In this document: positions 1 to 64,000 of the stretch, piece by piece
Position numbering within the stretch: the first letter of the stretch is position 1
How the letters are laid out: every line of letters starts with the position of its first letter
Assembly: GCA_020052645.1 (NCBI GenBank)
Contig: JAGVOQ010000031.1
Span: 35,818-99,817 of the forward strand
Source: Candidatus Omnitrophota bacterium
GTDB lineage: Bacteria > Omnitrophota > Gorgyraeia > Velamenicoccales > Velamenicoccaceae
DNA: 64,000 bases
Reading direction: 5' to 3'
The notes under the pieces: generated by a model
Database searches by the model: none
Told to the model about the DNA's origin: nothing
What the model saw: the letters and a program-made list of their open reading frames with translations, nothing else
Program-made: the position numbers and the translations under genes

Positions 1-695
1 ATAATCTGTGAGCCATGGGACGTGTGCGCAACTTCCGGATGAAACTGAACGCCAATGATCTTTTTATCCCGGCTTGCAAAAGCCGCATTAGGCGTATTAA
101 GCGTATGCGCAATCGATGTAAAACCTTTGGGCAGTTTCGAAACAAAATCCCCGTGACTCATCCAGCACGTGATATTCCCTGGCAAGGCGTTAAGAAAATC
201 AGAATGGTCATCAATGAAGAGTTCCATCCGGCCATATTCACGCTCTCTTGTCCGCTTAACTTTTCCACCAAAATACTGAGCCAGCAATTGCTGGCCGTAA
301 CAAATACCTAAAATAGGAAGTCCCAACTTAAAAATAGCCTTGTCGCACTTAGGACTTTTTTCATCGTAGACACTGGCAGGCCCACCAGAAAAAATAAGGC
401 CCTTGGGCGCTATTTTTTTAATCTCTTCAGCGGTTATAGTGTGTGAAACAATCGTGCTATAAACTTTATTCTCACGAACACGACGCGCGATCAACTGCGT
501 ATATTGTGAACCAAAATCAAGGATCAATATGGCATTCTTCAAATGAGGTGCCATAATCGGCGCTTGAAACTTCTTCCCGGACTTTTGTTTATGCGAAAAA
601 TGAAACTTTTTGTGGAACTTTTTAATGCGGGGCTTTATTAACTTTTTTACTGATTTGAATCTTTTCAAAGGTGCTCTTTTTTTTGTTTTTTTCAT
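1..695 (-). CDS. guaA: GMP synthase (glutamine-hydrolysing), N-terminal part, cut by window edge
   Basis: GuaA aminates XMP to GMP with ammonia taken from glutamine. The roughly 231 residues visible are the class I glutamine amidotransferase domain: ILDFGSQYTQLIARRVRE, the nucleophile elbow GICYGQQL, and the His-Glu pair in FHPEV. The ATP-pyrophosphatase and dimerisation domains lie beyond base 1. The ATG at 695 overlaps the guaB3 stop (ATGA) and has AGGA about 8 bases upstream, which favours this start. It gives a 47-residue, strongly lysine-rich extension before the usual start (MAPHLKNAILIL, ATG at 554), which has no visible ribosome site. Translational coupling with guaB3 places the two last steps to GMP in one transcript. 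Confidence 0.95.
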   Translation of the reverse strand, partial: MKKTKKRAPLKRFKSVKKLIKPRIKKFHKKFHFSHKQKSGKKFQAPIMAPHLKNAILILDFGSQYTQLIARRVRENKVYSTIVSHTITAEEIKKIAPKGLIFSGGPASVYDEKSPKCDKAIFKLGLPILGICYGQQLLAQYFGGKVKRTREREYGRMELFIDDHSDFLNALPGNITCWMSHGDFVSKLPKGFTSIAHTLNTPNAAFASRDKKIIGVQFHPEVAHTSHGSQI

Positions 696-1852
696 TTTCC
701 CATTCCTACGCGTTGCACTGCCTGGAATACTTTTCCTTCTGTCTGGATTGACGGAGCAATGATCATTTCCACATCATGCATTTCTTTTATATTTTGAGCC
801 CCCAATGAACCCATGGAAGTTTTCAAAGCCCCCACTAAATTCTGAGAACCATCATCAACCGTTGCCGGCCCTATTAAAATTTGTTCCAGCGTTCCCGAAG
901 TCCCGACTTTTATGCGAGTTCCGCGGGGTAAGTTTGCGTGAGACGTTGCCATTCCCCAATGATAACCCCGGCCCGGGGCTTCTTGCGCCCGTGCGAATGA
1001 AGAACCTACCATAACAGCGTCAGCGCCGGATGCGATAGCTTTACATATTTCACCGCCGATACGCATCCCGCCATCGGTAATAATTGGAATATATTTTCCT
1101 GTGCGTTTAAAAAAGTAATCCCTGGCTGCCGCAGCATCGATCGTCGATGTCACCTGAGGCACGCCAATACCCAACACGCCACGCGTGGTGCATGCGGCAC
1201 CCGGCCCTACGCCTATCAACACAGCGTTTGCTCCCAATTCCAAGAGATCGAGCGTCATCTTATAAGTAACCGCATTCCCAATACCAACCGGAATTTTCAA
1301 GTCTTTACATAATTGACCATAATCACAGACTTTATATTCTGTTGAAATATGCCGTGCTGATGAAACTTGTGATTGAACGATAAAACAATCTGCGCCCGAT
1401 TCCTGGGCGATTCTTCCAAACTTCTCCGCATTCTGAGGAATGCAACTTACAAGCGCGGGAACTTTTGCTGCTTTTATCTGTTGAATTCTTTTTCTGATAA
1501 GCGATTCTTTGATTTCGGGTTGGTATAGTTTCTGAAGGATTTCCGTGGCTTCTTCATTGCTTGCTTTTGAAATATCATTTAATATCTGACTTGGATCTTC
1601 GTAACGCGTTTGAACTCCATCTAAATTTAAAACCCCGATGGCCCCTAATTTGCCCATGGCAATCGCGAAATTAACATCAACAACCCCATCCATGGCCGCT
1701 GCAATAATTGGAATATCGAGCTTAAGGCCTGCAACTTCCCACCTTATATCAACTTCGTTTGGATTGATGGTTTGTCCTCCTGGGACTAAAGCCACTTCAT
1801 CAAATCCATAGCAACGCCTGGCACGCCTGTTGATTCCAATCCACTCTCCCAT
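692..1852 (-). CDS. guaB3: GuaB3-family IMP dehydrogenase without CBS domains
   Basis: Oxidises IMP to XMP with NAD+, the committed step to guanine nucleotides. The 386-residue TIM barrel has the catalytic loop GVGPGAACTTR with Cys at about residue 221 and a phosphate-binding segment ITDGGMRIGGEICKAIASGA. Canonical GuaB is about 490 residues with a CBS pair inserted near residue 100. Here that position has only a short helical stretch, as in the GuaB3 branch known from actinobacteria and cyanobacteria. The start at 1852 is chosen because GGAGG lies 7 bases before ATG; an upstream in-frame start would add 22 residues and lacks such a site. It is coupled to guaA by a 4-base overlap. Feedback through CBS domains is presumably lost (inference). 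Confidence 0.88.
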   Translation of the reverse strand: MGEWIGINRRARRCYGFDEVALVPGGQTINPNEVDIRWEVAGLKLDIPIIAAAMDGVVDVNFAIAMGKLGAIGVLNLDGVQTRYEDPSQILNDISKASNEEATEILQKLYQPEIKESLIRKRIQQIKAAKVPALVSCIPQNAEKFGRIAQESGADCFIVQSQVSSARHISTEYKVCDYGQLCKDLKIPVGIGNAVTYKMTLDLLELGANAVLIGVGPGAACTTRGVLGIGVPQVTSTIDAAAARDYFFKRTGKYIPIITDGGMRIGGEICKAIASGADAVMVGSSFARAQEAPGRGYHWGMATSHANLPRGTRIKVGTSGTLEQILIGPATVDDGSQNLVGALKTSMGSLGAQNIKEMHDVEMIIAPSIQTEGKVFQAVQRVGMGK

Positions 1853-1949
1853 AATCAACCTCCAAAAGTACGTAAGATAAGTTTTGTATAAGGTACCACA
1901 TCTTTGCCTGAACTTCAATGATTTTATATATAAAGAACCTGCTTAAAAC

Positions 1950-1984
1950 AAAAAGCTGGGTCTTTTTAAAAGACCCAGCTTTTT
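1950..1984 (-). terminator. Rho-independent terminator after groEL
   Basis: A near-perfect hairpin with arms AAAAAGCTGGGTCTTTT and AAAAGACCCAGCTTTTT sits 29 bases past the groEL stop. Both ends are A/T runs, so it could stop transcription from either side. It separates the groE transcript from guaB3-guaA. Confidence 0.9.
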
Positions 1985-2012
1985 GTCAAAACCAGAGAAC
2001 CTTCGGGCATAA

Positions 2013-3656
<1,644 letters not shown>

Positions 3657-3716
3657 TTAAATTTGCCTGTTACAGGTTTTTTTACTTAACAGATTTAACT
3701 CCGCAGCTTACGCCGC

Positions 3717-3749
3717 AAATTTCCTGCCGGCTTGCCGTGGCGGAAATTT
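3717..3749. repeat. Small palindrome in the groES-groEL spacer
   Basis: Arms AAATTTCC and GGAAATTT enclose a GC-rich centre with imperfect inner pairing. A related motif, AATTTCCGCC followed by further small hairpins, recurs near 45340. It lies between two cotranscribed genes and could form an mRNA hairpin (inference). Confidence 0.6.
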
Positions 3750-3784
3750 ACAAGTTCTTAAGCCAGGAGTCATTCAAAACTTTG

Positions 3785-4084
3785 TTATTTTTCTTTTTTC
3801 ACTATAGCCACGATATCATCTTCACGAACGATCAAATACTCTTCACCATCTTTCGTCGTGACTTCTGTTCCTGAATATTTGGCGTAAAGAACGATATCAC
3901 CTTCCTTCACTTCAGGCTTTTGAACTGTGCCGTTTTCTAAAACTTTTCCTTTACCCACAGCCACAACTTTACCCTCTTGCGGTTTCTCTTTAACCGTATC
4001 AGGCAAAAGAATACCACCCTTTGTCTTTGTCTCTGGCTCCAGAGGTTTTATAATTATTCTGTCGCCTAATGGTTGAAAATTCAT
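3785..4084 (-). CDS. groES: Co-chaperonin GroES (Hsp10)
   Basis: Seven-fold lid of the GroEL chamber. The 99 residues begin [16 protein letters not shown] and include the mobile loop [16 protein letters not shown] and the beta-rich core [21 protein letters not shown] lies immediately upstream of the ATG. It is the first gene of the groE operon; the leader of about 215 bases between promoter and start contains a MITE-like palindromic element. Confidence 0.98.
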
Positions 4085-4100
4085 GCCACTCCTCCTTTTT

Positions 4101-4237
4101 TAATGAGCGCATAGCTTATGGAACATTCTTTGTGACATAAGTTATTGGCGCGAATTAATCCTTGACATTTACCCTAAAAAATCATCAAAGTAAATGTCAA
4201 GGGTCAAATTCAGACAAACAACTTATGTGCGCTCCGC
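4101..4237. repeat. MITE-like palindromic element, copy 1 (groES leader)
   Basis: Nested inverted repeats: outer ACATAAGTT / AACTTATGT, and inner CCTTGACATTTAC / GTAAATGTCAAGG, a perfect 13-base stem with a 17-base loop. The same architecture, with much shared sequence (TAATGAGCGC, CTTATGGA, TCCTTGACATTTACC), recurs at 58253-58396. No coding capacity. In the transcript it lies between the CIRCE promoter and the groES ribosome site. Confidence 0.8.
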
Positions 4238-4298
4238 TTTTTAAGTTGTGTCTTCATTTGACTCCTTTTTTATATTTAGTTTTTAACAAGTTTTCAAA

Positions 4299-4325
4299 TT
4301 AGCACTCTTTTTAGAAGAGTGCTAA
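4299..4325 (-). promoter_or_regulatory. CIRCE operator (HrcA binding site)
   Basis: Arms TTAGCACTC and GAGTGCTAA separated by exactly 9 bases, an exact match to the CIRCE consensus. It abuts the -10 box of the groES promoter. HrcA repression with release on heat shock is the established mode; hrcA itself is not in this window. Confidence 0.97.
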
Positions 4326-4353
4326 TTTTAAAATAAAACGAAAACATTGTCAA
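4325..4353 (-). promoter_or_regulatory. Sigma-70-type promoter of groES-groEL
   Basis: On the minus strand the -35 box TTGACA (4348-4353) and the -10 box TAAAAT (4325-4330) are 17 bases apart, the optimal spacing. The CIRCE operator follows at the expected transcription start. Confidence 0.9.
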
Positions 4354-4442
4354 GAGTTTTTTTTAATACTACTGAAAAAACAACAATCCTCGATCATGGA
4401 AATTATGCTTTCTTAATACGCTTGAATTGGCTTTTAAACGTC

Positions 4443-5216
4443 TTATTTCTTGAGTTTCTGGCTGGAAAAAATCAAGTAGAGACCTTTTAAAATAAGATGA
4501 TCTTCAATAACAGAAAAATGCGAAGAATATGGCTTAATAAGAGCCACGTCTCCCCCGGTTGCGACAACACGGAACCCCTTGCACTCCTTTTTCAAAAGCT
4601 TTTCAATAATCCCATCACAAAGACTCGCCGTCCCGTAAATGAGTCCAGCTCGAATGCTTGCCACAGTATCGCGCCCAATGATCTCGATGGGACGCGCCAA
4701 TTCCACATAAGGCAGAAGAGCTGTTTTTTTATGCAAACCATCCTGCACCATCTTAAGACCCGGAGTGATCAGGCCTCCCAGGTATTCGTATTTTTTTGAA
4801 AGAATATCAAAAGTTATCGCTGTCCCAAAATCAATAATAATAAGGCCAGGCCCGTATAATTTGGAAGCCGCGTACGCATTGACAAGCCTATCCTGACCTA
4901 CCTGAGACGGAATGCGATACCTATTCATAAGAGGTACTGTGACATGTTCGCCTACAACACAAGGATCCTGACCAAAAACTTTCTTCAAGACATAAACAGC
5001 ATTTTTATTTACAGAAGGTACAACACTGCAGACGTACACCGCCTCAACATCTTTTAAATGACCGATGGTTGCGCAAATTTTTTTACGAATTCCCGAAACA
5101 GCTCTATTCTTTGATTTTAAAAGAAGTGTTTCGACTTTGAAAAAATGAGAAACAACGCCATCGTTGAACAATCCGATAGTGACATTGGTGTTTCCTATAT
5201 CGACGCCGATAAACAT
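4443..5216 (-). CDS. coaX: Type III pantothenate kinase
   Basis: Phosphorylates pantothenate, the first step of coenzyme A synthesis. The ASKHA-fold motifs are visible: MFIGVDIGNTNVTIGLF at the start, VGQDRLVNAYAA, and LIIIDFGTAITFDIL with the catalytic Asp region. Length 257 residues is normal. Type III enzymes are not inhibited by CoA. It follows birA in the same direction, but with a 270-base array of hairpins between them. The stand-alone coaB elsewhere in the window belongs to the same pathway. Confidence 0.95.
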   Translation of the reverse strand: MFIGVDIGNTNVTIGLFNDGVVSHFFKVETLLLKSKNRAVSGIRKKICATIGHLKDVEAVYVCSVVPSVNKNAVYVLKKVFGQDPCVVGEHVTVPLMNRYRIPSQVGQDRLVNAYAASKLYGPGLIIIDFGTAITFDILSKKYEYLGGLITPGLKMVQDGLHKKTALLPYVELARPIEIIGRDTVASIRAGLIYGTASLCDGIIEKLLKKECKGFRVVATGGDVALIKPYSSHFSVIEDHLILKGLYLIFSSQKLKK

Positions 5217-5243
5217 TAACTTTGCCTATATTGATTTTGTATA

Positions 5244-5507
5244 CTAAGGGTATTCTTACCTTGCAAAATAAGTCCCTTCCTTTATTTGGAACCAGTAAGG
5301 ACTATCCTTTCTGGATTAGACCCTACCCTTATGTGGAATTGGGCTAGGTCTATCCCTTCTGGATTAGTCCCTTCCTTTATTTGGAACCTTTCTATACCCG
5401 GCCTTTATGGAAAGGCCGGTATGCCGCTTTCTGCGGCAGGACTACGCTTTCTGCGCTAGACCCTACCCTTATGTGGAATTGGGTTAGGTCTATCCCTTCT
5501 GGATTAA
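5244..5507. repeat. Array of about eleven consecutive short hairpins
   Basis: Successive small inverted repeats with short loops, often TTTCT, CTTCT or TTTAT: for example TATCC/GGATTA, GTCCCTTCC/GGAAC, CGGCCTT/AAGGCCG, TGCCGC/GCGGCA. A 48-base unit (5319-5366) recurs at 5459-5506 with one difference; it contains GACCCTACCC / GGGCTAGGTC followed by a TATCC/GGATTA hairpin. The distal unit forms the last codons and stop of birA. Confidence 0.8.
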
Positions 5508-6296
5508 AAGCACTAAATGACCCGAAGAAATCTTTTCCAAAAACCCGTTGTCTCTGCGGATAACAAGATTGCCATCCTCATCAAAATCGACGGCGTATCC
5601 TTCTACTTCTTTATCCTCCCACGAAACTCTAACGCGCCCCCCAAGGACGAGCTTTGAAAATTCCTTAATTTCATCAATCATCGTCGTAAAATCATCTTCA
5701 AGCATGCGATGGTAATATTCATCAATCCTTTTTAATATTATATGGGCTAAATCAGCGATGTCAAATTCTCTTGAGGAGATACATTTTAATGATGTCGCCT
5801 CTTTAGGTAATTCATGAGCCTCTGAAAGTACGTTTAAACCCACACCGATGACAACATAATTGATCTTCTTACCGGAGACGTTCAACTCAGTCAGTATTCC
5901 GCAGATTTTCTTATTTTTAACCAAAACATCATTAGGCCATTTGATGGAAACATCCTCTATATGAATATCCGAAAGAGAACGTCTAACAGCAAGCGCTGTC
6001 ATCAAAGTCACTCGAGAAGCTTTAGATAAAGACAACTTAGGTCTAAGAATAAAAGAAAAATAAAGTCCTTTGCCTTCTGGCGAAACCCAGGCATTGCCCA
6101 AACGCCCGCGGCCGTGTGTTTGACCTTTGGCAAAAACAACCAGCCCTTCTGGCTCATGATGTTGCGCGAAAAAGTGCGCCAGATCATTGGTTGATGTCAC
6201 TAAATCATAGGAACATATTTTTCTTCCAACGATTTTTGTGCCCAAGTCTTTCTTGGTTTCTCTCTTATGAATACGATGTATAAGTCCTTCGTCCAT
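5490..6296 (-). CDS. birA: Biotin--[acetyl-CoA-carboxylase] ligase, short type without HTH
   Basis: Activates biotin as biotinyl-AMP and attaches it to the carboxylase carrier protein. Motifs present: STNDLA near the start, the biotinyl-AMP loop KGQTHGRGRLGNAWVSPEGKG (printed here as its two halves GQTHGRGRLGNAW and SPEGKG), and SIKWPNDVLV. About 268 residues with no N-terminal DNA-binding domain, so it is an enzyme and not a repressor. The start at 6296 (MDEGLIH) fits the family better than one 39 bases upstream, but neither has a strong ribosome site. The last codons (LLIQKG) and the TAG stop lie inside the hairpin array repeat unit, so the C-terminus is repeat-derived. Confidence 0.9.
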   Translation of the reverse strand: MDEGLIHRIHKRETKKDLGTKIVGRKICSYDLVTSTNDLAHFFAQHHEPEGLVVFAKGQTHGRGRLGNAWVSPEGKGLYFSFILRPKLSLSKASRVTLMTALAVRRSLSDIHIEDVSIKWPNDVLVKNKKICGILTELNVSGKKINYVVIGVGLNVLSEAHELPKEATSLKCISSREFDIADLAHIILKRIDEYYHRMLEDDFTTMIDEIKEFSKLVLGGRVRVSWEDKEVEGYAVDFDEDGNLVIRRDNGFLEKISSGHLVLLIQKG

Positions 6297-6331
6297 AATC
6301 AACTCATTTAAAAAAATAAATGTTTCAGGGA

Positions 6332-6535
6332 ACAAAAATCAGGCAACAGGTATCAGAAAAATCATTAAATGAATCTACTTAAATCCGTATATCGAAATCC
6401 GAAACAGGCTTTTTAAAAAAGCAATATTTCTGATTGAATCCCAAACTTTGAATTTATTAAATCCCCAGCCCCTAAGCTATTTTTTGTTTCCTTTTACTGT
6501 TACCCGATACCCGCTACCTGTTACCCGATTTGCTT
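6332..6535. repeat. Degenerate inverted-repeat region between birA and uvrB
   Basis: GGCAACAGGTATCAG near 6332 is matched in reverse by the GTTACCC/GATACCC/GCTACCTG tract at 6499-6532, which is inside the uvrB reading frame. Between them is an A-rich stretch of AAATCCGAAA-type units and a CTTTTTAAAAAAG hairpin. The uvrB C-terminal residues ANRVTGSGYRVTVKG are encoded by this repeat. Confidence 0.6.
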
Positions 6536-8492
6536 TTTGCAATTTTGCAATTTCATCTCTGAGTGCGGCGGCTTCTTCAAATTTAAGATTCCGCGCGGCG
6601 AGCTCCATGTCGTGCTGCAAAAGCGAGACCAGAGAATCAAATTCATATTCTTGGATCTTTTGACCGGAAAGTTTCGCGAGGAATTTCTTAGACTCACTCT
6701 CCTCCTCTAGACTTTCACGTATCTCCTTCTGGATCGATCGCGAAGTAATATGATGCTTATTATTATATTCCAACTGGATGTTTCGTCGGCGGTTGCTCTC
6801 TTTAATGGCTGTACGCATGGCGTTTGAAACCGTATCCGCATACATAACGACTTGACCGTTAATATTTCGAGCAGCCCGACCAGCCAATTGGATCAAAGAA
6901 ACACCGGATCTTAAAAAACCTTCTTTATCCGCGTCTAAAATAGCGACGAGAGATACCTCCGGCAAATCCAAACCTTCTCTCAAAAGATTAACCCCCACGA
7001 TACAGTCAAATTCTTTTTTTCTCAACTTTCTTAAAATCTCGATCCTCTCGATCGTCTTGATCTCTGAATGAAGATAGCTGACCTTTAACCCCTTTTCCTC
7101 TAAATATTGACTCAAATCTTCCGCCATCTTTTTAGTTAACGTCGTTACTAAAACACGTTCATTCTTTTCGGCTCTTTCACGGATAAGCGCCTCAAGATCA
7201 TCAACTTGGCCCTGACTCTTTTTGATAATGATATCAGGATCCGGAATGCCTGTCGGTCGTATGATCTGTTCAGCCGTAATACCGCCGGATTTTTTTAATT
7301 CATAAGGGCTGGGTGTGGCTGAAACAAAAACTGCCTGTTTGACGAGACCCTGAAATTCATCGAATTTCAAAGGTCGGTTATCCAAACAAGATGGCAGACG
7401 GAATCCAAAATTCACCAAAGTCTCTTTTCTCGCCTTATCACCTTCGTACATCCCGCGCACCTGAGGAAGCGTAACATGGCTTTCATCAAAAAACACGACA
7501 TAATCATCTTGAAAATAATCCAATAAACAAAACGGCCGCGATCCGGGCGTACGAAATGACAAGTGCCTGGAATAATTCTCAATCCCATGGCAATAACCTA
7601 CTTCTTTAAGCATTTCCATATCATAACGCGTGCGTTGTTCCAAGCGTTGCGCCTCCAGTAATTTATTTTGTTTGCGCAACTCTTTCAATTGATCCTCTAA
7701 TTCCAACGATATGGATTTAAGCGCCTCCTCAATCGCGTCTTCTGAAACAATGTAATGCTTGGCCGGATATATTCCCACCTTATCCAGATCGCCAAATTTT
7801 TTACTGGTCAAAGGATTTATTTCGTAGATTTTTTTTATTTCGTCGCCATACAGCTCTACTCTGATCGCCCGCTCTGAATAAGCCGGAAATATATCAACCA
7901 CATCCCCCTTAACCCTGACCTTACCCCGCTTAAATTCAAAATCATTACGTTCATACTGGATCACAACAAGACGCCTTAAGATATCATGACGAGACACCGT
8001 CTGGCCAACTTCTAAAAAAACCATAAATTCTTTATACTCACGCGGCGAACCCAGGTTGTAAATGCAGGAAACTGATGCCACGATCAACGTATCGGAACGT
8101 GAGAATAACGATGTTGTTGCCGACAACCTCAAGCGATCCAAACGTTCATTGATCGAAGCGTCTTTTTCAATATAGGTGTCTGTCTGCGGGATATACGCCT
8201 CAGGCTGATAATAATCATAATAGCTTACAAAATACTCGACGGCATTCTCCGGAAAAAATTCTTTGAATTCAAAATAAAGCTGAGCAGCCAAAGTCTTATT
8301 GTGAGAAATAACAAGCGCCGGTTTATTAATACGCTCGATCACATTAGCCATGGTGAAGGTCTTACCTGAACCCGTAACCCCTAAGAGTGTCAAAAAATCT
8401 TTTTTTGATTCAAGTCCTCGACTTAATTTTTCAATAGCCGTAACCTGATCCAAGGAAGGTTTAAATTTACTTTTGAGGTTAAAATGAGGCAT
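6477..8492 (-). CDS. uvrB: UvrABC excinuclease subunit B
   Basis: Damage-verifying helicase of nucleotide excision repair, loaded by UvrA and acting with UvrC. 671 residues: Walker A GVTGSGKTFTMA near residue 40, the beta-hairpin YYDYYQPEAYIP near 95, domain 2 around 160-245, DESHVTLPQVRGMY, helicase motifs GVNLLREGLDLPEVS and QLAGRAARN, and a C-terminal UVR domain at about 615-655. The final 18 or so residues come from a repeat tract and not from conserved protein. The start region is also preceded directly by a TATAGTC-type repeat, so the ribosome site is poor. Confidence 0.97.
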   Translation of the reverse strand: MPHFNLKSKFKPSLDQVTAIEKLSRGLESKKDFLTLLGVTGSGKTFTMANVIERINKPALVISHNKTLAAQLYFEFKEFFPENAVEYFVSYYDYYQPEAYIPQTDTYIEKDASINERLDRLRLSATTSLFSRSDTLIVASVSCIYNLGSPREYKEFMVFLEVGQTVSRHDILRRLVVIQYERNDFEFKRGKVRVKGDVVDIFPAYSERAIRVELYGDEIKKIYEINPLTSKKFGDLDKVGIYPAKHYIVSEDAIEEALKSISLELEDQLKELRKQNKLLEAQRLEQRTRYDMEMLKEVGYCHGIENYSRHLSFRTPGSRPFCLLDYFQDDYVVFFDESHVTLPQVRGMYEGDKARKETLVNFGFRLPSCLDNRPLKFDEFQGLVKQAVFVSATPSPYELKKSGGITAEQIIRPTGIPDPDIIIKKSQGQVDDLEALIRERAEKNERVLVTTLTKKMAEDLSQYLEEKGLKVSYLHSEIKTIERIEILRKLRKKEFDCIVGVNLLREGLDLPEVSLVAILDADKEGFLRSGVSLIQLAGRAARNINGQVVMYADTVSNAMRTAIKESNRRRNIQLEYNNKHHITSRSIQKEIRESLEEESESKKFLAKLSGQKIQEYEFDSLVSLLQHDMELAARNLKFEEAAALRDEIAKLQKANRVTGSGYRVTVKGNKK

Positions 8493-8495
8493 GAT

Positions 8496-8529
8496 TAGTC
8501 TATAGTCAATAGCTTATAGTAAATAGTTA
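8496..8529. repeat. TATAGTC-type short repeat, copy 1
   Basis: Degenerate head-to-tail units of TATAGTC/AATAG just upstream of uvrB. The same motif ends nadC (8681-8712), sits inside valS (11627-11661) and lies at 42112-42138. Confidence 0.65.
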
Positions 8530-8645
8530 CTTGGGGAGACCAAAAGACTTAAATCATAAAAAAATGAGTATTTAAAAAGGACAACTTTTGAATACTCAAA
8601 ATAAGATTTCTGCTGAATCGCGATATTTTAATCTACTAAATTATG

Positions 8646-8680
8646 TTTAAAAATAAGTTCTTTAAAGGACTTATTTTAAT
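8646..8680 (-). terminator. Possible terminator after nadC
   Basis: On the minus strand AAATAAGTCC and GAACTTATTT pair around TTTAAA and run into TTTTT. It lies 15 to 50 bases past the nadC stop. The stem is A/T-rich, so strength is uncertain. Confidence 0.5.
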
Positions 8681-8712
8681 CTATCGTCTATAGTCTATCG
8701 ACTATAGACTTG
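8681..8712. repeat. TATAGTC-type short repeat, copy 2 (forms the nadC 3' end)
   Basis: CTATCG/TCTATAG/TCTATCG/ACTATAG units in tandem, themselves near-palindromic. On the minus strand they encode the last residues VYSR and the TAG stop of nadC. Confidence 0.75.
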
Positions 8713-9561
8713 CATAATTTCCAACGATACGTCGAGGGCACGGGCGGAATGTGTTAAAGCGCCCAGGGAAATAAAATCAATCCCCTTGATGGCGAACTGC
8801 GAAAGATTTGCAGGAGTAATGCCACCGGACAACTCGATCAAAGGCCTCTTATTTTTAGTAGGAAACATCTGTCTGACCACGCGGATCGCCTTCCTGATAT
8901 TTTCAGGGGAAAAATTATCCAACATTATAATATCAGGAAAATAGAAAAGAAAAGATTTCAGCTCTTCCAATGATTCAACTTCAATCTCAAACGGCACCTT
9001 AAGCGCCCGTTCAGACAGAAGCGATAATTTCTTAGACTTCTTTAAAATAGAAAGATGGTTGTCTTTAACCAGATATTGCTTAGAAAGATCTAGCCGGTGA
9101 TTTTTGCCGCCTCCTGAAAGGACCGCGTATTTTTCAAAAACACGAAGCAGAGGCGTTGTTTTGCGTGTATCAAGGATCTGGATACCGCAAGATTTAACGC
9201 GCTGCACAGCCTTTTTAGTATCGGTTGAAATACCTGAAAGATACGAAATAAAATTCAAAGCCACTCGTTCACAGGAAAGGATTGAGCGCGCGCGCCCCGA
9301 AACAATAGCTATCACCTGCCCCTTCTTAACATCCTCTCCATCCTTCATTCGAGCATTAAAACATGTCTTAGGATCGAATATCTTGAAAGTTTCTCGCGCC
9401 AAAGGGATCCCGCAGACAACCCCGTCTTCTTTCACAAAAATCTTTGCCTGAATACGCACGCCTGTAGGGATGAACGTTAACGTCGTTATATCACCAAAGG
9501 CGGCGTCTTCTTTTAAAGCCTCCGAAACCACATAACGTATGTTTTCTTTACTTAAAAGCAC
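8695..9561 (-). CDS. nadC: Nicotinate-nucleotide pyrophosphorylase (carboxylating)
   Basis: Converts quinolinate and PRPP to nicotinate mononucleotide in de novo NAD synthesis. The 288 residues show ALKEDAAFGDITT at the N-terminus, SCERVALNFISYLSGIST, the substrate-binding DTRKTTPLLRVFEKYAV, GGGKNHRLDLS, and the barrel end IELSGGITPANL. It starts inside the 3' end of valS (14-base overlap), so it is cotranscribed with it. The C-terminal VYSR and the stop codon are encoded by a TATAGTC repeat. Confidence 0.97.
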   Translation of the reverse strand: MLLSKENIRYVVSEALKEDAAFGDITTLTFIPTGVRIQAKIFVKEDGVVCGIPLARETFKIFDPKTCFNARMKDGEDVKKGQVIAIVSGRARSILSCERVALNFISYLSGISTDTKKAVQRVKSCGIQILDTRKTTPLLRVFEKYAVLSGGGKNHRLDLSKQYLVKDNHLSILKKSKKLSLLSERALKVPFEIEVESLEELKSFLFYFPDIIMLDNFSPENIRKAIRVVRQMFPTKNKRPLIELSGGITPANLSQFAIKGIDFISLGALTHSARALDVSLEIMQVYSR

Positions 9562-12328
9562 TTAAGACTCCTTCCAGGCGCTTAATCATGGATTCTAATT
9601 CTTTGAGGCGCTCCTGTTCTTTCGAAACAACCTCACTTGGCGCGCTCTTCACAAAATTTTTATTCGACAATAAACCCTTCTTCTTTTCAGCCTGGCCTTT
9701 CAGTTCGTTAATCTCGCATCCCAGGCGTTCTTTTTCTTTTTTGATATCCACCAATCCTTCTAATAATAAATACACCTGAAGATCTTTATCTATCAAGGCG
9801 CTCAAAGAATTTTTAACAACCTCTTCGTGAGTCGTAATCTCTAAATTTTCGATCAAAGCCAAATGCTTAATCATACCGGATGCAGTCTCGAGCTTTTCCT
9901 TAAATGCCTGACGCGTCCATAAACGAACACTAATTTTTGCCGTTGGAGCCACTTTTAAGTCATGACGCATGAACCGCAATTGAAAAATGATTTCCTGAAC
10001 CCAGCTCATGAGCTTTAAAACTTCTTTATCCGTTTTAAGCTTTTCATACCGAGGCCAAGCCTCAAGGGCGATTGTCCGGTGCCTCTCTTTCATCGGTAGC
10101 TTGCTCGATATCTCATCTGTAATAAACGGCATAAACGGATGCAACAACAAAAGCGTCTTCTTTAAAACATAGAGAAGTACTTCTTGAGTATTTTTTTCAT
10201 CGATCGTCATTTTGGCAATTTCCAAATACCAATCACAAAAAGAATGCCAGAAAAAATTAAACAAAAGATTTACAGCTTCATTAAACTTAAAAGCGTCCAG
10301 GGCCTTTTCCACGCGGCGCGTTGTATCGTTAAGTTCAGAAATAATCCATCTATCCTGAATTTTTAAAGTGCCTTGATCGATGCTCTCTCCCGTAACCCCT
10401 TCCTTTAAATTCATAAGAATAAACCTGGAGGCGTTCCATATTTTATTGGAAAAATTTCTCCCCTGTTCAAAGCGTTCTTTCGATAAAAAAATATCAGAAC
10501 CGCTGGCCGCGATAGCGATAAGGCTAAATCTTAAGGCATCGGTTCCGTAATCGTTAATAACATTCAAAGGATCGATGCTGTTACCTAAAGACTTAGACAT
10601 CTTTCTACCTTCACCATCCCGAACAGTCCCGTGGAGATAAACGTCGCTAAAGGGAACTTTACCCATAAATGCACAACCGGCCATAATCATGCGCGCCACC
10701 CAAAAAAAGATAATTTCCGGCGCTGTAGCCAATGTCGCAGTGGGATAAAAATAATCTAATTCTTTCTGCCTCTCGTTCCACGTTTCACGTTGCACGTCTT
10801 TTTCTTCTGACGTGTTACTTGTAACTTGCGACGTGTGACGTGTAAATGGCCATCCAAATGTCGCGAAAGGCCACAACCATGAAGAAAACCATGTATCAAG
10901 CACGTCCTCATCCTGAAAAATTTCCCTAGAACCGCAGACAGGACACATCTCAGGCGCCACGCGGGAAACGATCACCCCTTCATCAACAGCCAACTTTTGA
11001 CAATCTTTGCAATACCATACAGGCAATCGATGGCCCCACCAGATCTGACGCGAAATACACCAATCTTTAATATTCTCCATCCAGTTGAGATAGACTTTCA
11101 TCCAACGCTTAGGATGAAATTTAATTTCACCTGTCTTAACTGCCTTAAGTGCTGGCATGCTCAAGGGCTTCATCTTAACAAACCACTGCTTGGATAAATA
11201 GGGCTCAACAACAGTATGGCACCTGTAACAATGCCCGACCGCGTGTTTATGAGGCTCAATTTTTTCCAGTAACTTGCGCTCTTTCAAATCTTCGACAATG
11301 GCTTCCCTGGCTTCAAAACGATCCATACCGGCATACGCGCCCGCCAAAGCATTTAAAATCCCATCAGGATTCATGATATTAATAAACTCTAGATTGTGGG
11401 TTTTGCCGACCAGATAATCATTAGGGTCATGCGCCGGCGTCACTTTGACGGCCCCGGTCCCGAATTTTTTGTCCACCATATCGTCAGCAATGATTTCTAT
11501 TTCACGCTCCATTAAAGGCAAAATGATCTTTGATCCGATCAAATGTTTATATCTTTTATCTTTGGGATTGACGGCAACGGCGGTATCACCCAGCATCGTT
11601 TCAGGACGCGTCGTCGCCACCACGATATAGTCAATAGTCGATAGTCTATAGTCGATAGTTTTTTTACTTTTGGCGTGAGACGTGGAACGTGAAACATGAG
11701 GCTGCTTTAACGGATATTTTATATAATAAAGATTTCCCTCGAGCTCATGATGCGGCGCTTCTTCGTCAGCCAGTGCTGTTTGACAACGCGGGCACCAGTT
11801 AATAATATAATCCCCCCGGTAGATCAATCCTTTCTCATACAGTCTAACAAAGACATCGATCACGGCGACGGAATAATCTTCATCCATCGTAAAACGCTCT
11901 CTAGACCAATCACAACTGGCGCCCATGCGCTTGAGTTGGTGAATGATGGTTGAGCCATGTTCTTCTTTCCAATGCCAAACTCGTTTTAAGAAATCCTTCC
12001 TACCTAAATCATGCCGGTTAAGGCTCTCTTTAGCCAATTGTCTCTCAACAACATTTTGAGTCGCAATACCGGCGTGATCTGTCCCAGGCATCCAGAGTGC
12101 TTCATACCCCTGCATACGCCGATAGCGTATAAGAATATCTTGAATAGTATTATTTAAGGCATGGCCCATGTGAAGAATTCCCGTCACATTAGGCGGAGGG
12201 ATGACGATGCAATAAGGTTTCTTCTTCGGGTCAACCGTTGCGTGAAAAACAGAAGGATCCGACCACAAGGCCGTCCATTTTTCTTCCACTTCCTTTGGAT
12301 TATATTGAGGCATTAACTCTTGATTCAT
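9548..12328 (-). CDS. valS: Valyl-tRNA synthetase with two repeat-derived insertions
   Basis: Charges tRNA-Val. Class Ia motifs: PPPNVTGILHMGHAL (HIGH), the editing domain with VVATTRPETMLGDTAVAVNP, DVLDTWFSSWLWPF, and KMSKSLGNSIDPL; an anticodon-binding domain and a C-terminal coiled coil (QVYLLLEGLVDIKKEKERL onward) follow. Starts at 12328 (MNQEL) or 12313 (MPQYN) fit the family; neither has a good ribosome site. Two stretches are absent from typical ValRS: about 20 residues before the VVATTRPET strand (bases 11625-11706, reading TIDYRLSTIDY and HVSRSTSHAK) and about 25 after FATFGWP (bases 10766-10848, reading FTRHTSQVTSNTS and onward). Both have the repeat character of intergenic tracts. 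All active-site motifs are intact. Confidence 0.96.
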   Translation of the reverse strand: MNQELMPQYNPKEVEEKWTALWSDPSVFHATVDPKKKPYCIVIPPPNVTGILHMGHALNNTIQDILIRYRRMQGYEALWMPGTDHAGIATQNVVERQLAKESLNRHDLGRKDFLKRVWHWKEEHGSTIIHQLKRMGASCDWSRERFTMDEDYSVAVIDVFVRLYEKGLIYRGDYIINWCPRCQTALADEEAPHHELEGNLYYIKYPLKQPHVSRSTSHAKSKKTIDYRLSTIDYIVVATTRPETMLGDTAVAVNPKDKRYKHLIGSKIILPLMEREIEIIADDMVDKKFGTGAVKVTPAHDPNDYLVGKTHNLEFINIMNPDGILNALAGAYAGMDRFEAREAIVEDLKERKLLEKIEPHKHAVGHCYRCHTVVEPYLSKQWFVKMKPLSMPALKAVKTGEIKFHPKRWMKVYLNWMENIKDWCISRQIWWGHRLPVWYCKDCQKLAVDEGVIVSRVAPEMCPVCGSREIFQDEDVLDTWFSSWLWPFATFGWPFTRHTSQVTSNTSEEKDVQRETWNERQKELDYFYPTATLATAPEIIFFWVARMIMAGCAFMGKVPFSDVYLHGTVRDGEGRKMSKSLGNSIDPLNVINDYGTDALRFSLIAIAASGSDIFLSKERFEQGRNFSNKIWNASRFILMNLKEGVTGESIDQGTLKIQDRWIISELNDTTRRVEKALDAFKFNEAVNLLFNFFWHSFCDWYLEIAKMTIDEKNTQEVLLYVLKKTLLLLHPFMPFITDEISSKLPMKERHRTIALEAWPRYEKLKTDKEVLKLMSWVQEIIFQLRFMRHDLKVAPTAKISVRLWTRQAFKEKLETASGMIKHLALIENLEITTHEEVVKNSLSALIDKDLQVYLLLEGLVDIKKEKERLGCEINELKGQAEKKKGLLSNKNFVKSAPSEVVSKEQERLKELESMIKRLEGVLSAFK
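10766..10848. repeat. ACGTG-type degenerate repeat inside valS
   Basis: Overlapping units resembling CCACGTTTCACGTTGCACGT and GACGTGTGACGTGTAA in an interrupted head-to-tail arrangement. The same motif occurs at 11672-11700 and, outside genes, at 42713-42742. It keeps frame within the synthetase. Confidence 0.7.
11627..11700. repeat. TATAGTC- and ACGTG-type repeats inside valS
   Basis: Bases 11627-11661 are tandem ATAGTC(A/G) units; 11672-11700 carry GAGACGTGGAACGTGAAACA. Together they make most of an insertion in the loop preceding a conserved strand of the editing domain. Confidence 0.75.
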
Positions 12329-12409
12329 AAAATTCAATGAAGATCGAGGTCTTTCTAGGAAGAGAACGCAAAACCTTTCTTTCAAGAACTTCAAACTTCT
12401 TTTAATTTA

Positions 12410-12521
12410 CCCCGTTAGAGAAAGCCGCCGACTTTAGTTGGCGGTTATGCAGCGATAAAGCTATCGGTGGTTTAAGACATCAATCAACGCAACCGTTAGA
12501 GAACGAAGTTCTCTAACGGGG
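12410..12521. repeat. CCCCGTTAGAGAA inverted repeat, copy 1 (forms the cimA 3' end)
   Basis: A perfect hairpin CCGTTAGAGAAC / GTTCTCTAACGG at 12493-12519, plus a further left arm CCCCGTTAGAGAA at 12410-12422 with small GCCGCC/GGCGGT and GATAAAGCTATC hairpins between. The core hairpin recurs at 24967-24997. On the minus strand the right arm supplies the last codons (KPR) and TAG stop of cimA. Confidence 0.8.
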
Positions 12522-14084
12522 CTTACTGTCTTTTAGTAATTTATATTCTATGCTGTCCACAAGGGCCTGCCAGGACGCTTCAATAAGGTTTTCTGAAACA
12601 CCGACTGTTGTCCAAGAGTCCTCTTCATCCTGTGATTGTATGAGAACCCGCACCTTGGCAGCGGTACCTTCTTTTGCGTCTAAAACACGCACCTTATAAT
12701 CAGAAAGATGCATCTTTGAAAGCTTCGGATAGAAACCTTTCAAGGCCTTACGAAGGGCGTTATCCAAAGCGTTTACAGGACCGTCACCCTCACTGGACGT
12801 GTGTTCTTGAACATCTTCAACACGCAGCTTAACGGTTGCTTCCGAATAGATCTTCCCTTTCTCCCTCTTCTCGATAATAACGCGGAAACCTTCCATCTCA
12901 AAAAATTTCTTATACTCTTTCAACGTCTTCTTAACCAGTAATTCAAAGCTGGCATCCGCACCTTCAAATTGATACCCTTCATGCTCCAAATCCTGAAGAA
13001 GTTTAACAATTTTCTTTGTCTCCGGAGAATCTTTCTTCAATTCCAATTTCAACTCTTCAGCCTTCATTAAAACAGGAGACTTCCCCGCAAGCTCGGAAAC
13101 AAGCATCCTGCGAGAATTTCCTATCAAGGCAGGATCCATGTGTTCGTAACTTAAAGAATTTTTCAACATGGCATTAATATGCACGCCTGCTTTGTGGGCA
13201 AAAGCGGACTTGCCTACAAACGGCTGATTATCCGCCTGCTTCATATTGCTGATTTCACTGACGAACCTCGATACTTCCGTTAATTCGCGCAAATTATCAT
13301 CACTGATACAATCTTTTTTTAATTTCAATTTTAAAATACTGATGATCGGGACAAGGTCCGCATTTCCGCAACGCTCACCGTATCCATTAATCGTCCCCTG
13401 CACCTGGACGCACCCTGCCTCAACCGCTGCCACTGAATTAGCAATCGCTAAACCGCAATCATTATGCGTGTGAATCCCTAGGGGGATTTTCACGGCCTCT
13501 TTCACCTTTCGAATAATTGAAATAATTTCTGACGTCAGTGTGCCACCATTGGTATCACAAAGACAGATAAGCCTCGCGCCACTCACCTCTGCGGCATGAA
13601 GTGTTTTTAAAGCATACTCGGGATTACTTTTATACGCGTCGAAGAAATGCTCTGCATCATAAATAACTTCGCACTTTTCAGCCTTTAAATATTTTACCGA
13701 ATCCCTGATCATCTCCAGGTTTTCTTCAAGAGTTACTTTTAAAACATCATGCACATGCAGATCCCAGGTTTTCCCAAAAATCGTCACGACCGGCGCGCCT
13801 GATTCCACCAGGCTTTTTAATCCATGATCCTCAGACGCGCGTACGCCAGCTTTGCGCGTTGAGCCAAAAGCCACGAGCTTCGAATTTTTAAGCGGGTTTT
13901 TTTTGAATTCAGAAAAAAAAGACTTATCTTTAGGGTTTGACCCCGGATAACCGCCTTCGACATAATGGATCCCCATCTCATCCAGTTTCCTGGCGATTCG
14001 GACTTTGTCAAAAACAGAATAAGAAATCCCTTCGGATTGCGAACCATCACGCAATGTTGTGTCATACAATTCGATTTTATACAT
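12513..14084 (-). CDS. cimA: (R)-citramalate synthase
   Basis: Condenses pyruvate and acetyl-CoA to citramalate, the threonine-independent entry to isoleucine. 523 residues: the HMGL-like barrel with LYDTTLRDGSQSEGISYS, HTHNDCGLAIANSVAAVEAGC (metal ligands) and GERCGNADLVP, then a LeuA-type C-terminal dimerisation/regulatory domain (about 395-515) that normally binds isoleucine. The early motif SQSEGISYSVFDK separates it from isopropylmalate and homocitrate synthases. It lies 28 bases after lysC in the aspartate-family block. The C-terminal KPR and stop are within a palindromic repeat. Confidence 0.93.
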   Translation of the reverse strand: MYKIELYDTTLRDGSQSEGISYSVFDKVRIARKLDEMGIHYVEGGYPGSNPKDKSFFSEFKKNPLKNSKLVAFGSTRKAGVRASEDHGLKSLVESGAPVVTIFGKTWDLHVHDVLKVTLEENLEMIRDSVKYLKAEKCEVIYDAEHFFDAYKSNPEYALKTLHAAEVSGARLICLCDTNGGTLTSEIISIIRKVKEAVKIPLGIHTHNDCGLAIANSVAAVEAGCVQVQGTINGYGERCGNADLVPIISILKLKLKKDCISDDNLRELTEVSRFVSEISNMKQADNQPFVGKSAFAHKAGVHINAMLKNSLSYEHMDPALIGNSRRMLVSELAGKSPVLMKAEELKLELKKDSPETKKIVKLLQDLEHEGYQFEGADASFELLVKKTLKEYKKFFEMEGFRVIIEKREKGKIYSEATVKLRVEDVQEHTSSEGDGPVNALDNALRKALKGFYPKLSKMHLSDYKVRVLDAKEGTAAKVRVLIQSQDEEDSWTTVGVSENLIEASWQALVDSIEYKLLKDSKPR

Positions 14085-14112
14085 TGTGCACCTTTCCCTC
14101 CACGCTATTCTT

Positions 14113-15324
14113 TCAACCTAAACCAAATTTTGCATGAATCGATCGAACAGCCTTTTCCGCATTCTTCTTTTTAATAATACAGGAAATACTGATCTCAGAA
14201 GTCGTTATCATATCAATATTGATTTTTTTCTCTGCCAAGGCCTCAAACATTTTCGCAGCAACACCTGTGTGCGTTTTCATGCCGACGCCAACAATAGAAA
14301 CGCGTGCGATATCCCTGTCTTCTATGATTCTGCCTGCTTTGATTTTTTTCGTAAAAACCTGCATCAAACCCTTTGCCTTCGATAAATCGGCCAAAGGAAC
14401 GGTAAACGACACATCCGTCGTTCCGGTACGGCTGACATTCTGAACAATCGTATCAACATTAACGCCATTTTTTGCGATTTCCTTAAATAGCTTCGCCGCG
14501 ATGCCCGGTTTATCAAGAACATCACAAATGGTGATCTTAGCTTCATTTCTATTTAACGTTACGCCACTGATAACAAAATCTTCCATTTTATCCGCCTCCT
14601 TTAAAATCATCGTTCCTTCTTCTTGATTAAAACTTGATCTCACATGGATAGGAATATCAAATTTCTTAGCCACTTCAATGGAACGCGCCTGCATCACCTG
14701 TGCTCCCAAAGAAGCCATTTCCAACATCTCATCATACGTGATTGATTTAAGTTTTTTTGCATTCGAAACAATCCGCGGATCCGTCGTATAAACCCCTTCA
14801 ACATCCGTATAAATCTCGCAAAGATCTGCATGCAGGGCCTTCGCAAGAGCCACAGCCGTTAAATCCGATCCACCACGGCCTAAAGTCGTAATATCCTGAT
14901 CCGCGTTTACGCCCTGGAAACCTGCCACGATTACAACCTTGCCTTCGTTAAGTGCTTGACGGATCCTGTCACCCGAAATATCTAAAATCTTGGCTTTTGT
15001 GTGTATTTTATCTGTTTGAATACCCACTTGCGCGCCGGTAAAAGAAATGGCCCTGACCCTAAGTTTCTCAATAGCCATCGCCAAAAGCGCACAGGAGATT
15101 TGCTCGCCTGTTGAAAGAAGCATATCCATTTCACGCGCCGGCGGCGCATTCGTGATTTGCTCTGATAAAGCAATCAGATCATCCGTCGTATCGCCAAGAG
15201 CAGATACAACCACAACCAGACTGAATCCTTTTTTTCTATAGGAAACAACTCTTTCGGCCACTCTTTTAATGCGCTCAACATCAGCAACAGAACTCCCTCC
15301 AAATTTTTGAACAAGAATCTTCAT
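14113..15324 (-). CDS. lysC: Aspartate kinase with tandem ACT domains
   Basis: Phosphorylates aspartate, the first step to lysine, threonine and methionine. 403 residues: KFGGSSVADVERI at the N-terminus, TLGRGGSDLTAVALA with the nucleotide loop, EIYTDVEGVYTTDPRI, then two ACT domains (about 265-400) for feedback inhibition. The ATG at 15324 follows GAGGGTAGGAAA; a start 27 bases upstream would add nine residues without a better site. It follows the homoserine-kinase candidate after 28 bases. Confidence 0.95.
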   Translation of the reverse strand: MKILVQKFGGSSVADVERIKRVAERVVSYRKKGFSLVVVVSALGDTTDDLIALSEQITNAPPAREMDMLLSTGEQISCALLAMAIEKLRVRAISFTGAQVGIQTDKIHTKAKILDISGDRIRQALNEGKVVIVAGFQGVNADQDITTLGRGGSDLTAVALAKALHADLCEIYTDVEGVYTTDPRIVSNAKKLKSITYDEMLEMASLGAQVMQARSIEVAKKFDIPIHVRSSFNQEEGTMILKEADKMEDFVISGVTLNRNEAKITICDVLDKPGIAAKLFKEIAKNGVNVDTIVQNVSRTGTTDVSFTVPLADLSKAKGLMQVFTKKIKAGRIIEDRDIARVSIVGVGMKTHTGVAAKMFEALAEKKINIDMITTSEISISCIIKKKNAEKAVRSIHAKFGLG

Positions 15325-15352
15325 TTTCCTACCCTCTTTTTTTAAAAACAAA

Positions 15353-16543
15353 TTATTTTAAAAATACATCCATCAGCTGATAGCCTTCAAAAAAAACGTT
15401 GCTCTTTTTAGCTTCAGCTTCGCTAAACTGACAAAAGCCATTTTGATTGATGCCATGCCCCATCATCGCTACACATACAGGATCAGAGATATGTTTACGC
15501 TGATTCACCGGCGTTGCGTGATCAGGTAAAACAACAACGCGAAAATCATCTCTTGTTTTAAAATGTTTAAGCACTGAGCCGACAATGATCTTATCAAATC
15601 GTTCGATAGCTGTAATCTTATTACGCAAATCACCGTTGTGCCCGGCTTCATCGGTCGCCTCTACATGCACAAAAACAAAATCGTTCTTCTCTAAAACTTT
15701 TAAGGCGGCTTGGGCCTTACCTTCATAATTCGTATCATAATAGCCCGTGGCCCCTTCTACATCAATAACATCCAAACCAATAATAATCCCAATACCTTTA
15801 ATCAGGTCTACCGCGGAAATCACCGCACCTGTCAGGCCGAATTTTTCTTTAAAAGTCGGCATCGTGGGCTTTTGACCCTGTCCCCAGAGCCAAATCATAT
15901 TTGCCGGATTTTCTTTTAAATCGATCCTCACTTTATTGATCTCATGAGGAGGTAGAATGCTGCGAGACCGTTCCATCAAATCAAGCAGCGGCTCAACACC
16001 TCTACCTTTAGGTAAATGTTTTCTAATCAACTGCGTCAAAATATCATGCGGCGGCATACAGACCACATTGATCAATTCCTGGACGCGATCAGTCTTTATT
16101 ACCAAAAGATGTCTATAGCTAACCCCTGGATAAAATTTGACCTGAGCTGAGCCAAGATTTTTATTTAGAGTAGCGATGAGCGTCGCGGCTTCATTGGATG
16201 AAATATGGCCTGCGCTATAATCAGCCATTTTATCATCTGACACCGTTATGAGATTACATCGAAAAGCAACTTCGTCTTTTTCTAAGTCAACACCTAGGTG
16301 AGCGGCTTCCAAAGGAGCGCGGCCTGAATAATATTTTAAAGGATCATAGCCAAGAATGGAAAGATTCGCAACATCTGATGCCGGAGATAAACGCGACGGT
16401 ATTGTCCTTGCCTGAGCTAAGAGGCCATTTTTGACGATTGAATCCATACAAGGAGTATCGGCAACTTCAAGGGGAGTTTTTCCTCCGAGCTGTTCCATGG
16501 GCTCATCCGCCATGCCATCAGGGACAAGCACAATATATTTCAT
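15353..16543 (-). CDS. Proposed homoserine kinase of the phosphoglycerate-mutase (alkaline phosphatase) superfamily
   Basis: The 396 residues match archaeal-type cofactor-independent phosphoglycerate mutase: VPDGMADEPMEQLGGKTPLE at the start, the metal/nucleophile segment PASDVANLSILGYDP, YSGRAPLEAAHLGV, and HVEATDEAGHNGD with LPDHATP for the second metal. A branch of this family clusters with threonine genes in genomes lacking ThrB and has been proposed to be the homoserine kinase (TIGR02535). Here hom, thrC and lysC surround it and no GHMP-type thrB is visible, which supports that role by context. A true phosphoglycerate mutase remains the alternative. The ATG overlaps the coaB stop (ATGA). 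Confidence 0.75.
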   Translation of the reverse strand: MKYIVLVPDGMADEPMEQLGGKTPLEVADTPCMDSIVKNGLLAQARTIPSRLSPASDVANLSILGYDPLKYYSGRAPLEAAHLGVDLEKDEVAFRCNLITVSDDKMADYSAGHISSNEAATLIATLNKNLGSAQVKFYPGVSYRHLLVIKTDRVQELINVVCMPPHDILTQLIRKHLPKGRGVEPLLDLMERSRSILPPHEINKVRIDLKENPANMIWLWGQGQKPTMPTFKEKFGLTGAVISAVDLIKGIGIIIGLDVIDVEGATGYYDTNYEGKAQAALKVLEKNDFVFVHVEATDEAGHNGDLRNKITAIERFDKIIVGSVLKHFKTRDDFRVVVLPDHATPVNQRKHISDPVCVAMMGHGINQNGFCQFSEAEAKKSNVFFEGYQLMDVFLK

Positions 16544-17184
16544 AGACCCACCCTTTTCTCTAAGCAGCGTATTAATTTTTTAGCCATCTCAGCCCTGGAA
16601 TACGACGCGGCTAAAATATTTTTTTTATCCATAACAAAACCAAGATACCCACGCGGCCCGAACATATTAGCGACAACCAGGTCCGCTCCATGAGCCTTCA
16701 TCGCGTTTGACGCCCTTTTCTTTAAAAGACAAGATGAAATACCCGACTCCAGCTTAAACATCACTAAAAAAGCTTTTGGATTTAAACGCCGGATCTTATC
16801 GATTATTTTTGGTGCCTGCTTCAAATTCAAAATCAGTTTCTTCTTTTTTGAGACCATCTTGCCCGGAGTCCGTTTTACGACATAATCACTGACTGCCGCA
16901 CAATGAAGAATGATATCGTATTTTGTTTTTTTAAGTTCACGGCTGACTAACCTAAAAAAATCATTAAAATATTTAAACGAAGAGATCCTGGCACGGCCTA
17001 AATAATCTATAGGCCCCACTGGGCCTAAAAATAAATCTACCCGAGCGCCGGCATCTTCGGCAGTTTTCGCCAACAGCAACCCCAGCGCGCCACTGGAAAC
17101 ATTGCTGATCACACGCACGTCATCTAAAGGAATCCACGTAGGACCAGCGGTGATCAAGATTTTTTTATTTTTTAAAGATCCCAT
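16540..17184 (-). CDS. coaB: Stand-alone phosphopantothenoylcysteine synthetase (CoaB)
   Basis: Joins 4'-phosphopantothenate to cysteine in CoA synthesis. The 214 residues are only the C-terminal half of the usual CoaBC (Dfp): ILITAGPTWIPLDDVRVISN, VSSGALG, HCAAVSDYVV and a lysine-rich loop, ending with ADLVVANMFGPRGYLGF. The decarboxylase half (CoaC) is not adjacent. It is placed inside the threonine cluster and overlaps the next gene by 4 bases. The region just upstream is an arm of a long inverted repeat, so the ribosome site is weak. Confidence 0.88.
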   Translation of the reverse strand: MGSLKNKKILITAGPTWIPLDDVRVISNVSSGALGLLLAKTAEDAGARVDLFLGPVGPIDYLGRARISSFKYFNDFFRLVSRELKKTKYDIILHCAAVSDYVVKRTPGKMVSKKKKLILNLKQAPKIIDKIRRLNPKAFLVMFKLESGISSCLLKKRASNAMKAHGADLVVANMFGPRGYLGFVMDKKNILAASYSRAEMAKKLIRCLEKRVGL

Positions 17185-17187
17185 TTT

Positions 17188-17412
17188 TTAGGTTTCTTAA
17201 AGTTCCATTAAGTTCCGTAAGGTTTCATAAAGTTACTTTAAAAAATGTGGAACCCCACGGGTTTACGCCCGTGGCACCTTTCTTTTTAAAGATTCCTCCC
17301 GTTGGGCGGAATCCTGCCCGAACGCCATTCATCTACGGCTTTACAACCGTGGCGTTCTGGATGCAGGACACCTTCAAAGAGCATAAAGCAACATAAAGAA
17401 ACCTTCGCAACA
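17188..17412. repeat. Long inverted repeat with GTTTCTTAAAG-type arms and nested hairpins
   Basis: Left arm 17188-17240 is a degenerate tandem of GTTTCTTAAAG / GTTCCATTAAG units; right arm 17383-17412 carries the reverse (GCAACATAAAGAAACC). Between them are hairpins CCACGGG/CCCGTGG, GATTCC/GGAATC and AACGCCA/TGGCGTT. The motif ATGCAGGACACC is shared with the repeat at 52793-52906. It fills the whole thrC-coaB gap. Confidence 0.7.
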
Positions 17413-17416
17413 TTAA

Positions 17417-18487
17417 TCAAAATCCTATCGCCTTTAAAATTGATTTTAACTCCGGCTTAAGCACTTTAGGACGTTTAATTGACTGAATAGCTCTATCAGG
17501 GTCTTTAAGACCATGCCCTGTTAAGATACAAACAATTTTTGTGCTCTCGCGGTTAACTTTTTCTTTTTTAAAAAATCCTCTTTGGGCTAACTTTAAAATA
17601 CCTGCCACAGAAGCCGCGGAAGCAGGCTCAACAAAAACCCCTTCGTAACGAGCTAAAATCTTATATGCATCTAAAATTTCTTTGTCTGTCACCGACTCAA
17701 TGAGCCCTCTTGATTCATCACGCGCCAAGACAGCCTGCTTCCAACTGGCAGGATTGCCGATTTTTATGGCTGTCGCTATTGTTTGTGGCGCTTTAATAAT
17801 CTTATCTTTTACGATCGGCGCAGAACCCGCCGCTTGAAATCCAAGCATTCGAGGCAACTCTCCTGAAATTAAACCCGTCTGCTTATATTCCTTGTACCCT
17901 TTCCAATAAGCGGTAATATTACCTGCATTACCAACAGGGATGGCATGATATTGCGGCGCGCCTTCCAAATCATCACAAATCTCAAAAGCACCGGTCTTCT
18001 GGCCTTCGATGCGATAAGGATTTAATGAATTCACCAACGTAATCGGATACTTCGATGTAATATCGCGCACTAAATTCAATGCATCGTCAAAATTTCCTTT
18101 GATGGCCAAAACCGTCGCCCCATGAATCAAAGCCTGAGCGAGCTTACCCATAGCGATAGCGCCATAAGGAAGCAAGACAACACACTTCAACCCCGCGCGA
18201 GCTGAATATGCAGCAGCCGAAGCAGAAGTATTTCCCGTCGAAGCGCACATAACGACTTTTGAGCCCTCTTCTTTGGCCTTAGAAATCGCCATGGTCATGC
18301 CGCGGTCTTTAAATGAGCCCGTCGGATTCATCCCGTCATATTTTAAATAAACGCGACAGCCGACATTTTCACTTATAAAAGGAGAAAAGATCAAGGGTGT
18401 GTGCCCTTCATTAAGGCTCACAACCGGCGTCATCTCCGTTACCGGTAAAAATTTTCTATAATGATGGATCAGCCCTTTCCAACTCAT
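17417..18487 (-). CDS. thrC: Threonine synthase
   Basis: PLP enzyme turning O-phosphohomoserine into threonine. 356 residues: [10 protein letters not shown] near residue 25, the PLP lysine in [47 protein letters not shown] (phosphate-binding) and the C-terminal [11 protein letters not shown]. This is the short bacterial type. It begins one base after the hom stop, whose GGAGG near the 3' end supplies the ribosome site. Confidence 0.96.
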
Positions 18488-18488
18488 G

Positions 18489-19775
18489 TTAAATATCCTC
18501 CATGCGAATCTTCACGGTACGTCCTTTAACAATCGCCAAGCGATCGATATCCGCAAGAGCCTCCCACAAATCTTTTTCTCTCGAATGATGAGTGATCATC
18601 ACTACAGGCACGAACTTAGCCCTGCGCCGTTCTTTCTGGCCTACTTGGGCAATACCTATCCGATGCTTGCCTAAAATCCCTGAAATTTTAGCCAGAATAC
18701 CAGGCTTATCTATGGCCAAAAATCTTAAGTAATACCGACTGACAATATCCTGCATGCGCCGGACTTTTTTAACACGCGGTATTGAAACCAATTTACAAGA
18801 ATTATCGTCTTGAACCTCTCGGCCTAAATCAACCAAGTCACTGACAACCGCTGATGCGGTCGGAAGCTGACCGGCACCGCGACCATAAAAAAGCATGTCC
18901 CCTACAAGATCTCCACGGAACATAACCGCATTAAAAACACCGTTGACAGCGGCCAACATATGATTCTTCGGCAAAAGGGTCGGATGAACACGGGCTTCCA
19001 CATCATCGCCGATCTTTTTCGCAATAGCCAATGGCTTGATCACCAGTCCCATTTCATCAGCATATTTGACATCCAACTCAGAAATATCAGAAATACCTTC
19101 ACAAAATACTTGTTCCAAAGGAATCAACCGGGCAAATAATAAATAGCACAAAATCACTAATTTATGAGCGGCATCAATACCTTCAATATCTAAACGTGAG
19201 TTTCTTTCAGCATATCCTTTTTTCTTAGCACGAGCGAGAGCCTCTGAAAATGTAAGCGACTCCTCTCTCATCTTGGTTAAGAGATAATTAGAAGTTCCAT
19301 TGATGATGCCAAAGATAGAATCTACTCGATTCGAGACCAATCCTTCACGAAGTGCTTTGATAATAGGGATCCCTCCACAAACAGAAGCCTCAAATTTTAA
19401 CTGCTTATGATATTTTCTGGCAACCTGGAGAATCTCGCTTATGTCAGTTGCCAGGAGCGCTTTATTAGCGGTTACGACATGTTTATTATTTTTTAACGCA
19501 CCTAAAATCAATTCTTTAGCTGGATGATGGCCGCCGATAAGTTCCACAACAACATCGATTTTTTCATGACGAAGCACATCGAGAGGATTCGCAGTAAAGA
19601 TTGACGCCGGAAGCTTAAGTTTCTTTGCCTGCGCGCGCCTGACATCACAAGCCAAAACCAGATGAACATCCACGCCTGACCGCTGCAATATAAACTGACG
19701 GCGTTCACGCAAAACTTTCACAACTCCTGCCCCAATTGTTCCCAATCCGATAATTCCTACATTAATTCTTTTCAC
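18489..19775 (-). CDS. hom: Homoserine dehydrogenase with C-terminal ACT domain
   Basis: Reduces aspartate semialdehyde to homoserine. 428 residues: NAD(P) fold [16 protein letters not shown], catalytic-domain motifs [14 protein letters not shown] and [28 protein letters not shown], and an ACT domain at about 345-420 ([20 protein letters not shown]) for threonine feedback. The GTG at 19775 is preferred because AGGAGG lies 8 bases upstream; the TTG at 19781 would leave only 2 bases. It is first in the hom-thrC-coaB-kinase-lysC-cimA run; no attenuator or riboswitch is apparent upstream. Confidence 0.96.
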
Positions 19776-19951
19776 TGGCAAAACCTCCTAACATGCGGTC
19801 TTATTTATAAAAACGTGTTGATCATAGCATAAGACTATAACGTCCTAGGCCAACAAAAAAAGACCTAAAAACACGGCTCCGTCTTCGCTCGCATGGCCCG
19901 CGCCAAATAATCACTGGCCTTTGTTAAAATGCAATGATATGTCTGAAATTA

Positions 19952-20075
19952 ATCCCGCGGCGCCGTTTAAAAGTCGGGGAGAGCGGACTTGAACCGCTGA
20001 CCCCCTGAACCCCATTCAGGTGCTCTAGCCAAACTGAGCCACTCCCCGTATAAAAAATTTACGGGCGCCGCGGGA
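19952..20075. repeat. Inverted repeat bracketing tRNA-Pro
   Basis: CCCGCGGCGCCGT (from 19954) and ACGGGCGCCGCGGG (to 20074) are near-perfect reverse complements and flank the tRNA-Pro gene, so the precursor could form a stem enclosing the tRNA. Confidence 0.65.
19974..20048 (-). tRNA. tRNA-Pro (anticodon GGG)
   Basis: Cloverleaf on the minus strand: acceptor CGGGGAG/CTCCCCG, anticodon stem CCTGA/TCAGG with loop ATGGGGT, T loop TTCAAGT, discriminator A. CCA is not encoded. It stands alone between hom and gpsA. Confidence 0.95.
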
Positions 20076-20155
20076 AACCCCATTTTCCTCGACTAAATTT
20101 TCAAAAGAACAATTCTCTCGGAACTGTTCTTCGCTTTGCGCAAAACTACGCAGAT

Positions 20156-20187
20156 GCTTGAGAGCCAAACTGAGCCATTCTCCGGTA
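20156..20187 (-). pseudogene. Truncated tRNA-Pro 5' copy
   Basis: AGCCAAACTGAGCCA with the following TTCTCCGGTA resembles the 5' end (acceptor and D arm) of tRNA-Pro at 20022-20050. The rest of the tRNA is missing, so it cannot fold. It lies about 110 bases upstream of the intact gene. Confidence 0.7.
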
Positions 20188-20213
20188 TCATCTCTAGAAT
20201 AAATTTTAAAAAA

Positions 20214-20325
20214 TGTTACAAAAGTTTCTTAAGGTTCCTTTATGTTCCTTGAGGTTACATTGTATAAAACAACTTTAAGCAACCTTATGCAACTTAAAGA
20301 AACTTTAAGAAACATAAAAATCAAA
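20214..20325. repeat. Long inverted repeat with TTAAGGTTCC-type arms
   Basis: The left arm has degenerate tandem units (GTTTCTTAAGG, TTCCTTTATG, TTCCTTGAGG); the right arm has the reverse (CAACTTTAAG, CAACCTTATG, CAACTTAAAG, AAACTTTAAG). The whole can fold into one long imperfect hairpin downstream of gpsA. Same family as 17188-17412. Confidence 0.75.
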
Positions 20326-20341
20326 TCTTATACGAAACCAC

Positions 20342-21340
20342 TTATTCAGCTTTTTTAGAACGTGTCATTAAAGATCTCACAGCGGCCTGAGGTGCTTTAT
20401 TTTTAAACAAAACACCGTACACGGCATTAATAATCGGCAAATCAACCTTATATTTTTTTCCTAAAAGATACGCTGCTTTTGCCGTCGGTACCCCTTCAGC
20501 AACCATCTTCATATGACCCATAATTTTTTTTAAACTTGATCCTTTACCAATTTTTTCACCGACAAAATGATTTCGGCTTAAAGGATTAAAACACGTCGTT
20601 ACCAAATCACCGAGACCGCTGATCCCGAAAAAAGTATCTTTTTTGGCGCCCATAGCCATGCCCAATCGCGCCATTTCCACCAACCCACGCGACAAAATAG
20701 CAGCCTTGGTATTCGTGCCAAATCCAAACCCATCAGAAATACCGCACGTAATGGCGATGATATTTTTAAGGCTCCCTCCCAACTCAACCCCGACCACGTC
20801 ATCGTTGGTGTAAATACGAAATGCAGGCGTCATAAAAAGATTTTGTAACCGCGAACCGAATTCAGGATCTTTTGTCGCAACGACCGCTGTCGTCGGAATT
20901 CCATGCACGACTTCTTGCGCAATCGTCGGCCCTGACAAAACCCCGACTTGCGCCCCAGGCCAAACATCATGAACAACTTCCGACATACGCTTCAGCGTCT
21001 TGTTCTCTATCCCCTTGACAACACTGACAACCGAAATACGCGATGAAACATAGAATTCTGCGCCTCGCTCAAGAATACTTCTTAGATACTGAGAAGGGAC
21101 CGCCAAGACAACCAGATCGCAAGACAAAGCACTTTCAAGATCTGACGTGATCCGAATCTCATGAGGCAGCTTGACGCCTTTTAAAAAATTCGGGTTGATT
21201 CTCTTTTTTTCCAATATTTCGGCATAATCAGCAAAGGCGCTCCATAGAGTGACATCCAATCCTTTTTTACTCAAAAGGATAGCCAACGTCGTCCCCCACC
21301 CGCCATCACCCAAAATTGTTATTTTTTTATTAAGGCCCAC
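20342..21340 (-). CDS. gpsA: Glycerol-3-phosphate dehydrogenase [NAD(P)+]
   Basis: Makes sn-glycerol 3-phosphate for phospholipids from dihydroxyacetone phosphate. 332 residues: Rossmann motif ITILGDGGWGTTLAILLSKKG, VVKGIENKTLKRMSEV, VLSGPTIAQEV, the catalytic-lysine region ELGGSLKNIIAITCGISDG and the C-terminal GLGDLVTTCFNPLSRN. Glycine-rich loop with D in place of the usual second G-A, otherwise typical. It precedes a long inverted repeat and tRNA-Pro. Confidence 0.96.
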   Translation of the reverse strand: MGLNKKITILGDGGWGTTLAILLSKKGLDVTLWSAFADYAEILEKKRINPNFLKGVKLPHEIRITSDLESALSCDLVVLAVPSQYLRSILERGAEFYVSSRISVVSVVKGIENKTLKRMSEVVHDVWPGAQVGVLSGPTIAQEVVHGIPTTAVVATKDPEFGSRLQNLFMTPAFRIYTNDDVVGVELGGSLKNIIAITCGISDGFGFGTNTKAAILSRGLVEMARLGMAMGAKKDTFFGISGLGDLVTTCFNPLSRNHFVGEKIGKGSSLKKIMGHMKMVAEGVPTAKAAYLLGKKYKVDLPIINAVYGVLFKNKAPQAAVRSLMTRSKKAE

Positions 21341-21484
21341 TAAAAAACCTCAACTAGTCAAATACAAAAAACCCCTTCAGAAATAGTAAATTCCTGCGGG
21401 ATTCAACAGATATCTTACCTATTGGTGCGCATTATTTTACAATAAGGAAGGATTTATGTCAACTCGTTCCCTGAAAGGCTCTTT

Positions 21485-23527
21485 TTAATCGAATCTCGTA
21501 ACCAATTCTTTGATGGCGCTTAAGTGCAACAAAGCTTCCTCTTCCCCGCGCTTGATCAAATCAGGCGCATGGTCAAAAGAAGCCCAATAGATAGCTGTCA
21601 TATCCGGATGTAATGCCACATCAGACTGGCTTAAAGAATTTAATTGCGCCAAAGCATATTCCATGGATTGAAGGCTGGAAACGATCACGTCAAAAATGTT
21701 AGGTTTAAGAAATTCTTTCTTTTTAAGACGAAAATATTTAAAGATCTTATCAAACGGGGCGTTCTGCCCAGTGCCAAACACAAGCCCTTTGTTAATAAGT
21801 TCCCGCGTGCGCTCAATCTCTTCAGAACTCGGCAAAACATTAACGGAAATGATCTTCTTAGCCCCTGATTCAACCAAAACATCTGTAGGCAAGGGATCAA
21901 GGATCCCGCCGTCTATATAATAATTGTTAGCGATCTTATAAGGCTGAAAGACTCCCGGGATAGAAATGCTCGCCATTACCGCATCGCTCAATTTCCCGCT
22001 GTCAAAAACAACCTGACGCATAGCCATGCAATCACAAGCGACAACCTTAAATGCCTTTTTTACATTATGGAATGTTTTATCTTTAAGATATCTGTTTAAA
22101 AAAGATCGGATGTGTTTTCCGCGAATTAATCCATGCAAAGGAAAAGCTAGATCATCTAATCCAAATAGATAAGGCTTATCTTTATTCGATAAAACGATCT
22201 CTTCAACTTCCTTGGCGCTGTATCCTGAACACCAAAGAGCGCCGATAAAAGCACCGATACTGGAACCGCAGACAAGGTCAATGGGAATATTTTCTTTTTC
22301 CAAAACTTTTAAAACGCCTATATGCGCCAACCCCATTGCCGCGCCACTTCCCAAAGCCAGTCCCACCAAGGCTTCGCCTATTTGCCTTGTGATGCGACGG
22401 ATGGTCTTGGAATAAGGATCGGCATAATTTTCATCAATCAGATAGTTGGACTTATCAAGGGATGGCAGCGTAGCAAAAATAGGCTGGTGAAAAATCGAAG
22501 CCTCTTCGCTGCGGGATAATCGAGGGCCTTTACCATGAACCACGCCTTCTTCTAAAACAATCAACTTGACCTTTTTTTTCACACTGTCATCGACCCAAAG
22601 CCCGGATTCAAGCATACCCTGCGTCATCTCATTGAGCAACGTCGAATTCGGAGACACAAGCCAATGCACCAAATCTGTCTGAGCCAAAAGCTTATAGGCC
22701 TCTTGGCCTAGATCTGAAAGCAAGGGAAGAAAACAATAATGATAGTCATTAACAAGCATGGTCAAAAGCGAAATGAGAAAAGGCACGAGGGCAACATCAA
22801 TGGATTTAGTTCGAACAGACAAAACGTCAATGCCACTCGAATGATGGGTGATCTTTTGAGATACTTCTTCAGCGTGAACAAATACCTGCCTTTCAATAAA
22901 GGAGTTCGTATCCGATATGTCTAAAACTTGTGCGCTTGAGACATCTCGCCTTAGGATATCCACCAAAACGGCTTTCTTGCCCGTCTCTCGCTTAAGCCCT
23001 AAAGCCAGATTCACGGCATAAGTCGCTACCGAAATCCCCAGCCTTTCATCACCATAAACACCGATGATCGTACTCTCAAAAATAGTTTTAGAATGGGAGT
23101 CTTTTCTTTTAAGCCGGCGGGAAAGCATCTGACTTAAATCAATGGCAAGACGCGGTATACTTTTTAAAATCGTATTGAAATTTTCTCTTGGAATCTTAGC
23201 GACCACCGTATCATTGATAGCTCGCGCGCTGACTGAATGAGATTCTTCGGTCAACAATGAAATAAAGCCAAAATATTTTCCCCGATGGATGATCTCTAAA
23301 ATCTCTTCTTTCTGGTCCCCTGGGGTGAAAATCTGGACACGTCCCGTTATAATAAAATAGAAGGCATCCGGGGGATCGCCTTGAGAATAAATGGTTTCAC
23401 CTTGCCTGTATTCGGCGATTTCAAGAGTGTCAAAAACAAGACGTCTCTCAAAAAAATTTAAACCGGAAAAAAAAGGAATTTGTCTAAAAATAAGGGTTTT
23501 ATCAAAAATATAATTTGGTCTGTTCAT
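21485..23527 (-). CDS. cNMP-binding / degenerate MinD-like / patatin-like phospholipase fusion
   Basis: 680 residues in three parts. First, a cyclic-nucleotide-binding domain (about 20-140: YRQGETIYSQGDPPDAFYFIITGRVQIF). Second, a MinD/ParA-like segment (about 150-370: GVYGDERLGISVATYAVNLALGL) in which the Walker A glycine-lysine is replaced, so ATP binding is doubtful. Third, a patatin domain (about 385-680) with the oxyanion run LGSGAAMGLAHIGVL, nucleophile motif GSSIG and catalytic Asp in YIDGGILDPLP. The patatin part is RssA/NTE-like and probably a serine lipid hydrolase gated by the N-terminal domain (inference). It ends a run of signalling genes. Confidence 0.88.
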   Translation of the reverse strand: MNRPNYIFDKTLIFRQIPFFSGLNFFERRLVFDTLEIAEYRQGETIYSQGDPPDAFYFIITGRVQIFTPGDQKEEILEIIHRGKYFGFISLLTEESHSVSARAINDTVVAKIPRENFNTILKSIPRLAIDLSQMLSRRLKRKDSHSKTIFESTIIGVYGDERLGISVATYAVNLALGLKRETGKKAVLVDILRRDVSSAQVLDISDTNSFIERQVFVHAEEVSQKITHHSSGIDVLSVRTKSIDVALVPFLISLLTMLVNDYHYCFLPLLSDLGQEAYKLLAQTDLVHWLVSPNSTLLNEMTQGMLESGLWVDDSVKKKVKLIVLEEGVVHGKGPRLSRSEEASIFHQPIFATLPSLDKSNYLIDENYADPYSKTIRRITRQIGEALVGLALGSGAAMGLAHIGVLKVLEKENIPIDLVCGSSIGAFIGALWCSGYSAKEVEEIVLSNKDKPYLFGLDDLAFPLHGLIRGKHIRSFLNRYLKDKTFHNVKKAFKVVACDCMAMRQVVFDSGKLSDAVMASISIPGVFQPYKIANNYYIDGGILDPLPTDVLVESGAKKIISVNVLPSSEEIERTRELINKGLVFGTGQNAPFDKIFKYFRLKKKEFLKPNIFDVIVSSLQSMEYALAQLNSLSQSDVALHPDMTAIYWASFDHAPDLIKRGEEEALLHLSAIKELVTRFD

Positions 23528-23605
23528 ATTTTTTTAAAGCCTTTTGAGGAGGGGAATTTCTTTTGATAGACTTGATGAATAAAAAAGAGAAACCTTTAAA
23601 AAATA

Positions 23606-24355
23606 CTACTTAATCTCTTTATCCGTTTTTTTCGTGCGTATTTTTGCGACTTCCCAGGAATAATCATAGAGATGCAGCCCCTTAGAGACTGCAATGATCT
23701 CACCATCATCAACGCCGATCATCTGAGCCATGTACTGCTTGACGAGCTCTAATCCCCCCAAATTCGAAGGAAAGCCGCCCCACAAATCCCAAGAGCGAAA
23801 ATAAAGAATGAAATGTAATTTTCCGTTACGTATCCTGGTATCAATCAAACGCAGACACGGTGGATCTTGCAGCTTAATATCCGAAGGCATGCCTATTTCC
23901 ATAACAGCCTGATTAGTGCCGAAACCCTCTTCTTTATAAATCCTGATCACTTCTTCGATCTGATTCACTTCCAATGGAATCTCGCGAACCAGTGAACTCC
24001 CGTTTTTAGCCTCTTTTACCGTCACTTTCGGATCAACGAGACGTTCCCCATACGTATAATCCTCGGTTGCTGTCTTGGTTCCGGTTAAAAGATAAGACAA
24101 GTACCCTTGGATATAATCCATATCCGTAGGTGCGGGAATATTTAATCCTTCGGGAATAATAGGAATGATCTGATGGGAAGGTTTGCGAACTCGGATAGTA
24201 ACAAAATCAAACTCCAGCCTCTTGGCGCCTTTATAACTGCCGCGGGTGATAGTATAGACTCTGCCCTTATCAAGTATCGCCGACAGCGTCTGAAACCACG
24301 CATCATCTAAATCAAAGGCATCTATAAAAACCGGTGTCAAGAATTCATCCATCAT
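23606..24355 (-). CDS. ThyA-family protein, methanogen-like thymidylate synthase
   Basis: 249 residues. The C-terminal half carries thymidylate synthase features: a Cys in QDPPCLRLIDTRI at the position of the catalytic cysteine, then LYFRSWDLWGGFPSNLGGLE matching the RSxD...PFN region, and GLHLYDYSW matching the HxY nucleotide-binding motif. RSWDLWGGFP is the form I associate with archaeal ThyA. The N-terminal half (ITRGSYKGAKRLEFDF) also suits that branch. A role in dTMP synthesis from dUMP is likely; related hydroxymethylases cannot be excluded. It starts 10 bases after a receiver gene, an unexpected partner. Confidence 0.72.
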   Translation of the reverse strand: MMDEFLTPVFIDAFDLDDAWFQTLSAILDKGRVYTITRGSYKGAKRLEFDFVTIRVRKPSHQIIPIIPEGLNIPAPTDMDYIQGYLSYLLTGTKTATEDYTYGERLVDPKVTVKEAKNGSSLVREIPLEVNQIEEVIRIYKEEGFGTNQAVMEIGMPSDIKLQDPPCLRLIDTRIRNGKLHFILYFRSWDLWGGFPSNLGGLELVKQYMAQMIGVDDGEIIAVSKGLHLYDYSWEVAKIRTKKTDKEIK

Positions 24356-24365
24356 AAATCAAGAA

Positions 24366-24737
24366 TTATCCAATAATCCGTGCAATTTCGTTAATCAGCT
24401 CTTTAGGTTCGTAAGGCTTTGCCACAAAAAAATTCTTTCCAGACTCATGTCCTTCAAAATGTTCTTCTCTCTTAGTAAACAAACACGTAAGAAATAAAAC
24501 GGGAATGTTCTTCGTTTTGGGGTCATCGTGCAGAATGGCGGCGATTTGAGACCCATCCATTTCAGGCATAAGAATATCTAAGATAACCAACGCAGGCGCT
24601 TCACGTTGAGCGATATGAATCGCATCGTGGCCGTTTGTCGCTGTCAAGACATCGTACCCGGAAACTTCTAGTCTTTTTTTTAAAAGTTCAAGGACGTCTG
24701 ATTCATCGTCCACCGCTAAAATTTTTTTCTTCGCCAT
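24366..24737 (-). CDS. Stand-alone response regulator receiver (third)
   Basis: 123 residues, one CheY-like domain: acidic pair VDDE, phospho-acceptor Asp in VILDILMPEMDG, Thr in FLTCLFTK and Lys in AKPYEP. No output domain. The start at 24737 has AGGAGG 7 bases before it; a longer frame upstream runs through a repeat and is rejected. It shares the unusual stretch FLTCLFTKxEE and a GxNxFxAKPY ending with the neighbour at 25030, so the two are recent paralogues. Confidence 0.9.
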   Translation of the reverse strand: MAKKKILAVDDESDVLELLKKRLEVSGYDVLTATNGHDAIHIAQREAPALVILDILMPEMDGSQIAAILHDDPKTKNIPVLFLTCLFTKREEHFEGHESGKNFFVAKPYEPKELINEIARIIG

Positions 24738-24792
24738 ACGGTTCCTCCTGGATTCTAAAAAATATTTTAAAAAAACCTTGGAGAACAGCGTT

Positions 24793-24908
24793 CTAGTGAA
24801 GTTCCTTAGGACTTTAAGTCCTAAGGCTTCCTCCTTTAGCAGAAAATGCACAACACCATTCATTCTTTAGGGCTAAAAGCCTTAAAGAATTTCTGCTAAA
24901 GGATTAAA
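24793..24908. repeat. Three-hairpin repeat, copy A
   Basis: Contains CTTAGGACTTTAAGTCCTAAG (palindrome), then CCTTTAGCAGAAA / TTTCTGCTAAAGG (perfect 13-base arms) enclosing CTTTAGGGCT/AGCCTTAAAG. Copy B lies at 52793-52906 with about the same length and order of hairpins. Confidence 0.85.
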
Positions 24909-24966
24909 TCCTCATGGCTATTAACATACTCGAATTATCAAACATTGGCAAGCGACTTCTTCTAAA

Positions 24967-24997
24967 CCCCGTTAGAGAACTACGTTCTCTAACGGGG
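24967..24997. repeat. CCCCGTTAGAGAA inverted repeat, copy 2
   Basis: Near-perfect hairpin CCCCGTTAGAGAAC / GTTCTCTAACGGGG with a three-base loop between two receiver genes; the same hairpin ends cimA at 12493-12521. Confidence 0.85.
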
Positions 24998-25003
24998 TAA
25001 AAA

Positions 25004-25035
25004 TAAATAAGTTATCTTTTTAAAAAAACTTATTT
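25004..25035 (-). terminator. Possible terminator at the end of the second receiver gene
   Basis: Minus-strand AAATAAGTT and AACTTATTT form a stem followed by ATTTTT. The stop codon of the receiver gene lies within the left arm. It may separate the kinase-receiver transcript from the third receiver gene. Confidence 0.5.
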
Positions 25036-25428
25036 ACCGTTTCCGTTCTTCTTCGAACCACCTGAAACCCTTTTTTCAACTTCTCTCAAAAGCTCACTAA
25101 CATCGTAAGGTTTTGCAATAAAATAATTTTGTCCGAAAAGATGCCCGCAGGCCTCTTCTTCGTGTTTGGTAAAAAGGCATGTCAGAAAAAGAATAGGGAT
25201 ATCCCTGGTTTTCAAATCAGCACGAAGAATAGAAGCTGTTTCAGAACCGTCCATTCCAGGCATCGCAACATCTAAAATCACCAGATCAGGACTTTCTTCC
25301 TTAGCTTTTAAAATAGCCTCGTCTCCGGAGGAAGCTTTCACAATGTTATAACCCACCTTTGTTAAGCGTTCTCCCAACAAAAGCAACACATCGGGTTCAT
25401 CATCCACAATCAGTATTTTCTTAGGCAT
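25030..25428 (-). CDS. Stand-alone response regulator receiver (second)
   Basis: 132 residues, a single receiver domain: ILIVDDEPDV, the phospho-acceptor in VILDVAMPGMDG, Thr in FLTCLFTKHEE and Lys in IAKPYDV, followed by a short charged tail (SGGSKKNGNGK). Paralogue of the receiver at 24366. It starts 5 bases after the stop of the first receiver, so it is in the kinase transcript. Confidence 0.92.
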   Translation of the reverse strand: MPKKILIVDDEPDVLLLLGERLTKVGYNIVKASSGDEAILKAKEESPDLVILDVAMPGMDGSETASILRADLKTRDIPILFLTCLFTKHEEEACGHLFGQNYFIAKPYDVSELLREVEKRVSGGSKKNGNGK

Positions 25429-25433
25429 AGTTT

Positions 25434-25844
25434 TTAACCGTTTTCCCTCGGCTCATCTTTTTTTTGAGAAACTTCCAAAGCCATTCGAATAATCAAATGA
25501 AGGCGCTCAGGATCGTAAGGCTTTGTCAGAAAAAACTCAGCCCCTGCAGCCTTGCCCATTTCTATATCTTCCTTTTGAGCCAATACGCTTAAAAAAACAA
25601 CGGGAATATTTTTAGTTTGATAATCGCTCTTCAGCTTCTTACACACTTCTATACCGTTAAAATAAGGCATCATAATGTCCAAAATAATGACATCCGGAGA
25701 CTTTGTCTTGGCCAATTCTATTCCCGAATAGCCATCTTCAGCCACCATGACATCATAGCCAAAAGAAACGAGCCTGAATTTTAGTAAATTACGCAGCCCA
25801 ACCTCGTCATCAATAATTAAAATATTTTTTTTCCGCTCGCTCAT
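25434..25844 (-). CDS. Stand-alone response regulator receiver (first)
   Basis: 136 residues, receiver domain only: NILIIDDEVGLRNLLKFRL, VIILDIMMPYFNG (acceptor Asp), VVFLSVLAQ (Ser in place of Thr) and LTKPYDPERL. It begins 5 bases after the histidine kinase stop and is its most probable direct partner. Confidence 0.92.
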   Translation of the reverse strand: MSERKKNILIIDDEVGLRNLLKFRLVSFGYDVMVAEDGYSGIELAKTKSPDVIILDIMMPYFNGIEVCKKLKSDYQTKNIPVVFLSVLAQKEDIEMGKAAGAEFFLTKPYDPERLHLIIRMALEVSQKKDEPRENG

Positions 25845-25849
25845 GTCGG

Positions 25850-28800
25850 TTATTCCTTAATGGGAATCGTAAACTTAAAAACAGATCCGTGGCCCAACTT
25901 AGATTCTGCCCAAATAACGCCCCCCATCGCTTCAACTAAATTACGACTGATATAAAGACCTAATCCCGTCCCCCCAGCCCTGCGGACAAGGCCGCTGTCA
26001 AGCTGAACAAACTTTCCAAAAAGCCGCGATATCTCACTCTCAGAAATTCCAGGCCCTTCGTCCCGTACAGAAAACTCTACAAAACCACCGTTCCTATAAC
26101 AGGATAATGTAATTTTACTTTTTTCTCGTGTAAATTTCAAAGCATTGTTTAACAAATTCAACAATATCTGATTCAGTCTATCCTTATCCGCCATTACCAG
26201 AGGAAGTTTTTTTTCTAAATCTGTTAAAAAAATCATTCCATGTTTTTCAATTTCAATCTTCAAAAGTCCATAAACCTGATCAACCACTTCTGAAACATCG
26301 CAAGCCACAAGATTAATCCTTAAAAGATTAGACTGAATTTTTGAAATATCCAAGATGTCACCAATCAATCGGTTCAATCTATTAATATTTGAAAGAGCAA
26401 TATTTAAACACTCACTTTGAGATTTTTTAATACTCCCCTGTGTGCCGTCAGCCACAATCTCGACACCTTCCTTAATGGCTGACAACGGCGTACGCAATTC
26501 ATGCGAAACCATGGACACAAATTCCGCTTTTATCTTCTCTATTTTCTTACGTTCTGTAACATCACGCAAATTGCTCTGGATAACTTTTCTATTTTCAACA
26601 AAATACAAAGAAGAACGAATTTCAAAAACAGCTTCTCTGCCGGTACACGTCTTAATGCTCACATCATCAAAAAAAACCGACGTTGTATGCTTCAATTGCT
26701 CATCGATCTTTTCAAAGATATTGCTTGTTTCAAACAAAGAAATGACCCGACAATCCAGCCCTAAAATTTCTTCCCGCCCACACTCCAGAAGAAGCAACAA
26801 AGACGGATTCACATCAATCACAATCTTGGTTTCTGCGTCTCTAATTATTATACCATCCATAGCGGATTCAAACAACTTTCTAAACATTTGTTCTGAAACC
26901 TCTAAAGCGCGCGTCCTTTCTTTGATCAAAGTCTCAAGATCTTGGGAATACTTCCTGAGTTCTTCTTCCATTTTCTTACGGTTTGTTACATTCCTGGCAA
27001 CATTAATAACACCAATGATCTGGCCCTTCTCATCTCTTAAAGGAGCAAGGGTTACATCTACAAAGACCTTATGGCCGTCTTTATCTTGATGCATATGAGT
27101 GGAAAGGATAACCTGGCCCTCCCTTACCACCTGATCAAAACCACACTGATCGCAGGACGGACAAAAATAAGATCGTACCTGATCACAAGTTTTGCCAACA
27201 ACGTCTTCTTTCTTCAAACCAGCTTCGACAAGGAAAATCCTATTAGAATCAACAATTTTTTTATTATTACAATCAATAACGATCAAAGCATCGCTGATGG
27301 AATCAATAATATTTTTAGAAAGAGCGCGCTCATATTCCAAAAGCTCTACAGTTCTCTTTCTATCTGTAATATCTAACGCCAACTCCAGGACCTGTTCAAC
27401 TTCTCCTTTTTCGTTTTTGATAGGCGAAGAACTGATCAAAAGATCCATGATCTTGCCATCCGGAAAAACAGTTCTTTCTTCAGCAGTCTGGATCAGGCCT
27501 GTTTCAAAAGTTTTTTTTGTCGGGCAACCATGGCATACATGATCTAAGAACCGGTAGACTTGAAAACACTTCTGTCCCTGATAAGACTCAATCTCTCCAA
27601 ACCATCTCTCTGAAGTCTCATTGGCCCAAACAATTTCATAATCTTTATTGATTAAAAAAAGGCCTGCGCCGATAGAAGCCGCGATGGTCCGTAAGCGGTC
27701 TCTCTCATCATAAAGATTCTGCTCCATTTTTTTTAATTCCGTAATATCCTGAAAAATACCGTCAACATAAGAACTCCCATTTTTATCTTTCTTAAGTTCC
27801 GCCGATACAAGAGCCCAGAACGGCTTACCTTTCAAGGTCTTGCCCTGGATTTCTTCGTTTTGAACAATTCCATGGCTTTTCAATCGATTTATAAAATTTT
27901 CTCTATCGATCTTATTTTTATAAAAATCTGAGATTTGTATATTGTATAATTCTTCTTTATGCGCAGCATCTGTCAACTTCGCGAAAACAGAATTCACATA
28001 AATAAAATGGCCTGGATATTCAGGCTCTGTTCTGAAGATCCCTATATTAAGATTTTCAACAAGGTCCTCGTATTTTTTTTGCGATTCTTGAGAAATAGTC
28101 TCAAGCGCCTTACGCTTGCTGAGATTGATAGCAACTGCCAGGTATCCGACAAATCCGCCTTTTTCATTCTTCAAGGGCGTAAACGCCAATTCAACAGGCA
28201 CAAGGTTTAAATCTTTATGCCTCCATGTCACTTCGCGTTCCTTGGCCAATTCTTCTAGAATGTCATTTCTCTGATAATCGGGCCAATCTATACTTGCGCC
28301 AAATTTTTTTGCCAAGGCTTCCTTGAAAGCGAAAACGTCAGCCTGTAAATAAGCTAAATCAAAAATTGGTTTCCCAATAGCTTCCAGAGCAGAATATCCC
28401 AGCATTTTTTCAGCACCTGTATTAAAAACCGTGATGACACCTTTTAGGTCAAGGGCTATCATAGCCACCTGAGTGGCGCCATCTAAAACTGTTTTTATCT
28501 TCGCATGGGCTTCCTGCAGCTTCTCTTCAAATCTCTTATGCTCGGAAATATCCTGGACAAGACCGATTCCAAAAAGAATGTGGCCCAAAGGATCCTTAAC
28601 AGGAAAAAGTGTCATAGAGGCGTCGAAATTTCCGAACTTCGTCGCATGGACCATCTCCCATTGAAATGTCTTATTTAAAAAAACTTTTTGAATTTCGGCA
28701 TCTAACGATTCAATGCCCAAGACAACCGTAAACTTCTTGCTCAACAGAGGATTTTTTTCATCGACGACCTCAGGCTTTAAATAACCATAGAGATTCTCAG

Positions 28801-30349
28801 AACCTAAATTCCAAAATATAAGACGCAGATCCCTGTCAAAACCAAAAATTGCATTCGGTGAATTGTTCAAGATGCCGCGAAAGGTCTCCTCAGACCTGGC
28901 CAACTCAGCCTCTGCTTCTTTCAAATTTGCCAAAGCCTTATTAAGATTGTTCTTTTGAATTTCCAACTCAATACTTTTTAATAAGAAAAACATAAGGAAA
29001 GCATGTCCAAGAACAAGAAGAACAAAAAACATCATTAGTATTAAAATGACATAGAGTCGAAATTCCGCAATCTGAGCCTCAACCTTTTTAGCATCTAGTT
29101 CAACGCCCAGCAAAGACACTACCGCGCCTTCTCTGTCCACTAAAGGAACAAAAACTGAATATGTCATCTCGAAATAACGTGATAGGCCGCCCAAAGGCAT
29201 ATCTACCGTAGGTTGTTTAGAATAAAAAGCATCTAAAATCGCTTTTTCAGGTACTTTTGAAGCAATAGGTGGTTGATAGACGTAGGGATAAATTTGCATT
29301 CGGCTACCCACCACAAACGATAATTGCCCTTGATTAAAAGCTACCAGGTATAAAGACCGCACATAAGGTGCCACATCAGCTAACTCCATCATGCGATGAT
29401 GAACCTCAAGAAATTTAGGATACAAAGGGGTGTCCGCATAGCGAGCCGTCATAAGGCTTGAATCGATAGGGCCTAATGCATCCGCTAACAATTTGGCATC
29501 CGAAACAATCAATTGGATAAGTTGCTGACGCTCATGTTTATCTACTGTTACAACAAGCCGGTATCCAAGCAATAAAAATAATAAATACAGGATCAAAAAA
29601 GTCGTCACGATGTAACGGACATACTTAATTCCACGTACATTATGAAAAGCATTGTGCAAAGTAATGCGAGTCATAGCATAGAGAAAAATTAAAGCAATAA
29701 CATTCAATAAGAAGCTTCGCATCACTAGAAGAGAAATGCCTAATAGGCCAAACGAAAAATCTTTTTTGAATTGAGGGGCAGATAAAAATCCTGATTGAAA
29801 GATAACATTCGAGATATCAAAAGCATAAAAAAAGAAACAGATAGCGACAAGACGATAGAAGATTTTGTTTTCTTGCGCCGTCTTCTGACTACTAAAGCGC
29901 CACAAAGCAAAACCAACTAATAAAAACCCGAGAGAACCTATCAGATATCTAAGCGAATCATATCGGTAAGTCCCAAAAGATTGGCCAAAGAAAAAGTTAA
30001 CCAAGACAAAAACAAATGACACCAAGACATAAAAAGCTAATCGAGCCTTGATATTTTTTAGAATTCCTAGAGATTGTATTGAAAATTCAGAGAGACATGT
30101 GAATGAAAACACAAGAAGAAGACTGCGCACCCAAAACATAAAAAAAGGATCCCCGAAAGAAAGACTCAACATATCCAACCAAGTCCTTAATCCCTGGAAG
30201 AAACCAAAAATACTTAAAAAATGCCATGGAAGATTTTTTTTAGACCGTTCCCTAAGATAAAGAATCAAACATGCGGTGCCTAAAAAAAAGAAAGAAACGC
30301 CGTGGAATAAATAGATAAAATCAAGATTCTGCAGCAATATTTTTTGCAT
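25850..30349 (-). CDS. Large membrane histidine kinase with six PAS domains
   Basis: 1499 residues. A seven-or-so-helix membrane module (1-230) is followed by a second membrane-bounded sensor (about 245-455) with an extracytoplasmic part between helices YIVTTFLILYLLFLLLGYRL and the one near VILILMMFFVLLVLGHAFLM. Six PAS domains follow (about 480-1220), then HisKA with the phospho-His in SHELRTPLSAIKEG and HATPase_c with NLLNNALKF and GTGLGLYISRNLVEAMGG. PAS 4 holds CHGCP and PAS 5 holds CPSCDQCG, cysteine clusters that could bind a metal or sense redox. It has no receiver domain of its own; three receivers follow. Ligand unknown. Confidence 0.93.
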   Translation of the reverse strand: MQKILLQNLDFIYLFHGVSFFFLGTACLILYLRERSKKNLPWHFLSIFGFFQGLRTWLDMLSLSFGDPFFMFWVRSLLLVFSFTCLSEFSIQSLGILKNIKARLAFYVLVSFVFVLVNFFFGQSFGTYRYDSLRYLIGSLGFLLVGFALWRFSSQKTAQENKIFYRLVAICFFFYAFDISNVIFQSGFLSAPQFKKDFSFGLLGISLLVMRSFLLNVIALIFLYAMTRITLHNAFHNVRGIKYVRYIVTTFLILYLLFLLLGYRLVVTVDKHERQQLIQLIVSDAKLLADALGPIDSSLMTARYADTPLYPKFLEVHHRMMELADVAPYVRSLYLVAFNQGQLSFVVGSRMQIYPYVYQPPIASKVPEKAILDAFYSKQPTVDMPLGGLSRYFEMTYSVFVPLVDREGAVVSLLGVELDAKKVEAQIAEFRLYVILILMMFFVLLVLGHAFLMFFLLKSIELEIQKNNLNKALANLKEAEAELARSEETFRGILNNSPNAIFGFDRDLRLIFWNLGSENLYGYLKPEVVDEKNPLLSKKFTVVLGIESLDAEIQKVFLNKTFQWEMVHATKFGNFDASMTLFPVKDPLGHILFGIGLVQDISEHKRFEEKLQEAHAKIKTVLDGATQVAMIALDLKGVITVFNTGAEKMLGYSALEAIGKPIFDLAYLQADVFAFKEALAKKFGASIDWPDYQRNDILEELAKEREVTWRHKDLNLVPVELAFTPLKNEKGGFVGYLAVAINLSKRKALETISQESQKKYEDLVENLNIGIFRTEPEYPGHFIYVNSVFAKLTDAAHKEELYNIQISDFYKNKIDRENFINRLKSHGIVQNEEIQGKTLKGKPFWALVSAELKKDKNGSSYVDGIFQDITELKKMEQNLYDERDRLRTIAASIGAGLFLINKDYEIVWANETSERWFGEIESYQGQKCFQVYRFLDHVCHGCPTKKTFETGLIQTAEERTVFPDGKIMDLLISSSPIKNEKGEVEQVLELALDITDRKRTVELLEYERALSKNIIDSISDALIVIDCNNKKIVDSNRIFLVEAGLKKEDVVGKTCDQVRSYFCPSCDQCGFDQVVREGQVILSTHMHQDKDGHKVFVDVTLAPLRDEKGQIIGVINVARNVTNRKKMEEELRKYSQDLETLIKERTRALEVSEQMFRKLFESAMDGIIIRDAETKIVIDVNPSLLLLLECGREEILGLDCRVISLFETSNIFEKIDEQLKHTTSVFFDDVSIKTCTGREAVFEIRSSLYFVENRKVIQSNLRDVTERKKIEKIKAEFVSMVSHELRTPLSAIKEGVEIVADGTQGSIKKSQSECLNIALSNINRLNRLIGDILDISKIQSNLLRINLVACDVSEVVDQVYGLLKIEIEKHGMIFLTDLEKKLPLVMADKDRLNQILLNLLNNALKFTREKSKITLSCYRNGGFVEFSVRDEGPGISESEISRLFGKFVQLDSGLVRRAGGTGLGLYISRNLVEAMGGVIWAESKLGHGSVFKFTIPIKE

Positions 30350-30714
30350 AAGACTTGGACTCTCTATTTGCTTAAAATATTAACAACAACGCAGATGATT
30401 TAATATGAGGACGTAAAACTAATGAAGAATTCCAAAATGATTCTAAAGATCCGGGGGATTCCCAGAGCTCAAATATAAATGCGAGAGATTGAAATTTGAG
30501 CACATAAATATGCACCGAAGGCCGCATCCAGTGAAATCCCGCCGTTCTTTAGGCTCAGACGAACCCGCAAAAACTTCATAAAGGTGCGGGGCCGTACTCG
30601 CTGCTCGGCTTATCCCTTACAGGGAGGCTTCACACTCCCCTCCGGGGAGGCTTCGCACTCGCCTCGCTACGCTCGTTACGACACCCACTTAAATTTTCAT
30701 TATCTGAAAATTTA
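30350..30714. other. Non-coding stretch between the kinase gene and tRNA-Gly
   Basis: No gene is seen. It holds hairpins GCTCAAAT/AATTTGAGC (30469-30502), a GC-rich tract with repeated AGGCTTC/CACTC units (30610-30680), a GAAATCCCGCCGTTCTTT segment resembling the unit beside tRNA-Met, and a perfect 12-base stem CTTAAATTTTCA / TGAAAATTTAAG (30688-30716) touching the tRNA-Gly 3' end. The kinase promoter should lie here, but no clear -35/-10 pair is visible. Confidence 0.6.
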
Positions 30715-30785
30715 AGCGGGAGATGGGAATCGAACCCACATAACCAGCTTGGAAGGCTAGTGTTCTACCACTGAACTACTCCCGC
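30715..30785 (-). tRNA. tRNA-Gly (anticodon TCC)
   Basis: Acceptor GCGGGAG/CTCCCGC, anticodon stem CTAGC/GCTGG with loop CTTCCAA, T loop TTCGATT, discriminator T, CCA not encoded. Third tRNA of the Thr-Tyr-Gly run. Confidence 0.96.
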
Positions 30786-30805
30786 AAACTTACGCCACTG
30801 AATCC

Positions 30806-30901
30806 TTCGACGCGGCTGACTTCATCAGCCTTGCTCAGGATGGTTCGACCTATGGTGAGCAAGTGAGCAAAGCGAACGCGTCGAACCACTACTCCCGCAA
30901 A
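30806..30901. repeat. Palindromic insertion ending in a tRNA-Gly 5'-end copy
   Basis: Outer arms TTCGACGCG (30806-30814) and CGCGTCGAA (30877-30885) are exact reverse complements; inner GGCTGA/TCAGCC and TTGCTCA/TGAGCAA also pair. Immediately after it, ACTACTCCCGCAAA (30888-30901) repeats the 5' end of tRNA-Gly and its flank. Confidence 0.75.
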
Positions 30902-30911
30902 ACCTGGTACA

Positions 30912-30967
30912 ACCAGACGTAGCTAAACGTGCAGCCCCGCTTTTGCGGGGCGAAACACTTTAGCGAA
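30912..30967. repeat. Hairpin element at the 3' end of tRNA-Tyr
   Basis: Outer arms CCAGACGTAGCTAAA / TTTAGCGAAGTCTGG match at 13 of 15 positions and enclose GCCCCGC/GCGGGGC with a TTTT loop. The right arm runs into the encoded CCA of tRNA-Tyr. It may serve processing or termination (inference). Confidence 0.7.
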
Positions 30968-30970
30968 GTC

Positions 30971-31056
30971 TGGTGGACGGGAAAGGATTCGAACCTTTGA
31001 AGCATGTGTGCAGCAGATTTACAGTCTGCCCCCTTTAGCCACTTGGGTACCCGTCC
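30971..31056 (-). tRNA. tRNA-Tyr (anticodon GTA)
   Basis: 86 bases, class II with a long variable arm: acceptor GGACGGG/CCCGTCC, anticodon stem CAGA/TCTG around CTGTAAA, T arm AAAGG/CCTTT, and an encoded ACCA end. Confidence 0.96.
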
Positions 31057-31074
31057 TTAAAATATGACACTTAA

Positions 31075-31147
31075 AGCTGGCGACCCGAATCGAACGGGTG
31101 ACCCTCTCATTACAAGTGAGATGCTCTACCAACTGAGCTACGCCAGC
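31075..31147 (-). tRNA. tRNA-Thr (anticodon TGT)
   Basis: Acceptor GCTGGCG/CGCCAGC, anticodon stem TCTCA/TGAGA with loop CTTGTAA, T loop TTCGATT, discriminator T, CCA not encoded. Its first base is only 8 bases past the stop of the nuclease gene, so it probably matures from that messenger. Confidence 0.96.
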
Positions 31148-31155
31148 AAAAAACT

Positions 31156-31569
31156 TTATTTTAAAAAATCAAACCTTGACTCATAGTCTACAGCCAAAAC
31201 AACAAACTTCTTTTGATTATTTTTAGCTGGTTTTAACCTCAACTTAAAAGAACTTCTATTTTTTATTCTATCAAGAGGAATAAAATAAACCTTTCGAACT
31301 TCAGGGCAATAAGCAGCTACAACATCAATGTCGTTTAATGAATAATGGATAACACTGTGGTTATTTGCGCTTCTTAAAGGTACGTCTATGACACCATTAC
31401 GCAACGACACATATTTTACCTGAACTCTCTTAAAAATCCCGCCTTTTTCAACAACTAAATCATATCTATTGTCTTCACCCCAAGGAAAGAGCACATTAAA
31501 GCCTTTTTCCTTTAACAAAAATGTAACAAAAGCTTCGGCAATATCACCTTTTTGCTTTGTCAAGGCCAT
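31156..31569 (-). CDS. Small PD-(D/E)XK endonuclease, homing-type fold
   Basis: 137 residues. Catalytic elements: Glu in KGDIAEAFVTFLL, Asp in NRYDLVV, and QVK in FKRVQVKYVS, the spacing of a PD-(D/E)XK core. The opening segment and FNVLFPWGEDN resemble the I-Ssp6803I-like family (PF11645), which includes the endonuclease of a cyanobacterial tRNA-fMet intron. No intron is visible here. The start overlaps the nnrD end by 26 bases, so it is coupled to it, and tRNA-Thr follows 8 bases past its stop. Target unknown; a repair or restriction role is the alternative. Confidence 0.78.
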   Translation of the reverse strand: MALTKQKGDIAEAFVTFLLKEKGFNVLFPWGEDNRYDLVVEKGGIFKRVQVKYVSLRNGVIDVPLRSANNHSVIHYSLNDIDVVAAYCPEVRKVYFIPLDRIKNRSSFKLRLKPAKNNQKKFVVLAVDYESRFDFLK

Positions 31570-32437
31570 TTTTTCCCTCTTCCATCTTCTTTAAAGCCCT
31601 TGGCAAATACTCAATGATATCTGAGGCGATCATACCCACTTGTGTTTTATCTCGTGCCACTAAATCACCGGCTAAACCATGAAGATAAACGCCCCAACGC
31701 GCCGCTTCAAAGGCGGGCATGCCCTGCCCTAAAAAAGCAGCAACAATTCCTGACAAGACGTCCCCGCTCCCAGCTGTTGCCATTCCCGGATTTCCTGTTT
31801 TATTAATATAAAGTTTTCGCCCTGGAAAAGCCACAATGGTCTTAAACCCCTTTAATATTAAGGCCTTATTGTATCTAAGAGCAAAATCTTTTGCAACTTT
31901 TTTTCTTGAAGCCTGAATAGCAGCGCTCGTCACTCCTTCCATCCGTGCCATCTCTTTAGGATGAGGAGTCAAAACAATATCTTTTTTATTTTTTTTCAAA
32001 ATCCCCAAGTGGCCGACAAGCGCATTCAAAGCGTCAGCATCCACCACCATCGGGAGTTCGTCTAAGCCGATGATTTTTCGGATTAATGCCTGAGTCGAAA
32101 CATGTTGAGTGAGTCCCGGCCCGATAAGAAGACAGTGAACTTTTTTTAAAAAATTCTTAATCTCTTTAAAAGAAGAAAGACTTAAAGTTTTATCCGTTGT
32201 TTGCGCCAGAGACAAAACCATAACCTCAGGCGCTAGCCTTTTTGTTACAACGTCGTATATTCCTCGCGGAATCCCTAAAGTCACCAACCCTGCTCCCGCG
32301 CGGATCGCAGCGTTTGCGCACAAACACGCCGCTCCTGAATAACGCATAGAGCCGGCCAAAATAAAAACATGGCCAAAATCGGTCTTATGAGCGTCAGGCT
32401 TTCTGTGGAATAATCGCGCTGGCCACTGCATATTCAT
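31544..32437 (-). CDS. nnrD: ADP-dependent NAD(P)H-hydrate dehydratase
   Basis: Repairs hydrated NADH/NADPH. 297 residues, only the C-terminal half of bifunctional YjeF/Nnr: FGHVFILAGSMRYSGAACL, AAIRAGAGLVTLGIP, VVDADALNAL, LTPHPKEMARM and the ribokinase-like anion hole GSGDVLSGIVAAFLGQG. The epimerase partner NnrE is not adjacent. It starts 44 bases (or 38, from the second Met) inside acpS, an unusually long overlap; no later Met leaves the N-terminal strand intact. Confidence 0.93.
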   Translation of the reverse strand: MNMQWPARLFHRKPDAHKTDFGHVFILAGSMRYSGAACLCANAAIRAGAGLVTLGIPRGIYDVVTKRLAPEVMVLSLAQTTDKTLSLSSFKEIKNFLKKVHCLLIGPGLTQHVSTQALIRKIIGLDELPMVVDADALNALVGHLGILKKNKKDIVLTPHPKEMARMEGVTSAAIQASRKKVAKDFALRYNKALILKGFKTIVAFPGRKLYINKTGNPGMATAGSGDVLSGIVAAFLGQGMPAFEAARWGVYLHGLAGDLVARDKTQVGMIASDIIEYLPRALKKMEEGKNGLDKAKR

Positions 32438-32744
32438 GCGTATGGGAAATTGACACTGTTATCAAGCGCCGCTTATTTTTTATCAGACAATACGGACGCC
32501 CGTATTTATCATTACAAATTTCGATATCTTTAAAATTAAGCTTAGGGTTCGTCCCATACGCCTTAAACACCGCTTCCTTAGCGGCAAAGCGTGCCGCCAA
32601 GTGCTGCATGGGAAATCGCTTACTATTAGAATAAGCCAATTCTTTTTTCGTAAAGATCCTATTTAAAAAAACATCTCCCCAGCGTTTGATCGCCGCTTCA
32701 AGACGCTTTATTTCAACTATGTCAATCCCACTACCTTTAATCAT
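32394..32744 (-). CDS. acpS: Holo-[acyl-carrier-protein] synthase
   Basis: Transfers 4'-phosphopantetheine from CoA to acyl carrier protein. 116 residues with GSGIDIVEIKRLE (Mg ligand Asp) and FAAKEAVFKAYGT (second ligand Glu), and the C-terminal strand ITVSISHTHEYAVASAII. It starts 3 bases after pdxJ ends and overlaps nnrD. Confidence 0.96.
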   Translation of the reverse strand: MIKGSGIDIVEIKRLEAAIKRWGDVFLNRIFTKKELAYSNSKRFPMQHLAARFAAKEAVFKAYGTNPKLNFKDIEICNDKYGRPYCLIKNKRRLITVSISHTHEYAVASAIIPQKA

Positions 32745-32746
32745 AT

Positions 32747-33460
32747 TTAAGAAATAAGTTTTTTCATCTCAAGCACAGAAGCTTTGAGCCCGTAAAAAAT
32801 CGAATGACAAATAATAGCGTATCCGATATTTAATTCATATAAACCCTCTAGACTCGCGATCGGTTTCACATTCTCATAGTCTAAACCATGTCCCGCGTTA
32901 ACCAGCATGTTAAATTTTTTTGCGTATTGGACAGCCTCATTGATTTTTTTAAAATTCCCTCTTCGCGCCGTCGCTGTCTGGCTATTGGCGTAACGCCCTG
33001 TATGAAGCTCAATAATCCGCGCGCCGCAATCAGCTGCAGCGCGAATTTGTTTTTTGTCAGGCTCGATAAAAAGACTCGTCTCAATTTTATTTTCTTCTAA
33101 ACGCCTGATGACGCGCGCAACTGCAACGCTCCATCGCACGACATCTAAACCGCCTTCCGTTGTCAATTCTTTACGCTTTTCAGGCACAAGGGTCGCTTGA
33201 TCAGGCTTAACAGAACAAGCGATATTGACAATCGAAGGCGCGATAGACATTTCAAGATTCAATCTAATGCTAACTTTTTTTCTTAAAATCACAACGTCTT
33301 TGTCCTGGATATGACGCCTGTCTTCACGCAAATGAACAACGAGAGAATCCGCACCCGCTGCCTCACAGACCTTAGCCGCGCAAAGAATATCCGGAAATGT
33401 TGATTTCCTTAATTGCCGAAGTGTCGCGATATGATCTATATTTACACCAAGCTTAGGCAT
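32747..33460 (-). CDS. pdxJ: Pyridoxine 5'-phosphate synthase
   Basis: Closes the pyridoxine ring from 1-deoxyxylulose 5-phosphate and 3-amino-2-oxopropyl phosphate. 237 residues: LGVNIDHIATLRQLR, VVHLREDRRHIQDKDV, LNLEMSIA, ELHTGRYA and NAGHGLDYENV. pdxA, the preceding step, is at 59592 in this window. It heads the pdxJ-acpS-nnrD-nuclease run. Confidence 0.97.
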   Translation of the reverse strand: MPKLGVNIDHIATLRQLRKSTFPDILCAAKVCEAAGADSLVVHLREDRRHIQDKDVVILRKKVSIRLNLEMSIAPSIVNIACSVKPDQATLVPEKRKELTTEGGLDVVRWSVAVARVIRRLEENKIETSLFIEPDKKQIRAAADCGARIIELHTGRYANSQTATARRGNFKKINEAVQYAKKFNMLVNAGHGLDYENVKPIASLEGLYELNIGYAIICHSIFYGLKASVLEMKKLIS

Positions 33461-33505
33461 TTTTTTAAATTGTTCATTGTTAATTATTAATTGCGCCGAA
33501 GGCGC

Positions 33506-33628
33506 TCACTTAAACTCTCCGTTCACGTAAAAATAAACGACGATCGCCAAAATCAACGCGATCAATTTATACAATGGATAATGAGTAAACCATTTTTTAA
33601 GATCTGAAAAAATATTCAGAAAATTCAT
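33506..33628 (-). CDS. 40-residue single-helix protein, CdaR-like membrane anchor
   Basis: A short frame starting at the base after the cdaA stop (TAA then ATG), with GAGGGG as ribosome site inside the cdaA end. Residues 1-18 are amphipathic (MNFLNIFSDLKKWFTHYP), 19-36 form one transmembrane helix (LYKLIALILAIVVYFYVN), then GEFK and stop. The helix looks like the N-terminal anchor of CdaR (YbbR), which normally follows cdaA and carries several extracytoplasmic YbbR domains. Those domains are absent here and no remnant is seen downstream. Probably a real small protein partner of CdaA (inference). Confidence 0.72.
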   Translation of the reverse strand: MNFLNIFSDLKKWFTHYPLYKLIALILAIVVYFYVNGEFK

Positions 33629-34441
33629 TTATCCCCTCTTCTCAAAATGTTCTTTTTTTATTTCCAATTTTATTTCCAATAAAGTTTTAAGTTTATGCAG
33701 AACTTCTTCGCTAGAAAGCCCCTGGGTCAATCGGCCGCCCACGGCCAACGAAAGTAATCCGGTTTCTTCGGAAGCGATCAAGACGATCGCATCTGTTTCC
33801 TCGCTCAAACCCAATGCCGCCCGATGACGCGTCCCCAGAGAATGGCTTAAATATGGGTTTTGCGCCAAAGGAAAAAGACAGCTCGCGGCTGCTATTGTGT
33901 TGCCCTGGACTACCACGCCTCCGTCGTGAAGAGGCGAAAGCGGCGTAAAAATCGTTTGCAAAAACTCAGGCGAAAGCTTGCCACCCAGTATCACTCCGCT
34001 ATCGATGTAGCTTTTTAATCGATCTTCGCGCTCAATAGCTACAAGCGCGCCGATCTTTTTTTCAGAAAGCCAGCTCACCGCAGTAACAAGCTGTCTGATC
34101 AACTCATCTATCTCTTCCTCCTGCAATCCCGGGGCAAAAAGATGCGGCTGGCCCAACCGGGCTAAACCAAACCTAAGCTCAGGCTGAAAAATAACAATAA
34201 TAGCGATTACGGATATGGCAAAAAGCTTTGTCAACAACCAATCTAAAGTATTCAGGCCCAATTTTTGCGCCAGGAAAAACGCAACCACTAAGATAAAAAT
34301 ACCCTTCCAAACCTGGCCGGCCCGGGTCCCTTCAAAAAAGATCATGATCCTAAAAAAAACAAACCAAAGGATCGAAATTTCTATTATTGGTTTTAAAACC
34401 GACCAATATACTATGAAAAAATTTACTATTCTCTCGCCCAT
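33629..34441 (-). CDS. cdaA: Diadenylate cyclase CdaA (c-di-AMP synthase)
   Basis: Makes c-di-AMP from two ATP at the membrane. 270 residues: three transmembrane helices in the first 90, then the DAC domain with LSPLHDGGVVVQG (DGG for the usual DGA), GTRHRAALGLSEETDA (RHR motif) and SEETGLLSLAVGGRL. The usual partner cdaR is replaced by the 40-residue gene at 33506. Upstream neighbours folP-ftsH-tilS match a common bacterial order. Confidence 0.96.
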   Translation of the reverse strand: MGERIVNFFIVYWSVLKPIIEISILWFVFFRIMIFFEGTRAGQVWKGIFILVVAFFLAQKLGLNTLDWLLTKLFAISVIAIIVIFQPELRFGLARLGQPHLFAPGLQEEEIDELIRQLVTAVSWLSEKKIGALVAIEREDRLKSYIDSGVILGGKLSPEFLQTIFTPLSPLHDGGVVVQGNTIAAASCLFPLAQNPYLSHSLGTRHRAALGLSEETDAIVLIASEETGLLSLAVGGRLTQGLSSEEVLHKLKTLLEIKLEIKKEHFEKRG

Positions 34442-34471
34442 TTTTTCCCCATAAAAAAATTATTTCTTTTT

Positions 34472-35668
34472 TTAGCGCGCAAGTATATCCACAAATTCTA
34501 AAACCTGTTTCATTTCGCGGACATCATGAACGCGGACAATGTCGGCTCCATGAGCTACGGCCATGGCACAAGCCCCAGCTGTTCCCCATTGCCTTTTGTC
34601 AACATCACATCCGAGAATCTTACCAATAAAAGACTTCCTTGACAACCCCACCAAGACAGGACGTCCCAAACTTTTGAAAACAGAAAGATTCCTTAAAATC
34701 TCACAATTATGCTCGACGGTTTTTCCAAAACCGATGCCCGGATCAACAACAATTTTCTCTAAAGCGATACCTGCTTCTTGGGCCCTGGCAACCGCAACTT
34801 CCAAAAAACCCATGATCTCACGCAAAAGATCTCTGTAGACGGGTTTTTGCTGCATCGTCTGCGGCGTCCCCTGCATATGCATAAGAACAACCGAGGCCTT
34901 AAAACGAGCGATCAGTTGAGCCATCTTTTTATCAAAACGCAAAGCGGAAATATCATTAACGATTGTCGCCCCGGCGTCCAAGGCGGCGCGAGCAACTGCG
35001 CTCTTAGTCGTATCAATAGAAACAGGAACGCGAACTTTTTTGACCAAGCGGGTTAAAATCGGCATAACCCGCTTAAGTTCTTCTTGTGTGGAAACTTTTT
35101 CAGCACCCGGCTTTGTTGATTCGCCGCCGATATCCAAAATATCTGCACCACTTGCAACAAAATCTTCTGCAAGTGCGAGCGTCTCTTCAATATCCCGCTT
35201 TAAAAGCCCATCTTGGCTGAATGAATCCGGCGTCATGTTAATAATTCCCATGAGCAAGGTCCGCCGGCCCATCCGAAATTTTTTATTCCCCGCTAAAAAA
35301 AAAGAACCCTTGCCTTCAAAATTTTTTAAAAGAACCTGGATGTCTCTCGCCACCTGACGTAATCCAAACGGCTGCTTTTTTAGTTTTTCAGATAAACCCA
35401 CCAGTTGAGAAACATTGCCCATAATAAGACAATCCGTTGTCTTCTCTTTGCCCGTGAGCGCGCCGCGGCAAAGCGCCACGTCTCCTCCTAACGACAACAT
35501 CTCTTGTTTTAAAATATTCGCCGAATAAGAAGCGACGCCATGAAGCTTGATCAAGCGCACAAAGCTTTTCTTAAGCATAATGCTCATGCCACCTTGATCC
35601 ACACCTATTTTTTTAAATTCTCTGACAAGGTCTTCTGAATTCTGCGGGGAGAAAACATAGGAATTCAT
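34472..35668 (-). CDS. folP: Dihydropteroate synthase with N-terminal extra domain
   Basis: Condenses p-aminobenzoate with the pterin diphosphate. 398 residues instead of about 280: the barrel occupies about 132-398 with LLMGIINMTPDSFSQDG, DIGGESTKPGAEKV, INDISALRFD, VVLMHMQGTP and VDPGIGFGKTVEHN. The first 130 residues (ANILKQEMLSLGGDVALCRG, LIMGNVSQLVGLSEKL) form an added domain seen in several anaerobe FolPs; its function is not known to me. The reaction feeds the tetrahydrofolate used by the acs genes. Confidence 0.94.
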   Translation of the reverse strand: MNSYVFSPQNSEDLVREFKKIGVDQGGMSIMLKKSFVRLIKLHGVASYSANILKQEMLSLGGDVALCRGALTGKEKTTDCLIMGNVSQLVGLSEKLKKQPFGLRQVARDIQVLLKNFEGKGSFFLAGNKKFRMGRRTLLMGIINMTPDSFSQDGLLKRDIEETLALAEDFVASGADILDIGGESTKPGAEKVSTQEELKRVMPILTRLVKKVRVPVSIDTTKSAVARAALDAGATIVNDISALRFDKKMAQLIARFKASVVLMHMQGTPQTMQQKPVYRDLLREIMGFLEVAVARAQEAGIALEKIVVDPGIGFGKTVEHNCEILRNLSVFKSLGRPVLVGLSRKSFIGKILGCDVDKRQWGTAGACAMAVAHGADIVRVHDVREMKQVLEFVDILAR

Positions 35669-35686
35669 AAAAAGGATTTGATCTTT

Positions 35687-37543
35687 TTAAGCAAAGCCCA
35701 ATATTTTCTTGACCTCTTCGCCGTCTAATACTTCTTTTTCTCTAAGCGTCGTGGCCAAAAGAATTAACTTATCTTTATTCTGCTCAAGCAAACCACGCGC
35801 CTGAGCATAACAGGTATCAATGATAGACTTAACTTCAGAATCGATCAGCTTAGCCGTATCTTCACTATAATTTCTTTCTTCCGACAAATTTTTTCCTAAA
35901 AAAACAAGTCCTTCTCGCCTACCAAGCGTTAAATAACCTACTTTTTCCGACATGCCAAATTCACACACCATGCGACGGGCCATCTGCGTTGCTACTTCAA
36001 TATCACTCTCAGAACCAGTCGTAATATCGCTAAACTGAAGGCCTTCAGCTGCACGTCCACCCAGAAGCACGGTGATCCTGGCCAGAAGCTCTGATTTCAA
36101 CATAATGTAACGATCCTGCAAAGGCAACTGCATGGTATAGCCTAAGGCCGCAACACCCCTGGGAATAATCGAAACCTTATGCAAAGGATCAACCCCGGGC
36201 ATCAACAAAGAAAGCAAAGAATGCCCTGCTTCATGAAAAGACACAATCTCTTTTTCTTTTACGCTTATCACGCGGCTCTTACGCTCAGGACCCGCTACCA
36301 CACGTTCGATAGCTGCTTCCATTTCTTTTTTACTGACGGCATCCTTATTATAGCGCGCCGCCAACAAAGCCGCTTCGTTACACAAATTAGCCAAATCGGC
36401 ACCTGAAAATCCCGGCGTCTGACGGGCCAACTCTTCTAGATTTACATCTTCGCTAAGTTTAATTTTTTTCGAATGAACTTTTAATATAGCTTCACGGCCT
36501 TTAATATCAGGCCTATCTATAACCACATGTCTATCAAAGCGGCCAGGACGCAACAACGCTGGATCTAACGTATCCGGACGATTGGTTGCCGCGATCAAAA
36601 TAATCCCTTCTTGAGGATCAAAACCATCCATCTCAACCAGAAGCTGATTCAATGTTTGTTCGCGCTCATCGTGCCCTCCCCCGATCCCCGAAAAACGCAG
36701 GCGTCCAACCGCATCAATTTCATCAATAAAAATAATAGCGCCACGGCCGAATTGTTTAGCGGCCTTGCGTCCCTGTTCAAAAAGATCTCTGACGCGCGAA
36801 GCACCGACCCCAACAAACATTTCAACAAAATCAGATCCGCTGATATTGAAAAACGGGACATTAGCTTCCCCGGCAACAGCCTTTGCGATCAAGGTCTTTC
36901 CGCAACCCGGAGGCCCCACCAAAAGGAGACCTTTCGGAATCTTGCCGCCTAAACGCTGGAACTTTTTTGGGTCTTTCAAAAATTCGATGACCTCTTGTAA
37001 TTCTTCTTTGGCTTCATCGACTCCCGCCACATCCACGAATGTAATATGTTCTTTTGAATCTGAACCCAGACGCGCCTTCACCTTACCGAAAGACCATATC
37101 CTGTTCCCCACTTCGGAACCGCGATAGCTAAAATACCATAGAAAACCAATAAATAAAATAACAGGCCCAAGAGAAAACAAAATATTTGTCCATAAAGTTT
37201 TCCCGGGCTTAACCGAAAAATCAGGGGCATTGGTTCGTAACAACGCCAAAAGATCTTTATCATCCGGTGGGATATTTACTAGAAAACGCGTTCCGCTTGA
37301 AAATTCGCCTTGCAGGGTATCTTCAATCATAGAGACAGTGCGGAGCTTCTCGGGATTATCTTTTAAGACTTTATAGAACTCATTATAGGTCAGCTCTTTA
37401 CGCGCCGCGGCCCCATTCTGAAAAACACCCATCAGGGAAAAAGTTGAAAAAATAAAAAGAAGCCAAAATAAAAGAGAAAAATTGGCTTTTCTTAAGTTAT
37501 TAGGCGTATTGGACTTTTGCTTGTTATTATGATTTTTTTTCAT
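35687..37543 (-). CDS. ftsH: ATP-dependent zinc metalloprotease FtsH
   Basis: Membrane AAA+ protease for quality control. 618 residues: transmembrane helices near 24-44 and 130-150 bracket the periplasmic domain; then Walker [14 protein letters not shown], Walker [12 protein letters not shown], the second region of homology with [19 protein letters not shown], the zinc site [10 protein letters not shown], and a short C-terminus ending KKILGFA. 47 bases after tilS. Confidence 0.97.
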
Positions 37544-37590
37544 AGTGTAATTATTATAGCCAAACCCTTCTTAAAATCAAGCCTTCATTT

Positions 37591-38604
37591 TTAATAAATC
37601 AGGAGCTTATTTCTTTTTTTTAAGACTGTAACACCATACGGCAAATGCACGCGGGAACCGTAAGGCCTATGCAGAATCAAATCCTCGATCTCTCTTGAAT
37701 GCCTGAACGTCCACGGTTGCGCACCCTGATGCGCCGATTCTTTAAGAACTTTTTCTAAGACACGTCTTAAAACAAGACGTTTAAGAGCGATATCAATCTT
37801 TGATAGAGCCTGAAGGGAAATTTTAAAAACCCCTGCGCCACTGTCTAAATACATCGACAAGAAATCATCCGCCTGAGACTGAAGATAGGAATAATCAGCA
37901 CCCACAAGAAGGACAAGGCTTGAAAGCGTCTCCTTGATATTCGGATTATATTCCTTTAAAAGGTACGGGAGCAGTTTTTTTCGTATTTTATTGCGGAAAA
38001 ATTTCTCATCGAGGTTGGACTCATCAATACGAAAACGCATCTTAATTTTTTTAAGAAAAAATAAAACATCTTTGCGCTCTGTTTCAATCAACGGCCGCAC
38101 AATATCAAAATTAGCCACGGATCTCTTTGGCAAAATCGCAGACAACCCATAAAGCCCACTGCCTCGTATCACGCGCATAAGCGCTGTCTCAGCCTGATCA
38201 TCTTTTGTATGCCCAAGAACAATCTTTTTCGCCCTGATCTTTTTGGCAACACCAAATAAAAAATCGTATCGACGCCTGCGTAGATCATCCTCCAAAGAAC
38301 CAATCCTCTTTTCTTTTTTCCAATCAATGACCCCACTGTAAAAAGGAAGATTTAAACTTTGAGCAAGGCCGCGAACAAACTCCAGATCCAATTTTGAATT
38401 TTTTCTTAAACCATGATCCAAATGAGCCACAGCGATATCTAAGCAATACCTGACATTTAACACACACAACGCCCGAAGAAGAGCGACAGAATCCGGCCCT
38501 CCGGAAACAGCCACAAGAACCCTCTCTCCTGTTTCAAACATCTGATAAGAAAAAATTGTTTTTTGAATTTTTTGAGTTAAAAGATTGTTCTTCGAGTCTT
38601 TCAT
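37591..38604 (-). CDS. tilS: tRNA(Ile)-lysidine synthase
   Basis: Modifies C34 of the CAU-anticodon tRNA-Ile to lysidine so it reads AUA. 337 residues: the P-loop VAVSGGPDSVALLRAL, DHGLRKNSKLD, HTKDDQAETALMRVIRG and NLDEKFFRNKIRKKLLP, followed by a shorter C-terminal domain (VHLPYGVTVLKKRNKLLIY). Together with ftsH it forms the common tilS-ftsH pair. Confidence 0.95.
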   Translation of the reverse strand: MKDSKNNLLTQKIQKTIFSYQMFETGERVLVAVSGGPDSVALLRALCVLNVRYCLDIAVAHLDHGLRKNSKLDLEFVRGLAQSLNLPFYSGVIDWKKEKRIGSLEDDLRRRRYDFLFGVAKKIRAKKIVLGHTKDDQAETALMRVIRGSGLYGLSAILPKRSVANFDIVRPLIETERKDVLFFLKKIKMRFRIDESNLDEKFFRNKIRKKLLPYLLKEYNPNIKETLSSLVLLVGADYSYLQSQADDFLSMYLDSGAGVFKISLQALSKIDIALKRLVLRRVLEKVLKESAHQGAQPWTFRHSREIEDLILHRPYGSRVHLPYGVTVLKKRNKLLIY

Positions 38605-38659
38605 TGAAATATCCAGTTATCTTTATTTTTTTAAAAATTTTATACCCCGCGGCCTATAA

Positions 38660-38840
38660 ACCTGAGCCTTTAAAAGGCAGGCCTGCCTGCCGGCCCTTGG
38701 CTTCGACGCGAGGCGAGCAGGCGCGGATAGTTGTGGCCGCCCTGCTCATGGCAGGACTTCCTAGAATCACACTTAGGTTGGTCGCTTAAGCATTCCGCCT
38801 TAAAAGAACCCTTAGGCTAAAGCCCTAAGGTGGGCTCCAT
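38660..38840. repeat. GC-rich palindromic region upstream of tilS end
   Basis: Contains AAAAGGCAGGCCTGCCTGCC, a TTCGACGCGAGGCGAGCAGG tract, CCTGCTC/TGGCAGG pairs, and the hairpin CCTTAGGCTAAAGCCCTAAGG (38810-38830). Its last 12 bases (38829-38840) are the reverse complement of ATGGAGCCCACC in ctp (55052-55063) and touch the stop codon of the next gene. tilS itself starts at 38604, so this is the spacer before it. Confidence 0.55.
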
Positions 38841-39341
38841 TTAAACGCTCTTTGCAGGCTTACGCGGAAGAGTCCCGTATTTGAATTGACGCTCGATATC
38901 CGGATGAGAGAAGAAATAAATCACGCCTAGATAATAAGAAAATGAAATAATGATACCAATAACAAAAAATTTCAGAGGGATATTAGACAACATTTCATCG
39001 GCTAATGTAATATTCAAGAAAATATTAGCCAGCATATTCATCACATGTACAGCCATGACGATTCTCAAAAATTGCCGCGCCCATTCTTTAAGCCGCAAAA
39101 CACCGATCCCCGTAATCACCCATGAGCTAAAAATAAAAAGGTTTAAAAATGAAGAAAGCCAAAAAAGCGGCATGGACAATGTCTGTTGCGGCATCCCTTC
39201 CGTCATATCCAGGGTCCCACCTTTTAAAAACAAGAGGCTTAAGGACAAGATTAAAAGAAACGTACAAAAACTTCCAAAGGCGATCAAAGAGATCGCAAAA
39301 ATAACAACACCTTTTGTCCGAACGATAAATTTATATACCAT
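38841..39341 (-). CDS. Four-helix membrane protein of unknown function
   Basis: 166 residues with four predicted transmembrane segments (about 12-38, 58-82, 90-108, 122-145) and short basic ends. I recognise no family with confidence; the layout resembles small DUF2127-like membrane proteins. It lies 54 bases after a membrane glycosyltransferase gene in the same direction. A palindromic repeat abuts the stop codon. Confidence 0.7.
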   Translation of the reverse strand: MVYKFIVRTKGVVIFAISLIAFGSFCTFLLILSLSLLFLKGGTLDMTEGMPQQTLSMPLFWLSSFLNLFIFSSWVITGIGVLRLKEWARQFLRIVMAVHVMNMLANIFLNITLADEMLSNIPLKFFVIGIIISFSYYLGVIYFFSHPDIERQFKYGTLPRKPAKSV

Positions 39342-39395
39342 AGCGTTTGCTTATAATAGTTTCTTTATTTATATGACAAAATACCTCATGCACCC

Positions 39396-40673
39396 CTATC
39401 GGGAGAACGACTCACAACGTTCTTTTGACCCCCGCTTCCCTCTCGCAAGGATAAAAACACTGCCACCCCATAAAAACAAAGTGCTCCAAAATAATAGAGA
39501 ATGAACGCTTAAAAAACGAACACCCACAAGTGAAATCGAGACAAACACGAAAGAGAGCAGGACTAATAAAAATTTCTTCTGGCCCAAAATAAGATCCGTA
39601 TCAGCCGACAGGCTTAAAATAACATAAGAAAAAACAAACATCCAGGCCCATGTATAGGTCAGAGTGTATTGAGGTATAAGCATGGCCAAAAGGAAAAAAA
39701 CCAAATATCCCAAACCACGGTAGGCCTTTCTCCTATTTTTCCAAACAGCCCAACAAGAAACCAAAACTAAAAATGCAGAAACAATTTTTATGATCCAATG
39801 GATCCAAACCGGAGAAATCAAATAATGAAAACTCCCTGTCTTGCCATAAACAAAGATGCGCCCCAGCGCGCTTGGCAAAGACTGGCTTGAAACGCGCAAA
39901 TCAGTATAAGATTCATATGAAGTTGCAAAAGCAAAAGGTTTTATACAACGTAAAAACCATTGCTTAAGAAGAAAAATATTAAACTCGAATCCAAACACGA
40001 GAGAAGGTATCAGAAAGAAAACGAACAGAAACATAGCCACAAAACTCAAAAGAAAACCTTTCTTATTCTTAATAAGAAAGTAAAGTAAAAAATAAACGAG
40101 AGGAATGTAAACGGTCATCGCCCAGTTAAAAAAGAATGCTGACAACAGCATCCTGTTTTTCTCAAAGAAAAACAGGGCGGCCAACATCAAGGCCATGGCC
40201 ACCAGCTTGGACTGGCAATTAGAAATTTCATATCCGATCATCGGAACTGCCAAAAGAAAGCTGATCATCATATGTTTTCTATCCGCCTCATTCGATAGTG
40301 AGGGAAAAAATTTCCACAAAAACCATGCGATCATAAAAAGAGCGAGAACTTCTGTTAAATACCAGGCCATTACCGAAGGCTCAATATCTTCATATTCAAG
40401 GTCAGAAAACTCTAGTGGAGAAACGTTCTTGCTTTTTAAAACATAAGGAGCCTGAAGAACCAGAAAACCAGGGGCATAACGATAAAGAGGCCTATCAGTA
40501 TCACCGGGATATCTCTCATACGGAGACTGGTATTTTTTTGTCTGCTCTAGCCCGAAAAGAAAGATTTTTAAATCTTTTCCTCCTCTATCTTTCACGGCGA
40601 AACTCATCCCGATCAAAAAAATCAGGACAAATAACGCAAAAATTTTTTCCGAACGTTTGAATTTTTTAAACAA
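39396..40673 (-). CDS. Polytopic membrane glycosyltransferase, GT87/DUF2029-like
   Basis: 425 residues with about ten hydrophobic helices. The opening SFAVKDRGGKDLKIFLFGLE and the loop PYERYPGDTDRPLYRYAPGF match the DUF2029/GT87 pattern of an acidic first loop followed by a conserved Y-x-P-x-F segment. Such proteins use polyprenyl-phosphate sugars outside the membrane. Acceptor unknown. It starts 17 bases past the ICMT-like gene stop. Confidence 0.72.
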   Translation of the reverse strand: MFKKFKRSEKIFALFVLIFLIGMSFAVKDRGGKDLKIFLFGLEQTKKYQSPYERYPGDTDRPLYRYAPGFLVLQAPYVLKSKNVSPLEFSDLEYEDIEPSVMAWYLTEVLALFMIAWFLWKFFPSLSNEADRKHMMISFLLAVPMIGYEISNCQSKLVAMALMLAALFFFEKNRMLLSAFFFNWAMTVYIPLVYFLLYFLIKNKKGFLLSFVAMFLFVFFLIPSLVFGFEFNIFLLKQWFLRCIKPFAFATSYESYTDLRVSSQSLPSALGRIFVYGKTGSFHYLISPVWIHWIIKIVSAFLVLVSCWAVWKNRRKAYRGLGYLVFFLLAMLIPQYTLTYTWAWMFVFSYVILSLSADTDLILGQKKFLLVLLSFVFVSISLVGVRFLSVHSLLFWSTLFLWGGSVFILARGKRGSKERCESFSR

Positions 40674-40690
40674 AAGGCCTCCCTTTTAAT

Positions 40691-41473
40691 TTATTCTTGC
40701 AACCGTTTTTTAAAGAAAATACCAGGAAACATAAAGGGCGTGCGCTTTTGATATTGGACATACGCATCCGAAAAGGCACACATCTTTCTTTCCTCTAAAA
40801 TAGCCCTGAAGACAAATAAAAAAATAGCAAAAAGAGCCAATCCAATCGCCAGGAAAGTTTGATACACGAAACAAAAACCAAATAACTGGATGATGTAGCC
40901 GGCATAAATCGGATGGCGCACAACAGAATAAGGCCCCGCGGTCACAACATCGCGTACTTCAATAAAAACAGAAAATGAATTTTTTAAAGCAAACAGTGCC
41001 CAAAAACTAAAAGAGACGCCCAAAAGCACGAGAACAGAGCCTAACGAAGCCATAAGAGCAACCCAAGCCGCAGAGATCGGCAAAAAAATAACATCCTTAG
41101 AAACATTATTGACCGCATTAAAAGCCACTAATGAAAAAGCGCTCACTAAAGGAATTAATATCTCAAAAAAACTATCCGAAGATCTGTAAAGATTCTTTCT
41201 TAATATCAGCCCGAGCATAAACGTAAGATTAAAAAAAATCAACAAGAAATCAGTGACATAAAAAGAAAGAAATCGTATTCCTGTAATGTCAGCCGAACCT
41301 GTCAGGAACTTATTAAAAATAAAAAAAGCAGACGGTGCATTTTGAACAACAATCCAGCTCTTAACACAGGAATAAAAAAAAGCCAACGGAACAAAAAGAT
41401 ACATTTCCAAAAATAAGGCCAATTTCCCGAAAAAAAATCTCCAAGCACTTTCAGCTTTCCCAAACAATTTCAT
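40691..41473 (-). CDS. Isoprenylcysteine-carboxyl-methyltransferase-like membrane protein
   Basis: 260 residues, about six helices. The C-terminal part has the ICMT/PEMT signature: TAGPYSVVRHPIYAGYIIQLFG for SAM binding and EERKMCAFSDAYVQYQKRTPF near the end. Members methylate lipids or isoprenoid-linked groups; the substrate cannot be told. It is flanked by a cupin gene and a membrane glycosyltransferase. Confidence 0.8.
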   Translation of the reverse strand: MKLFGKAESAWRFFFGKLALFLEMYLFVPLAFFYSCVKSWIVVQNAPSAFFIFNKFLTGSADITGIRFLSFYVTDFLLIFFNLTFMLGLILRKNLYRSSDSFFEILIPLVSAFSLVAFNAVNNVSKDVIFLPISAAWVALMASLGSVLVLLGVSFSFWALFALKNSFSVFIEVRDVVTAGPYSVVRHPIYAGYIIQLFGFCFVYQTFLAIGLALFAIFLFVFRAILEERKMCAFSDAYVQYQKRTPFMFPGIFFKKRLQE

Positions 41474-41500
41474 ATTTTAAACAACCTTTTTAGAACTTAG

Positions 41501-41818
41501 TTATTTTATTAAAACTAAAAGCATTTTGAAACGTTTAAGGGCCCTCAAGGAATGTGCTTGGTGCGCAGGCATAATGATCATTCCGCCAGAGACGACACGA
41601 TGCCTCGCAGCAGCAATTGTCACCTCGGCCTCACCGTCTAAAATATAAACAAAAGCATCGAATGGAGCTGTGTGCTCGCTTAATCCCTGACCCTTATCGA
41701 ACGAAAAAAGCGTAATTGTTCCAGTGCCCTTTTTTATGATCTCCTTACTGACAACGGAATTTTTCTGATAACTCACCAAATCAGCAAAACACTTCTTTTC
41801 CATAGCGATAGAGTCCAA
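41501..41818 (-). CDS. Small cupin-domain protein
   Basis: 105 residues forming one cupin barrel: GQGLSEHTAPFDAFVYILDGEAEVTI (first motif, one His and Asp), then GGMIIMPAHQAHSLRALKRFKMLL (second motif with His). These small cupins bind a metal or ligand; no specific role can be given. Confidence 0.85.
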   Translation of the reverse strand: MDSIAMEKKCFADLVSYQKNSVVSKEIIKKGTGTITLFSFDKGQGLSEHTAPFDAFVYILDGEAEVTIAAARHRVVSGGMIIMPAHQAHSLRALKRFKMLLVLIK

Positions 41819-41844
41819 TCCAACTTAACATGACCTTAAAACAG

Positions 41845-41877
41845 AAGGCAACCCTTTAAACTTCAAAGATTGCCTTT
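41845..41877 (-). terminator. Hairpin between the 54-residue gene and the cupin gene
   Basis: On the minus strand AAGGCAATCTTT pairs with AAAGGGTTGCCTT, followed by CTGTTTT. It lies 26 bases past the stop of the small gene and fits a terminator. Confidence 0.6.
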
Positions 41878-41902
41878 CAGATATAATTAAAAAAATTGAG
41901 CA

Positions 41903-42067
41903 TTATTTCTTCTTCTTTTTATCCATAAATTTCTCTGAACGGGAGCATTTAGACAAATGATCCCTGACCTGATCGGAATTCTTATCACCCAAAAGATCAT
42001 CAAGACTACAACTCAAGACTTCTTCGTCCGAAATATCTTTCGTAACATCTTTCTTTTTCTTGTCCAT
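41903..42067 (-). CDS. 54-residue charged protein of unknown function
   Basis: The ATG at 42067 has AGGAGAG six bases upstream, a good site; an earlier in-frame start lacks one. The protein is lysine/aspartate-rich with two cysteines (EEVLSCSLDDLL and LSKCSRSEKF) and repeats the motif MDKKKK at both ends. The D-D-L-L and C-x-R spacing faintly recalls anti-sigma/zinc-type modules, but I do not assign it. It has its own terminator. Confidence 0.6.
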   Translation of the reverse strand: MDKKKKDVTKDISDEEVLSCSLDDLLGDKNSDQVRDHLSKCSRSEKFMDKKKKK

Positions 42068-42111
42068 ATCTCTCTCCTGTTTAAATCCAAACAAAATTTT
42101 ACTGACTTTTT

Positions 42112-42138
42112 GTCTATCGACTATAGGCTATAGGCTGA
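42112..42138. repeat. TATAGTC-type short repeat, copy 4
   Basis: CTATCGACTATAGGCTATAGGC; same units as at 8496, 8681 and within valS at 11627. Confidence 0.6.
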
Positions 42139-42457
42139 TATGGTGACGGGGAGTGACCGCCATTAATGCTCCGGCGGTCATCCGCCGATATTTCAATGGC
42201 GGATGGATTTTTGAGCTCCTTAATGTGCCCTCAAACGAAATCCCGCTGTTCTTTTGCGGGAGAACCACACGCGTCTCGATAACAATGAACACTTTCAAAA
42301 TGGTGACGGGGAGTGCCTGCCTGCCGGCAGGCAGGGATTTGAACTTACCCCGAATCTCTTCAACATACCTTAGCAAGTACGCACTCGCCAAGCGAAATCC
42401 CGCTGTTCTTTTGCGGGAGAACCACACGCGCCCAGATAACAATGAAGCGATCAATTA
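42139..42457. repeat. Two decayed tandem copies of the tRNA-Met 3' end
   Basis: TGGTGACGGGGAGTG, the reverse complement of the tRNA-Met CCA end, recurs at 42141-42155 and 42301-42315, spaced 160 and 157 bases from each other and from the intact gene at 42458. In the middle copy the perfect palindrome CCTGCCTGCCGGCAGGCAGG interrupts the match, which resumes with GATTTGAAC of the T arm. In the first copy two hairpins (TGACCGCC/GGCGGTCA, ATCCGCC/GGCGGAT) sit at the same point. A shared spacer AATCCCGCTGTTCTTTTGCG lies in both units. Confidence 0.85.
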
Positions 42458-42534
42458 TGGTGACGGGGAGTGGATTTGAACCACCGACCGAGCGGGTATG
42501 AGCCGCTTGCTCTACCAGGCTGAGCTACCCCGCC
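42458..42534 (-). tRNA. tRNA with anticodon CAT (Met, type not resolved)
   Basis: 77 bases including encoded CCA: acceptor GGCGGGG/CCCCGTC, D arm GCTC/GAGC, anticodon stem AGCGG/CCGCT with loop CTCATAC, T arm GGTGG/CCACT. Base 1 pairs with base 72 and the anticodon stem lacks three consecutive G-C pairs of initiators, so elongator Met or the lysidine-modified Ile tRNA is more likely than fMet. Confidence 0.9.
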
Positions 42535-42544
42535 GTCTATTTCC

Positions 42545-42742
42545 TTAAATGCGATTCAAGTCAAACGTACAAAAAACAAAAAATCACAAGTATTCCAAAT
42601 TCTATATCCGAAAAACAAAAGAAACACAAACATTAAAATCACAATTAAGTGTCTGTTTTTTTATTTAGAATTTAATTTGTGATTCAAGTTTTATCATTTG
42701 GATTTCAAAAAACGTATGACGTGCAACCTGTGACGTGTGACT
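42545..42742. repeat. A/T-rich inverted repeat upstream of tRNA-Met
   Basis: Units such as AAAATCACAATTAA and TTTAATTTGTGATT pair, as do CAAATTC/ATTTGG-type units further out; the right end (42713-42742) carries ACGTATGACGTGCAACC and GACGTGTGAC repeats like those inside valS. Confidence 0.6.
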
Positions 42743-43538
42743 ATTTTATCTTGCTCTTCTTATATGCTTCTAAATACGAACCACAATAAATCGTTTTATT
42801 TAAGACCAGATCTGCGGTAATCAAAGAATTCATCAATTCCCCATCTAAGGGATCCAAAATAGCAGCATCTAATCCATAGGACTGAGCCATGACCAAAAAT
42901 GTCCTGTTGATGAGACTACGCTCTTTGGAACCTTGAGAAATATTGCTTAAGCCCACTACTGTTTTTACCGAAGGCGTTGTCATCGATTTAAAGTCTTTGA
43001 CAGACTCTAGTATATCAAAAAGTTGATTCTGAGCAACATTTACCGGTAATAAAATCGGGTCAAGATATAAATCCTGAACCGGAAATTCATATGCATAAGC
43101 AGCTTCAATGATTTGAGCTGCCAGCTCCAGCCTTCTATCTTTATTGCCAGGCACCCCTTTCTTGTCCATAGTCAAAACGATCAAAGAAGCCTGATATTTT
43201 TTTGCTAAAGGAATATAGAGATCAAGTTTTTCTTTATCCGCTGAAGAAGAATTAATAATACACTTAACTCGGGCACCTTTCAAGCCTTCCTCAATCGCCT
43301 GAATTTTTGTACTATCCAAGCATAAAGGCACATCCACTTCCTTCTGGATATTTTCAACCAGCCAACGCAAATCCCCGACAATATCACGCGACATCGGTCC
43401 ACAATTAACATCCAATGCCTGAGCACCGACTTCAACTTGCGCGCCTGCTAAAGCCCGTATGTATGTCGCGTCTTTTTCTAGAAGCGCCTCTGCGACTTTT
43501 TTATACATCCCGTTAATCAATTCACCGATAATAAACAC
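42741..43538 (-). CDS. acsE: Methyltetrahydrofolate:corrinoid/Fe-S protein methyltransferase
   Basis: Moves the methyl group from methyl-THF to the corrinoid Fe-S protein in the Wood-Ljungdahl pathway. 265 residues, a TIM barrel: GAQALDVNCGPMSRD, PLCLDSTKIQAIEEGL, CIINSSSADKEKLD, DLYLDPILLPVNV and VVGLSNISQGSKERSLIN, as in AcsE. It is the last gene of the acs run. The catalytic CODH/ACS subunits (acsA, acsB) are not in the window. Confidence 0.95.
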   Translation of the reverse strand: MFIIGELINGMYKKVAEALLEKDATYIRALAGAQVEVGAQALDVNCGPMSRDIVGDLRWLVENIQKEVDVPLCLDSTKIQAIEEGLKGARVKCIINSSSADKEKLDLYIPLAKKYQASLIVLTMDKKGVPGNKDRRLELAAQIIEAAYAYEFPVQDLYLDPILLPVNVAQNQLFDILESVKDFKSMTTPSVKTVVGLSNISQGSKERSLINRTFLVMAQSYGLDAAILDPLDGELMNSLITADLVLNKTIYCGSYLEAYKKSKIK

Positions 43539-43614
43539 GAAGCTCCTTAATATTACATTTAAGCGAAGTCCATCGAAGTTAAAGATGAAAGTTCTTTAAC
43601 GAAGATGGATACAT

Positions 43615-44583
43615 TTATCTTTTCATCAAATCTTCAATTGCCTTTTTAACAATCCTGATCGCCTGGGGATGACGCATAGTCAAAATATCCGCGCCAGCCT
43701 GAAGCATGGCCAAAGCTGTTACCACTTCCCACATGATACCGCGCGTATCAGCGTTCCCGCTTCCTGGCCACTCACTTTCAGAGACTTTTGCTTCTTTAGC
43801 ACGCCAGGCTTCTTGCCCCACAAAACAAATAAAAGGCATAGCTAACATTTTATCACCAGCCAAAGCTGCGTTGCGCGCCCGCTCCATAATGGAATACGCG
43901 TATTCCAAACCATAGCCTAAGGCCCCGATCGTCGGGTTGATAACGATCCTGTCTAAGGGCAATCCAATGTCTGAAATAAGAATATTGAGTTGTTTGGCAA
44001 TGTTCACATCAATCGGCGATTCCGCAATGATATTGTGACCATCCGCTATACAAGCCGCGGTCAATGTTTTATAATTCTCCTGGACAACGTCTCCGAAAAG
44101 AAGCCTTTCTCCCTTAGTCGCTTCTGACACGGCAGACAATACATCATTATCTTTATCCGCCTGACCTGAACCTAATACGATCAGCGGCGTCTCGACTTTT
44201 TTAAGAAGCCCCTCAACCAATTCTACAGCCTCTTTAGATGTTTTATTGCCAAAATCAGGATGCGTCCCTTGAAGCTTCAAACAAATCAAATCTGCCCCAG
44301 CCTCACCCATCATTTCAACAGCCCAATCAACAGGCTTATCAGTCAAACCTTTAAGCGCGTTTTTTAGGACAAAAGGGCAATCGTCTTCAACAATATCCGA
44401 TACTTCCGCCGCGATAAGAGGCGCGTGCGGAATCTCGCCTTCTTCAAATAAAAAAGGCATTGCGGATTGGCCGCCGACTTTTAGTATCTTTTTGCGCGAG
44501 CCGCCTGACGCAGCACAAGCACCCATCGTTAATTCATAAATTTTTAAACACGCCCTGTCCAGCACTTTTAATTCTTCAGCCAT
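43615..44583 (-). CDS. acsD: Corrinoid/Fe-S protein small subunit (CODH/ACS delta)
   Basis: With AcsC it forms the B12 protein that carries the methyl group to acetyl-CoA synthase. 322 residues: VGGQSAMPFLFEEGEIPHAP at the start, VDWAVEMMGEAGADLICLKL, PLIVLGSGQADKDNDVL and NPTIGALGYGLEYAYSIMER. The start lies 16 bases inside the cooC end, so the genes are coupled. acsE follows after a 76-base gap. Confidence 0.95.
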   Translation of the reverse strand: MAEELKVLDRACLKIYELTMGACAASGGSRKKILKVGGQSAMPFLFEEGEIPHAPLIAAEVSDIVEDDCPFVLKNALKGLTDKPVDWAVEMMGEAGADLICLKLQGTHPDFGNKTSKEAVELVEGLLKKVETPLIVLGSGQADKDNDVLSAVSEATKGERLLFGDVVQENYKTLTAACIADGHNIIAESPIDVNIAKQLNILISDIGLPLDRIVINPTIGALGYGLEYAYSIMERARNAALAGDKMLAMPFICFVGQEAWRAKEAKVSESEWPGSGNADTRGIMWEVVTALAMLQAGADILTMRHPQAIRIVKKAIEDLMKR

Positions 44584-45320
44584 ATCTCATCTCCTAACGC
44601 CTTAACATCTGCCCATATACCAGATCCTTTTTTTAAACTTTTCAATGACTCACCCTTAGAACTTAATAAAGCGACAGCTTTGTCAAAAGATACGCAAAAA
44701 ACCTTATCAACTTTAAAAGACGATTTTAACGAAGCTACGCATCTTTTAGTCTTTCTATTCAGAATCAAAAACTTTTTCTTAGCAACGATGCCCAATTCCT
44801 GGATCAGATCAAGGATCCTTTGAGCTGACTTCATTCCTACAACCGTTTCATCGGAAACAACAATCAATTTATCGCAAATTCGGGTCGTCTTACGGGAAAA
44901 ATGCTCCAAGCCTGCCTCGTTATCTATAACGATATGATCATAACTTTTAATGAGCTTGGCCATACAATTGCGCAGGACATTATTGATATAGCAATAACAC
45001 CCAGGCCCTTCAGGCCGCCCCATCACCAATAGATCAAAACCACCTTCTTCTGAAATCTCACTTTGGATCTGAAATTCGATATAACTTTCTTTACCCATGC
45101 CCACAGGAACAACCTCAGGGTTTAAGGCCACTTTGTCCACAACATCGGCGATAGTCACCACATTTTTTACGCCTAAGGATTCTGCCAGATTACTGTTGGG
45201 GTCCGCATCCACGGCCAAAACAGACCCAAAACCTCTTTGAGCCAGCATCAAAACGATCAAAGATGACATCGTTGTTTTCCCAGTCCCGCCTTTTCCAGCC
45301 ACTACGATCACGTCACTCAT
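44568..45320 (-). CDS. cooC: CooC-type nickel-insertion ATPase
   Basis: MinD-like ATPase that matures CODH or ACS. About 250 residues: deviant Walker A VVAGKGGTGKTTMSS, the switch LAVDADPNSNLAESLG, the metal-binding CxC in GCYCYINNVLRN, and IDNEAGLEHFSRKT. Start at 45320 preferred; an upstream Met adds four residues. Overlaps acsD by 16 bases. A small double hairpin (45340-45380) separates it from acsV. Confidence 0.94.
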   Translation of the reverse strand: MSDVIVVAGKGGTGKTTMSSLIVLMLAQRGFGSVLAVDADPNSNLAESLGVKNVVTIADVVDKVALNPEVVPVGMGKESYIEFQIQSEISEEGGFDLLVMGRPEGPGCYCYINNVLRNCMAKLIKSYDHIVIDNEAGLEHFSRKTTRICDKLIVVSDETVVGMKSAQRILDLIQELGIVAKKKFLILNRKTKRCVASLKSSFKVDKVFCVSFDKAVALLSSKGESLKSLKKGSGIWADVKALGDEIWLKN

Positions 45321-45334
45321 AATAAAATCCAATA

Positions 45335-45395
45335 AAAAATTTCCGCCGCAGGCGGATCAGCCTTCGGCTGAAACAATGAAAAATTAAAAAATTTA
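45335..45395. repeat. Small hairpins between acsV and cooC
   Basis: CCGCCGCAGGCGG and TCAGCCTTCGGCTGA are adjacent perfect hairpins followed by an A/T tract; the left edge AATTTCCGCC resembles the palindrome at 3717-3749. Confidence 0.6.
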
Positions 45396-45412
45396 AATCT
45401 CTAGTTTTAGCT

Positions 45413-47350
45413 TCAATTGCCATATTTAACGTTAGGAAACCTGGCCATATCCGTATGCGGGAAAAACAACGCGGCCATATACTCATCCATATATTGAGGA
45501 TCAGCAGACAATTCAAAGGTTGTAATATTTTTTGCAACCTCATCACAAATTTTAGAAGCCTGGGTAGACAATAAACTCTGCCTGGCACCGGCTAAAGAAC
45601 TATTTCCGACAAAAATATATTTTTCCCTTACGACATCAGGCAATAATCCTATTTGGACGGAGCTATCAATATTCAAGGAAGTTCCAAAACCACCTGCCAC
45701 AAAAATCTTTTTGATTTGATTAAAATCAATTTCCATGTGCCTGACCAAAATAGCGATGCCGGAATAAATAGCTGCTTTCGCCCGTTTAAGATTATCTAGA
45801 TCCGCGTCTGTTACAACAATATCTTCTTCAACGCTTGAGTCTTCTTTAAAAATAACGACAAATTCATAGCCGCTATCTCCAGATCTTACGCGCTTATTTT
45901 TTATCGTCCTATTAATCTTTCCATTTTTATCTAATACTCCACAACGAAGTAATTCAGACAACAAAGCAATATATCCTGATCCACAAATGCCTCGGGGCTT
46001 ATCTTGGCCTATTGTTCGAATCTCCACCTCGAGTGTATTCTTTTGTAATTTAACTGTTTCAATAGCTCCGCGCGTAGCACGTAAACCACACGTAAGGCCG
46101 CTCCCCTCAAAAGCTGGTCCTGCTGATGCTGCACAGCTCACCATCCAGTCAACATTGCCAAGAGCAATTTCGCCATTAGTGCCGATATCGATCAATAAGT
46201 TGATATCTTTGGATTCATGCATATCGCAAGCCACAACACCCGCTGTAATATCGCCCCCCACATAGCTAGAGACACCTGGTATGCAAAAAAGGAGACCTCT
46301 GGGATTAACTTTTACGCCGACTTCCGAGGCCTTAAACACAGGTACCAGATTCGCGACAGCCACATAAGGTTCTTGACGGATGAATGTCGGATCAATACGC
46401 AGCAACAAATGGATCATCGTCGTATTACCAGCAACAGATAAACACATCACATCATTCAAATCAATATCATACTCTTCAACAAAAGACTCGATCATCTCAT
46501 TAACAACATCAACAACCGCATGGTGCAGCTTCTCCAGCCCATCCTCTTCCTGAGCATAAATAATCCTAGAAATAACATCCGCCCCAAAAGTCGCCTGTCT
46601 GTTATAGGTCGCTTTCGTTCCCAAGGTCACGCGTTTGTTAAGATCAACCAATTGAGCGCTGATCGTCGTTGTGCCTATATCAAAAGCGAAACCAAAATTC
46701 TTATCCGCCCGATCCCCGGGCTCAATAGAAATAATCTCAGGCGCAATCCCTTTATGCGCGACAGCAACTGTCACCTTCCAATCGCTGGAACGTAACAAAG
46801 CACCAAGTTTGCGTATATTGGCCAAGCCCGTCAAATGCGGCACTAAACCAATTTTTTCCTCGAGCGCACGCGCAACTCTTTCACAATCGCTTGTCTTATC
46901 GTCAAAGCTGGGCTTTAAAATCTCTAAATAAAATTTAGACACAAGCGGCGCGTAAGAAAAAATATCATCTCCCAATCGGGGTTTAGCTTCAAAGATATCT
47001 TCCGCTTCAGCGAAAACGCCACGCAGCCTTAATTTCAATTCATCCGAAGAAAGAGCGCTCAAATCGAGACGTGATTCATGCGGAATTTCCACTTCCATAT
47101 CCGATTCAACCAATGTCTGACATGCCAAATGAATGCCGCGCCTTCTTTCTTCAAGAGATATTTTTCCTGAAGGTTCGCAATGGAGGTCGCCTTTCTTAAT
47201 AATGACCTTGCACTTACCACAAACGCCGTCCCCGCCACACGCCGCATTCAAATGAATATGACAGGAAATCGCCGATGCCAAAAGAGTTGTTCCCTTTTCA
47301 ACAACGACTGTCTTATTATCCGGAATAAAAAGAACTTTGCATTTATCCAT
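45413..47350 (-). CDS. acsV: Reductive activator of the corrinoid/Fe-S protein (RACo-like)
   Basis: Re-reduces Co(II) to Co(I) in the corrinoid protein at the cost of ATP. 645 residues: an N-terminal [2Fe-2S] domain with AACGGDGVCGKCKVII and LACQTLV, a linker, then an ASKHA ATPase with FAFDIGTTTISAQLVD, VAGNTTMIHLL, LLIDIGTNGEIALGN and IFVAGGFGTSLNID (DUF4445). Domain order is that of RACo. It is 21 bases after acsC, its presumed substrate. Confidence 0.92.
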   Translation of the reverse strand: MDKCKVLFIPDNKTVVVEKGTTLLASAISCHIHLNAACGGDGVCGKCKVIIKKGDLHCEPSGKISLEERRRGIHLACQTLVESDMEVEIPHESRLDLSALSSDELKLRLRGVFAEAEDIFEAKPRLGDDIFSYAPLVSKFYLEILKPSFDDKTSDCERVARALEEKIGLVPHLTGLANIRKLGALLRSSDWKVTVAVAHKGIAPEIISIEPGDRADKNFGFAFDIGTTTISAQLVDLNKRVTLGTKATYNRQATFGADVISRIIYAQEEDGLEKLHHAVVDVVNEMIESFVEEYDIDLNDVMCLSVAGNTTMIHLLLRIDPTFIRQEPYVAVANLVPVFKASEVGVKVNPRGLLFCIPGVSSYVGGDITAGVVACDMHESKDINLLIDIGTNGEIALGNVDWMVSCAASAGPAFEGSGLTCGLRATRGAIETVKLQKNTLEVEIRTIGQDKPRGICGSGYIALLSELLRCGVLDKNGKINRTIKNKRVRSGDSGYEFVVIFKEDSSVEEDIVVTDADLDNLKRAKAAIYSGIAILVRHMEIDFNQIKKIFVAGGFGTSLNIDSSVQIGLLPDVVREKYIFVGNSSLAGARQSLLSTQASKICDEVAKNITTFELSADPQYMDEYMAALFFPHTDMARFPNVKYGN

Positions 47351-47371
47351 GACAGTTTAAACAAAAAAAAT

Positions 47372-48700
47372 TTAAAGATTCTTAAGATAAGACGGCAAAC
47401 CCGCCGCTTCCCGGGGTCCGACCAGAATTTTCCAACCGGATTTTTCTTCCAAATCCCCGCTCATCATAGACACATAGCCGGGGATGATAAGATTTTTGTG
47501 ACGCACTTTTTCTTCAAGCTTAAATTTAATCAAAGTATCAGCGACTTTTTCCGCATTGAATTTTTCAGCGGCCCATGCTGTCAAAACAGACATCCCTTCT
47601 GTATCAACGCAAATAAGATGACTCGGGATTCGACTTGTTTCAATCTCGCCTAAAACCGTGTAATAAGTAAGCGAAAAATTCGTCGTGATCAAAACAGGGG
47701 ATCGGTCATCCGCGGCACCTATCGTATAAACAGCCGGTTCCACCTGTAAAGGTTTCTGAGGATCGGTAAAAATATTCTGCCGTAACGTCAAAAGAGGCAA
47801 AACATATTCAGGCTTCCGTGTTTTTAAAAGAACAATGCTCGCGTATTTAGCGATAAACATCGAAGCTTCTACCACCGATGCCGCCTCATCCGTCAAGTCT
47901 GCGATCACCATGGTCGGAAATCCAACACTGCGTTCGTTCTTTTTAATAGAGAGCCGACGTAATTGTGTTAACTGCCATAAATAATCGCTCATTTTTTCAG
48001 AATGAACATCTAAAACAATATCCGGGACTCTTGAAACGATTTTTTTTGTAAGGCTCGAAAGTTCAGAGACGCTGGACCCCCTGAATGCCAAAGGCACGCG
48101 AAAGTTTCCGGCAATCGTTGCAAAAGAATCCAACAGGCTATTTTCAGAACAATACACCAAAGGTTTTTGCGAGGCACAGATTTCAAGCGCCGTTTTTAGC
48201 GTTTCAGTTGTCTTAGGCATCAAGACAAGCCCCAATGTGGTTTTTTTCAAAAGAATTTTTAAAGCGTTAATAAACTTAGAATCTTTGCTCTTTGTTTCTT
48301 TTAAAGCCACCAGATTAACTTCAATCTTTTGCCCGACCCGCTCAAATGTGCACTTATTGATTTCCTCTATAGCTTTATTTAATTCAGATTCACTTAAAAC
48401 ATCCTCTAAGATAAATCCGATGGCCGTCGGGTGATGAAATTTTTCTTCATGACGGAACAGAACAGTCTCGTTTCCGATAGACGATTTAGCCTCCCCTGAG
48501 CCGATTTCAACTAAACGAATCGCAGGCTGTGACGCCTGTTCCAAAACCGCACGAACTTCCGGGGTAACAAAAGGACACTTATCCAAAGGAATCGCTTTCT
48601 TGGCCAGCTGCATCGCAAAAGCCAGACATGTCTGAAACCCGCATTTTTTACAATTTGTTTTTGGAAGAAGCTTATAGATATCTAATCCTGAGAGCGCCAT
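47372..48700 (-). CDS. acsC: Corrinoid/Fe-S protein large subunit (CODH/ACS gamma)
   Basis: Carries the [4Fe-4S] cluster and cobamide. 442 residues: the cluster motif TNCKKCGFQTCLAFAMQLAK with KCPFV near residues 17-45, a TIM barrel in the middle (VIADLTDEAA), and the B12-binding C-terminus (LICVDTEGMSVLTAWAAEKF, PGYVSMMSGDLEEKSGW). ATG at 48700 follows GGAG by 5 bases; it lies 19 bases inside larC. Upstream frame extension would be an artefact of that overlap. Confidence 0.95.
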   Translation of the reverse strand: MALSGLDIYKLLPKTNCKKCGFQTCLAFAMQLAKKAIPLDKCPFVTPEVRAVLEQASQPAIRLVEIGSGEAKSSIGNETVLFRHEEKFHHPTAIGFILEDVLSESELNKAIEEINKCTFERVGQKIEVNLVALKETKSKDSKFINALKILLKKTTLGLVLMPKTTETLKTALEICASQKPLVYCSENSLLDSFATIAGNFRVPLAFRGSSVSELSSLTKKIVSRVPDIVLDVHSEKMSDYLWQLTQLRRLSIKKNERSVGFPTMVIADLTDEAASVVEASMFIAKYASIVLLKTRKPEYVLPLLTLRQNIFTDPQKPLQVEPAVYTIGAADDRSPVLITTNFSLTYYTVLGEIETSRIPSHLICVDTEGMSVLTAWAAEKFNAEKVADTLIKFKLEEKVRHKNLIIPGYVSMMSGDLEEKSGWKILVGPREAAGLPSYLKNL

Positions 48701-49836
48701 TTTATCTCCGCTTTTTGTTGAACTTCTTTGATAATTTTCATAAGAGGCGTTTTGGTCAAAACCGCAATTTTTCGGCAATCATCGTACTCCGGAGACATGC
48801 GCCATCCCCCTGAAATCTTACGAACGCATTTGACACGGACTCGCATACCTTTAAAATTTAATATTTTAGAATTTCGCTCTAACTTCAAGCGCTCTACCTT
48901 AGAAAAGCGCACACCCAAGGTCGTCGTTTCTTTAAAGATAATTTCGGATATCTTACCTAAATTCTCCTCGCTTGACAATACGTTAAGCAAAAAACCCGGT
49001 CTTGTTTTTTTCATAGTAATATTTTGAACAAAAACATCCAAGGCCCCCGCTTGAAAAAGCCTGTCGAACACATATTCAAAAACCTGAGGGTTCATATCAT
49101 CGATATTGGCTTCCAAACAATAGATAACATCCGTCTTAAGATTACTCAAAGAAGATTTAAGCTCCACCGCACGAACAATATTTGAACCGTCCGGCACCTC
49201 AAAGGCTCCAGCCCCGCACCCCACGCGGCCTACACGAAAAGTTTCTTTAAACTCCGGCTGAATCTGCCGTCCACAGGCACCCAAAAAAGCCAATCCTGTC
49301 GGAGTAAGATTTTCATGGTTGGCAGACGTAAAATAAACTTTTGAATTTTTGAGAAGCTCCATCGTGGCCGGCGCCACTTTCGAGCCCAAAGGGACATCCC
49401 CATAAAAAATTTGAGCCACGTCCAGCTTATCAAGTAAAATGCTCAATGATACGATATCCACAAGAGAATCAATTTCACCTAATTGATGAAATCGGATATC
49501 TTGATGTTTGTGACCATGAACTTTGGTCTCAGCGTTTTTAAGCACGCCGTAAATTTTTAATATATTCTGCTGAACCGCTTGCGACAATCGAGACGATCGA
49601 ACAAGACGAACAATTTCATTAAAAGAATAGTTCCTCTCTTTCTCCACGCGCACATTCCATTTAAGAGCCCGCGCGTGGCCCCGCTGCACATAATTTTTTG
49701 ATAAGACGTAACCTTTTAAATTTATTTTAAACAGTTCTTTTTTTAGCACCTCTAGAGATACCCCCAGATCCAACATAGCCGCGACCGCCATATCACCGCT
49801 GATCCCGCCGATCAAATCAAAATAAATATAGTTCAT
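48682..49836 (-). CDS. larC: Nickel-pincer cofactor cyclometallase LarC
   Basis: Inserts Ni into the pyridinium-dithiocarboxylate cofactor. 384 residues, both halves in one frame: LarC1 with YIYFDLIGGISGDMAVAAML, ETKVHGHKHQDIRFHQLGE, and LTPTGLAFLGACG; LarC2 with CLEANIDDMNPQVFEYV and SPEYDDCRKIAVLTKTPL. In lactobacilli the halves are joined by a frameshift, not here. Overlaps larB by 4 bases and acsC by 19. LarA and LarE are not in the window. Confidence 0.93.
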   Translation of the reverse strand: MNYIYFDLIGGISGDMAVAAMLDLGVSLEVLKKELFKINLKGYVLSKNYVQRGHARALKWNVRVEKERNYSFNEIVRLVRSSRLSQAVQQNILKIYGVLKNAETKVHGHKHQDIRFHQLGEIDSLVDIVSLSILLDKLDVAQIFYGDVPLGSKVAPATMELLKNSKVYFTSANHENLTPTGLAFLGACGRQIQPEFKETFRVGRVGCGAGAFEVPDGSNIVRAVELKSSLSNLKTDVIYCLEANIDDMNPQVFEYVFDRLFQAGALDVFVQNITMKKTRPGFLLNVLSSEENLGKISEIIFKETTTLGVRFSKVERLKLERNSKILNFKGMRVRVKCVRKISGGWRMSPEYDDCRKIAVLTKTPLMKIIKEVQQKAEIKWRSQD

Positions 49837-50531
49837 GATGCCTTTTTTGAAACGATAAGACCCGCGAAATAACCAGCACCGAATCCATTATCGATATTAA
49901 CTACTGCGATGCCCGGTGAACAACTGTTGAGCATAGTCAAAAGCGCAGCCAGGCCTTCAAAACTGGAACCATAACCGCAACTGGTCGGTACAGCCACAAC
50001 AGGACATTTTACTAATCCGCTCACAAGACTCGCCAAAGCGCCTTCCATGCCAGCAACGACAATAATAACAGAGGCATTCTTTAAAATTTCTTTTTTATCC
50101 AATATCCTGTGAACTCCCGCAACGCCAACATCGTAAATTTTTTTCACACGGCAGCCCATAAGTTCTAGTGTAACAGAGGCCTCCTCCGCGACCGGAATGT
50201 CACTGGTGCCTGCGCTAACAATCAGGACTTCATCGACTGATACATCCTTCTGTTTAGAATTTTTTTTAAGCGCCGGATAACAATACGCCGCACGGGCCTT
50301 TTTGTTAAAAATCAATCCTGGAATCTTTTTTTTAAGCGCGGGGTAAACCTCTGGAGCAAGACGCGTCAACAAAAGAGGCGTGTCTTTTTCTTTGAGCAGG
50401 GTTTTGGCAATGCAAAGGATTTCATCTTTTGTCTTGTGCAGACAGAAAATAACTTCCGGAAAACCTCTGCGTTTTTTTCGATCAATATCCACGCAGGCAA
50501 AACCTAAATCGACATATTTTTGGGCATTCAT
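49833..50531 (-). CDS. larB: Pyridinium-3,5-biscarboxylic acid synthase LarB
   Basis: Carboxylates nicotinate adenine dinucleotide, the first step of the nickel-pincer cofactor. About 232 residues: N-terminal part GFPEVIFCLHKTKDEI, then a PurE-like domain with VLIVSAGTSDIPVAEEA, VVAGMEGALASLVSGL, VPTSCGYGSSF and NIDNGFGAGYFAGLI. The ATG at 50531 overlaps the stop of the HTH-membrane gene (ATGA); the earlier in-frame Met is inside that gene. Confidence 0.92.
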   Translation of the reverse strand: MNAQKYVDLGFACVDIDRKKRRGFPEVIFCLHKTKDEILCIAKTLLKEKDTPLLLTRLAPEVYPALKKKIPGLIFNKKARAAYCYPALKKNSKQKDVSVDEVLIVSAGTSDIPVAEEASVTLELMGCRVKKIYDVGVAGVHRILDKKEILKNASVIIVVAGMEGALASLVSGLVKCPVVAVPTSCGYGSSFEGLAALLTMLNSCSPGIAVVNIDNGFGAGYFAGLIVSKKAS

Positions 50532-50830
50532 AATCTGACGATAAAATACAGGAGGCAAAAGATAACAACAAGAGAGAGAATATAAAAATCATTGCGGTAC
50601 ACGAAATCCCGGCTAGCTTCCAAGACTGTCCCTTCGATAGAAACAAGGGATTGATCAGGCTTGATCCTATCCCGAATCTGATCGAGCTGGTCTTTACGAA
50701 ACCTTAAGTACACCCCTCCGACTTTATAGGCCGGGATAACGCCTTTTTCAGACAGCTCGATAACTTCTTTTTCGGTAATACTTAATATCTGAGCGACTTC
50801 TCGAATCGTCAACAATTTTGCCATTACCAT
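50528..50830 (-). CDS. HTH protein with C-terminal membrane anchor
   Basis: 100 residues. Residues 3-58 are an excisionase/MerR-type winged HTH (LLTIREVAQILSITEKEVIE, IPAYKVGGVYLRFRKDQLDQI). Residues 80-98 are one transmembrane helix (FYILSLVVIFCLLYFIVR). Linked at 4 bases to the bactofilin-HTH gene upstream and by ATGA overlap to larB. Its HTH is of the same kind as that of the bactofilin fusion. It may tether DNA to the membrane (inference); a plain regulator is the alternative. Confidence 0.82.
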   Translation of the reverse strand: MVMAKLLTIREVAQILSITEKEVIELSEKGVIPAYKVGGVYLRFRKDQLDQIRDRIKPDQSLVSIEGTVLEASRDFVYRNDFYILSLVVIFCLLYFIVRL

Positions 50831-50834
50831 AATA

Positions 50835-51344
50835 TCAGCTTATCTTTCCAGCCGAAATCCACTCATCGACTTTTTTTCGTTCAAATTTCCAGGCAACCCC
50901 TTCTTTAAATGCAGGAATGCGCCCTGAAGAAGCCCAATCCAAAACAGTATTAAGGTCTACCTCTAAATATCGAGCCAAACCATCCGGATCAAAAATATCT
51001 CCCAACATCGAGCACTTGCCCTGGAAAAGCGCGCCTTCTGCAATGGCCAAAAGAGGCGCCTTCAGATTCCCATCAACGACAGCCGTATTTTTTAATACAA
51101 CCCTTTTGGACGCCGTAATTTCCCCTTTCACGCGGCCAAAAACAATAATATCATCTCCAGTAATCGTCGCATCAACAATCGCGTTCTCGCCAATTTCAAG
51201 CGTCCCCTTCACTTCCAGGGTCCCCTCGAACTTTCCATTAATGCAAAGATGAACAGGCTCCTTAAAAGAGAGACTGCCCTGCATGGACGAATCAACTGTG
51301 ATCATCTTCTCTTCAGTATCTTTCTTCCTGTCTCTGAGAGCCAT
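50835..51344 (-). CDS. Bactofilin with C-terminal HTH domain
   Basis: 169 residues. A bactofilin beta-helix core spans about 18-112 (GSLSFKEPVHLCINGKFEGT, GENAIVDATITGDDIIVFGR, VVDGNLKAPLLAIAEGALFQ). Then an excisionase-type HTH occupies about 118-166 (LARYLEVDLNTVLDWASSGR, IPAFKEGVAWKFERKKVDEW). Bactofilins polymerise without nucleotide and usually bind membranes by an N-terminal motif; DNA-binding tails are not part of the classical type. ATG at 51344 has GGGGGGG 3 bases before; an alternative at 51305 would avoid overlap with mgtC. Confidence 0.85.
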   Translation of the reverse strand: MALRDRKKDTEEKMITVDSSMQGSLSFKEPVHLCINGKFEGTLEVKGTLEIGENAIVDATITGDDIIVFGRVKGEITASKRVVLKNTAVVDGNLKAPLLAIAEGALFQGKCSMLGDIFDPDGLARYLEVDLNTVLDWASSGRIPAFKEGVAWKFERKKVDEWISAGKIS

Positions 51345-51783
51345 GGACCCCCCCTTTTTTTAATAACGCATGTTCAAATTTTCTTAAAAATAGAAGAACG
51401 CCTAAAACTAAAGCAGCGACAAATATGGAAACCTTTATTAAACCGCATCCCACGCTTAAACCCAAGGCTGAAACAACCCAAAGACTCGACGCTGTTGTCA
51501 GCCCACGAACTCCTTCTGAGGAACGAATAATGGCCCCAGCCCCCAAAAACCCGATCCCAGTAACCACCCCTGCGGCTATCCTCGTAGGATCGACATTAGC
51601 TTGAGTCTTATATATATCAAAAACATACATAGATGTCAACATGATGAGGGTCGAACCAACACATACCAAAATGTGTGTGCGTAACCCTGCTTCATGCCGG
51701 CACAACTCCCGCTCCAAACCTATCAAACTGCTTAGAACAAAAGCAATAAATATCCTCAATATCATTTCACCATCAGTAACCAT
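51313..51783 (-). CDS. mgtC: MgtC/SapB family membrane protein
   Basis: 156 residues with five hydrophobic helices: FIAFVLSSLIGLERELCRHE, AGLRTHILVCVGSTLIMLTS, RIAAGVVTGIGFLGAGAII, GLTTASSLWVVSALGLSVGC and a last helix VSIFVAALVLGVLLFL. These are the MgtC signature segments. The family modulates ATP synthase or Mg2+-linked survival; the role here is unknown. Overlaps the bactofilin gene by up to 32 bases. Confidence 0.93.
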   Translation of the reverse strand: MVTDGEMILRIFIAFVLSSLIGLERELCRHEAGLRTHILVCVGSTLIMLTSMYVFDIYKTQANVDPTRIAAGVVTGIGFLGAGAIIRSSEGVRGLTTASSLWVVSALGLSVGCGLIKVSIFVAALVLGVLLFLRKFEHALLKKGGVHGSQRQEERY

Positions 51784-51791
51784 AATACCTC

Positions 51792-52787
51792 CTATCCCAT
51801 CAAGGGATCTAAAGAATGAGCATGTTTAATCATCTTGGCTTTAAATAAACGCCCCCCAAGACTCGCAACCATTGCCGCATTATCCAAGCAATACGACTTA
51901 CCAGCGATTAAGAGCTTGATTTTTAAATCAGCGGCGCGTGTTTCAAGCTTTGAGCGCAAATAATTATTGAAAGCCACTCCTCCGCCGACAACCAAGATCT
52001 TCGCATGCGCCTCCTGAGCAGCCCTAAGAGATTTACAAACCAAATCTTCAACAACAACTTCTTGAAACGAGGCGCAAAGATCTTTTGTCGTACTTTGCGA
52101 CAAAGAACCGTACATCTTTACCAAATCACGCACCTTATACAAAACAGCTGTCTTGATACCGCTAAAACTAAAATCAAGACCATCGCCGCACTCACAGCGA
52201 AAAACGTATGCGTCTTTTCGGCCGCTTTTAGCTAATTTTTCAATCACTGGCCCACCAGGATAAGAGAGCCCCATGATTTTTGCAACTTTATCAAACGCCT
52301 CACCTGCCGCGTCATCACGCGTCGCTGACAGTAATTCTTCTTTTTTCATGGCCGTAACCTTATAAAGATTGGTATGTCCCCCTGAAACAACAAGGCCAAC
52401 AAAAGGATATGAAATATCGTGATCAATAAAAGGGGCGTACAAATGCGCCTTAAGATGATTGATCGCGACAACAGGCACCTTCCAACCCAGAGAAAGAGCT
52501 TTAGCAAAAGAAATACCCACCAATAAAGATCCTATCAAGCCCGGTCCTTGGGTTACAGCGATAAGATCCAGATCTTTCGGGCAAACCCGAGCTTGACGCA
52601 TCGCCGCATCAACCACTGATACGATTGATTCCAAATGAGCCCGCGAAGCAATTTCAGGGATAATGCCGCCATAAACAGCATGAAGTTTCAAACTTGAAGC
52701 CACCACATTAGAAAGAACAAATCGTGCATCCTTAACTACAGAAGCGCACGTTTCATCACAAGAAGTCTCAATGCCTAAGACATTCAT
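51792..52787 (-). CDS. tsaD: tRNA N6-adenosine threonylcarbamoyltransferase
   Basis: Completes t6A37 on ANN-decoding tRNAs. 331 residues: VLGIETSCDETCASVV, PEIASRAHLESIVSVVDA with metal His region INHLKAHLYAPF, FVGLVVSGGHTNLY, GLSYPGGPVIEKL and VVGGGVAFNNYLRS. Follows the deacetylase gene after a 116-base palindromic repeat; its own ribosome site is weak. Confidence 0.97.
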   Translation of the reverse strand: MNVLGIETSCDETCASVVKDARFVLSNVVASSLKLHAVYGGIIPEIASRAHLESIVSVVDAAMRQARVCPKDLDLIAVTQGPGLIGSLLVGISFAKALSLGWKVPVVAINHLKAHLYAPFIDHDISYPFVGLVVSGGHTNLYKVTAMKKEELLSATRDDAAGEAFDKVAKIMGLSYPGGPVIEKLAKSGRKDAYVFRCECGDGLDFSFSGIKTAVLYKVRDLVKMYGSLSQSTTKDLCASFQEVVVEDLVCKSLRAAQEAHAKILVVGGGVAFNNYLRSKLETRAADLKIKLLIAGKSYCLDNAAMVASLGGRLFKAKMIKHAHSLDPLMG

Positions 52788-52792
52788 ATTCT

Positions 52793-52906
52793 TTAGTGAA
52801 GTTCCTAAGGACTTTAAGTCCTTAAGCTTCCTCCTTTAGCAGAAAATGCAGGACACCATTCATCTTGACAGGCTAAAAGCCTTAAAGGATTTATGCTAAA
52901 GGATTA
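52793..52906. repeat. Three-hairpin repeat, copy B (forms the deacetylase stop)
   Basis: Same order as copy A at 24793-24908: CTAAGGACTTTAAGTCCTTAAG, CCTTTAGC / GCTAAAGG arms, GGCTAAAAGCC in the loop. The right edge AAAGGATTAA includes the TAA stop of the deacetylase gene on the minus strand. Confidence 0.85.
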
Positions 52907-53791
52907 ATTTCTCTGATCCAAGTCAGCCACCTCGGAAAGATTAACGAACTGATAACCCTCGCCCTGCAATTGCAGAATCATTTGTTTCAAAACGGCGATG
53001 GTGGTAGGCCTATCATGCCCGATACCGATCGCCAAACCGTCTTGTTTTGCTTTTCTTGCTACTTCCAAAATCTGCTGACGTATATAAGATGGATCATTCT
53101 CGTTATCAATAAACACATCCCGTTTAAAAAAAACCATTTTTAAATTCTTGGCCACCGGGCGGCCCACACTTTTAGACGTCACAAGGCTATCTAAGAAAAA
53201 ACAATTTTTTTGTTTCAGATAAGTCAAAACCACCCGCATCAAAGCAGCGTCTTCTGTGGCACGAGAACCCATATGATTACTTACACCTAAAGCATGAGGC
53301 ACATTCTCAAAAGCTTCGTCCAAAAGAGACAAAATTTTCCTCTTATCCATTCCGCTCAAGAGAGTATTTTCTTCTAATCCATAATTTTCCTTATTCTTAG
53401 GCTCCATAGGCATATGAATGATCACATCTTTGCTGGCAGTATAAGCTAATTTAGCCACTTGTGTAGAATACGCCTTAAAAGGCAAAATCGATAAGGTCAC
53501 ATGAAAATTATTTCTAGTAATAAAATCACTATTTTTAAGATTATATCCCCAATCGTCAAGCACAATGGCGATCTTTCCGACAATCTCGCGCGGTTTTTGT
53601 TTTTCCTTTTCCTTCTGTGCCTCTTTCAATTTTTGCGCTGTAACTACTTCTTTTTCCCAAACCTTCAATTCTTTGGTAATTTTCTGATAACGCTGCGCCC
53701 TGCGTTGCGCCAGAAGATGAAAAAGCAGAACAGACTGAACCAACACCAGGATAGATAAAATAACAATAGCAAGATTTTTAAGATGATTCAT
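52904..53791 (-). CDS. Divergent polysaccharide deacetylase (DUF610/YibQ-type)
   Basis: 295 residues: an N-terminal signal anchor (LAIVILSILVLVQSVLLFHLL), a basic coiled stretch to about 70, then a deacetylase-like barrel with IAIVLDDWGYNLKNSDF, DVIIHMPMEPKNKE, GVSNHMGSRATED and AIGIGHDRPTTIAVL, which place the metal Asp and His residues. Probably acts on envelope glycans. The ATG overlaps the ctp stop (ATGA). The stop codon is supplied by a repeat. Confidence 0.88.
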   Translation of the reverse strand: MNHLKNLAIVILSILVLVQSVLLFHLLAQRRAQRYQKITKELKVWEKEVVTAQKLKEAQKEKEKQKPREIVGKIAIVLDDWGYNLKNSDFITRNNFHVTLSILPFKAYSTQVAKLAYTASKDVIIHMPMEPKNKENYGLEENTLLSGMDKRKILSLLDEAFENVPHALGVSNHMGSRATEDAALMRVVLTYLKQKNCFFLDSLVTSKSVGRPVAKNLKMVFFKRDVFIDNENDPSYIRQQILEVARKAKQDGLAIGIGHDRPTTIAVLKQMILQLQGEGYQFVNLSEVADLDQRN

Positions 53792-55128
53792 TTTTCTTTT
53801 ATATTTTTATACACAGCCGTTGACTTTAGCAGATCAATGGCACGCGCGAGCTGAACATCTTCGCTGGATTTTTTTTCAACAGGCGCAGGCTTAGGAACTT
53901 CGGGCAATTTTTTCCCTTCGACTTGTTCAAAAATTTTTTCAACATACTCCTCTTGTTCTAAAGACTTCTTTGCAACATTCGCGTTTGGTTCTACGACGAC
54001 ATCAGGTGTCACGCCTTCATTATGGATCACATGGCCGCCAGGTGTGTAATATCGGCTTGTCGTCAGCTTAATAGCAGAACCGTCTCTCAAAGGCAAAACA
54101 GTCTGCACAGACCCTTTGCCGAACGTCTTGGTACCTATGATAACAGCGCGCTTATGATCCTTTAAAGCCCCGGCTAAAATCTCACTCCCGGAAGCACTGC
54201 CGTCATTAACTAAAACGACCATGGACAACTTTGTATCGTTGTTCCCGAAATTCGAACGATATTCTTCGCTTTCTTTTTCATCACGAGATTTGATCGAAAC
54301 AACAAGCGCCCCTTTGGGCAGGAAGCGCTCTGTCACGTCAATAGCGCGGGTCAAGAGGCCTCCGGGATTATTCCTTAAATCCAGGATCAAACTCTGTATG
54401 CCTTTATTTTTCAAATCAACTAAAACCCTGTCTAAGTCACGAGGCGTATCTTCTCTAAATTCAACCAATTTTAAATATCCTATTGTCCCATCAATAACTT
54501 TTACATCTTTGATATCTTTTACATCGATCTGCGCCCTTTTGAGTTTAAATGAATACAATCTATTGTCTTGCTCGCGCCACACGACAACAGAAACTTCAGT
54601 GCCTGGTTTTCCGCGTAATTTTTTTACGGCTTGATTTAACGTAAAATATTTAATCACCGTCGAATCAATCTTCACAATTCGATCATTCGGCTTAAAACCC
54701 GCTTCCCAGGCAGGCGTCCCCTCCATAGGAGTGATAACGGTTACCAGGCCGTCTTTGATCGTGATCTCGATCCCTATACCGCCAAACTTCCCCTCGGTAT
54801 CGATCTTTAAATCCTCAAATTCCTCTGGAGTCAAAAACTGACTATGCGGATCAAGGTTAGAGACCATCCCCTGAATTGCACCATAGATCAAATCTTCAGG
54901 CTGGACAGCTTCCACATATTGACTCTGAACAAAAGTCAGCGCGTCGGCAAAAAGATCCAATTCCTGATAAGTCTCATCTCTTTTTGTCTGATCAATAGCT
55001 GAAATGGCGAAAGAAGTTAACAAAAAAAGACAGACGAATATAGCGAAAAAAATGGAGCCCACCCGAGCTAAAGCCCAAGGTTCCTTTAGGACGCGGGGTA
55101 TAAAAAACTTCTTTAAATTTTTCGTCAT
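53788..55128 (-). CDS. ctp: C-terminal processing peptidase (S41)
   Basis: 446 residues: N-terminal membrane anchor near 20-42, a PDZ domain (about 95-175: GIGIEITIKDGLVTVITPME, GFKPNDRIVKID), and the S41 core with LDLRNNPGGLLTRAID, nucleophile Ser in VNDGSASGSEILAG and Lys in GTKTFGKGSVQT. A periplasmic protease. Residues RVLKEPWALARVGS before the anchor are encoded by a repeat related to that at 38808-38840. Coupled to gatB and the deacetylase by 4-base overlaps. Confidence 0.95.
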   Translation of the reverse strand: MTKNLKKFFIPRVLKEPWALARVGSIFFAIFVCLFLLTSFAISAIDQTKRDETYQELDLFADALTFVQSQYVEAVQPEDLIYGAIQGMVSNLDPHSQFLTPEEFEDLKIDTEGKFGGIGIEITIKDGLVTVITPMEGTPAWEAGFKPNDRIVKIDSTVIKYFTLNQAVKKLRGKPGTEVSVVVWREQDNRLYSFKLKRAQIDVKDIKDVKVIDGTIGYLKLVEFREDTPRDLDRVLVDLKNKGIQSLILDLRNNPGGLLTRAIDVTERFLPKGALVVSIKSRDEKESEEYRSNFGNNDTKLSMVVLVNDGSASGSEILAGALKDHKRAVIIGTKTFGKGSVQTVLPLRDGSAIKLTTSRYYTPGGHVIHNEGVTPDVVVEPNANVAKKSLEQEEYVEKIFEQVEGKKLPEVPKPAPVEKKSSEDVQLARAIDLLKSTAVYKNIKEK

Positions 55129-56555
55129 TGCTTTAACCTTGCCGCGATGAGATCGCGCAACATCTTGGGGTTCGCCTTTCCTTGTGAAAGCCTCATCACC
55201 TGTCCCACCAAATACATAAGAGCATTTTCCTTACCCGCCAGGTAATCATCAACTGATTTTTTATTTGCGGCAACAACTTCTTCAATCATTTTTTTAAGCT
55301 CATCCGTATCCGAGACCTGAGATAAATTCTTTTCTGAAATGATCACATCAGGATCTTTGGAAGTTTCCAGCATTTGGAACAAAACATCTTTTGCCACGAG
55401 ATTGCTGACAGTCCCATTCTCAACCAAGGATATTAAACGCACCAGACGCTCAGACGTCAATCCCAAAGCGCAAATTGAAACATTTCGATTATTCAATTCA
55501 GCAGAAATCGGGCCTATCAGCCAATTGGCGATTTTTTTATGTAGAGGCAAGACCTTCAAACACGCTTCAAAAAAATCAGCTAAATCTTTATCCGAGATAA
55601 GAACCGAGGCCTCTTTCTCTAAGAAACCAAAAGAGTCCATAAAACGCTTGAGCCGCGCTTGTGGCAACTCTGGAAGACTCGCGCGAATTTCTTCGATTTC
55701 CTTTTGAGCAAAAGAAAAAGGCGGCAGATCCGGTTCCGGAAAATAGCGATAGTCGTGGGCCTCCTCTTTTGAGCGCATAGAAAACGTCTGCTCTTTTTTT
55801 TCATCCCAAAGCCTTGTTTCCTGGACTATTTTCTCCCCACCCTCTAGGCATTCAGTCTGTCGTCGAATTTCAAAACTCAAGCCCGCTTTCACGGCCTTAA
55901 AAGAATTCATATTTTTTAATTCAGTCTTAACACCGAGTTTTTTCTCGCCCTTAGGCTTTAAAGAAATATTTGCGTCACAGCGTAACGACCCCTTTTCCAT
56001 ATCACAATCCGAAACATCCAGATATCTCAAGATCATTTTCAGGTCGGTTAAATAGGCATACGCTTCTTCAGGGGAAAACAATTCAGGCTCGCTGACAATT
56101 TCTAAAAGAGGCGTCCCGGCACGGTTGTAATCCACGTAGCTAAAAGGCTCAGACTCTGAATGGATAAGCTTACCCGCATCTTCTTCCATATGGACCCTCG
56201 TGATTCCGACGCGTTTCTTTATCCCGTTATTTTCAATATCTAAAAACCCGCGTTCGCTCAAAGGCTTATCAAACTGTGATATCTGAAAATTTTTAGGCAG
56301 ATCCGGATAAAAATAATTCTTGCGATCAAACTTAATATAATCTCTGATGGAACAGTTAAACGCAAGAGCCACCTTGACAGCGCTTTTTAACACTAAAGCA
56401 TTTAAAACAGGCAATGCGCCCGGCAACCCGAGGCAGACAGGGCAGATATTAGTATTTTCCCTGACGCCAAAAACATTGGCGCAGCCGCAAAAAGCCTTCG
56501 TGGCTGTATTGAGCTGAACGTGAACTTCCAATCCTATAACTGGTTCGTATTCCAT
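55125..56555 (-). CDS. gatB: Asp/Glu-tRNA amidotransferase subunit B
   Basis: tRNA-binding kinase subunit of GatCAB, which makes Gln-tRNA and/or Asn-tRNA from mischarged tRNA. 476 residues: IGLEVHVQLNTATKAFCGC, the zinc cysteines to CPVCLGLPGALP, FDRKNYFYPDLPKNFQISQ, AGTPLLEIVSEPEL, MEKGSLRCDANIS and the C-terminal YqeY-like tail (LVGQVMRLSQGKANPK). Follows gatA after 237 bases of inverted repeat. Confidence 0.97.
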   Translation of the reverse strand: MEYEPVIGLEVHVQLNTATKAFCGCANVFGVRENTNICPVCLGLPGALPVLNALVLKSAVKVALAFNCSIRDYIKFDRKNYFYPDLPKNFQISQFDKPLSERGFLDIENNGIKKRVGITRVHMEEDAGKLIHSESEPFSYVDYNRAGTPLLEIVSEPELFSPEEAYAYLTDLKMILRYLDVSDCDMEKGSLRCDANISLKPKGEKKLGVKTELKNMNSFKAVKAGLSFEIRRQTECLEGGEKIVQETRLWDEKKEQTFSMRSKEEAHDYRYFPEPDLPPFSFAQKEIEEIRASLPELPQARLKRFMDSFGFLEKEASVLISDKDLADFFEACLKVLPLHKKIANWLIGPISAELNNRNVSICALGLTSERLVRLISLVENGTVSNLVAKDVLFQMLETSKDPDVIISEKNLSQVSDTDELKKMIEEVVAANKKSVDDYLAGKENALMYLVGQVMRLSQGKANPKMLRDLIAARLKQ

Positions 56556-56589
56556 AGTTTTATATTTAAAATTGATCTTGTCTTAACAT

Positions 56590-56792
56590 CACAAGTTCAA
56601 AAATCACATGTTTAATAACTTATATACAAGAAACCCTAAACACTAAACTCTAAATCCTAAACAAACCCAAAATCTAAAAGTTTAAATTTAAAAAAATATT
56701 TTTGTTTTGAGTTTTGTATTTATTTAGAGTTTAGTATTTTGGGTTTAGAGTTTAACCTTATGACCTTATGACGTTGTGACCTTTGTACTTCT
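56590..56792. repeat. Long inverted repeat with CTAAACTCTAAA-type arms
   Basis: Left arm about 56631-56685 (CCCTAAACACTAAACTCTAA, ATCCTAAACAAACCC), right arm about 56711-56757 (GAGTTTTGTATTT, AGAGTTTAGTATTTTGGG, TTTAGAGTTTAACC), giving a long imperfect hairpin with an AT core. The right end has TTATGACCTTATGACGTTGT units. It fills the gatA-gatB gap. Confidence 0.75.
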
Positions 56793-58241
56793 TTACAACT
56801 TCGGCTTCTCTTTATGCCAAGGCGTATTCTGTTCATACTGAAAAGCTAACCGATAAATATCCTCTTCTCCAAACGGCTTGCCAATAATTTGCATCCCGAG
56901 TGGCAAGCCCTTCTTGGTAAAACCACACGGCAAAGATATCGCCGGTAAACCCGCCAAGTTAACGGAGATTGTGTAGATATCAGACAAATACATGCTTAAA
57001 GGATCATCCATCTTCTCGCCGATCTTAAAAGCCGGCGTGGGTGACGTTGGAGTTAAGATAACATCAAAATCACTAAAAACCTTATCGAAATCCTGCTTAA
57101 CTAGGGTCCTCACTTTTAAAGCCCTTGAATAATACGCGTCATAATAGCCGCTAGACAATACATAGGTTCCCAGGATAATCCTCCGCTTAGCTTCAGCACC
57201 AAACCCCTGGCCGCGGCTCTCTTTATACATAGAGATCAACCCTTTCGAATCATTATCATTACCAGATTGAGCTCTAAAACCGTACTGAACGCCGTCAAAA
57301 CGCGCCAGATTCGATGATGCTTCAGCAGTCGCAATAATATAATAAACCGCAACAGCATACTCTGTGTGAGGCAAGCTGACTTCTTTAAAAATAGCTCCCA
57401 GAGACTCTAGTCTTGCCTTGGCTTCTTCCAAAGAAGCACGCACTTCAAGGTCCATGCCTTCAACAAAATATTCTTTCGGGAGTGCGACACGCATTCCCTT
57501 AACATCTTTTCCTAAAATTTTTAAATAATCCGGTACAGGCATCGGCACAGACGTCGAATCACGCTCATCATAACCTGCGATTACTTTTAATAAAAGTGCG
57601 TTATCTCTGATATCTTTTGTGAAGGGTCCTATTTGATCCAAACTTGAAGCAAAAGCAATAAGTCCATAACGCGAAACGCGTCCATAGGTCGGCTTCAAGC
57701 CCACAACGCCACATAAAGATGCTGGCTGACGGATAGAGCCGCCCGTGTCCGATCCCAGGCTCATGATCACTTCATCAGCTGCCACAGCCGCTGCAGACCC
57801 ACCACTTGAACCTCCGGGCACACAATCAAGATCCCAAGGATTGCGCGTCGGGTAAAAACAGGACGTCTCGCACGAAGACCCAAAAGCAAATTCATCCATA
57901 TTTGTTTTTCCAAAAATGATAGCACCGCTGTTTTTAAGTTTTTCAACCACGGTCGCGTCATAGGGCGCCCTGAATCCTTTTAAGATGCGCGAAGAACATT
58001 CCGTCAAATCACCCTTGCTACAAATATTATCTTTAATGGCAACGGGGATTTGAGCCAAAGGCCCATCTGCATCTTGTCTGATTTTGACTTGATCAAAAAA
58101 AGGAGTCCGCGCAAACGCCCGAACCTTAGATTCCGTCTCTTCATAACGAATTTTCACATCATTCAAAATATCTGTCGGAGTATTTCTTCCAGAATCAAGA
58201 AGATTTTTTAATTCGTGGGCTGTTAAAAAATTTAATTTCAT
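56793..58241 (-). CDS. gatA: Asp/Glu-tRNA amidotransferase subunit A
   Basis: Glutaminase/amidase subunit. 482 residues with the Ser-cisSer-Lys triad: Lys in [13 protein letters not shown], Ser in [12 protein letters not shown], and the linker [17 protein letters not shown]; the ending [20 protein letters not shown] is typical. Separated from gatC by a MITE-like element of about 145 bases. Confidence 0.97.
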
Positions 58242-58252
58242 TCGATTACCTT

Positions 58253-58396
58253 TAATGAGCGCTTAACTTATGGAATATTTACATGACATAAGTTAAAAAC
58301 GCGAATAGATCCTTGACATTTACCTTCAATGAAATAATAGGTAGATGTCAAGGATTATCTCGGGCAATAGACTTATGTTCGCTTTTGCTCCATAAG
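58253..58396. repeat. MITE-like palindromic element, copy 2 (gatC-gatA spacer)
   Basis: Outer ACATAAGT / ACTTATGT, inner CCTTGACATTTACC / GGTAGATGTCAAGG (one mismatch). Starts TAATGAGCGC and shares long blocks with the copy at 4101-4237. It begins 12 bases past the gatA start codon's upstream edge and ends one base from the gatC stop. Confidence 0.8.
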
Positions 58397-58397
58397 C

Positions 58398-58688
58398 CTA
58401 GCCCTCGATGACTTTCGGTACTTTAAAAAATTGGCCTTGTTTTGCAGGGGCGCTATCCATAACAAGCTTCGGATCCAAAGACGATTTAACGATATCAGGC
58501 CTCGTGACATTTTTAATATCTAAAACATGCGCAGCTGGCATGATCGCGCTTACATCAAGCTTTTTAAGCTGATCGATATACTCAAAAATGCCTTCCAATT
58601 GTTTTTGGAAATGTTCGATTTCGCTCTCGCTCAAGCCGATACGAGCCAAATTTGCGATATAACGAACATCCTCTTTGGATATGGCCAT
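58398..58688 (-). CDS. gatC: Asp/Glu-tRNA amidotransferase subunit C
   Basis: Small subunit that fastens GatA to GatB. 96 residues: VRYIANLARIGLSESEIEHF, EGIFEYIDQLKKLDVS, then the wrapping C-terminal tail with RPDIVKSSLDPKLVMDSAPA and FFKVPKVIEG. First of the gatC-gatA-gatB order. Confidence 0.96.
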   Translation of the reverse strand: MAISKEDVRYIANLARIGLSESEIEHFQKQLEGIFEYIDQLKKLDVSAIMPAAHVLDIKNVTRPDIVKSSLDPKLVMDSAPAKQGQFFKVPKVIEG

Positions 58689-58785
58689 ACTTTTGATCCT
58701 TTTTTGTCGTAACTTAATGTCTTATATAGTTTTTCACTATATCATTGCTCGTATGAAAAGTCAAAGATTGTTCAAGAGGTTTTAT

Positions 58786-59607
58786 TTAATAAGCACGCAA
58801 TAAAGAATTGCTTAACTGCGCGAAATCGCTAAGCTTAAGTTCTTCGGCACGGCGCTCACAAAAAAACTGAAAAGGCAATTCTTTCAAATCGTCCTTAGAC
58901 ACCAGCGTTGACAAAGAAGTGTAGAGCTTCTTCCTTCTTTGACCGAAAGCTGCCCGGACCACCTTAAAAAAAAGCTTTTCAGATTTTACGGTAAAACCTC
59001 TCTCTTGAGGCGTTTTTGGCTTAAGCCTCAAGAAACAAGAATCAACCTTTGGCGCGGGCCAAAACGATCCTTTTTTGATTTTAAAAAGGACTTCAGGCGT
59101 ACAAAAATAATTCGCAAAGCAGGTCAAAGAACTATAATCCTTGGATCCGACGCCTGCGGTCAACCTTACACCTACTTCTCTCTGTACTGTAATAAAAATA
59201 TCATCAACATAACTTATGCTATTAAAAAGATGCTCCAGTATAGGCGTTGTGATGTAATAAGGGAGATTGCCTATAATTTTAAAGCTTGAGATCGCGTGAA
59301 GACGAGCATATTTTTTGATATCGAATTTTAAAATATCTTTGCAGATAATTTTAGCGGAAGGATTTTCTTTTGTTTCTTCTTTTAAAATTGCACAGAAGCG
59401 CCTATCCACTTCCACCGCGACAAGTCGACGGACTTTTGGCAACAACTCAAAAGTCAGGGCCCCCATTCCGGGGCCGATTTCTAAAATGCTCATTTTTTTA
59501 GATAACGGTATTGCCGCAACAATTTTTTTTATTATATTTTTGTCGTTAAGGAAATTCTGGCCGAATCGCTTGAGAGGCGTTAAGAATAAATTCATTTCGG
59601 AGAGCAT
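58786..59607 (-). CDS. rsmA: 16S rRNA (adenine1518/1519-N6)-dimethyltransferase
   Basis: Dimethylates two adenines in helix 45 of 16S rRNA. About 273 residues: KRFGQNFLNDKNIIKKIV, SAM motif ILEIGPGMGALTFEL, VAVEVDRRF, and the catalytic NLPYYITTPIL. The exact start is open: 59607 (MLSEM), 59595 (MNLF) or a TTG at 59622; all overlap or abut the pdxA end. Usual length is about 270. Confidence 0.95.
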   Translation of the reverse strand: MLSEMNLFLTPLKRFGQNFLNDKNIIKKIVAAIPLSKKMSILEIGPGMGALTFELLPKVRRLVAVEVDRRFCAILKEETKENPSAKIICKDILKFDIKKYARLHAISSFKIIGNLPYYITTPILEHLFNSISYVDDIFITVQREVGVRLTAGVGSKDYSSLTCFANYFCTPEVLFKIKKGSFWPAPKVDSCFLRLKPKTPQERGFTVKSEKLFFKVVRAAFGQRRKKLYTSLSTLVSKDDLKELPFQFFCERRAEELKLSDFAQLSNSLLRAY

Positions 59608-60545
59608 TTTGTCCACAAACAAGCCAGGCGAAGCGCTTCTTCCATTGAATGATGATCGGCGATATTTTTTCCTGCGATATCAAAAGCTGTGCCGTGCAAA
59701 GGCGACGTTCTAATAAAAGGCAGGCCGATCGTCACGTTAACACCTTTTTGAAAAGAAGCCATTTTAAAAGGAATCAGTCCCTGGTCATGATACATCGCCA
59801 TAACTAAATCAAACTCACCCTGACGGGCTCTGCGAAAAATCGTATCAGCCGCAAACGGCCCAAAAAAATATTCTCCACGAACTTTATTAAGCTTCTTGAT
59901 CGCAGGAATAATAGAAGCCTTCTCTTCGCTTCCAAAAAGACCCGATTCACTGGCATGAGGATTCAAGCCACAGACAGCGATTGAAGGATTTTTTATTTTT
60001 ACGATATCTTTTAAGAATTTTAATACGAAATCACCACAGCGTTCAATCTTTGTCTCTGTGATCGATCTTATGGCATCTTTCAACGACATGTGCCGAGTCG
60101 CTAAAACAACTTTAAGCGCATCCGAAACAAAAACCATCTCAACATGCGAAACGCCAAAAGCATGCGCCAAAAACTCAGTATGCCCAGGCCACAAGAAACC
60201 TGCGCGGGCTACATGCTCTTTAGATAAAGGCGCAGTCACCAAACCATAGCACTCCCCTTTTTTAATAAGATTCACCGCGACCTTTAAATATTCCAGAGTC
60301 GCCTGAGCTGTTTCTTTAGAAGGAGCTCCGGGACTAAAATATTCAGGCGTTACATTCTTTAGATCAAGCAGACGGACATTCTTTTGATTCTTAAAACCGT
60401 AGCGCGACAAAACAAAAAGATCCCCGCAAACGTAAAACGTCGCATCCTTGACATGCTTCAAAGCGCCCAAAGCCTTGACCAAGACTTCAGGGCCAATGCC
60501 GGTGGGTTCCCCCATGCTGATGGCAATACGGATATTTTTTTTCAT
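59592..60545 (-). CDS. pdxA: 4-hydroxythreonine-4-phosphate dehydrogenase
   Basis: Oxidises 4-phosphohydroxy-threonine in pyridoxal phosphate synthesis. 317 residues: ISMGEPTGIGPEVLVKAL, TAPLSKEHVARAGFLWPGHT, CGLNPHASESGLFG, YHDQGLIPFKM and GLPFIRTSPLHGTAFDIAGK, with the conserved metal His residues. Works with pdxJ elsewhere in the window. Its ATG overlaps the SurA-like gene stop (ATGA). Confidence 0.97.
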   Translation of the reverse strand: MKKNIRIAISMGEPTGIGPEVLVKALGALKHVKDATFYVCGDLFVLSRYGFKNQKNVRLLDLKNVTPEYFSPGAPSKETAQATLEYLKVAVNLIKKGECYGLVTAPLSKEHVARAGFLWPGHTEFLAHAFGVSHVEMVFVSDALKVVLATRHMSLKDAIRSITETKIERCGDFVLKFLKDIVKIKNPSIAVCGLNPHASESGLFGSEEKASIIPAIKKLNKVRGEYFFGPFAADTIFRRARQGEFDLVMAMYHDQGLIPFKMASFQKGVNVTIGLPFIRTSPLHGTAFDIAGKNIADHHSMEEALRLACLWTKCSPK

Positions 60546-61453
60546 TTGGAATCTCGTATAGAAATATACGCTTTATCTTTAAGGCTCTCAACCCATTCCT
60601 TGAGCCGCACGATGGTCTTTGCCTGTTCAAGTTCTGCGGAAATGACATCTTTAACATTTTCCAGAGGCTCTCGCAAAGACGGAAGGCGATCTTTAGCAAG
60701 GAAAATATAAAAACCATCGTTGACTTCAATGGGCTTTGAATACTCGCCGCTCTTTAGCTTAAAAATAACATCCTCTAATTCTTTTTTCAACTGGCCACGG
60801 CTGACTTTTTCAAGGCCGGCTTTTTCAGAATAAGCTTTAGCAACCTCTTTAAAATCACGCCCTGCGGATAACTCTGTTTCAACTTTTTTTAAAGTCTCTT
60901 TCTTCGTCACAAAAATTGAATCAACCTCCAAGGTTTCAGGGGTCATGTATTTATCCTGATGCTCATTGAAATAATCCGTGATTTCCTTAGGGCTTATATT
61001 CACCTTATCCTTAACTTCTCGCTGTATAAGGGTGTAGATCATAAACTGATTCCTAAACTTCTTCTTCAATTCCGATAAACTCAAGCCCTCACTTTTGAGC
61101 GCTTCCATAAAAACAGCTTCACCGCCAGCTCTTTCTTTCAAATCTTTAACACGGTCATCAATAACGCTTTCATCGATCTTTAATTTTTGATCCTTAGCCT
61201 CCTGCAAAATCAGACGATCTTCGATCATTCGATCTAAACAAAATTTCCTAAGCTCCTCTTGAGTTTTATCGGCAGTCTCCGGGGCCTGCTCCATCGCCGC
61301 CAATTTCACAAAAGTAAGCAGCTCGCCTTCTGTAATGATGTCCTTATTGACGACAGCGACAATCTTATCCAACTGCTCGGCGCCGACACTACTTGCTAAA
61401 AATAAACTTAAAATAATCACAAGAACAAACTTAAATTTCATGTTTTGTATCAT
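60542..61453 (-). CDS. SurA-like periplasmic peptidyl-prolyl isomerase
   Basis: About 303 residues: signal peptide (FVLVIILSLFLASSVGAEQ), SurA N-terminal chaperone helices (LDKIVAVVNKDIITEGELL), one parvulin domain at about 165-265 (VDSIFVTKKETLKKVETELS, NDGFYIFLAKDR), and a C-terminal helix. It probably escorts outer-membrane proteins, which implies a diderm envelope. Start 61453 is chosen for AGGTGG 5 bases upstream. Confidence 0.88.
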   Translation of the reverse strand: MIQNMKFKFVLVIILSLFLASSVGAEQLDKIVAVVNKDIITEGELLTFVKLAAMEQAPETADKTQEELRKFCLDRMIEDRLILQEAKDQKLKIDESVIDDRVKDLKERAGGEAVFMEALKSEGLSLSELKKKFRNQFMIYTLIQREVKDKVNISPKEITDYFNEHQDKYMTPETLEVDSIFVTKKETLKKVETELSAGRDFKEVAKAYSEKAGLEKVSRGQLKKELEDVIFKLKSGEYSKPIEVNDGFYIFLAKDRLPSLREPLENVKDVISAELEQAKTIVRLKEWVESLKDKAYISIRDSK

Positions 61454-61467
61454 CATTACCACCTGCC

Positions 61468-63414
61468 TTAATGGGTTAAACTCTTATTCAAAGTTGAAAC
61501 AGCATCGCGTAACAAGCGGCAATACAAATCAAAACCAACAGCTGAAATATGTCCATGCTGCTCGACGCCCAATAAATTACCCGCTCCCCTTATTTCAAGA
61601 TCCTCCATAGCAATCTTAAATCCGGATCCTAACGCACTGTACTCGCGAATAGCCTCTAATCGTTTTCTTGCTTCCATAGACAAAAGCTTTCCCGAACGCA
61701 CAACAAAATACGCGTACGCCTTACGCGTAAACCGACCCACGCGCCCGCGCATTTGATGCAAATCCGCTAACCCGAAACAATCCGCATTATTAATAACAAT
61801 GGTATTTGCATTCGGCACATCGATCCCCGACTCAATGATCGTCGTAGACACTAAACAATCGATTTTATTATTTAAAAAATCGACCATAATTTTTTCTAAT
61901 ACGCTTGAGGCCATTTGACCATGAGCAAATTCGATGCGCGCGCCTTTTGGCGCAAGGCCTTTGACCACATCCCGCACCTCTTCAATATCTTCAACCCGAT
62001 TATGCACAAAATAAACCTGGCCCTTCCTACGCAGCTCGCGCTCAATCGCCTGTTTCAACAAAACCTTGTCATATTCGACAACGTGCGTCTCGATCGCCAT
62101 CCGGTTTTCCGGCGGCGTATTAACTACGGAAATATCCTTGACCCCCATCAGCGACATATACAGAGTACGCGGAATAGGCGTTGCCGTTAAGGTCAATACA
62201 TCAACCATCGACCGCATCTCTTTAAGCTTTTCCTTTGATTTCACGCCAAACCGCTGCTCCTCATCTATAACAACAAGCCCTAAATCCTTAAAACGTATGT
62301 CTGAAGAAAGAAGTCTATGGGTACCAATAACAATATCGACATGTCCTGTCGCAACTCCGTTGATGATAACTTTTTGCTCGCGAGATGACCTAAAACGACT
62401 GAGCATTTCTACACGCACAGGAAAAGCTTTTAACCGTTTTAAAAAATTTTGGTAATGCTGTTCTGCCAAGATCGTCGTTGGAACAAGGATCGCAACCTGC
62501 TTATCATCCATGACGCATTTAAAAGCCGCGCGCATAGCGATTTCAGTTTTGCCATACCCCACATCCCCGCACAGAAGCCGATCCATAGGATACGTTGCCT
62601 GCATATCTTTCTTGGTTTCAATGAGCGCTTTTAACTGATCCTCTGTTTCCTTGAAAGGAAAAGTCTTTTCGAAATCCGCCTGCCAATCTGTATCTTTTGA
62701 GTAAGAGAAACCCCCCAATGTTTTTCTTAAGGCTTGAAGTTTTAAAAGATCCAACGCTACCCTAACGGTCGCCTTCTGCGCCTTAAGTTTTGAACGCCTC
62801 CACTCTCCTGAACCCAATCGATGGATGAGCGGCTTATGACCAAAAGAGGTATATTTCTGCACCAGATGCATCTGGTCTACGGGAACGAAGAGCCTGTCTT
62901 CTCCGGCATAGCGAATGACCATGTGATCTCGTATGCCCCCGTCGCGCGTCACTTTCTCAAATCCTAAAAAAATCCCGATGCCATGCTGCTGATGAACAAC
63001 ATAATCACCTTTTTTTATGTCAACGAACGTATTAAGCGGAAAAACCTCTTTAATTTCTAAAGCTGCCTGACGACGCAATATTTTTTTAGGCAGCAAAATA
63101 ACGATTTTGTGATTCCAGAAAGGCTTACCGGTTGCAAGACTATAACTTTCAATCGAATGAATGAGGTCATTATCCCACTCGATCCGAACCGGATATTCAA
63201 ACGTTGCCGGAAATACATCGACAATGCCGCCGCGCCTCGAAAAATCCCCCTCTTCCGCAACCTTACTTTGATGCTTATACCCGAATTTCAATAAATGAGC
63301 GGCAAACGACTCCATCGGGATCGTCTGTCCCTCGAAAAATTTAAACGTACTAAAACTTATGTCCGAGGGTTCTTCTTCGCACTTTGTTAGATCATCATCT
63401 GATAAAAGTGTCAT
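61468..63414 (-). CDS. mfd: Reduced transcription-repair coupling factor (Mfd-like)
   Basis: 648 residues where Mfd normally has 1,100 or more. It starts with a D2-like UvrA-binding module (SRRGGIVDVFPATFEYPVRI), then goes almost directly to the RNA-polymerase interaction domain (KKGDYVVHQQHGIGIFLG, LFVPVDQMHLVQKY) and the RecG-like translocase (CGDVGYGKTEIAMRAAFKC, VVIDEEQRFGVKSKEKL, ESGIDVPNANTIVI, GRVGRFTRKAYAY). Domains D1a, D1b and D3 and the C-terminal D7 are missing. No adjacent frame supplies them, with 46 bases to secF upstream. Translocase motifs are intact. Confidence 0.85.
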   Translation of the reverse strand: MTLLSDDDLTKCEEEPSDISFSTFKFFEGQTIPMESFAAHLLKFGYKHQSKVAEEGDFSRRGGIVDVFPATFEYPVRIEWDNDLIHSIESYSLATGKPFWNHKIVILLPKKILRRQAALEIKEVFPLNTFVDIKKGDYVVHQQHGIGIFLGFEKVTRDGGIRDHMVIRYAGEDRLFVPVDQMHLVQKYTSFGHKPLIHRLGSGEWRRSKLKAQKATVRVALDLLKLQALRKTLGGFSYSKDTDWQADFEKTFPFKETEDQLKALIETKKDMQATYPMDRLLCGDVGYGKTEIAMRAAFKCVMDDKQVAILVPTTILAEQHYQNFLKRLKAFPVRVEMLSRFRSSREQKVIINGVATGHVDIVIGTHRLLSSDIRFKDLGLVVIDEEQRFGVKSKEKLKEMRSMVDVLTLTATPIPRTLYMSLMGVKDISVVNTPPENRMAIETHVVEYDKVLLKQAIERELRRKGQVYFVHNRVEDIEEVRDVVKGLAPKGARIEFAHGQMASSVLEKIMVDFLNNKIDCLVSTTIIESGIDVPNANTIVINNADCFGLADLHQMRGRVGRFTRKAYAYFVVRSGKLLSMEARKRLEAIREYSALGSGFKIAMEDLEIRGAGNLLGVEQHGHISAVGFDLYCRLLRDAVSTLNKSLTH

Positions 63415-63460
63415 GATGATTATCGTTCTATTTTTTCAAAACAACATTTCAAAAAAAACA

Positions 63461-64000
63461 TTATTTCTTTTTCAACCAGGTGTGACACATAAGAACAATC
63501 GGACTGGCGATAAAAATAGTCGAATAGCACCCAATCACGAACCCGAACAATAAAGCCAGCGCGAAAGAATTTAAGATCTCGCCACCCAAAACATACATGG
63601 ACACAACCACCATCAATGTCGCAAAAGAGGTAAGAATGGTCCGAGCCAAAGTCTGATTCAATGCCAGATTAATAACATCTTTTAAGCTCAATTTAAACTT
63701 TGAACGCATCAATTCCCTGACACGGTCATAAATAACAATAGTATCATTGATGGAATAACCCGCGATGGTTAAAAGAGCTGTTACAATCAAAAGGTCTAGC
63801 TGGCGGCCGAAGAAAACAATAAAGCCGGCGGCCAAAATAACATCGTGGAGCAAAGCAAAAACGCCTCCAAAAGCAAAATCAAAATGCTTAAATCGGATAA
63901 ACACATAAAAGAGAATACCCAGTAGCGAAAAAATGATCGCCTTTAAAGCCTTCTCCTTAAGATCGCGACCGACCGTAGGGCCGATTTTTTCAATTCTTAA
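63461..64000 (-). CDS. secF: Protein-export membrane protein SecF, C-terminal part, cut by window edge
   Basis: 180 residues of SecF with the 5' part beyond 64000. Visible: KIGPTVGRDLKEKALKAII leading into helix 2, FAFGGVFALLHDVILAAGF, TIAGYSINDTIVIYDRVREL (family signature) and two C-terminal helices. SecDF pulls translocated proteins out of SecYEG using the proton or sodium gradient. Confidence 0.95.
   Translation of the reverse strand, partial: LRIEKIGPTVGRDLKEKALKAIIFSLLGILFYVFIRFKHFDFAFGGVFALLHDVILAAGFIVFFGRQLDLLIVTALLTIAGYSINDTIVIYDRVRELMRSKFKLSLKDVINLALNQTLARTILTSFATLMVVVSMYVLGGEILNSFALALLFGFVIGCYSTIFIASPIVLMCHTWLKKK

Follow-up and report, generated by a model that had tools for sequence, protein, structure and literature searches.

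What leaves a row of broken tRNA 3' ends behind a single intact tRNA gene, with hairpins lodged inside the broken copies? The question is raised by one locus in a window of 64,000 nucleotides (the whole stretch of DNA analysed; contig JAGVOQ010000031.1) from the genome of a Candidatus Omnitrophota bacterium, the source genome in what follows. In this window the sequence ATGGTGACGGGGAGTG occurs at 42140, 42300 and 42457, with spacings of 160 and 157, against a chance expectation of 0.04 matches at up to two mismatches.

The array at tRNA-Met and its counterparts in relatives

An earlier note, made from the letters of the window, had described three units with a 157-160 base period ending in tRNA 3' sequence, of which only the last is an intact tRNA, and both statements hold (Table 1). 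Downstream of the intact tRNA-Met lie two of its 3' pieces on the minus strand (tRNA positions 51-77; units A and B), broken at two identical points, one in the T-loop between positions 57 and 58 and one in the 3' strand of the T-stem between positions 62 and 63. The second point is the one at which the earlier note saw the match break in both decayed copies, and the two inserts that it reported there were recovered, a double hairpin in unit A and a perfect 20-bp palindrome in unit B, with none of the shuffles giving a match to the latter. The T-arm also picks up again past the double hairpin (GGATTT, 42205-42210), which the note had overlooked. The T-loop insert is hairpin-bearing in each copy, stands directly after GGTTC and is headed by TCCCGC..GCGGGA, with the T-arm GTGGTTC past it; with both inserts taken out, the first decayed copy reads as tRNA 51-77 with 0 mismatches.

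Table 1. Features of the tRNA-Met locus, in window coordinates.
Feature	Position	Strand	Basis
Unit A tRNA 3' end CACTCCCCGTCACCA (tRNA 63-77)	42141..42155	-	15/15 identity
Unit A double hairpin in T-stem, 49 nt, same point as unit B 20-mer	42156..42204	.	sequence + fold
Unit A AAATCC (tRNA 58-63)	42205..42210	-	sequence
Unit A T-loop insert, TCCCGC..GCGGGA..CTCAA, 51 nt	42211..42261	-	sequence
Unit A T-arm start GTGGTTC (tRNA 51-57)	42262..42268	-	sequence
Unit B tRNA 3' end CACTCCCCGTCACCA (tRNA 63-77)	42301..42315	-	15/15 identity
20-bp perfect palindrome CCTGCCTGCCGGCAGGCAGG at tRNA 62/63, unit B	42316..42335	.	sequence; 14 exact genome copies
Unit B T-loop sequence AGTTCAAATC, GTTC repeated beside insert	42336..42345	-	sequence
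Unit B T-loop insert, two hairpins (TCCCGC..GCGGGA, CTTGGCGAGT..ACTTGCTAAG), 73 nt	42346..42418	-	sequence + fold
Unit B T-arm start GTGGTTC (tRNA 51-57)	42419..42425	-	sequence identity
tRNA-Met, intact, anticodon CAT, encoded CCA	42458..42534	-	ARAGORN + Rfam RF00005, 63.4 bits
Pterin-binding enzyme gene, upstream of tRNA-Met	42741..43538	-	PF00809, E 9e-22

Units A and B have in common an 84-bp stretch (86% identical) that comprises the T-arm start, part of the T-loop insert and the spacer. The proposal that the palindrome is being amplified together with the tRNA fragment is not supported, given the different hairpins that the two units hold at the same point; it is the T-loop insert and the spacer that are common to both, and the arrangement differs from one relative to the next. 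The shared stretch does favour the main rival to the reading we develop below, a nuclease-free tandem duplication with mobile hairpins, under which replication slippage would copy a segment ending in the tRNA while one tRNA always stays intact, REP-like hairpins favouring tRNA arms would enter the dead copy, and the GIY-YIG genes described below would be passengers. We consider this duplication less likely than that reading, for reasons that emerge at other loci.

Examining the locus in relatives, as the earlier note had proposed, finds a single, remnant-free tRNA-Met in G001 and G003, where the window-type array is absent, and a different remnant set in each of G002, G004, G005, G006 and G007. 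A related pterin-binding gene stands ahead of tRNA-Met in G001, G002, G003, G005 and G007 (gene order by eye), and inserts resembling the T-loop insert of unit B follow GGTT(C/T) in G002, G005, G006 and G007. Near the locus, the window also holds Wood-Ljungdahl-like genes (CO dehydrogenase/acetyl-CoA synthase components, 43615-49836, as judged from reading of the open reading frames alone).

These comparisons bear on whether the array is functional. Behind the tyrT gene of E. coli, the rtT repeats form tandem units with a period of 178 bp, each ending in a tRNA 3' end, and the pieces studied here might likewise be transcribed behind tRNA-Met as small RNAs. The general layout agrees, the 3' ends are kept at 15/15 positions and there are many hairpins, but the fold reaches only z = -1.8 against shuffles, and neither an Rfam match for the array pieces nor a promoter or terminator was found within the array. 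The array is moreover missing or rearranged in every close relative, its arrangement varies from locus to locus, and the rtT repeats, confined to one locus, are not known to have hairpin inserts at T-arm points. We accordingly rejected a functional RNA array, given the ordinary fold and the missing Rfam match, and rate it as very improbable.

Broken tRNA pieces and hairpin repeats

The tRNA-Met array is one instance of a genome-wide pattern. A partial self-copy (score of at least 13) lies within 500 bp of 14/36 tRNA genes of the source genome, compared with 11/2400 mismatched pairs, and a CAT tRNA at L008 (G000:C38), which is intact and has behind it a piece of its 3' part, with the 20-mer sitting at the corresponding place in the T-arm, raises the count to 15/36. 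Pieces upstream of the gene come from its 5' or D-arm part (7/7) and pieces downstream from its 3' part (7/7), and the break points, in the D-arm, anticodon arm or T-arm, commonly hold hairpins; the remnants of tRNA-His and tRNA-Pro(CGG) contain double hairpins similar to that of unit A. In a larger set of 172 tRNA genes, a mixture of loci from the source genome and loci picked for a GIY-YIG gene, 70 have pieces: 5' pieces occur 28 times upstream and 0 downstream, whereas 3' pieces occur 2 times upstream and 34 downstream, mostly starting in the T-loop or near 62/63. The search was seeded with exact matches of 8-9 bases, which miss decayed halves, and the genome collections consist mostly of metagenome assemblies. 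At tRNA-Gln (L088, +236 to +1010), an open reading frame of about 200 codons lies between two tRNA-Gln 3' ends with identical following sequence and has the look of a larger cassette.

A breakpoint in the tRNA would by itself predict 5' pieces upstream and 3' pieces downstream, in keeping with the duplication reading. Integrases, for their part, commonly target tRNA 3' ends and restore the gene, and the downstream 3' pieces of about 15-20 nt could on that basis be att sites, with the array made of repeated att cores left by site-specific integration. Pieces of the 5' part lying upstream occur just as often as 3' pieces, however, the pieces are broken up by hairpins, and the spacers are too short for a gene of integrase size, the units measuring 157-160 bp and containing no integrase gene; we give this origin very little credence. 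The earlier note had itself raised the alternative that the units are remnants of ordinary tandem tRNA genes with no insertion. They do derive from a tRNA gene, but they carry insertions that recur at other loci.

The 20-mer illustrates this recurrence. The 1.7 Mb source genome holds 14 exact copies and some 21 near ones, or 35 places when up to 3 mismatches are allowed and the window copy is included, a dispersal that fits mobile hairpins as assumed under duplication. Counting the copies and examining their flanks, another check the note had suggested, places several beside tRNA genes; TC ends the left flank in most copies, and no target duplication was seen. The note's inference that the insert entered a tRNA fragment precisely is strengthened by the same T-arm position of the 20-mer in the second, different remnant at L008 and by its presence in T-arms of tRNA remnants in other bacterial groups. 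The 20-mer may favour hairpin loops, but as a general rule this is not evident: with the 20-mer removed, its sites have 9.0 versus 7.6 spanning pairs (n = 21, p = 0.09), and a loop location is clear by eye at four sites in one repeat's hairpin and in three tRNA arms. In the open reading frame over the window copy the 20-mer reads as SLPAGRQA; nothing on the palindrome or on this peptide was found in the open-access literature.

Several repeats accompany the palindrome. L001, L004, L009 and L011 (about position 1500) contain a two-hairpin repeat with the core GGATTTAATTCGC..GCGCTCATTAAA and the 20-mer inside its second hairpin; a copy of this repeat free of the 20-mer adjoins L005, and similar sequence fills the T-loop inserts at tRNA-Glu and in G004. 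The same stretch of about 100 bp (GGGATTTGAAGCCGACC..GCGAGGGCGGCCGGTT, with an inverted T-arm) is found downstream of tRNA-Gly(GCC) and tRNA-Pro(CGG) (L010 and L078), one copy with the 20-mer and the other representing its empty site. A further repeat of about 70 bp (query 320-392) has many copies in G004, G006 and G007.

Short dispersed single or double hairpins that enter genes are known as REP/RAYT sequences (PMC3733652), Rickettsia palindromic elements and mitochondrial double-hairpin elements (PMC2800124); unlike all of these, the hairpins described here sit in tRNA remnants. REP sequences flank RAYT genes and have a GTAG/CGTC tag (PMC3733652), whereas no such tag was seen here and the two RAYT-like (Y1 transposase) genes of the source genome, L116 and L117, are each bordered by a repeat of their own, AGGTCGAACCTCGCCAATCGGGGTCAAGGTTCGACCT flanking L117 twice. 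No palindrome match was found at these two Y1_Tnp loci, and a RAYT as mover of the 20-mer was rejected.

When 84,980 species genomes were searched for the T-arm joined to the 20-mer, the combination turned up nine times, in Levyibacteriota, Doudnabacteria, Kerfeldbacteria, other Patescibacteria, Omnitrophota, an Ignavibacteriales MAG and an unplaced MAG, with an intact tRNA within 400 bp at 8/9; IMG/VR yielded no viral carrier of the motif. At L148, L150, L151 and L155 the intact tRNA lies inside the remnant, between inverted repeats such as CCTGCC..GGCAGG (by eye), and at L148 and L155 the nested tRNA is bare, with 7-13 nt on either side. The outer acceptor strands at L150 and L151 pair with one another and differ from the inner tRNA (by eye), whereas the two outer halves at L149 and L155 fail to pair as one acceptor stem. 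L150, from Omnitrophota, is identical over the stretch shown to L156 in G330, a genome of the window's own class, a match that assigns the window to Omnitrophota. Since the exact motif is rare in the phylum (2/384 genomes), we traced the wider phenomenon through tRNA pieces and GIY-YIG genes.

Nuclease genes and occupied tRNA sites

Small GIY-YIG nuclease genes are concentrated beside tRNAs. Among 16 Omnitrophota- and Patescibacteria-type genomes, 43/85 such genes have an intact tRNA no more than 500 bp away where about 3% is expected (P 9e-42), a rate that cannot be extended to all bacteria because the genomes were picked for containing remnants of this kind or for their relationship to the window. 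All 43 are on the strand of the tRNA and 30 are within 75 bp of it, while none of the 15 GIY-YIG genes of UvrC size is near a tRNA by the same 500-bp measure. Broken pieces of the same tRNA occur at 31 of the 43 loci, and at 7 they lie on both sides of the cassette, 5' and 3'. The tRNA-associated nucleases cluster on a tree built from few columns (14 changes versus 28 when shuffled, 0/500), and their lineage tracks the tRNA isotype only in part, the isotype signal being weak. The nuclease gene (PF01541) lies between the intact tRNA and the broken piece at L154 and at tRNA-His of the source genome, and in G039 a nuclease ORF is 60 bp from tRNA-Met.

Comparison of G006 with G004 pairs occupied with empty sites. 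At tRNA-Asp the empty site of G004 consists of promoter, leader and tRNA, and its last 61 bp before the gene are common to G006, where tRNA 1-13 is followed by two hairpins and then by tRNA 14-24, with the nuclease ORF and, last, an intact tRNA-Asp behind them. The tRNA-Pro flanks match at 82/84 positions; G006 has the native D-arm CTCAGCTTG in its outer piece, whereas its intact gene has GCGCAGTTTG and differs at 10/76 positions from the allele common to G004 and G007. At both sites the comparison shows a nuclease gene and an intact tRNA placed inside the native gene. The outer piece is preceded by promoter-like sequence, so that the nuclease gene and the intact tRNA would be positioned for reading from it. 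An assembly error is made less likely by the fact that G006 consists of a single contig.

The intact tRNA is not always a copy of the gene that was broken. G007 has an intact tRNA-Met of the G003 type flanked by a 5' half (1-57) and a 3' half of the type that is intact in the genus mates G004 and G006; one allele has here been replaced by another, which goes beyond duplication. The native allele has been replaced at tRNA-Met of G007 and at tRNA-Pro of G006, the two loci with a recoded tRNA copy. Recoding is absent at tRNA-Asp and in the window, where the intact and broken alleles are identical, and same-allele copies of this kind would be given equally by plain tandem duplication. Duplication with mobile hairpins does not predict intact tRNAs of another allele inside native remnants, nor the nesting itself, nor 43/43 co-directional nuclease genes.

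Origin of the array

Two known systems supply precedents. The GIY-YIG homing enzyme SegB of phage T6 cuts in tRNA genes at the motif RAWTSGAAC, the complement of the T-loop sequence GTTCSAWTY, and through its action a segment containing tRNA becomes amplified in tandem (PMC13096335). SegB of T4 and T6 resembles the nucleases described here in being encoded by a free-standing gene beside tRNA genes of many isotypes, in a cut motif matching the T-loop and in the tandem segmental amplification; the part of that report dealing with SegB concerns phage genomes with intact tRNA clusters and describes no split native gene with nested replacement, whereas the loci here are in bacterial chromosomes and have hairpin-filled halves, and it is for T6 SegB that cutting has been demonstrated (PMC13096335). 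In CPR bacteria, rRNA genes are known to contain GIY-YIG inserts and short ORF-less inserts at stem-loop tops (PMC11270868). Those insertion sequences share with our loci the kind of host, non-intron inserts with GIY-YIG ORFs, many ORF-less inserts below 200 bp and positions at the top or base of stem-loops, but they lie in rRNA genes and have no rescue gene; their authors deemed the GIY-YIG inserts sparse and outside homing spread, and tRNA is unmentioned in the text (PMC11270868). From SegB and the rRNA-gene inserts together we therefore infer tRNA-targeting GIY-YIG elements that split the native gene and leave an intact tRNA. Among the open-access papers retrieved, none dealt with GIY-YIG genes located beside tRNA genes in such bacteria.

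On balance we incline to read the array in the window as a relic, now without a nuclease gene, of homing directed at tRNA genes and accompanied by a rescue tRNA, in which hairpins gathered in the dead halves. A cassette would land in a tRNA gene and split it at one of its loops; between the halves or next to them it would leave an intact tRNA of the same isoacceptor. The full cassette would include a gene for a small GIY-YIG nuclease, co-directional with the tRNA and located behind the promoter of the native tRNA, and the nuclease would cut tRNA genes and drive the insertion; the intact tRNA, at times another allele, would be the rescue copy. Freed from selection, the displaced halves could be broken again at the D-, anticodon and T-arms by hairpin-forming inserts, which may enter at nuclease cuts, and could undergo tandem duplication. 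In the window, 3' halves and hairpins would be all that remains, and by analogy with the occupied sites a nuclease gene would formerly have stood there too.

Some observations count against this homing origin. Half of the small GIY-YIG genes have no tRNA next to them. The bare nested tRNAs of L148 and L155, the outer halves of L149 and L155 that do not pair, the identical intact and broken alleles at tRNA-Asp and in the window, and the merely partial agreement between nuclease lineage and isotype also weigh against it. Because the window tRNA-Met locus contains no GIY-YIG nuclease gene and only one in the source genome adjoins a tRNA (tRNA-His), most remnants of that genome are without the proposed driver, and the missing nuclease gene is a point in favour of duplication with mobile hairpins. 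The reading in the earlier note, for its part, is partly supported.

The usual view of tRNA genes is that they are stable and inherited vertically, and that integrases target their 3' end. At the loci described here they appear to have been repeatedly split and replaced, with the wreckage staying alongside, in two large uncultured groups. In synthetic Cleave-and-Rescue gene drives, engineered in eukaryotes, a nuclease directed against an essential gene is combined with a recoded rescue copy; the elements here are natural, and their cutting is putative. We suggest, tentatively, that Omnitrophota and Patescibacteria may harbour a natural cleave-and-rescue system, in which a GIY-YIG nuclease destroys an essential tRNA gene and a nested, cleavage-resistant tRNA of the same isoacceptor, read from the native promoter, saves the host, with the replacement of tRNA alleles across both groups as the outcome. 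Provided that the nuclease is what cuts, such elements would be the natural counterpart of the engineered drives; if true, this would explain the movement of whole tRNA alleles between lineages as well as the abundance in these genomes of tiny GIY-YIG genes without a known role.
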